Of a stretch of DNA of 22,041 bases, positions 1 through 22,041 are shown in pieces. The stretch is from positions 1 through 22,041 of the IMG/VR virus record IMGVR_UViG_3300006753_000093. One strand, written 5' to 3'. The notes under the pieces were generated by a model. That model saw only the letters and a list, made by a program, of their open reading frames with translations, was not told the origin of the DNA and made no database searches. The translations under genes were made by a program, and so were the position numbers. The first letter of the stretch is position 1; each line of letters begins with the position of its first letter. Source of the stretch: a virus.

Positions 1-19
1 GAACATAAACGGGGCATGA
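1..19 (+). CDS. 3' end of an upstream gene (partial)
   Basis: The reading frame entering from the left edge reads N-I-N-G-A and stops at TGA 17-19. That stop overlaps the ATG at 16 as ATGA, the same junction used repeatedly elsewhere in this window. From its position just before a small protein and the portal, the large terminase subunit would be a usual neighbour, but five residues cannot identify it. Confidence 0.35.
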
Positions 20-327
20 TGCATGAAGCTACGATAACTTCATTAGTTAAAAACGTAGCGGATACACTATATAAGCATTACCCCGGACACTTATGGGCTG
101 TTGGCCCTAGCAATGATTATTCAATGCTGGCGATATGGAATGAAGCTCTATCCAATAAGTATGGAATGTGGATAAGAGTTAATGATATTGACCCTGAATA
201 CAGAAATATCATGCGTTGGGCAGGTGAGTTACTTGAGCGGGCTAAAGTTACTAGAGGGGCCGCAAATGAGGACGAACTAGCATCCCTCGAAAGAGATTCT
301 TTAGGCGAAGCGAAGTTCTATGGATAA
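16..327 (+). CDS. Small hypothetical phage protein upstream of portal (103 aa)
   Basis: A soluble, mixed-charge protein of 103 residues with no signal peptide or membrane segment. The N-terminal half is rich in aromatic residues (Tyr, Trp, His at about 18-50), and the C-terminal half looks helical and charged. Two ATG codons lie in tandem at 16 and 19; the first overlaps the stop of the upstream frame, so it is taken as the start. The gene overlaps the portal start by 8 bases, which implies translational coupling in a head operon. I do not recognise the family. Small proteins between terminase and portal in podoviruses may be packaging accessories, but that role is only inferred from position. 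Confidence 0.75.
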   Translation: MMHEATITSLVKNVADTLYKHYPGHLWAVGPSNDYSMLAIWNEALSNKYGMWIRVNDIDPEYRNIMRWAGELLERAKVTRGAANEDELASLERDSLGEAKFYG

Positions 328-2560
328 TGAAGTCCCAATCAATAAAGATACGCTAAAGTCACCGTGGCTTAGACTTGCTGAAGACGCTTACACTTCTTCA
401 ACTTCTTATTTAGATTCAAATTACAGAAGACAGTGGGAAAGGAATTTATCATTATTCCAATCCCAACATCCTTCTGGTTCTAAATACCATACGTCTCAGT
501 ATACGCATAGGTCACGACTTTTCCGTCCTAAAACTAGGTCAGCAATAAGAACTAATGAAGCCGCAGTAGCGGCGGCATTTTTTGCCACTGAAGATGTTGT
601 ATCTGTTTATCCTCAGAATGATTCTGACCCAGAACAAAGGGCATCCGCAATCATATTGAAGCATCTTCTTCAGTATAGATTAACGAAAACTATCCCTTGG
701 TTTCAAACACTTGTAGCGGCCTATCAGGAAGCCTTGGTATTTGGTTCAGTTATTTCGCATCAATACTGGGACTATAAAGAACGGAAGAGCAAGAAAAAGG
801 TTCCCATTAAAGATGCGGAAGGGAATGCTATTTTCAACGAAGATGGAACTGAAGCCGAAGAGTCTGAAGAGGCTGTGGATGTTATAAGCGATGCACCATC
901 CATCAGGTTAGTTGCTTCTGAAAACTTTAGGATAGACCCTGCTTCTGATTGGAATGATCCTATAAATAGTTCTCCGTTCGTGATTGAAATAATTCCGATG
1001 TACCTACAAGATGTTATTGAAAGGATGTCGGAGATTGATCCAAAAACTGAAGAGCCTAAGTGGAAACGATTAACAACTGGCGAACTCATGGAGACGACCA
1101 AGAGAGCCGAGTTTGATTCCACACGGCAGACAAGACAGGGTAACAGACAAGACCCTATATCTGATAGGACAGAAGAAATATCTGACTATACGACTGTATT
1201 TATTCATAAGAATATCATCAGGAAGGATGGCAAAGACTGGTTGTTTTATACGGCTGGCACTAAGTACATGCTTACTGATCCAAAGCCTCTTTTGGATGTT
1301 TACCCTCATCTTAAAGAAAATGAACGCCCTTATGTTATGGGCGGTGCGGTTATCGAGGCACACAAGACTTATCCAAGTTCCTTGGTTGAACTTTCCCAAG
1401 ACCTACAGACAGCCGCAAACGATATTACAAACCAGAGAACAGACAACGTACAACTTGTTCTCAACAAGCGTTACCACATTCGCAGAAGTGCCAATATAGA
1501 TATACACGCCCTAAAGAGAAGCGTACCGGGCGGTTCTGTGATGATGGACGATCCTATGACGGATGTTCAGATCGTTAACACGCCAGATGTAACCGCCAGT
1601 TCTTATGAGGAACAGGACAGGTTAAATGTGGACTTTGATGACATTGCTGGAAACTTCTCTCAGTCAACGGTTCAAACTAACCGCATGATGAATGAGACTG
1701 TAGGTGGCATGGAAATGCTGTCTTCCAATGCAAATTCTATTATTGAATACATGATTAGGACTTTTGCAGAAACTTGGATTGAGCCGGTTCTCATGCAGAT
1801 AGTTCGTTTAGAGCAATATTATGAAACAGATGAGGTGGTTTTGAATGTTGCGGCAAATCGTGCAGAAGAAGAATCGCAAACTGAACCGGGCTTCTTTCAA
1901 AGGTATGGATCAGATGATGATTACTTGCTTCGACATGAAATGACTGTTGGGGTGAACGTGGGTATGGGCGCAACTGATCCAGTTAGAAAGATTGAAAGAC
2001 TTCTATTAGGCATCAGGACTATGGGGGAGATAAATCCTGAAATTATTAGTCTTCTCAATCAACCGGAAATTACCAAGGAAGTGTTTGGCGCACTTGGCTA
2101 TAAGGATTCCAAAAGGTTTATTACCGATCAGCAACCTGCACAACTTGAACAGCTTACTGCACAGGTACAGGAACTCTCTGGTATTGTTCAGCAACTTATG
2201 GAGCAAGGAGCATCGAAAGAACTTGATGTTAAAGGGAGAATTCTTACTGCCCAGATTAAGGCGCAAGCAGATGTTGCTTCCGCGAAAGAAAAGGCTCTTG
2301 GTCAGGTTATGTCTTCAAGGATTTCAGCAGATCAGAAAGATGGTTCAGAGATGCTTAAACAGCAACTTTCCCTTATTGATTCCCGCATAAAAGCAGAGAA
2401 GAATAACATTGCCAAAGGAGAACTACTTCTACAGAAAGAATCTCTCATTCATAAAATGATTATGGATCAGCCCGCTTTGGGAATAGACCCAGAAGGGAAA
2501 AAGATGAGTGAGGTAACTATGAACGATGCATACGGTGATATACCGGGGGCTGAAGGTTGA
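320..2560 (+). CDS. Portal protein (P22-like head-to-tail connector)
   Basis: Forms the dodecameric ring at the capsid vertex through which DNA is packaged and ejected. At 746 aa it is close to the P22 gp1 portal (725 aa). Visible features are an N-terminal helical region with many Arg and aromatic residues (about 30-75), a helix-rich stem (about 110-150), a charged, probably disordered insertion (about 152-190), and the segment around residues 195-210 (IRLVASENFRIDP), which resembles the portal motif where a conserved 'P.DF.iDP' is seen. Residues about 603-713 are strongly heptad-like and rich in Gln, Lys and Glu, consistent with the coiled-coil barrel of P22-type portals. The gene overlaps the preceding one and ends in a TTGA overlap with the following one. 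Size, motif and the scaffold and capsid genes downstream agree. Confidence 0.85.
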   Translation: MDNEVPINKDTLKSPWLRLAEDAYTSSTSYLDSNYRRQWERNLSLFQSQHPSGSKYHTSQYTHRSRLFRPKTRSAIRTNEAAVAAAFFATEDVVSVYPQNDSDPEQRASAIILKHLLQYRLTKTIPWFQTLVAAYQEALVFGSVISHQYWDYKERKSKKKVPIKDAEGNAIFNEDGTEAEESEEAVDVISDAPSIRLVASENFRIDPASDWNDPINSSPFVIEIIPMYLQDVIERMSEIDPKTEEPKWKRLTTGELMETTKRAEFDSTRQTRQGNRQDPISDRTEEISDYTTVFIHKNIIRKDGKDWLFYTAGTKYMLTDPKPLLDVYPHLKENERPYVMGGAVIEAHKTYPSSLVELSQDLQTAANDITNQRTDNVQLVLNKRYHIRRSANIDIHALKRSVPGGSVMMDDPMTDVQIVNTPDVTASSYEEQDRLNVDFDDIAGNFSQSTVQTNRMMNETVGGMEMLSSNANSIIEYMIRTFAETWIEPVLMQIVRLEQYYETDEVVLNVAANRAEEESQTEPGFFQRYGSDDDYLLRHEMTVGVNVGMGATDPVRKIERLLLGIRTMGEINPEIISLLNQPEITKEVFGALGYKDSKRFITDQQPAQLEQLTAQVQELSGIVQQLMEQGASKELDVKGRILTAQIKAQADVASAKEKALGQVMSSRISADQKDGSEMLKQQLSLIDSRIKAEKNNIAKGELLLQKESLIHKMIMDQPALGIDPEGKKMSEVTMNDAYGDIPGAEG

Positions 2561-2781
2561 ATCACTTAAAAGACGTAGGTGAAAATTATTTCAAGCATGG
2601 TCTTACTGCGTTATGGGTTTCAGCTAATTTGTTTTTCCTTTTTGTCGTGTCTTTAATACACGCAATTTTCCCTTTTATTTTTACTAATGAAACGTCCAAC
2701 GGTATTTTTTCTTTAGCTGAACAAATGGAAGAAAGAAAATCTCAAGGTTTGTTACCAACCAAACCTGAAATCACAGATTAA
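2557..2781 (+). CDS. Small membrane protein, DUF6356-like (74 aa, TTG start)
   Basis: The start is TTG at 2557, overlapping the portal stop as TTGA, with a purine-rich CTGAAGG just upstream. An N-terminal amphipathic stretch (MNHLKDVGENYFKHGL) is followed by one hydrophobic segment at about residues 18-42 and the motif HAIFPFIFTNETSNGI. The combination of a short 'Y..H...AL' lead, a membrane segment and 'HA..P.LF..ts' matches my memory of DUF6356, a small uncharacterised family of alphaproteobacteria and marine phages. Function is unknown. Its place between portal and scaffold is odd for a membrane protein; a role in host-membrane association or lysis would be speculation. Confidence 0.7.
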   Translation: MNHLKDVGENYFKHGLTALWVSANLFFLFVVSLIHAIFPFIFTNETSNGIFSLAEQMEERKSQGLLPTKPEITD

Positions 2782-3060
2782 ATGGACGAAGCAGAACTGC
2801 TTATGGCTGAAGTCCGATTGGGTCTTCAGACCAAGGAATTTTTGAATTCCCCACTGGGTAAGTATATTTCTGGGCGAGCTATGAAGTCCAAGGAAGAAGC
2901 ACTTGAGTCTATGATGATTATAGACCCAAACGATACTGAAACCATAAGGGAACTTCAATTCCGAGCTAGGTTGCCTTCTATTGTCTTTATTTGGCTTGAC
3001 GAGGCTATAAACCAAGCAAAACATGCAGAGGAATCTCTGCAAGAAATACAGGAGTCGTAA
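2782..3060 (+). CDS. Small hypothetical head-module protein (92 aa)
   Basis: The ATG directly abuts the preceding TAA with no separate ribosome binding site, so translation is probably coupled. The protein is acidic and appears almost wholly helical, with regularly spaced Leu and Met and a central DPNDTETIRELQFRARL segment. Its stop TAA (3058-3060) overlaps the next start as TAATG. A small helical protein between portal and scaffold is common in marine podoviruses, but I cannot assign a family. An assembly or packaging accessory role is inferred from context only. Confidence 0.72.
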   Translation: MDEAELLMAEVRLGLQTKEFLNSPLGKYISGRAMKSKEEALESMMIIDPNDTETIRELQFRARLPSIVFIWLDEAINQAKHAEESLQEIQES

Positions 3061-4046
3061 TGGACGCTATCCCAAAGGACGTGGACGAAGAACTCAAAGA
3101 AGATGAAGCATTAGAAGAGAAACTATCCAGACATGAATCTGAAATAGAACGAATTGCCGCTAATGTCCAAGAAGGACATGAAAATTTTGACAATGATATT
3201 ACCGGCAAAGAAGAAGAACCAACTGTTACCGAAGAGGAATACCATAACCCTCTACTAAGGAAGGATGACGAGTGGTACGTTAATGCCAAGGTAGATGGTA
3301 AAGAGGTAGAGGTTCCGTGGAATGAAGTTGTTTCACAGTACCAAAAGAAATCTTCTGGTGACAAGAGACTTCAACAGGCCGCAGAAAAGCAACGAGAGTT
3401 GGAGGATTATGAGGCCAAGTTGAATGCATATAGGACTCAATTAGAGTCCCAAACACGCCCGCCATCTACGGACGCGGGTGAATCGCCATCCGACCCGGAC
3501 GCGACTGACGCTCTTTATGAGCAATACCACGATGCCCTCTTTCAAGGTGATGAAACTAAAGCAAGTAAATTGCTGAAGAAGATTCGCACATCAGAAAAGC
3601 CAGCACCTCAAATTGATGTCAAGAATATCATTGAGCGTACAAAGACAGAGATGAGAGAAGAGGAGAAAAAGGCCAGAGAACGGGGTTATGAATCTCGTCG
3701 AAAGCAAGCAGTAGAGATGTTCCATAAGGAATTTCCCGAAGTTGCTCAAGACAAATCATTACTCGCTGTTGCTGACCGTCGTTCTGCTGAACTCTACGCA
3801 GAGAATCCTACCCGTGATCCTTGGGACATCATGCAAGAATGCGCTACATATGCGCGGGAATGGCTGATGCAGTATGTGGATGAACTGGGCGGAAAATCTA
3901 AGGGAGTCACGCGCCAGAAGCGCAAACAGGACATGGATGAGGTTGCGCCTAGGAACGTCAGAGGCCATCTCGGCGAAGACGAGACTCAGCCAACTTATTC
4001 CGACATCATATCGGAGATGAAGAAAGAAAGGGGTCAACCCTCTTAA
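3060..4046 (+). CDS. Putative capsid scaffolding protein
   Basis: Probably directs assembly of the capsid protein into procapsids and is lost on maturation. It has the usual composition: very acidic N-terminus (residues 5-60), a short ordered segment around 71-90 (EWYVNAKVDGKEVEVPWNE), predicted coiled coil at about 100-130, a Pro/Ser/Asp-rich linker at 132-150, a second charged helix at about 185-222, and a basic patch near the C-terminus (about 279-303, with RQKRKQ). Basic C-terminal regions bind coat protein in P22-type scaffolds. It lies immediately before the major capsid gene. AGGAG at 3050-3054 is a good ribosome binding site. No protease catalytic motif is visible, so a separate prohead protease is not apparent. 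Assignment rests on composition and position. Confidence 0.7.
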   Translation: MDAIPKDVDEELKEDEALEEKLSRHESEIERIAANVQEGHENFDNDITGKEEEPTVTEEEYHNPLLRKDDEWYVNAKVDGKEVEVPWNEVVSQYQKKSSGDKRLQQAAEKQRELEDYEAKLNAYRTQLESQTRPPSTDAGESPSDPDATDALYEQYHDALFQGDETKASKLLKKIRTSEKPAPQIDVKNIIERTKTEMREEEKKARERGYESRRKQAVEMFHKEFPEVAQDKSLLAVADRRSAELYAENPTRDPWDIMQECATYAREWLMQYVDELGGKSKGVTRQKRKQDMDEVAPRNVRGHLGEDETQPTYSDIISEMKKERGQPS

Positions 4047-4084
4047 TCTCCGCACTTTAACAATCTGTAAAGGAGAAACAGCTA

Positions 4085-5056
4085 ATGGCTGGACAGGTAT
4101 GGGGAACAAGTTCCCTAGGTGGGTACATGTACTCACTAAACTTATCCAAGGAACTGCGTGTTTCTCTGCGACCGATTGTGAAGTTTCGTCAGTTTGCTGA
4201 TGTTAAGGATGCCGCGCATCAAGGTCTTAGCAAGGGTGATACATTCCATTGGAATGTGTATTCAACTGTTGCGACCGGTGGTGCGGCATTAGTCGAAAAT
4301 ACGGCGATTGCTGAAACAAATTTCACGATCACGCAGGGGACAATGACTGTTAACGAGTTTGGTAATAGCGTTCCTTTCACCTCCAAGCTGGATGATCTGT
4401 CTGAGCATCCTGTCAAGGAGATAATTCACAAAGTCCTGAAGGTGGACGCCGCGCAGGTGTTAGATGGTTTGGTTGCAGATCAAATCGACACATGTAAGTT
4501 GCGTGTTGTAGCAGAAACATCAACCTCTGCTGTAACGCTAACTACTGATGGCACTGCAACGCTTACCAATACCATTGCGTTGGGCAAGGATCATATCAAA
4601 TCTATTGTTGATATTATGAAAGAGAGAAATATTCCATCCTATGAAGGTGACGATTATTTCTGCCTTGCATGGCCTACCACTTTCCGTACCCTAAAGAACA
4701 ACCTAGAATCGATCAATCAGTATGTCGAAACTGGTTTCCAGATGATCCGTAATGGTGAAACTGGTCGTTACGAAGGTGTACGTTTTGTCGAACAGACGTA
4801 TCGTGCCAAAGGTGGCTCTGCCACTGGTATGGGTACACCTGCCGGTGCATGGGCAGGAGGATTGTCCGATTGGGCTATTTTCTTTGGTTCTGATACCGTT
4901 GCCGAGGCTGTTGCGATTCCTGAAGAGATTCGGGGCAAAATCCCAACGGACTACGGACGTTCGAGAGGTATCGCTTGGTACTACTTAGGTGGTGCTGGTC
5001 TTATTCACACTACTGCCGCAGAATCCCGCGTTGTTATGTGGGATTCCAAGGCTTAG
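4085..5056 (+). CDS. Major capsid protein
   Basis: A 323-aa protein with the hallmark N-terminus of a widespread podovirus coat family: LGGYMYSLNLSKELR (11-25), an Arg/Phe segment KFRQFAD (33-39), KGDTFHWNVYS (50-60), then EFGNSVPFTSKLDDLSEHPV (91-110). Later parts include a D-T-alternating beta region (about 150-165) and a Gly/Ala-rich C-terminal domain. It resembles the HK97-fold coat proteins annotated as N4-gp56 or P22-like in marine phages. The ribosome binding site is the strongest in the region (AAAGGAG at about 4070-4076), as expected for the most abundant virion protein. It follows the scaffold gene after a 38-base gap and is cotranscribed with a 57-aa gene up to the terminator at 5254-5280. 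Confidence 0.85.
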   Translation: MAGQVWGTSSLGGYMYSLNLSKELRVSLRPIVKFRQFADVKDAAHQGLSKGDTFHWNVYSTVATGGAALVENTAIAETNFTITQGTMTVNEFGNSVPFTSKLDDLSEHPVKEIIHKVLKVDAAQVLDGLVADQIDTCKLRVVAETSTSAVTLTTDGTATLTNTIALGKDHIKSIVDIMKERNIPSYEGDDYFCLAWPTTFRTLKNNLESINQYVETGFQMIRNGETGRYEGVRFVEQTYRAKGGSATGMGTPAGAWAGGLSDWAIFFGSDTVAEAVAIPEEIRGKIPTDYGRSRGIAWYYLGGAGLIHTTAAESRVVMWDSKA

Positions 5057-5067
5057 AGGAGGCTTAT

Positions 5068-5241
5068 ATGGCACAGTCAACTCAAGGTGTGGGCGTAAAA
5101 TCGGGTCTTTCTGATCAACAGAAGATCACTTCGTCCCTGAAGGATTTGGGTCTTGCCTCTTCTGGCAAGAATCAGGTTCCTATGGGAACTGGTGTTCCTT
5201 CTAAAGCCCCTAACGGGACTACGCTAGACCCAAAGCATTAA
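5068..5241 (+). CDS. Small hypothetical protein after the capsid gene (57 aa)
   Basis: The start is ATG 5068, chosen because AGAGGAGG at 5055-5062 is a near-perfect ribosome binding site. The frame is open further upstream, but that part lies inside the capsid gene and is spurious. The 57-aa product is rich in Gly, Ser, Lys and Gln, has no membrane segment, and looks flexible. It lies between the capsid gene and a strong terminator, so it should be made at high level. A capsid decoration or cement protein is possible from position and expression, but nothing in the sequence proves it. Confidence 0.7.
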   Translation: MAQSTQGVGVKSGLSDQQKITSSLKDLGLASSGKNQVPMGTGVPSKAPNGTTLDPKH

Positions 5242-5253
5242 CCACAACAGGGG

Positions 5254-5280
5254 AAGGGGGCTTCGGCCCCCTTTTTCTTT
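5254..5280 (+). terminator. Intrinsic terminator after the head operon
   Basis: AAGGGGGC (5254-5261), TTCG tetraloop (5262-5265), GCCCCCTT (5266-5273), followed by a T-rich tract up to 5280. An 8-bp stem capped by the very stable UUCG-type loop is a textbook rho-independent terminator. It sits 13 bases after a stop codon and separates the head genes from the tail genes. Confidence 0.93.
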
Positions 5281-5291
5281 GGTAAGGAATT

Positions 5292-5534
5292 ATGGCACAT
5301 AAAAATTTATCGCAGTCGCCACTGCCAGAAATGAAAGAAGTCGATACTTGGCAGGGTGTTGCTGATATTGACAAATCTGATATCGCTTGTCGATACGGTG
5401 AAGACAATACGGCGCATCACGTCGAAGGTGATGAGTGGGTAACCGGTGCAGTTGCACCACAGGATATGCATTCCCCTACTCATATGCGTTGGACATGGCC
5501 TACCCGCGCTATCCCTATTCGCTTCGGTAGATAA
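5292..5534 (+). CDS. Hypothetical protein (80 aa)
   Basis: First gene after the terminator, starting at ATG 5292 with TAAGGA just upstream. The product has many Asp, His, Trp and Pro, no hydrophobic segment, and a C-terminal half with MRWTWPTRAIPIRFGR. I do not recognise it. It ends two bases before the 400-aa gene, so the two are probably translated together. A minor virion or completion protein is plausible from position alone. Confidence 0.65.
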   Translation: MAHKNLSQSPLPEMKEVDTWQGVADIDKSDIACRYGEDNTAHHVEGDEWVTGAVAPQDMHSPTHMRWTWPTRAIPIRFGR

Positions 5535-5536
5535 TC

Positions 5537-6739
5537 ATGGGTACAGTCACCATCAATGGCATTGAATATATAACTGAAGACGAAAAGCAGCATGGCTTTC
5601 ACGCTAAAGATTATAAGGTAAGAACTGCTAGAGATGTCCTTCGTGATATGGGTGTCAAGGACAGGGCTGGTAGAACTGCGGATAAAGCTGACTTTGATTA
5701 CGAACGGGACAAAATAGCAGAAAAAATACTTGGGCCGATGCCCAATTATGATCTTGATAAACCATTCCCCGGTAAAGGTCAGTTTGATGAGTCTAGGGGG
5801 TATAACCTGCGTGGTTCTGATGTAAATAACTATAGTTATTACGACAATAATCGCAAAAAGGTTATCAAGTTAGTAGAAGCCAAGACTGATGATGAAGTTG
5901 TTACTGACTCAAGGGAAGATGCGAGAACTACTGTTACACCACGTCAGGAGGCGGATACTACTGCTACTGAATCAAGTACGGAAGCGGTTGCTACTGATGA
6001 AGTAGTTACTACTGCGGCAGTCGATGAAGCCGTTACTGAGAAGGAGGCTCAAGAAGATAAACCTTTTCACGGAACTCAATTGGCGGAAGATTCAGAAGAT
6101 AAATCTTCTGATTATAGGATTGTTACCCAGCTTGACAAAGAGTATGAGGATGTTTATTCAGACGATTCAGCCCCTACGCCAAGAGAACAGGAATGGATTG
6201 ATTATGATGCCAAGGTGAAAGCGTATCTTTCTAACGAAGACGCGGTTTCCGATGTTCGGTTCAGTGATAGTAAGAGTTTTGGCGAAGAAGAAGCAAAAAT
6301 TATACCCATACCGCCCAATGAAACAGACGCGGAAATGGTAGAACGTTTATCCCGTAGATGGAAGGGGGTAGCCAAGTGGTGGAATACACCCCAGTCGAAA
6401 CTCGTATCTGGGGATTACAACCTTGTTTGGAACAAAGATGGAACTAGTCTTGATAGAGAAATAACAGACGAGGGTGCTTTTAGTAGAGTAATGTCAGGTA
6501 CTGCTACTGAAGAAGATTTTAATGCATTGATTGATTGGGGAGGAAAAGAGAGTCCTCCGTGGGGCAATGTATATTTTTCAAAATCAGATATAAGCAGACT
6601 AGAAAAAATGCGCGACAGTCGATTCTTTCAGCGCACCAATCGTCCGAAAATAGAAACTGAAAATAATTCACAAGCATCAAGAAATGTTCGCAGGGCGGAG
6701 TCTTTACTTGATACCGCTGTGGGAATGCTTCTATCGTAA
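5537..6739 (+). CDS. Hypothetical acidic protein (400 aa), possible virion component
   Basis: Three parts are visible. Residues 1-115 are charged and tyrosine-rich, starting with a beta-like GTVTINGIEYITED. Residues about 115-175 are a low-complexity stretch of Asp, Glu, Thr, Val and Ala with repeated DEVVT-type motifs, probably disordered. Residues about 255-350 look like a compact domain with many Trp (RRWKGVAKWWNTPQSK and WGGKESPPWGNVYF). I do not recognise the family. The gene stops at TAA 6737-6739, inside or just after the likely start of the glycosyltransferase-like gene, so the two may be coupled. Head-completion, minor capsid and host-modifying roles are all open. Confidence 0.65.
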   Translation: MGTVTINGIEYITEDEKQHGFHAKDYKVRTARDVLRDMGVKDRAGRTADKADFDYERDKIAEKILGPMPNYDLDKPFPGKGQFDESRGYNLRGSDVNNYSYYDNNRKKVIKLVEAKTDDEVVTDSREDARTTVTPRQEADTTATESSTEAVATDEVVTTAAVDEAVTEKEAQEDKPFHGTQLAEDSEDKSSDYRIVTQLDKEYEDVYSDDSAPTPREQEWIDYDAKVKAYLSNEDAVSDVRFSDSKSFGEEEAKIIPIPPNETDAEMVERLSRRWKGVAKWWNTPQSKLVSGDYNLVWNKDGTSLDREITDEGAFSRVMSGTATEEDFNALIDWGGKESPPWGNVYFSKSDISRLEKMRDSRFFQRTNRPKIETENNSQASRNVRRAESLLDTAVGMLLS

Positions 6740-7812
6740 AAAAAATAGTCGTCCCAAATATACCTTGGGGCGAGTTAACTGATAATGACCTTGGCGGGGT
6801 AAGAGAAAATACAGTTGGCCTAGTCAGGTATGGTGGATTCGGTGATGCCCTACAGATAAGTTCTATCTTTCCACTGTTGAAAGAGAAGGGTAAGAGGGTA
6901 TGCGTTAACGTCACTGAGAGAAGTTACGAAATACTTAGAAATGACCCTAATATAGATGAATTTCTTATTCAAAAAACAGATCAAATTCCTGTAGAAGAAT
7001 TGGGCCAATATTGGGAACGTCTTGGGAAACTCTTTGATCAGTTCACCAATCTTGGGGGCATTATTGAGCAGGGGCTTCTCTGCTTAGAGGGTCAGGATAT
7101 CTATACTGCACCCCATGAAGAACGACACGCATTACTGAATAAGAATTACTCAGAACTACTTCACAGTACGGCTGAAGTTGACCATATATTCAAGGTTAAT
7201 TTTTATCCTTCCAAGTCTGAAAGAAAGTGGGTAAAGGTTCAACGTAAGAAGATGAAGCTAACGGCTAATAATTACGTTGTAATGATTACTCTTTCTGGAT
7301 CATCCGTACATAAAGCCTATCCATACATGGATAGTGTTATTGCAAAGTTGTTATTAAAGTACCCTTCAGTACGCATAGTTATGGTGGGTGATGAAGTATG
7401 TCAGATTCTTGAGAGAGGATGGGAACAAGAACCACGAATATTTATGCGTAGCGGTAAATGGAATATTAGAAAAACATTAGCGTTTGCACAACAGGTTGAT
7501 TTAGTTCTTGGGCCTGAAACTGGGGTACTTAATGCGGTGAGTTCTGATGACGTGGCAAAAATATGTCTTCTTAGTCACTCATCAATTGAAAATTTAACAA
7601 AGCATTGGACTAATACTACTTCTTTATATCCAAACAATGTTTCTTGTTATCCATGTCATATGATGCATTTTGGTTTCAAGAGTTGTAATAGGGATAATGA
7701 AACGGGAGGCGCAATGTGCGCCGCGAAAATAAACCCAGAGGATGTAGTGTTAGCTGTTCAACATCATAGGAAATTGAAGTATGACGTTTCTGGAACTCTG
7801 TCAAACAGTTAG
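6733..7812 (+). CDS. Glycosyltransferase family 9 (heptosyltransferase-like) protein, non-canonical start
   Basis: Probably transfers a sugar from a nucleotide donor in the manner of ADP-heptose:LPS heptosyltransferases. The N-terminal Rossmann-type domain carries VRYGGFGDA (31-39 from the proposed start), the Gly-rich GT9 loop, then SSIFPLLKEKGKRVCVNV. The C-terminal domain has SGSSVHKAYP (188-197), VRIVMVGDE, VDLVLGPETG (255-264, the usual 'D..ig.dtG' donor site), and Cys at 305, 308, 318 and 329 as in some GT9 proteins. The first ATG/GTG/TTG in frame is TTG 6877, which would cut off the Gly-rich loop. The frame is open back to the TGA at 6709-6711, and I favour ATC 6733 (GGGA at 6721-6724), giving 359 aa. 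It overlaps the adaptor gene by 32 bases. It may modify host LPS or a virion glycan. Confidence 0.7.
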   Translation: MVKKIVVPNIPWGELTDNDLGGVRENTVGLVRYGGFGDALQISSIFPLLKEKGKRVCVNVTERSYEILRNDPNIDEFLIQKTDQIPVEELGQYWERLGKLFDQFTNLGGIIEQGLLCLEGQDIYTAPHEERHALLNKNYSELLHSTAEVDHIFKVNFYPSKSERKWVKVQRKKMKLTANNYVVMITLSGSSVHKAYPYMDSVIAKLLLKYPSVRIVMVGDEVCQILERGWEQEPRIFMRSGKWNIRKTLAFAQQVDLVLGPETGVLNAVSSDDVAKICLLSHSSIENLTKHWTNTTSLYPNNVSCYPCHMMHFGFKSCNRDNETGGAMCAAKINPEDVVLAVQHHRKLKYDVSGTLSNS

Positions 7813-8467
7813 ACAGGAAGTTGGGATATCTGGAACTGGCCCAACTACTGTATTAAGTCAGGAAGGACAACTAAAGGTTATTGTTGATTTTGTAATAGCG
7901 GCAGATCATCAGATTCAATCGCTTTGGCATGATTGGGATTTCCTTTGGGGTCAATACTCTTCGACTGTAGCCCTTGGAAGCCGATCTCCCGCATTGGGGA
8001 AACCTACTGATCTAGGGAGCTGGGATTTTAGGTCTTTCTATCTTGATTACACATCTGATGATGCTACGAACTTATCTGAACTGTCTTATGTTGATTGGAG
8101 AGCAGATTACAGACAAGGTACATCAACGAATCAGAATCCTACGTTTTTTGTTATACAACCTGATAACAATGTAATCGTAGAATCTACCGCTGATAAAGCA
8201 TATACGATAACAGCGGATTACTGGAAAACGCCAACTGATTTGGCGGCAAATGCTGATATTTCTGCAATTCCACCTCAGTACCACAGGATTATTGTTGCAA
8301 GAGCAAAAACTATGTGGGCAGAGCGTGAAGAGGCACCAGAAATACTTTTAGCTTCTTCAGCAGAGTATCAGGATTTGCTGGATAAATTGGAATCACAATC
8401 GTTACCGGGACAACGAAACAGACGTTTTGGTGTGCTGGACACGGATCAGGTGGTTCGACCCATATGA
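7781..8467 (+). CDS. Head-to-tail adaptor (tail tube protein A / SU10-adaptor-like)
   Basis: A 228-aa protein that probably forms the ring joining portal to tail. The N-terminus MTFLELCQTVRQEVGISGTG, followed by helices and an IQSLWHDWDFLWGQ segment (about 45-58), is typical of podovirus adaptors where 'IQ..w.dW.fl' is conserved. A beta-rich middle (about 60-155) is followed by IPPQYHRIIVARAKTMWAEREEA (about 166-188), a conserved C-terminal helix in this group. AGGA at 7768-7771 serves the ATG at 7781, which lies inside the end of the glycosyltransferase gene. The stop overlaps the nozzle gene as ATGA, and adaptor-nozzle pairing is the standard order. Exact family membership is from memory. 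Confidence 0.7.
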   Translation: MTFLELCQTVRQEVGISGTGPTTVLSQEGQLKVIVDFVIAADHQIQSLWHDWDFLWGQYSSTVALGSRSPALGKPTDLGSWDFRSFYLDYTSDDATNLSELSYVDWRADYRQGTSTNQNPTFFVIQPDNNVIVESTADKAYTITADYWKTPTDLAANADISAIPPQYHRIIVARAKTMWAEREEAPEILLASSAEYQDLLDKLESQSLPGQRNRRFGVLDTDQVVRPI

Positions 8468-10578
8468 CGAATATCTATAGTGAACTATTAGGAAGGAGTT
8501 CATTCCCCTCATCTTCTATGAGGGCGAAGTATTTCCCGTTTACTGGCGGTGAAGTATTAACTGATCCAGCCCTTTCTCAACAGCCCGGTACACTCTTATA
8601 CGGAAAAAATTACGAGGTGTATCCTGAAGGCGGTTATCGAAGAATAGATGGGTTCGAGCGGTTTGATGGAAAAACAAAGCCTTCTGAAAGCCTTTACTGG
8701 ATTCTTGAATTCAATGCCGGTACTACGGCTACAGTAGATACCAATGTAATTACTGGCGCAAGTTCTAGTGCAACAGCAGAACTTATTGCTGATGCTGTAG
8801 TTGAAAGCGGTTCTTATGCTGGAAATGATGCCGTGGGATATATGGCTGTTGCCTTACTTACAGGAAGTTTCACTGTGGGTGAGAATATACAGGTAAGCGC
8901 ATCAACAGTTGCCGTGGTCAAGACTATTGCAAATGCATTAGGAGCAACAACAGATGCCCTTGATGATACTTATACTCAAGCCGCTATTGAGAGGGCGAGA
9001 TCAAAAATAGCAGTTGTTCCCGGTTCTGGGGCTATTAGGGGTGTATGGGTTTATAACGGAACTACTTATGCATTCAGAAATAATGCTGGTGGCACTGCTA
9101 CCGCTATGTATAAGTCATCTGCAACAGGATGGACGCTTGTTGATCTTGGTAAGTATATAAAGTACAACACTGGAAGTGCCGCAGTAAGTGAGGGCGACAC
9201 TATAACAGGTGCTACGTCCAGTGCTACTGGCGTTGTTCGACGTGTTGTTATTCAGGGTGGGGCAACTGGAACTAGCGATGCGCGAGGATTGTTTGTTCTT
9301 ACTGGTGTGACTGGTACATTTCAAAATGCGGAAAACTTACAAGTAAGTTCCTCTACTGTAGCAGTCTCAACTTCTGCCTTGGTTACTATTGCATTGGTTC
9401 CCGATGGCACTTATGAATTCATCAATTACAACTTTGGTGGATCAGCAACTACCGTGCGTATGTATTGGGTAGATGGAATGAATACTGCTTTTGAGTGGGA
9501 TGGAACTTATGCTGTTCCATTGTTCACAGGTATGACTGTTGATACGCCGCGTCATCTTTCTGCCCATAAAAAACATCTATTCGTTTCTTTTAATAAGGGT
9601 TCATTACAGCATTCTTCTATAGGTGACCCCTATGGATGGTCGCCTGTTACTGGTGCGGCTGAAATAGGAACTGGTGACGAAATTACAGGCATGATGGTAA
9701 TGCCCGGTGATGCGATGTCTGTGTTTAATCGAAACCGCATTTACATACTATACGGAACAAGTTCAGCAGATTGGAACCTTAAAACATTTTCTAACGATTC
9801 TGGAGCCGCAGAATGGACTATACAGAATCTTACAGAAACGCTTTTCCTAGATGACCGTGGTGTAACTACTTTTTCTGCAGTTAATGCTTATGGAGACTTT
9901 TCTATGAATTCCATAAGTAAAAAAATAGCCCCTATTATTCAGGATAAAAAGGGCTTATCAATCTCTTCTGTTCGGGTGAGAACTAAAGGTCAGTACCGTT
10001 TGTTTTTTAATGATGGAACCGGAGTGTATGCCACCTTTAGTGGAAACAAATTGGCGGGATTTATTCGAGTAGATTTAGGAAAAGTTATATATAACATTTG
10101 TTCTGCGGAGGATGCTCTTGGTGACGAGATTATATTCTTTGGATCAAGCGACGGTTATATATATCAAATGGATAAAGGAACTTCTTTTGATGGCGGTGAA
10201 ATAGAGGCCATCCTTAGAACTGCTTATTACCATTACGATACTCCAACGAGAGATAAACGTTATAGAAAGGTTCAGTTTGAGTTATCTGCTGATTCCAGTG
10301 TTTCTCTTAAATTTCAACCTTCTTATTCATTCTCTGATCCAGATGTCCCAGAGTCTAGAACTAGGGATTTGTCCATTGAGGGTGCTGGTGGTTATTGGAA
10401 TATCGCTAATTGGGATGCATTTAGATGGACGGGTCAAATTATTTCAACATCGGAAGAGAATATTGATGGGGTAGGTACAAACATGGGAATTCTTATTCTC
10501 TCAGAAGCAACTTATGAGCAACCGCACATACTTCAAGGTGTCACTGTGCATTACTCGCCACGGAGGATCAGACGCTAA
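8464..10578 (+). CDS. Tail nozzle / tail tubular protein B-like
   Basis: A 704-aa, beta-rich protein that probably forms the distal tail nozzle, as T7 gp12 and P22 gp10 do. The N-terminus has the typical pattern of Pro/Gly-rich lead, GKNYEVYPEGGYRRIDGFERFDG (48-70). Propeller-like repeats then include GVWVYNGTTYAFRN, MYWVDGMNTAFEWDGTY, PRHLSAHKKHLFVSF and later MMVMPGDAMSVFNRNRIYILYG. Residues about 87-155 and 237-305 are two copies of one insertion containing ITGA.SSAT and the N.QVS.STVAV motif. The C-terminal region is a beta-sandwich ending in HYSPRRIRR. The gene overlaps both neighbours (ATGA before, TAATG after). The fibres follow immediately, as expected if they attach near the nozzle. 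Confidence 0.7.
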   Translation: MTNIYSELLGRSSFPSSSMRAKYFPFTGGEVLTDPALSQQPGTLLYGKNYEVYPEGGYRRIDGFERFDGKTKPSESLYWILEFNAGTTATVDTNVITGASSSATAELIADAVVESGSYAGNDAVGYMAVALLTGSFTVGENIQVSASTVAVVKTIANALGATTDALDDTYTQAAIERARSKIAVVPGSGAIRGVWVYNGTTYAFRNNAGGTATAMYKSSATGWTLVDLGKYIKYNTGSAAVSEGDTITGATSSATGVVRRVVIQGGATGTSDARGLFVLTGVTGTFQNAENLQVSSSTVAVSTSALVTIALVPDGTYEFINYNFGGSATTVRMYWVDGMNTAFEWDGTYAVPLFTGMTVDTPRHLSAHKKHLFVSFNKGSLQHSSIGDPYGWSPVTGAAEIGTGDEITGMMVMPGDAMSVFNRNRIYILYGTSSADWNLKTFSNDSGAAEWTIQNLTETLFLDDRGVTTFSAVNAYGDFSMNSISKKIAPIIQDKKGLSISSVRVRTKGQYRLFFNDGTGVYATFSGNKLAGFIRVDLGKVIYNICSAEDALGDEIIFFGSSDGYIYQMDKGTSFDGGEIEAILRTAYYHYDTPTRDKRYRKVQFELSADSSVSLKFQPSYSFSDPDVPESRTRDLSIEGAGGYWNIANWDAFRWTGQIISTSEENIDGVGTNMGILILSEATYEQPHILQGVTVHYSPRRIRR
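8722..8928 (+). repeat. Nozzle insertion repeat, copy 1
   Basis: Encodes residues about 87-155 of the nozzle protein. Shares ITGA.SSAT and a distal N-[IL]-Q-V-S-[AS]-S-T-V-A-V with copy 2 at 9172-9378. Diverged in DNA, so it is an old duplication seen at protein level. Confidence 0.7.
9172..9378 (+). repeat. Nozzle insertion repeat, copy 2
   Basis: Encodes residues about 237-305: DTITGATSSATG, a Gly-rich turn, then a FLTGTF-like strand (LTGVTGTF) and NLQVSSSTVAV. The matching block in copy 1 is LLTGSF...NIQVSASTVAV. The two copies are separated by about 80 residues that look like ordinary nozzle sequence. Confidence 0.7.
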
Positions 10579-12749
10579 TGGCGAATGACTATTATACAAG
10601 ACAAGGCTCTTACACAAAGGGAACGCTCGCTAGAGGCGACGTTGTTAAGTCCGATTATGATGCATTGGTTACTGCTTTTGATTTAGCGCAAACAAACATC
10701 AAGAGGGCAATCAAACTTCCAGATGAAGGAAGCCCACAGACTGATTTTCTATTTACAGAAAATGCCGCTAACCGTGCTACGAAAGCAATCGGCTTTGACA
10801 CTGCTGGCGCATTAGAACTACAGGCTGGCGTAGGTAGCTGGGAAGGAACATGGGCTACTAGCACCGCTTACACGTTACGCGATGTTGTGGTTGATGGTGC
10901 CGCAGGTGCTAATACAGATAACCTCTATATATGCATTGTCGCTCACACTTCTGGTACATGGTCTACTGATCTAGCCGCCGCTAAGTGGGAGTTGATGGTT
11001 AATGTCGCAGATGCTAGAGATTGGGCTAGAAAGACGGATGGAATTGTTGATTCAACTGATTACTCGTCGAAAGCCTACGCTATAGGTGGTACAGGGGTTA
11101 CTGATACCGCTGGAAAGGGCGCGTCTAAAGAATGGGCAACTGAAACATCTGGAACAGTAGATGGAACCCTTTACTCATCCAAGGAATACGCAGTTGGCAC
11201 ACAAGCATCTACTGGCGGTTCTGCAAAAGATTACGCAGTAAAGGTTGATGGCGGTGTTAGTGGTGCAACATCAGACCATTCATCTAAAGCATGGGCAGTT
11301 GGCGGTACTGGAGTAACGGATACCGCATCAAAGGGTGCCGCAAAAGAGTGGGCTACAGAAACTTCCGGCACAGTAGATACATCTTCTTACTCGGCAAAAG
11401 AATATGCACAAGGTACACAGGCATCCACGGGCGGGTCTGCGAAGGACTACGCACAAAAGGTTAACGGCGGAGTCAGTGGAGCCACTTCTGACCACTCTTC
11501 AAAGGCATGGGCAGTGGGTGGTACAGGCGTCACCACGACAGCCTCTAAAGGTGCATCGAAAGAATGGGCGACGACTACAGGCGGATATGTTGATACCGCT
11601 GAATACTCTGCAAAAGAATATGCCATAGGAACAACGGTAGCGGCTGGTTCTGCTAAAGATTGGGCTATGCAAGCCAGCGGAACGGTGGACGGTACATCCT
11701 ACTCAGCAAAATATAATGCCGATGCCGCCGCGACATCAGCGACATCTGCAAGTTCATCAGCCTCGACTGCAACGACTCAAGCCTCGGCGGCGTCAACATC
11801 AGCAACGTCTGCCGCGAGTTCAGCAACATCTGCGGCGGCGTCATATGATTCATTCGATGATCGGTATTTGGGAGTCAAGAGTTCCGATCCCACATTGGAT
11901 AATGATTCGAATGCGTTGGTCGATGGGGCTTTATATTTTAATACGACCAATAACGTAATGATGGTCTATGATCTTGGGAATACAACTTGGCTTAGAACCA
12001 CACCAACTTCCACAGATCAAGGACACATCAATACCGTTAGTGGAATCCAAGCGAATGTAACAACTGTCGCGGGAATTTCGAGCGACGTAACTTCAGTAGC
12101 GGGTAAGGCAACTGAAATTGGTTTACTTGGTGTTGCTGGTGTAATTACGGATATGGGTATTTTAGGTACTGCCGATGTCGTAGCAGACATGAACACCCTT
12201 GGTACGGCAGATGTAGTTACAGACATGAATACTTTGGGAACCGCCGACGTAGTAGCCGACCTAAATACTCTTGGAACAGCAGACGTAGTAGCAGATATGA
12301 ATACATTGGCTACGGCTGGAAATGTCACTGCGATGGATAACTGTTCAGGATCAATTGCTAACATAAACACAGTTAGCGGTTCGATTGCTAATGTGAATAC
12401 TACGGCATCCAACATAACTGGAGTCAACAGTTTTGCCGAGCGGTATAGGGTTGAATCTTCTAATCCTACAACTTCTTTGGACGAAGGCGATCTGGCATAT
12501 AACACAACTTCCAACGCTCTATCTTATTACGATGGTACTTCATGGAACGCAATCACATCCGATACAGACGTAAAGGTTGGAGTGAGTTCTAATGACACCA
12601 CGGCAGGTTACTTAAACGGAAAACTTGTAGCCGGTACTCTGGTTACATTAACTGAAAACAGCGATGGCGGTAACGAAACTTTAACAATTGCATCTACTGG
12701 AGATGCTTCGGGGACAGGTGTTGCGATGGCAATAGCCTTGGGGGGCTAA
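10578..12749 (+). CDS. Long tail fibre / spike with tandem repeats (723 aa)
   Basis: Residues 1-80 form an N-terminal head probably used to join the tail. Residues about 86-140 (W88, W92, Y98, Y117, H123, W137) resemble a CBM5/12-type carbohydrate-binding module. Residues 164-379 are three 72-residue repeats built from [SA]K-x-[WY]-A motifs. Residues 383-422 are almost only Ala, Ser and Thr, a flexible or coiled-coil linker. Residues about 424-472 contain FDDRYLGVKSSDP and GALYFNTTNNVMMVYD, a block common in marine phage fibres, and a second diverged version follows at about 613-650 (FAERYRVESSNP, GDLAYNTTSNALSYYDG). Between them are five 12-residue repeats (527-586). Ribosome binding site GGAGG at 10562-10566. 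Likely a trimeric receptor-binding fibre. Confidence 0.78.
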   Translation: MANDYYTRQGSYTKGTLARGDVVKSDYDALVTAFDLAQTNIKRAIKLPDEGSPQTDFLFTENAANRATKAIGFDTAGALELQAGVGSWEGTWATSTAYTLRDVVVDGAAGANTDNLYICIVAHTSGTWSTDLAAAKWELMVNVADARDWARKTDGIVDSTDYSSKAYAIGGTGVTDTAGKGASKEWATETSGTVDGTLYSSKEYAVGTQASTGGSAKDYAVKVDGGVSGATSDHSSKAWAVGGTGVTDTASKGAAKEWATETSGTVDTSSYSAKEYAQGTQASTGGSAKDYAQKVNGGVSGATSDHSSKAWAVGGTGVTTTASKGASKEWATTTGGYVDTAEYSAKEYAIGTTVAAGSAKDWAMQASGTVDGTSYSAKYNADAAATSATSASSSASTATTQASAASTSATSAASSATSAAASYDSFDDRYLGVKSSDPTLDNDSNALVDGALYFNTTNNVMMVYDLGNTTWLRTTPTSTDQGHINTVSGIQANVTTVAGISSDVTSVAGKATEIGLLGVAGVITDMGILGTADVVADMNTLGTADVVTDMNTLGTADVVADLNTLGTADVVADMNTLATAGNVTAMDNCSGSIANINTVSGSIANVNTTASNITGVNSFAERYRVESSNPTTSLDEGDLAYNTTSNALSYYDGTSWNAITSDTDVKVGVSSNDTTAGYLNGKLVAGTLVTLTENSDGGNETLTIASTGDASGTGVAMAIALGG
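11067..11714 (+). repeat. Three tandem 216-bp (72-residue) repeats in the fibre gene
   Basis: Units run 11067-11282, 11283-11498 and 11499-11714. Each reads SKA[YW]A[IV]GGTGVT..., then SKEWAT...G.VD, YS[SA]KEYA.GT, GSAKD[YW]A and, in units 1 and 2, GGVSGATSDHS. The protein units are nearly identical but the DNA is scrambled by synonymous changes. Confidence 0.92.
12156..12335 (+). repeat. Five tandem 36-bp (12-residue) repeats in the fibre gene
   Basis: Consensus NTLGTADVVADM. The first four copies differ by at most two or three residues and the fifth is diverged (NTLATAGNVTAM). Weaker related heptad-like units (INTVSGI, VTTVAGI, INTVSGS) flank the block on both sides. A trimeric coiled coil or beta-helical shaft is likely. 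Confidence 0.9.
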
Positions 12750-12752
12750 CAA

Positions 12753-13100
12753 ATGGCAAATGATTTTCAAACGAAAGAACTGGCGTTAACTACCAGTTTT
12801 CAAGCATTGGTTCCTTCTGATACGACGGGAGAGAAAACGGTACACGCTATCTATTTCTCCAATAAGGATGGAACCAACAGCGCAGATGTTTACTTGAGCC
12901 TGTATGACAACGCGGGGACGCCAGCGGAGAAAGCAAAGATTCTCCACGCGGTGCAAGTTCCAGCGGGTAGTACGTTGGTGGTTGAGAAACCACTCAACCT
13001 AACGTGCAGTGCTACGGGTGCAACCGCTAGGCAGTTATACGCAAAGGCATCTGCAAATGGCGACATAGATGCTGTGGCTTCAGTACTCTACATGACATAA
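12753..13100 (+). CDS. Small beta-rich protein between fibres (115 aa)
   Basis: A Thr, Ala and Val-rich protein with alternating hydrophobic residues typical of a single beta-sandwich: KTVHAIYFSNKDGTNSADV (28-46), KILHAVQVPAGSTLVVEKPL (62-81), and a C-terminal IDAVASVLYMT. Proteins of about this length and pattern ('...N....s..V.l.l.d......ip.p.gstl.v......l..gd.i.v') often lie among fibre genes of uncultured marine phages, with no known function. It starts three bases after the 723-aa fibre stop. A fibre-capping, decoration or attachment subunit fits, but is inferred. Confidence 0.7.
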   Translation: MANDFQTKELALTTSFQALVPSDTTGEKTVHAIYFSNKDGTNSADVYLSLYDNAGTPAEKAKILHAVQVPAGSTLVVEKPLNLTCSATGATARQLYAKASANGDIDAVASVLYMT

Positions 13101-13110
13101 GGGTGGCTAA

Positions 13111-14793
13111 ATGTCTTATCTAGGAAGAACTCAAAACAAATCGAGCGATATTCGCAGATTTGATGTAACCAGTTCTACATCTGCTACGCACACGTTAACG
13201 TGGACTCCCCCCAATGAGCAGTCCCTTATAGTCACGATTAACGGTGTTAAACAGCATGAGGACGCTTACTCAGTCTCCGGTACTACGCTCACCCTGACAT
13301 CGGCCTTGGTTGCTGAAGATAAACTGGAAGTCATCGGTATCAACGATATCGGAACTACGATTACTCCAGCGCAAGGTTCAGTAGATACAGACCAACTTGC
13401 TAACGATGCTGTTACTTCTGCAAAGATAGTAGACGGAACTATTGTTAATGATGATATAAATTCATCTGCGGCTATAGCAAATAGCAAAATGGCTTCTGAT
13501 ACTACTGATGCATCTAATATCTCATCCGGTAATTTAGCGGTAGCCAGACTTAATTCAGGAACATCAGCGTCTGCTACTACTTTTTGGAGGGGTGATGCAA
13601 CATGGGTTACACCAACAGATACTACATACAATGACGCAGCAGTTCTTAATGATATAGCCACTCTAGCATTACATTCCGCCGTTCAGAATAATCAAGCAGC
13701 CTATAACTTATCTAATGCTTTTATAGATCAATATGAGGACAGCAGTGGTATTGATGTTGCAACCGATTGCTCCAGAGTTGCATCTGGAGAATATGTGTCT
13801 ACGATTTACACTACTGCTGGTAATGACTCTTATACAGTTCTACTCCTACATTGCGATGGGGCTGATGATGGAACTACTTTTACTGATTCTTCAGCATCTG
13901 GACATACTATAACGGAATCAAGTGCTGTTACTAAAACCGCAATTAAAAAGTTTGGAACAGCGTCTGCTTACTTTAGCGGCAGTGCAATGCTAAACGCACC
14001 AGATGGAAGTGATTGGGTTTGGGGTTCTGATCCTTGGACAGTAGACACGTGGGTTTATAATGATAATCAAAGTACCTTAACTAGATTATTTTCATATATT
14101 GGAGCAGGCCCGGTGTATGGACTTTATTGCCGTCCAAGTGGCCAATTTTACTACGGCGGCTATTCACCCGCTCTTTCTCTTGATGGGTTTGATGTTGATT
14201 ATGCCGATAATACATGGACACACCTAGCATGGGATTATGATGGATCAGGAACTGCAAGAAGTTATGCTAATGGTGTGGTTCAAAAGACTCAGACTGGTAT
14301 TTCGGGTTCAGGAACAGATGCAAGCGCAACTTTTAGAATTGGTAACGCATCAACATCCTCACAGTACTACATTGGTTATATGGATGAAATCCGTGTATCA
14401 AAAGGAATCGCTAGATATGAGGGGGCATTTACGCCGCCTACTGAGGGGTATGGTGTGACCAGTACAAATGCTGCAGGAAACTATACATCTACTACAGAAA
14501 CAGCTTCCGCAACAGTTAGTGAGATGGGAATTGTTGTTCTTTATAAAAATGCGTATGGAACAGCGACTCTAAATACAGATTTGATTGCAGCGATATCAGC
14601 GGATGGTGGAAGTAATTACACTACTACAACCTTAACTGCGGCTGGAACCTTCTCCACAGGGATAAATATAGCGGTGGCAAATGGAGTCAGCATAAGCAAT
14701 ACTGGAACAGCACCAAAATATAAAATTAGTTTTGCTAATCAATCTGCATCATCAAAAGAAACCCAAGTCTATGGCGTTGCACTACTCTATTAG
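13111..14793 (+). CDS. Modular tail fibre paralogue 1, LamG-like central domain (560 aa)
   Basis: Residues 1-80 form a beta domain (LTWTPPNEQSLIVTINGVKQ at 29-48) common at the start of phage fibres. Residues 90-130 carry SAKIVDGTIVNDDI repeats. The linker at about 178-217 (NDIATLALHSA, YNLSNAFIDQYED) is shared with the paralogues. Residues about 241-447 look like a LamG/concanavalin-type fold: LLLHCDGADDGTTFTDSS, FGTASAYFSG, WTVDTWVY, TWTHLAWDYDG, YIGYMDEIRVSKGIARY. This is the expected order of LamG_3 strands. Residues 457-560 are the shared C-terminal module ending YGVALLY. The stop TAG forms part of TTAGGA, the probable ribosome binding site of the next gene. Likely a receptor-binding fibre recognising a glycan. 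Confidence 0.8.
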   Translation: MSYLGRTQNKSSDIRRFDVTSSTSATHTLTWTPPNEQSLIVTINGVKQHEDAYSVSGTTLTLTSALVAEDKLEVIGINDIGTTITPAQGSVDTDQLANDAVTSAKIVDGTIVNDDINSSAAIANSKMASDTTDASNISSGNLAVARLNSGTSASATTFWRGDATWVTPTDTTYNDAAVLNDIATLALHSAVQNNQAAYNLSNAFIDQYEDSSGIDVATDCSRVASGEYVSTIYTTAGNDSYTVLLLHCDGADDGTTFTDSSASGHTITESSAVTKTAIKKFGTASAYFSGSAMLNAPDGSDWVWGSDPWTVDTWVYNDNQSTLTRLFSYIGAGPVYGLYCRPSGQFYYGGYSPALSLDGFDVDYADNTWTHLAWDYDGSGTARSYANGVVQKTQTGISGSGTDASATFRIGNASTSSQYYIGYMDEIRVSKGIARYEGAFTPPTEGYGVTSTNAAGNYTSTTETASATVSEMGIVVLYKNAYGTATLNTDLIAAISADGGSNYTTTTLTAAGTFSTGINIAVANGVSISNTGTAPKYKISFANQSASSKETQVYGVALLY

Positions 14794-14801
14794 GATAAAA
14801 C

Positions 14802-16031
14802 ATGGCTAGAACAACAATCAGAAGCGAAGATATCGCTGACAGCGAAATAACCTCTGCGAAGATAGCGGATAGCACAGTAGTAGCGGCAGACGTTGCTGAT
14901 GATTCCATCACTAATGCCAAGATCAAGTCAGACGCATCTATAGCGGCAACCAAACTAGCAGGTACTCTGGATTTATCTTCCAAGACGGTAACGCTACCAG
15001 CGGCATCAGTTACCGCGCACGTTACCCAAACTGATCTTTCTCCTGTTAGGAATGACATAGCAACGCTCGCACTGCACTCAGCGATTGCCGACAACAAAGC
15101 GGCTTACAACTTATCGAATTCCTTTATAGACCAGTTCGAGGACAGCACAGGTATTGATGCCACAAGCACAACGATAAGAGATACTACGAGCGAATATGTT
15201 TGGTGTGCCACTGCATCATCGACAGAAACTTTAGGCTATAACGACAGTTTAACAATCGCTTATAGCACTACCGGCGGATCCACCCATCTACAGTCCTCAG
15301 GATCGTATTTAGAAAATAATAGTCTCAGTACAACCTATGGTTGGTATTTTATTGGGGGTTCTGGCATTGCATATCTTATTTATGATATGACCAAACCAGT
15401 TGTTTTGTCGGAAGCGCAATTTCATTCTTTCAATACAGCGGCGCGTCCTAAAGATATGTATTTGGAATGGTCGTCAGACAATTCATCTTGGACAGAAGTA
15501 GTACCGACTGGGGTTGTTTCTGGTTTGGGTGGTTCAATAAGTGGAAATAAGTATACCGCTGACAATACTGACGCGTGGAAGGGGATTACCTTTAGCGCAC
15601 TCTCCGCAAGATATTGGCGATGGAGAGGGGAAACTGTTCACAACAACGGCAACAACTACGCAGGGATTTCTGAAACGAAATTTCCGAGTGCGTACTATTA
15701 CACTGTTAGTTCTTCTGGAAACTATACATCTACCACTGAAGCCTCTGTCGCATCCGTTAGTTCAATGGGAATTGTTGTGCTTTATAAAGATGCCTCTGGC
15801 ACAGCATCTCTGAATACCGATCTCATTGCACAGGTTTCAGCCAACGGTGGCACGAACTACTCAAACGCCACGCTTGTTGCGGGTGGAACATTCTCGACTG
15901 GAATAAAAATAGCGGCAGTCAGTGGCGTTTCGGTAACAGCGGGAACTACGCCAAAATACAAAATATCTTTTGCCAACCAATCTGCGGGTAGTAAAGAAAC
16001 GCAGATACACGGCGTTGCACTACTCTATTAG
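14802..16031 (+). CDS. Modular tail fibre paralogue 2, discoidin-like central domain (409 aa)
   Basis: This one lacks the N-terminal beta domain and starts directly with [SA]-K-I type repeats (SAKIADSTVV, NAKIKSDASI). Linker at residues 55-117: SSKTVTLPAASVTAHVT, NDIATLALHSAI, YNLSNSFIDQFED. Residues about 165-295 resemble a discoidin (F5/8 type C) galactose-binding domain: YLIYDMTKPVVLSEAQFHSF, MYLEWSSDNSSWTEV, WKGITFSALSARYWRWRGE and a final GISETKF. Residues 306-409 are the shared C-terminal module (SMGIVVLYKDASGTASLNTDLIA at its core). Without the N-terminal domain it may attach to another fibre or to the nozzle through its repeats. It could form hetero-oligomers with the longer paralogues. 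Confidence 0.78.
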   Translation: MARTTIRSEDIADSEITSAKIADSTVVAADVADDSITNAKIKSDASIAATKLAGTLDLSSKTVTLPAASVTAHVTQTDLSPVRNDIATLALHSAIADNKAAYNLSNSFIDQFEDSTGIDATSTTIRDTTSEYVWCATASSTETLGYNDSLTIAYSTTGGSTHLQSSGSYLENNSLSTTYGWYFIGGSGIAYLIYDMTKPVVLSEAQFHSFNTAARPKDMYLEWSSDNSSWTEVVPTGVVSGLGGSISGNKYTADNTDAWKGITFSALSARYWRWRGETVHNNGNNYAGISETKFPSAYYYTVSSSGNYTSTTEASVASVSSMGIVVLYKDASGTASLNTDLIAQVSANGGTNYSNATLVAGGTFSTGIKIAAVSGVSVTAGTTPKYKISFANQSAGSKETQIHGVALLY

Positions 16032-16040
16032 GAATTAACT

Positions 16041-17282
16041 ATGGCATTAACAAAAGTAAAGAGCGGTATGAGAACGCTGGCAACCGATGAAGTTACCGCA
16101 ACAGAGATTGCCGCTGGTGCAGTCGATACTGCGGAGATCGCTACCGATGCAGTGACTGCAAACGAAATCGCGGCGGGTGCTGTCGCGGCATCAGAGATCG
16201 CATCGACGTTCGATATTTCATCCAAGACGGTAACGCTACCGGCGGCGGCAGTTACTGCTCACGTTACAGCCACAGATATAAAGCCACTGGAAAACAACAT
16301 TGCACTGTTGGGATTTTATCGAGCCATCGATAACAACAAGGCAGTGTACGAAATGCAAGATGTTGTCATCGATAATTTTGAAGATGCGACGGGTGTTACG
16401 TCATCTACAAACGGCAGTCGAGATGCTACGGGTGAATACTACTCGCTCGAAGGCGATGGAACCTTTGGCTACGGAGACAGTATTTCAATTACTTGGACAG
16501 CATTTGTTTCGGGTGAAGCCAGTCCACGTTCAGTCCCAAATTTAGAAGATAACAGCACTGCATATGCTAACGGAACTGGTGCCACATCGAACTGGCAAAT
16601 TCAAGCCGATCTTGGAGCGGAGTACAACATAACAGGGTGGCAAGGTTACCACTCACAAGCAAACGGCATGGTTGCTACGGCACAGATGATGACTAAAGAC
16701 TCCGCTTGGTCTACGTCAACTTGGAACGATGGCACGGCAACCATCAATACATCATCCGGTGGATTGACCGCATCAACAGGAATTACCAGTGTTAGCGGAA
16801 CCACGATCAATGTCACCAACGGAACGGGATGGAAGAAAGTAACGTTCAGTGGCGTCACCACACGTTATATCGCTTGGCAAAACATGACGACTCAAGTGGG
16901 TAACGGGAATCACTACTGCGAGGAAGTTCAGATTTTTCACCGCTCACCTACCAACGCGACTGGCAACGTTATCAGCACGACCACTACTGCAAAAACTCAG
17001 CCGACTAAAGCCAGTGGTTTATTAATGATTGAGAACGCAGGTGGTACGGCAGTGCTGAATACAGACATCAAGATGTACGCCAGTCGGGATGCCTCTACAT
17101 ACACGCAAGGTACTTTGGTAGACGAAGCAACATGGGGAACTAACAAAAAAGTTTTAGCCTTCAACGACCTCGACATCTCTGGACAACCCTCCGGCACATC
17201 GATGCGATGGAAACTCGAATGGGCGAACCAAGCAACCGCCAAGAACACGCGCATCCACGGTGTTGCGCTCATGTGGAAATAA
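16041..17282 (+). CDS. Modular tail fibre paralogue 3, discoidin-like, most diverged (413 aa)
   Basis: A short N-terminal lead (MALTKVKSGMRTLATDEV) is followed by 10-residue repeats of the type AV[TDA]..EIA.. (residues 18-55). The linker at 60-75 matches paralogue 2, and 20 bases of DNA are identical (14979-14998 and 16221-16240). Its later linker is changed: ALLGFYRAIDNNKAVYEM replaces the usual TLALHSAI...YNLS. Residues about 160-300 look discoidin-like: NWQIQADLGAEYNITGWQGY, WKKVTFSGVTTRYIAWQ, HYCEEVQIF. The C-terminal module (308-413) is the most diverged and ends HGVALMWK, although the core GTAVLNTDIKMYAS and KLEWANQAT are recognisable. The gene overlaps nothing and is followed by a 4-base gap. 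Confidence 0.77.
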   Translation: MALTKVKSGMRTLATDEVTATEIAAGAVDTAEIATDAVTANEIAAGAVAASEIASTFDISSKTVTLPAAAVTAHVTATDIKPLENNIALLGFYRAIDNNKAVYEMQDVVIDNFEDATGVTSSTNGSRDATGEYYSLEGDGTFGYGDSISITWTAFVSGEASPRSVPNLEDNSTAYANGTGATSNWQIQADLGAEYNITGWQGYHSQANGMVATAQMMTKDSAWSTSTWNDGTATINTSSGGLTASTGITSVSGTTINVTNGTGWKKVTFSGVTTRYIAWQNMTTQVGNGNHYCEEVQIFHRSPTNATGNVISTTTTAKTQPTKASGLLMIENAGGTAVLNTDIKMYASRDASTYTQGTLVDEATWGTNKKVLAFNDLDISGQPSGTSMRWKLEWANQATAKNTRIHGVALMWK

Positions 17283-17286
17283 AAAT

Positions 17287-18747
17287 ATGAGTTACATAGG
17301 AAACGAACCGAGGTTTACTCAGTTCCCATCTAAGTTCTTTAATGGGGACGGCTCCGCAATGACGGTGACCCTAGACTATGCTCCACCTAATGATGCCGCC
17401 TTACTGGTCTTCATAGACGGGGTAAGACAGGATACTGATGCGTATAACTGTACAGGAACGAGTTTAACTTTTACTGGCGCAGTACCCACTGGAACCGCTA
17501 ACGTACAAGTAGTTCACATGGGGCTGACGCTGGACGTAGGTGTACCCGGTGATGATACAGTCACTGCGGCGAAGATTCAGGATGATGCAGTAACGTCTGC
17601 TAAAATAGTAGATGGTGCAATCGTGAACGCCGACATCAATGCGAGTGCGGCGATTGCACAATCCAAACTGGTAAACATAGTGGACGCAGACATAGATGCG
17701 TCAGCGGCAATCGGTGCGGGTAAGTTGGCATCGACTCTTAACTTGGCGAGCAAGACAGTTACATTACCAGCCGCATCAGTTACTGCTCATGTAACTGCGT
17801 TCGATGACGTTCCAATACGAAATGACATTGCGACTTTAGCACTACACTCAGCAATCTCTGATGACAGAGTAGCCTTCAATTTATCCAACGCCTTTGTGGA
17901 TCAGTTCCAAGATGATACCGGACTGGATGTAGAAACATCGACTGACCGACACGCAAGTGAATACGTGAAGATTGCGGCAGGGGCAGAGACACTACTTGCA
18001 CATGATGTTGGAACCATCGACTCCACAAATTTCACTGTGGGTAGCACACCTGAAAACCTCTACGACGGCATTCATTCGACTACCGCGGGGGCTACAGCCT
18101 CTGCAGAACCGAGTTGGGTTATTTATGATTTTGGTTCGGGGAACGCAAAACTTCTAACCAAGACCATAACGTATGGGCGTGAAAACAGTGGGGGATATGG
18201 TGGTTACGATTACTACGATCCAAGTATAACGATCAATGTTTTAGGGTCTAACGATAATAGTAGTTACACCGACTTGGGTGGTGCTGTTACTTTTACGGAC
18301 ACGGCATCTCCAAACCCTCAAACCATTACGCACACGACGACGACTGCTTATAGATATGTCAAAACAACATTGTCTGCCGGTGACATAATGACTGAAGTAC
18401 AACATTACAACGTGCCAGATGTTGCGGCTGGTAATTTTACGTCTGTTACTCAAACCGCTTTAGCAACCGTTAGCAAGATGAGCATCATCGTGCTTTATAA
18501 AAATACTCTAGGCACGGCAACGCTTAACACAGATTTGGTTGCGTCAGTTTCATCCAATGGGGGTACAAATTACAACGCCGCTACACTGACTGCGGGAGGC
18601 ACATTTTCGACTGGGATTCTTATTGCTAAATCGAACGACATAACAATCAGCAATACCGGCACTGCCCCTAAATATAAAATTGCTTTCGCTAATCAAGCAA
18701 CAGCAACTAAAGCGACAGAGATACACGGTGTGGCACTTCTTTATTAG
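17287..18747 (+). CDS. Modular tail fibre paralogue 4, discoidin-like central domain (486 aa)
   Basis: The start is ATG 17287 (MSYIGNEPRF), chosen because it aligns with paralogue 1 (MSYLGRTQNK); the frame runs nine codons further upstream into the preceding gene. Residues 1-80 form the N-terminal beta domain (LDYAPPNDAALLVFIDGVRQ at 29-48). Residues 92-150 are AKI/ADI repeats, and the linker is at 155-212. Residues about 247-375 are discoidin-like: ENLYDGIHST, SWVIYDFGSGNAKLL, INVLGSNDNSSYTDLG, AYRYVKTTLSAGDIMTEVQHY, matching the usual strand order. Residues 381-486 are the shared C-terminal module ending HGVALLY. No clear ribosome binding site precedes the start (AAATAAAAAT), so it may depend on coupling to paralogue 3. 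Confidence 0.8.
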   Translation: MSYIGNEPRFTQFPSKFFNGDGSAMTVTLDYAPPNDAALLVFIDGVRQDTDAYNCTGTSLTFTGAVPTGTANVQVVHMGLTLDVGVPGDDTVTAAKIQDDAVTSAKIVDGAIVNADINASAAIAQSKLVNIVDADIDASAAIGAGKLASTLNLASKTVTLPAASVTAHVTAFDDVPIRNDIATLALHSAISDDRVAFNLSNAFVDQFQDDTGLDVETSTDRHASEYVKIAAGAETLLAHDVGTIDSTNFTVGSTPENLYDGIHSTTAGATASAEPSWVIYDFGSGNAKLLTKTITYGRENSGGYGGYDYYDPSITINVLGSNDNSSYTDLGGAVTFTDTASPNPQTITHTTTTAYRYVKTTLSAGDIMTEVQHYNVPDVAAGNFTSVTQTALATVSKMSIIVLYKNTLGTATLNTDLVASVSSNGGTNYNAATLTAGGTFSTGILIAKSNDITISNTGTAPKYKIAFANQATATKATEIHGVALLY

Positions 18748-18756
18748 GAATAAAAC

Positions 18757-18837
18757 ATGGCGATCACAAAAGTAACTTCTGGGGTTCGAGACATCGCAAC
18801 TGGCGAAGTCGTAGCGGGTGACTTGGGGTGGAGTTAA
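18757..18837 (+). pseudogene. Truncated fifth fibre paralogue (26 codons)
   Basis: Starts at ATG 18757 after TTAGGAATAAAAC, the same stop/ribosome-binding arrangement as between the other fibres. The product MAITKVTSGVRDIATGEV followed by VAGDLGWS aligns with the start of paralogue 3 (MALTKVKSGMRTLATDEV) and then ends at TAA 18835-18837. It keeps a working start site but has lost repeats, linker, central domain and C-terminal module. It is best read as a deletion remnant at the end of the fibre array. A functional 26-aa peptide cannot be ruled out. Confidence 0.65.
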
Positions 18838-18838
18838 T

Positions 18839-18871
18839 ATGACCCTAATACCCGTAGATAATGTCGAATGA
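18839..18871 (+). CDS. Possible 10-codon leader frame, coupled to the next gene
   Basis: ATG 18839 follows GGTGGAG at good spacing and reads MTLIPVDNVE, stopping at TGA 18869-18871. That stop overlaps the ATG of the secreted-protein gene (18868) as ATGA. The downstream ATG has no ribosome binding site of its own, so ribosomes finishing this frame could restart there. Too short to support by composition. Confidence 0.35.
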   Translation: MTLIPVDNVE

Positions 18872-19218
18872 GAATTAAATCCGTCCTGATAGCCGCCTTC
18901 ATGGCGGCTTTTTTAATGCCCGTTCAGGCGAAAATGTTCCCTACAGAATTCCCGATCAAGAGTGTCTGTTGGAACGATGTTGATGAGGCCATTACATATC
19001 ATCAAGAAGTGTTAGGCGAGTACCCTATTGGAAAGGGGTGGATCAATAACAAACAAGGCCCATCATTTGGAGCCATCATGTTTAACCCCAACAAACCTTC
19101 TTGGACGTTCCTAAGTTTTCATAAGGGGGAAGAGGGCGTAATAGTTTGCGCTATTACTGGTGGAACTGTTTGGGAAATAATACACCTCGGAGATGAGGGT
19201 GGGAAACTAGAGTTATGA
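18868..19218 (+). CDS. Small exported protein of unknown function (116 aa)
   Basis: A Sec-type signal peptide is clear: MRIK, hydrophobic core SVLIAAFMAAFLMPV, then QA-KM as a probable signal peptidase I site after residue 21. There is no lipobox cysteine, so the mature protein of about 95 residues should be periplasmic. It has two cysteines (CWNDVDEAITYHQ near 34 and VIVCAITGG near 93), which could pair, and a WTFLSFHKGEE strand. The family is not recognised. The stop overlaps the next start (ATGA at 19215). A terminator hairpin lies within the signal-peptide codons (18891-18914). A periplasmic role in lysis or superinfection exclusion is possible but unsupported. Confidence 0.72.
   Translation: MRIKSVLIAAFMAAFLMPVQAKMFPTEFPIKSVCWNDVDEAITYHQEVLGEYPIGKGWINNKQGPSFGAIMFNPNKPSWTFLSFHKGEEGVIVCAITGGTVWEIIHLGDEGGKLEL
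18891..18914 (+). terminator. Intrinsic terminator inside a coding region
   Basis: AGCCGCC (18891-18897), loop TTCAT (18898-18902), GGCGGCT (18903-18909), with six T in 18909-18914. The 7-bp GC-rich stem and T tract meet the usual criteria. It lies in codons 8-16 of the exported protein, about 145 bases after the last complete fibre gene, so it could end the fibre transcript or act as an attenuator. Confidence 0.7.
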
Positions 19219-19478
19219 GCAACGGGAACCAACTGAATAAAAGCCTGTCTGTAGGACACATAGTGGCCACGGTAGGTTTGATAATCGGTGGTTTCACGTT
19301 TATATACGATCTAAGGGAGAGTGTGGCAATACAGGAATTTCAGCTTACTTCTTTAGAAGATAGGATGGGAAGGATAGTCGAAAGAACCGATGACCAATTT
19401 GATGCCATAATGAGTAGATTTAACGTATTAGAGGAGAAATTAGATGCACTTGTTTTATCTACCCACATTAACGAATGA
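19215..19478 (+). CDS. Membrane-anchored coiled-coil protein, possible lysis protein (87 aa)
   Basis: One transmembrane segment at about residues 13-30 (VGHIVATVGLIIGGFTFI) follows a short polar N-terminus. A helical region (about 35-80) has heptad-like hydrophobic spacing: FQLTSLEDRMGRIVERTDDQF, FNVLEEKLDALVL. This N-terminal-anchor plus coiled-coil layout is seen in holin-like and inner-membrane spanin-like phage proteins, and also in fibre-proximal membrane proteins of unknown role. No endolysin is in the window to support a lysis cassette. Overlaps the preceding gene as ATGA and the following 44-aa frame by 35 bases. Confidence 0.7.
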   Translation: MSNGNQLNKSLSVGHIVATVGLIIGGFTFIYDLRESVAIQEFQLTSLEDRMGRIVERTDDQFDAIMSRFNVLEEKLDALVLSTHINE

Positions 19479-19578
19479 TGTTGAGTGGAAAAAAATTGCT
19501 TTACGCACCTACTTGTGCTGGTCTGTCTGTGTTGACATGGCGGCTTTAGCGGGAATCCTTTGGTATATATTTAAGTGA
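19444..19578 (+). CDS. Hidden small membrane protein (44 aa), overlapping frame
   Basis: ATG 19444 is preceded by GAGGAG at 19431-19436, seven bases away, one of the better ribosome binding sites in the window. The 44-aa product has a polar start with a charged EWKK near residue 14, then a hydrophobic stretch at about 20-43 (TYLCWSVCVDMAALAGILWY) ending in FK. It begins inside the 87-aa gene in another frame and ends nine bases before the start at 19588. Without it, 19479-19587 would be an unusually long gap here. A holin-like or regulatory membrane peptide is possible; the family is not recognised. Confidence 0.55.
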   Translation: MHLFYLPTLTNDVEWKKIALRTYLCWSVCVDMAALAGILWYIFK

Positions 19579-19587
19579 GGAATAATT

Positions 19588-19983
19588 ATGGCAGTTGAAG
19601 ATAAGAAAGTTATTGAAAGCCCACTTCAGAATGTTGCTATGAAAAAGGTTTATGAAGCTAAGAAGAAGGCACAAGAAGTAACGACAGATACCAAGCCAAC
19701 TTATCCAGCAGTTAAAACTCCATCAACATTGAAAACAGTAGGCAAGGGGACAGATTTCAAAATGGGCGGTTATCCAGAAGGAGTTCCACCCGGTGCTAAT
19801 AAAACGCGGTGGGATTATGATGATGTCTCTAAAAAGTACTTGATAGGAGATGCCAAGGAATCAAAACGGCGTTCCCTATGGGACAATTACCGATCAATTC
19901 ATAAAAAGCAGGGCAGACGCGCATCTTCTTTTGTTAAAGAAGTTATGTCGAAGCCTAGCGTGAGAAGTATGAAATATGGCTAA
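19588..19983 (+). CDS. Basic hypothetical protein, possibly virion-associated (131 aa)
   Basis: Rich in Lys and Arg throughout, with a Lys-rich N-terminal helix (MKKVYEAKKKAQEV), a Pro/Thr linker (about 33-50), a Gly/Pro segment GGYPEGVPPGANKTRWDYDD (about 60-80), and a basic C-terminus (KESKRRSLWDNYR, KKQGRRASS). No membrane segment. GAGG at 19577-19580 is its ribosome binding site. It overlaps the 340-aa gene by 8 bases, so the two are probably made together. The charge suggests DNA or RNA contact, for example a packaged or internal virion protein; this is inferred from composition. Confidence 0.68.
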   Translation: MAVEDKKVIESPLQNVAMKKVYEAKKKAQEVTTDTKPTYPAVKTPSTLKTVGKGTDFKMGGYPEGVPPGANKTRWDYDDVSKKYLIGDAKESKRRSLWDNYRSIHKKQGRRASSFVKEVMSKPSVRSMKYG

Positions 19984-20998
19984 AGTAACTTTTGACCAAT
20001 GGAAGGAAAACGTAACGTGGAAGGGCGTTAGGTTAGGTGAGGATGAATCCTCTGATGAGGCGATGTATCAGAACTATTCGACTGAGTACGATGCCGCTGA
20101 TGCCGCCGCTCAGAAGGCGATGAATGTTTCCCACGGATTTTCCAAATTTAATACAGAAGCTGGCGACAATATATTAGATTGGGAAGACAAACCAGAAGGG
20201 CCGGGAGAATGGGAAGCCCCAGACGAGCCATCATATACTCCGCAACTTGGCGGGGCTACTACTGTAGACGAATTTGGTTATGGTAAAACGGCTGTTGCTG
20301 GACAACCTGTTCTGCCTACTCCGTTAACTATTCCGGCTCCAGATCAGAGGGCTGTTAAGCCAGAAGAATTGGTTGAGCATAGACTGACTGAGTTTATGAA
20401 GGAGTCAAACCCTTTCACTCAAATGGCTATTACTCAGTCTAAACAACAGTCAATAGCGGCGGGGCAATTCAATACCAGCATGATGATTGATTCTGGTCTT
20501 TATCTTGCCGCCAAAGTAGGACTTGATGTAGTTAGGGACGACGCCGCATGGATTCGCGCTCAAAAACTTGAGAACCAACGAGCCGCGAATAATTTCCTCT
20601 TTGAAGACTGGAAGACTAAAAATCAATTCACGCTGACTGATTATGGCGCAAGAATAACCACCTACAATCAGGCATTAGAGAAAGCCCATACCAAAAATGA
20701 GAACGCCCTAGAAAGATATTGGAAGAAAGAGCAAAATCGACTGGACAGGGAACTAACTGTTTGGCGTGATCGGTACAAAGGTTCATTAGAAAAATGGTTG
20801 GCTGATAAAGAGTACACAGCCGACGAAACTTCAGGCATGAAAGACTGCGTGGAGAATGCATTACAAAGATGGCAGACGGCTGTTGCCAATATTGATCTTG
20901 AATACACAAAAGACGAGATGAGTGTTGACGCTTACAATCATGCTATCCAAAGTGCGTCTCAAATGAGGGATCGAGAGGTATCTGCCTGTAGGCTATGA
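19976..20998 (+). CDS. Helical hypothetical protein, possible internal virion/ejection protein (340 aa)
   Basis: Residues 1-60 are acidic and helical, about 60-130 are Pro/Glu-rich and probably disordered, and about 130-325 are strongly helical. The segment around 140-200 (FTQMAITQSKQQSIAAGQFNTSMMIDSGLYLAAK... NQRAANNF) has the spacing 'Q..Q...rG..NSSM...a...a......DA......NQ..aN' that I associate with virion-associated proteins of marine podoviruses, where Gln/Asn-rich helices are frequent. Two Cys lie near the C-terminus (about 291 and 338). No enzymatic motif is visible. It sits downstream of the fibres and ends in an ATGA overlap with the GNAT gene. The ejection role is inference from composition and position. 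Confidence 0.65.
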   Translation: MAKVTFDQWKENVTWKGVRLGEDESSDEAMYQNYSTEYDAADAAAQKAMNVSHGFSKFNTEAGDNILDWEDKPEGPGEWEAPDEPSYTPQLGGATTVDEFGYGKTAVAGQPVLPTPLTIPAPDQRAVKPEELVEHRLTEFMKESNPFTQMAITQSKQQSIAAGQFNTSMMIDSGLYLAAKVGLDVVRDDAAWIRAQKLENQRAANNFLFEDWKTKNQFTLTDYGARITTYNQALEKAHTKNENALERYWKKEQNRLDRELTVWRDRYKGSLEKWLADKEYTADETSGMKDCVENALQRWQTAVANIDLEYTKDEMSVDAYNHAIQSASQMRDREVSACRL

Positions 20999-21441
20999 TA
21001 CGTGATGCGACCTTAAAAGACATTCCAGAGTTAATAGAGTTCCTGAAACCCTTCCACGATGAGGGGGGCTATATGGACATATCTATTGACGCGAAGGTTA
21101 TGAAAATTAACCTTCAAAATATGCTCTCTTCGCCCATGCATAAGATATGGGTCGTGGAGAGAGATGGCGAAATATGTGCCTCTCTTGGCGTTGTCAGTAC
21201 GGAAATATGGTATTCCAAACGGCATTACGCCACAAATCTATTTCTTTGCTCTAACAACAAAGGTAAAGGATCGGCTGGCTTTCTCTTGAGGAAGTTTAAG
21301 AAGTGGTGTGATTCCCGACCAATAATCAGGGATGTCACTCTGGGAATAACTAGCGAAATAGGTGATATAAAACGTGTTGAACAACTTTATCAAGCGATTG
21401 GATTCAAACGCCTCGGCGGTTTATTCAGGTTAAAAATATGA
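20995..21441 (+). CDS. GNAT-family N-acetyltransferase-like protein (148 aa)
   Basis: Probably moves an acetyl group from acetyl-CoA to an amine. The N-terminus MIRDATLKDIPELIEFLKPF is the typical first strand and helix of GNAT proteins. The strand IWVVERDGEICASLGVV (51-67) matches the central 'v.e.dg.ivG' strand. NKGKGSAGFLLRKFKKWC (88-105) matches the acetyl-CoA pyrophosphate loop and its helix, in the 'R/Q..G.G/A' position with K in place of R. RVEQLYQAIGFKRLGG (127-142) is the usual C-terminal 'a..lY.k.GF' motif. The length is normal. It overlaps both neighbours as ATGA. The substrate is unknown. GNAT-like genes beside virion genes recur in marine phages. Confidence 0.78.
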   Translation: MIRDATLKDIPELIEFLKPFHDEGGYMDISIDAKVMKINLQNMLSSPMHKIWVVERDGEICASLGVVSTEIWYSKRHYATNLFLCSNNKGKGSAGFLLRKFKKWCDSRPIIRDVTLGITSEIGDIKRVEQLYQAIGFKRLGGLFRLKI

Positions 21442-22041
21442 GTTTATTCAAATCTACTAAGAAGAAAGGTTTCTTTTCCAAGTTTAAGAAGATGGTAAAG
21501 AAAATTGCAACGGTGTTGCTGATAGCCGCCGCTGTATATTTCGGCGGAGCATACTTAATGAGTATGGGAGCCGGACATGCCCAAGCCGCATCCGTGGCGG
21601 GGTCGTTTACCAAATCTGCTGGCGTCTGGAAATCTTTTCTTTCTGGAATAACGAATGGAACTGCTTCATCTTCCGCCGTTGCATATGCAGAAGCCTCGTA
21701 TAAGGCTATGCAAACCGGTGCTACGGTAGCAGAGTCAGCACTCGCTGGAACTGTCGCATCTCAGGGTGTTGGTCAGAGTTTACAAGTTAGTGATGCTATC
21801 AATAATGGTGTAGCGGCTGTAAATGATAGTAGACAATTAGATGCAACTTCTCCCGATATACCCGTATTAAAGAAGGTCAATCAAATTGTAGGCCAAAGGT
21901 CTGTTGAAGAGGTTGTTGAAGAAGTTGATCCGAATACCACCACAAATTTAATCACTGGACAGACAGTTGATCGTGGTACTGATATCAGTGCGTCTTCTAT
22001 AAATGCGGCGGCAAATCGTGAGGTAGCCGATACAGGGGGAA
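21438..22041 (+). CDS. Membrane-anchored Ala/Ser-rich protein, 3' end outside window
   Basis: Starts at ATG 21438, overlapping the GNAT stop as ATGA, and stays open for 201 codons to the window edge. A very basic N-terminus (KSTKKKGFFSKFKKMVKK, residues 5-22) is followed by one transmembrane segment at about 23-44 (IATVLLIAAAVYFGGAYLMS). The rest is rich in Ala, Ser, Val and Gly with helical stretches (SVAGSFTKSAGVWKSFLSG, ATVAESALAGTVASQGVG) and an acidic patch (VEEVVEEVDP near 157). The basic-then-hydrophobic start predicts the N-terminus inside the cell. Large Ala/Ser-rich proteins with a membrane segment late in podovirus virion modules are often ejection or internal virion proteins. The family is not recognised. 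Confidence 0.7.
   Translation, partial: MSLFKSTKKKGFFSKFKKMVKKIATVLLIAAAVYFGGAYLMSMGAGHAQAASVAGSFTKSAGVWKSFLSGITNGTASSSAVAYAEASYKAMQTGATVAESALAGTVASQGVGQSLQVSDAINNGVAAVNDSRQLDATSPDIPVLKKVNQIVGQRSVEEVVEEVDPNTTTNLITGQTVDRGTDISASSINAAANREVADTGG

Follow-up and report, generated by a model that had tools for sequence, protein, structure and literature searches.

A conserved linker and C-terminal module around probably exchangeable lectin-like centres in four predicted fibre genes of a marine phage

Four consecutive genes (A to D) in the 22,041-bp window, which is an entire viral record and the whole stretch of DNA analysed here, share a linker (LK) and a C-terminal module (CM) and differ in what lies between these two. 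The question raised by this locus is whether such an array arose from a single duplicated fibre gene or from separate genes that use a common frame, and what that frame might do. The reading preferred here, which we consider probable, is that A to D each encode a tail-attached fibre or receptor-binding protein in which LK and CM form a bracket that acts as the socket for an exchangeable centre.

The array and its shared modules

The window encodes an SU10-type portal (identified by Pfam) as well as a major head protein and tail genes (identified by PHROG). Its nearest isolates are Vibrio phages, with 43% identity in the portal and 51% in the major head protein; the portal family makes a short-tailed phage plausible. 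The array is located with the tail genes, directly behind tail228, t704, and F723. The last of these matches tail fibre PHROGs (1.4e-22 and 2.7e-21) and has orthologues in the loci L177, L183, L199, and others. The small protein Q115, encoded next, has orthologues with 36 to 98% identity in most mapped relatives. The features of the array are the following.

10578..12749, + strand: F723, main tail fibre-like gene directly upstream, the first gene of the array, conserved in relatives
12753..13100, + strand: Q115, conserved small protein encoded between F723 and slot A
13111..14793, + strand: gene A (slot A), 560 aa, with anchor domain, stalk, LK, LamG centre, and CM
13111..13400, + strand: anchor beta domain of A, MSYLG type, also present in slot A of 11 relatives, as a clade with 100/100 support
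13630..13794, + strand: LK of A
13795..14466, + strand: centre of A, LamG/concanavalin-like (Laminin_G_3, 1.2e-14, residues 292-431)
14467..14790, + strand: CM of A (E 2.3e-44)
14802..16031, + strand: gene B (slot B, MARTTIRSEDI type), 409 aa
15033..15197, + strand: LK of B
15198..15710, + strand: centre of B, F5/8 type C-like (PF00754, 2.4e-5, below the Pfam cut-off)
15711..16028, + strand: CM of B, closest bracket L084_9187
16041..17282, + strand: gene C (slot C, MALTKV type), 413 aa
16275..16439, + strand: LK of C, whose strands complete the CM jelly roll in the C model
16440..16952, + strand: centre of C, probably F5/8C/CBM32-like (model match 4a42_A at low pLDDT, no Pfam hit)
16953..17279, + strand: CM of C, a divergent subtype (E 1.2e-35)
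17287..18747, + strand: gene D (slot D), 486 aa from the ATG at 17287
17287..17577, + strand: anchor beta domain of D (PHROG 18673, tail fibre), in a clade with 10 relatives (support 100/100)
17803..17964, + strand: LK of D
17965..18420, + strand: centre of D, CBM32/CBM62 (F5/8C) fold (PF00754, 2.8e-5, and structural matches)
18421..18744, + strand: CM of D (E 3.2e-42)
18757..18837, + strand: remnant, a 26-codon ORF (MAITKVTSGVRDIATGEVVAGDLGWS) with a slot C-type anchor start, cut off after ~24 residues

All four ORFs are intact. Gene D starts with the ATG at 17287 rather than with the GTG further upstream (17260); the ATG yields the MSYIGNEP start that relatives retain. LK (~55 residues) and CM (~107 residues) are found in every one of the four proteins, with CM matches of E 1e-35 to 1e-44, and DNA repeats of 217, 118, 109, and 88 nt occur within the array, so that the shared linker and C-terminal module of the original prediction are real. 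The amino acid identity of CM is 0.72 between A and B, 0.68 between A and D, and 0.62 between B and D; C is the outlier, since its identity to the other three is only 0.37 to 0.40. The N-terminal beta domain is present in A and D and absent from B and C, as had been proposed. The predicted remnant after the fourth gene was likewise recovered: the short ORF resembles slot C gene starts, is preceded by a ribosome-binding-site-like leader, and looks like a slot C start that lost its tip.

The middles had been described as LamG-like in the first gene and discoidin-like in the others; the family and model searches confirm this for A and point to it, less firmly, for B, C, and D. The centre of A matches Laminin_G_3 with 55.2 bits against a Pfam cut-off of 27.6, and those of B and D reach 24.9 and 24.7 bits with F5/8 type C against a cut-off of 28.2. 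The centre of C had no Pfam match in the sequence search; its model resembles the CBM32 chain 4a42_A (Z 10.3, 118 aligned, rmsd 2.7) in a region where pLDDT is mostly 30 to 62. The D centre model resembles CBM32/CBM62 chains (Z ~10, rmsd 2.7 to 2.8 over 100 to 104 residues). With LamG in A and the F5/8C type in B and D, the four centres do not represent one fold evolving in place, and A to D can be predicted to carry different lectin-type heads, C being the uncertain one. A scan with gene C retrieved no relatives.

No second contig spanning the B-C or C-D junction was found in a search that may omit near-identical records; an assembly chimera is possible and is disfavoured by the A-B-C-D order, which is kept in relatives. 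Among the neighbouring genes, t704 (704 aa, 8464-10578) has longer orthologues of 857 to 983 aa in L195, L197, L199, and L201, owing to an internal expansion. A 311-aa ORF between the head and tail genes (6877-7812) is 58.9 to 67.4% identical in relatives where matched; it has neither a Pfam nor a PHROG match and by eye recalls a glycosyltransferase. A scan with the 340-aa protein encoded downstream of the array found none, and no reverse transcriptase, such as a diversity-generating retroelement would carry, was detected among the genes covered by the Pfam and PHROG family scans.

The LK-CM bracket and its predicted fold

In the loci fetched, CM is present in 86 of 88 LK proteins, enclosing centres of 145 to 423 residues; some of these loci came from a first scan that was seeded with the LK and CM patterns of gene B, which favours co-occurrence. 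The 14 proteins retrieved by CM alone are free of that bias and all contain LK (5/5 distinct phages and 9/9 SAR11 genome loci). The identities of the two modules also co-vary (Mantel r 0.81, p 0.0005, 76 proteins). Pfam contains no family for CM itself, and the only PHROGs that CM matches are of unknown function.

In the searched isolate and genome collections, CM is confined to SAR11 phages, one uncultured Pelagivirus, and SAR11 genomes. A scan of bacterial genomes from 84,980 species with a single CM as the query gave nine matches (L249-L257), all in Pelagibacteraceae records, which are probably phages or prophages in SAR11 cells. In 5/5 phages (L241-L245), a conserved ORF of 79 to 80 aa lies directly behind the bracketed gene; that of HTVC011P has a weak match to a hemolysin PHROG and may be holin-like.

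The structure of the bracket was addressed with models of monomers only. In the C model, CM has pLDDT >90 over most of its length, and LK forms a helix ahead of its strands. Chains of CBM4-2, CBM61, the Eph ligand-binding domain, gingipain K1, and reelin align with residues 105..413 of this model over 120 to 130 residues, skipping the centre. These alignments are longer than CM alone, so that the LK strands join CM. The top structural match of the C model is the baseplate protein 9eui_Q of Staphylococcus phage phi812 (Z 15.0, 253 aligned), with an rmsd of 10.7: the domains match and their mutual placement differs. In sequence searches, the fused LK + CM matches Reelin_subrepeat-B at 9.5e-6, which is below the Pfam cut-off and lies within CM only, and the LK + CM profile gave nothing significant in the PDB. 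The C model suggests one jelly roll made jointly by LK and CM: LK would probably contribute the first strands, CM would complete the fold, and the centre would be a domain inserted within it.

The same helix, together with the D model, in which LK is loose and not confidently placed, could also be understood if LK and CM were independent domains that form no joint jelly roll, namely, a coiled-coil trimerisation linker and a C-terminal folding or trimerisation domain of the kind that ends many phage fibres. Such an arrangement is possible but unlikely, given the near-obligate pairing of LK with CM, their strong co-divergence, and the joint alignment of the LK strands and CM with known jelly rolls. 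Under the preferred reading of a common fold, there is a roughly even case that LK and CM each supply half of an undescribed marine-phage socket, specialised for whole-centre exchange in structure (as an insertion-site jelly roll) and in genetics (as conserved recombination arms), which can be mounted on any slot and fills all four here, with a different lectin-like head on each.

Anchor slots and the role of the array

The proposed explanation is that A to D are separate fibre or receptor-binding proteins that each occupy one conserved anchor slot in the host-recognition island of a marine phage, and that each would consist of an anchor, a stalk, LK, a centre, and CM. Residues 2-125 of D match the tail fibre PHROG 18673 (8.2e-14), both A and D match the minor tail protein PHROG 2012 (about 2e-5), and B and C weakly match a tail fibre PHROG (5e-4 and 2e-5). 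Judged by these anchors and the position of the genes, the products would be located in the virion as anchored fibres; their predicted lectin-like centres would bind glycans, and the phage could display up to four different carbohydrate-binding-type surfaces. Such a set might bind several receptors at once, and the mixed fibre crown or the reservoir for host-range change suggested in the original prediction are conceivable roles. As LamG and F5/8C are general carbohydrate-binding folds, the same proteins could conceivably decorate the virion or bind environmental glycans rather than the host. This is improbable because the D anchor domain belongs to a tail fibre PHROG, the array adjoins the tail genes, the corresponding gene sits behind the tail fibre in SAR11 phages, and host-recognition genes typically exchange rapidly (PMC3909814).

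In the phages that share the portal and tail genes with the window, the corresponding stretch consists of successive short genes, and their N-termini reappear in a constant order, with some slots missing in some of the phages. These starts read M[SP]Y[LIM]G in slot A, M[AT]RT[TV]IR in slot B, M[AP][LI]TKV in slot C, and MSYIG.EPQF...FFNGDG in slot D, after which further types follow. The A and D anchors are reciprocally monophyletic, forming two clades at 100/100, and the short N-termini of B and C are common to slots B and C of the relatives. The tips behind these anchors vary freely (C1q-like, glycine-rich, LamG, and others), so that the host-recognition gene content differs between close relatives: anchors are kept and tips changed. 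The slots of the relatives mostly hold unrelated tips; in the window, all four hold the LK-centre-CM chassis. None of the other loci examined has more than three CM genes, and none of the other slot D genes inspected carries a CM. In L195 (12922-16985) and L196 (5241-9319), F723 is replaced after ~145 residues, and an ORF of 1,009 to 1,011 aa of unassigned type follows in place of the slot array.

The brackets of A to D are 0.16 to 0.52 identical at fourfold sites, which is at or near saturation, and the A, B, and D brackets each have nearer relatives in other phages than among themselves. The sister of the B bracket, L084_9187, carries LamG (support 100/98); the nearest to the D bracket, L122_4683, also carries LamG and sits in slot C. 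On this evidence, the A-D brackets are ancient, and the chassis came into the different slots either separately or long ago. Their N-termini show A to D to occupy four separate anchor slots; the genes are not simple tandem paralogues. The duplicated set that had been proposed is, consequently, not supported: the scenario in which a single fibre gene was recently duplicated in tandem, with its copies then receiving new centres inside this genome, would account for four consecutive genes with an identical module order and for DNA repeats that span the CM end, the intergenic leader, and the start of the next gene, but it is very improbable in view of slot-specific N-termini that are orthologous across phages, the fourfold-site values, and the bracket relatives found elsewhere.

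A link between the anchor and the N-terminal domain of T7 gp17 was considered and is at most tentative. An iterated profile matched SAR11 phage fibres at ~1e-8; this is read as profile drift, because an HMM search with a profile made from the slot A and slot D anchors only gave no significant match to gp17. In hhalign, the anchor reached a probability of 85 with the gp17 N-terminal domain over only 38 columns.

Exchange of the centres

In three pairs of near-identical relatives, the whole centre has visibly been exchanged within the LK-CM bracket. L090 and L133 are 94.7% identical in nucleotide sequence over 3.6 kb until a point inside LK, and the match picks up again from the first codon of CM with 97.4% identity; one centre is a domain of the F5/8C cluster and the other a LamG domain. 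In L114 and L088, which have a downstream flank of 98.4% identity, the match runs 16 nt beyond LK and resumes 12 nt before CM, and the centres differ. L250 and L254, from SAR11 single-cell genomes, have flanks of 94.6 to 95.5% identity; here the match is lost within LK and returns 4 nt ahead of CM. In L090/L132 and L133/L097, the brackets are 82 to 93% identical in DNA where nothing else aligns; together with 83 to 90% identity at fourfold sites, this points to recent movement of the bracket between lineages.

At the BLAST level, ~25 centre families occur among 78 proteins; the Pfam tally of the centres stands at 23 LamG, 10 F5/8C, and 6 glycine-rich. Mapping fold class onto the bracket tree requires at least 11 changes, compared with a minimum of 2, so that the bracket and centre histories disagree. 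These changes and the three near-identical pairs support the domain-shuffled receptor-binding set of the original prediction. In the lineage of the window itself, the exchange would be older, as judged from the bracket tree. The least probable alternative, that the centres are one fast-evolving fold that changes in place, accords with B, C, and D perhaps all being of the F5/8C type, and LamG in A and glycine-rich centres within the same bracket speak against it; the unrelated or unalignable centres of the three pairs refute it across the family, though it is possible for B, C, and D within the lineage of the window.

For the exchangeable-centre reading, the proposed means is homologous recombination within the conserved sequences of LK and CM; it would swap a lectin-like centre as a whole. 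Since the centre is attached at either end to one and the same conserved socket, the stalk would be left undisturbed. The near-identical pairs, in which the middle is cleanly replaced between the two parts of the frame, point to a natural way to alter what a fibre grips, and the bracket would offer a simple structural reason for the tolerance of whole-domain exchange.

Variable host-recognition genes are well documented in marine phages. The metaviromic islands of marine and SAR11 phages, which resemble the array of the window in this respect, contain variable tail fibre, C1q-like, lectin-like, XkdW, and tail fibre assembly genes (Mizuno et al. 2014, PMC3909814). The accessible text of that report covers a conserved N-terminus with a variable C-terminus and C1q variability, and it does not describe a two-sided bracket or orthologous slots. 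Similarly, modular tail fibres and tailspikes, for example the receptor-binding proteins of Klebsiella phages, have a conserved N-terminal anchor and an exchangeable C-terminal receptor domain that is subject to horizontal transfer (PMC8262889). They share with the window a conserved anchor and an exchangeable specificity module; in the window, however, the C-terminal module is also conserved and paired with a linker, and the exchanged piece is internal. What appears to be new, relative to such islands and to anchored proteins with swapped C-terminal parts, is the bracket on both sides of the centre, of which no description was found in the family libraries and the accessible parts of the literature searched. 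The usual rule for phage receptor-binding proteins, a conserved N-terminus and a variable C-terminus, is replaced here by a variable internal part with both flanks conserved.

Among SAR11 phages and their kin, HTVC011P, HTVC201P, HTVC028P, HTVC121P, and Pelagivirus S35-C6 each carry a single LK-centre-CM gene, located downstream of that for the tail fibre, in contrast to the four in the window, with a different centre in each and an annotation as hypothetical or putative lectin. Conversely, HTVC115P (SAR11) and Melnitz (OM43; PMC9004378) have series of short genes whose anchors are of the type seen in the window, combined with small chaperone-like ORFs and Gly-rich tips but without the LK-CM chassis. 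The series in HTVC115P sits behind a Q115-like gene, which is assigned as the counterpart of Q115 by position. CM can serve as an annotation marker for genes now labelled hypothetical, and receptor choice in some of the most abundant viruses of the ocean becomes testable domain by domain.

Several small ORFs were noted between slot genes. In L122, an ORF of 210 aa (4043-4675) lies between two bracketed genes and by eye resembles 2OG-Fe(II) oxygenases, a group listed for variable islands in PMC3909814. The idea that bracketed genes have a small chaperone ORF of their own was rejected, as the listed followers are, by eye, other fibre starts or holin-like or unrelated ORFs. By the same kind of comparison, non-bracketed tips often have XkdW-like small ORFs behind them. 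Three of these ORFs were scanned and match XkdW (PF09636) at 3.8e-4 to 8e-11. They are 86 to 107 aa long, lie between slot genes (15106-15429, 17132-17392, and 18502-18762 in L177 and 10983-11282 in L214), and also have weak matches to a PHROG of tail fibre assembly; each comes after a non-bracketed tip, and none occurs between the four genes A to D.

Follow-up and report, generated by a model that had tools for sequence, protein, structure and literature searches.

A conserved terminator-like hairpin within signal-peptide codons at a tail-gene boundary of environmental phages

Terminators in coding regions are usually dismissed as false positives or deemed harmful. Why, then, should a hairpin with the marks of an intrinsic terminator lie inside the signal-peptide codons of a phage gene? 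The question is posed by IMG/VR virus record IMGVR_UViG_3300006753_000093, whose positions 1-22,041 (22,041 bases, the whole stretch of DNA analysed, hereafter the window) carry recognisable portal, capsid and tail-fibre genes. A literature search returned, within the collection and wording searched, no report of a natural terminator in phage signal-peptide codons. The initial annotation of the window had proposed a translation-dependent attenuator, in which ribosomes passing from a 10-codon leader into the gene for an exported protein would cover the hairpin and let transcription continue.

The hairpin and its surroundings in the window

The junction comprises the following features.

17287-18747, + strand: tail fibre gene, the last long frame upstream of the hairpin
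18757-18837, + strand: 26-codon frame MAITKVTSGVRDIATGEVVAGDLGWS*, a probable fibre-gene relic (likeness judged by eye)
18839-18871, + strand: 10-codon frame MTLIPVDNVE*
18868-19218, + strand: exported-protein gene, 116 aa, with signal peptide MRIKSVLIAAFMAAFLMPVQA and without a Shine-Dalgarno site of its own
18891-18909, + strand: terminator hairpin AGCCGCC-TTCAT-GGCGGCT in signal-peptide codons, conserved in relatives
18910-18914, + strand: T-run (U-tract), translated as Phe/Leu codons
19215-19478, + strand: small membrane-type protein, phrog_24782 (function not known), by profile match

Direct reading of the sequence agrees with the initial annotation in placing the hairpin and T-run (18891-18914) in codons 8-16 of gene 18868-19218, counted from the ATG at 18868-18870. 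The stem has 7 bp, 6 of them GC, with arms at 18891-18897 (AGCCGCC) and 18903-18909 (GGCGGCT) around the loop TTCAT (18898-18902). It ranks first among 14 sites in a consensus scan of 14000-22041, and a stricter scan of the whole window on both strands returns two strong terminators (the other is intergenic, 5254-5273), where 30 first-order Markov sequences yield 0.03 on average. The 42-nt hairpin RNA of the window folds at -14.8 kcal/mol (z -3.3); across eight loci, minimum free energies run from -9.3 to -16.6 kcal/mol (z -2.8 to -3.7). As background, five cultured phage stretches (225,130 bases) hold 26 terminator-like sites, 19 of which score at least 5; three of these 19 lie inside a same-strand coding sequence and one of the 19 starts in the first 30 codons (by eye). 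Rfam gave no match within the window. The lone sequence is nevertheless weak evidence and the case rests on comparison, because the peptide AAFMAAF is intrinsically hairpin-prone; among random synonymous recodings of the window signal peptide, 3303 of 40000 pass the terminator test.

The 10-codon frame is real, with its TGA (18869-18871) overlapping the gene ATG as ATGA and its end about 19-20 nt from the hairpin. Its anti-Shine-Dalgarno pairing reaches -7.0 kcal/mol, as the good binding site claimed for it would lead one to expect, but folding predicts that a local stem encloses the site. The exported-protein gene does lack a binding site of its own (+0.3 kcal/mol, the weakest among the window starts tested). 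Absent from the earlier account was the 26-codon frame at 18757-18837, which precedes the leader and resembles, by eye, the N-terminus of the fibre ORF at 16041 (MALTKVKSGMRTLATDEV...). Given the predicted pairing of its binding site and this fibre-like frame ahead of it, the leader appears to belong to a fibre-gene junction that has decayed. A dedicated leader as an element of the architecture does not hold up: it is found in the window and in none of the 22 other hairpin loci, where the overlapping stop belongs to the upstream gene or to a short relic frame (L064-L066), and it appears incidental to the window record.

The surroundings yield further observations. Four successive fibre-like genes between 13111 and 18747 (at 13111, 14802, 16041 and about 17287) have similar C-terminal ends, by eye, and with the 26-codon relic at 18757 they make up a tandem fibre array. 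A promoter-like match at 18834-18862 (TTAATA-17-GATAAT, 9/12), from which RNA would start near the ATG at 18868, is probably due to chance, because such sites are fewer in the scan than in shuffles. Downstream, the membrane-type gene starts at 19215, overlapping the exported-protein gene stop, and in relatives too it follows that gene. No holin or endolysin is recognised downstream of the hairpin in the window, and the window's exported protein matches no Pfam or PHROG family. The phrog_25396 profile matches the exported proteins of L016 (6.4e-17), L088 (9.6e-06) and L011 (0.0016), but neither that of the window nor that of L008, and the L012 protein matches only another family, and that weakly. 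A fold search with the predicted exported-protein structure (pLDDT 69.9) gave nothing below E 0.001 and weak PsbP/DcrB-like matches. Near the window end lies an acetyltransferase-like gene (20995-21441; phrog_1249, E 3.5e-19).

Occurrence of the hairpin in near and distant relatives

Relatives of the window protein were found at six loci by whole-protein search and at 23 by family-alignment search, of which 22 were judged, the contig of L041 beginning after the signal peptide. Among these 22 nearest homologues with a visible signal peptide the hairpin occurs once, in L026, on the same contig as L005 and L009; the other 21 lack it, their signal peptides being different and in most cases of the MKKLL...LPLAxSA type. 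The hairpin is therefore dispensable in the window's own gene family. Relatives that keep the signal peptide without the hairpin had been named in advance as evidence against the attenuator, and this is the state of 21 of the 22 nearest homologues, though not of the distant families described below. On a tree of mature domains (19 rows) the hairpin carriers are scattered, with 3 changes against a shuffled mean of 2.9, and no clustering can be claimed from these 19 rows; the scatter may tentatively be read as gain or exchange of the signal-peptide part independently of the mature domain.

Cultured phages offered few comparisons: blastn of window 17200-20000 and tblastn of the window, L012, L011 and L008 proteins gave no matches among them, and the L016 protein has tblastn homologues in 32 records, with no hairpin in the signal peptide in any of the eight homologues examined from these 32. 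In Roseobacter phage RDJL Phi 1 (L055 2830-2849) an ordinary intergenic terminator lies about 80 nt before an exported gene related to that of L016, a boundary of the same kind but with the terminator outside codons.

The exact hairpin followed by T5 occurs in 16 viral stretches, in ten of them (L008, L009, L011, L012, L014, L015, L016, L018, L019 and L021) within the signal peptide of a small exported protein and in six as an apparently plain non-coding terminator. A search with all codings of AAFMAAF[LF]MP, meant to avoid selection by nucleotide, returned eight viral stretches from four lineages, all eight with the exact hairpin codons; its five matches in bacterial genomes all look like non-coding terminators, and by eye two of these directly follow the end of a tRNA. 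Mature-domain queries only were used to fetch the L011-type set of 18 distinct contigs (17, and L088 as the eighteenth, at 55% identity), and all 18 have the hairpin and T6-7 at the same signal-peptide codons. Five further loci, the window counted among them, have the identical hairpin. The resulting comparison covers 23 loci, the window and 22 others, leaving out L021 (a near copy of L016, hairpin present) and repeat fetches of contigs. In 23 of 23 the five alignment columns right after the stem (31-35) are invariably T, and the frame is open from the stop-overlapping start through the hairpin. The hairpin is thus not private to the window record, being present in several environmental phage groups.

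The geometry of the junction recurs as well. In 22 of the 22 other loci, start codon and upstream stop share 4 nt or 1 nt, and in the window the leader stop provides the overlap, so that the coupling to a preceding frame described in the initial annotation is general among hairpin carriers; the same overlap is also present in relatives without the hairpin, and to that extent it is not a property of the hairpin. The spacing from stop to left arm is 17 nt at one locus, 20 at two (the window's leader counted), 23 at two, 26 at six, 29 at eleven and 32 at one, and the hairpin begins 21-33 nt from the start codon. The Shine-Dalgarno site at the overlapping start is weak in most loci and strong in L061, L062, L071, L072 and L075. 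As in the window, a short frame precedes the exported gene in L064-L066, where it follows the tail-assembly gene; it ends ...DPANPDWPEL* in L065, and in L064, L065 and L066 it resembles the end of a second assembly gene.

The initial annotation's placing of a terminator-like element between fibre genes and downstream genes, within signal-peptide codons, is borne out: where genes are assignable, the hairpin separates tail-fibre and assembly genes from holin and endolysin. The order in L088 is tail fibre (phrog_19943, phrog_24898), tail fibre assembly (phrog_4912), exported gene (phrog_25396), one gene without assignment, holin (phrog_3427) and endolysin (phrog_7). In L012 a tail fibre assembly gene lies upstream of the exported gene, and in L016 a member of the endolysin-annotated family phrog_873 lies downstream. 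For the 627-residue gene upstream in L009, no known function was matched. Elsewhere on L009 (4388-4690) is a phage gene of phrog_17776 with a CGCG motif near its end, which resembles an A-type iron-sulphur carrier.

Conservation of pairing beyond the protein

Stems of the L011 type differ from one another while remaining paired: GCCGCC/GGCGGC (loop TTCAT or TTACT), GTCGTC/GACGGC, GCTGTC/GACAGC, GCTGTC/GACGGC and GCCGTC/GACGGC. At the fifth stem pair C-G alternates with T-A, and the protein changes with it (Ala/Val and Ala/Thr). In this set (12 distinct rows) 94.0% of cells are paired, against 14-64% for slid partners, and the covariation score is 0.310 against 0.211 shuffled, a value reached by 0 of 500 shuffles; two pairs have changed on both sides, a count that alone is reached by 62 of 500 shuffles. 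Over all 23 loci, 94.1% of cells are paired, three pairs are doubly changed and no shuffle out of 500 attains the covariation score. The 18 L011-type contigs are kin, which leaves few independent events, and because related sequences may exceed shuffles without any structure, the slid controls and the differing stems weigh more.

Codon choice points the same way in some comparisons. Between the window and L009, codons for the same residue are identical in 7 of 7 cases within the hairpin and 29 of 70 elsewhere (p=0.0035); between the window and L012 the figures are 6 of 6 and 9 of 28 (p=0.0037). Three of the 15 pairwise codon tests fall below p 0.01 and the other 12 between 0.06 and 0.85, and none of those within the L011-type family is significant one by one. 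To the question of whether relatives conserve the hairpin or the amino acids, paired changes that alter residues and the codon tests answer that the hairpin is retained beyond the demands of the protein. As judged from their sequences, base changes in related phages preserve the predicted stop signal even where the protein is altered. Such paired changes would make this a case of a terminator retained in a natural coding sequence by substitutions that alter the protein as well.

Possible roles of the hairpin

From the computed hairpin, its position, the conservation of its pairing and the gene order, we infer that a dual-coded intrinsic (Rho-independent) terminator probably steps down transcription at the boundary between tail and downstream genes, largely independently of translation. 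The hydrophobic signal-peptide core could host such an element, the GC stem encoding Ala, Val, Thr and Leu and the U-tract Phe. At 17-32 nt past the preceding stop, the terminator would occupy its usual place, though the next gene starts on that stop; ordinary intergenic terminators in the window and related phages lie 12-24 nt after stop codons. Most tail-region transcripts would end at the hairpin, and the fraction reading through would serve as message for the exported protein and for the genes that follow, including holin and endolysin where these are assigned. Downstream genes would thereby be held below the structural genes, possibly with lower or delayed lysis as the benefit, and in some of these phages the boundary would set the amount of lysis protein made.

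Translation of the host ORF probably alters termination only modestly. In the measurements of Li et al. (PMC4824070), translation of a second ORF cost a terminator placed 30 bp behind its AUG only about 10% of its efficiency in E. coli, since a ribosome that has just initiated cannot reach RNA polymerase within about 100 nt, and terminators were efficient when located in the first 100 bp of coding sequence. A ribosome at a stop codon represses partially in the same source, with efficiencies of 0.12 to 0.8 at 17-18 bp spacing, and efficiency reaches its maximum at distances from the stop codon above about 27-30 nt. Because of these measurements, a nested terminator with partial read-through is favoured over a translation switch; loci spaced at 17-23 nt, among them the window with its leader, fall in the intermediate-efficiency range of that study. 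Its synthetic construct W48, engineered in E. coli, has nearly the same geometry (30 bp from start to hairpin). Transcripts ending at such a terminator are non-stop for restarting ribosomes, a cost also described there (PMC4824070), which would fit the weak own initiation seen in most loci.

The foremost alternative is the translation-dependent attenuator itself, in which a ribosome at the upstream stop, or one restarting on the overlapping start, would block the hairpin, so that read-through would report translation of the tail genes. In its favour, start and stop overlap at all 22 of the other loci and, by way of the leader, in the window, and the 17-32 nt spacings include the partial-repression range of PMC4824070. 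However, the spacing at 12 of the 23 loci (29 or 32 nt) reaches or exceeds the limit, the overlap occurs with or without the hairpin, the overlapping start of five loci has a good Shine-Dalgarno site, and the leader is confined to the window. Translation-dependent read-through as originally claimed finds no support in the small loss reported in that source for a terminator 30 bp inside an ORF, or in the position of the last long frame, which ends (18747) more than 140 nt before the hairpin. We regard an attenuator as unlikely. Slightly less likely again is a family of late-operon timers, in which ribosomes finishing the tail-fibre or assembly genes would tune read-through and lysis expression would follow tail-protein translation; if real, it would be marked by a start locked on the upstream stop at 17-32 nt spacing with a terminator in signal-peptide codons.

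An RNA structure with another job, be it a 3'-end or processing element shielding upstream mRNA or an early structure that slows ribosomes, would account for a stable, conserved hairpin early in the signal peptide, but the T-run kept after the stem in all 23 loci is a specific mark of intrinsic terminators and a translational pause needs none, which makes this reading improbable. Terminators may also stabilise upstream RNA, so that it overlaps with the terminator reading. Less credible still is a by-product of codon choice in Ala/Phe-rich signal peptides, or of an exchanged signal peptide, without selection on the RNA: the share of synonymous recodings that pass the terminator test (8.3%) is not negligible and recent exchange would explain the identical window hairpin in several lineages, but the stems at these codons differ, with paired changes that replace residues, and lineages that agree in the hairpin codons diverge at synonymous sites immediately flanking the hairpin. 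Least credible of all is a true start at one of the in-frame ATG codons after the T-run, which would leave the signal peptide untranslated and the terminator intergenic, given the frame open through the hairpin at 23 of 23 loci, the classical signal peptide of close relatives without the hairpin at this place, and the AlphaFold helix at residues 3-15.

The proposed nested terminator shares with bacterial and phage intrinsic terminators the GC-rich stem, short loop, T-run and distance from the stop, and identical or similar hairpins occur as apparent non-coding terminators (six of 16 viral stretches, five of five genome matches); it differs in lying inside the 5' codons of the next gene and in being kept with compensatory amino-acid changes. 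In E. coli the terminator of the upstream frd operon doubles as the attenuator of the next gene, ampC, as may be the case here, but the ampC attenuator precedes the coding region. The pyrBI attenuator of E. coli is an intrinsic terminator in a translated frame upstream of the genes it controls. The phage hairpin likewise sits inside a frame that is open, and predicted to be translated, at 23 of 23 loci, but the pyrBI frame is a short leader peptide and not the signal peptide of a full exported protein, and in the window 18839-18890 has no run of three or more T to serve as a UTP-sensing pause. This attenuator is among the systems discussed in PMC5021804. Attenuators of the trp/his type differ as well: in minimum-free-energy and centroid folds of window 18757-18915 the terminator hairpin stands alone, with no alternative antiterminator pairing.

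A single stretch of DNA would on our reading serve as both RNA signal and export signal, with the hydrophobic signal-peptide core as a coding-compatible site for a terminator. The junction offers a natural test of how far near-start translation overrides intrinsic termination, and gene or terminator finders that exclude overlaps will miss such elements. Intergenic terminators also lie directly before successive fibre-type genes in L065 (1966-1984) and L067 (938-952 and 2586-2604), with the next start within about 20 nt, and late genes in these phages appear to be punctuated by terminators.
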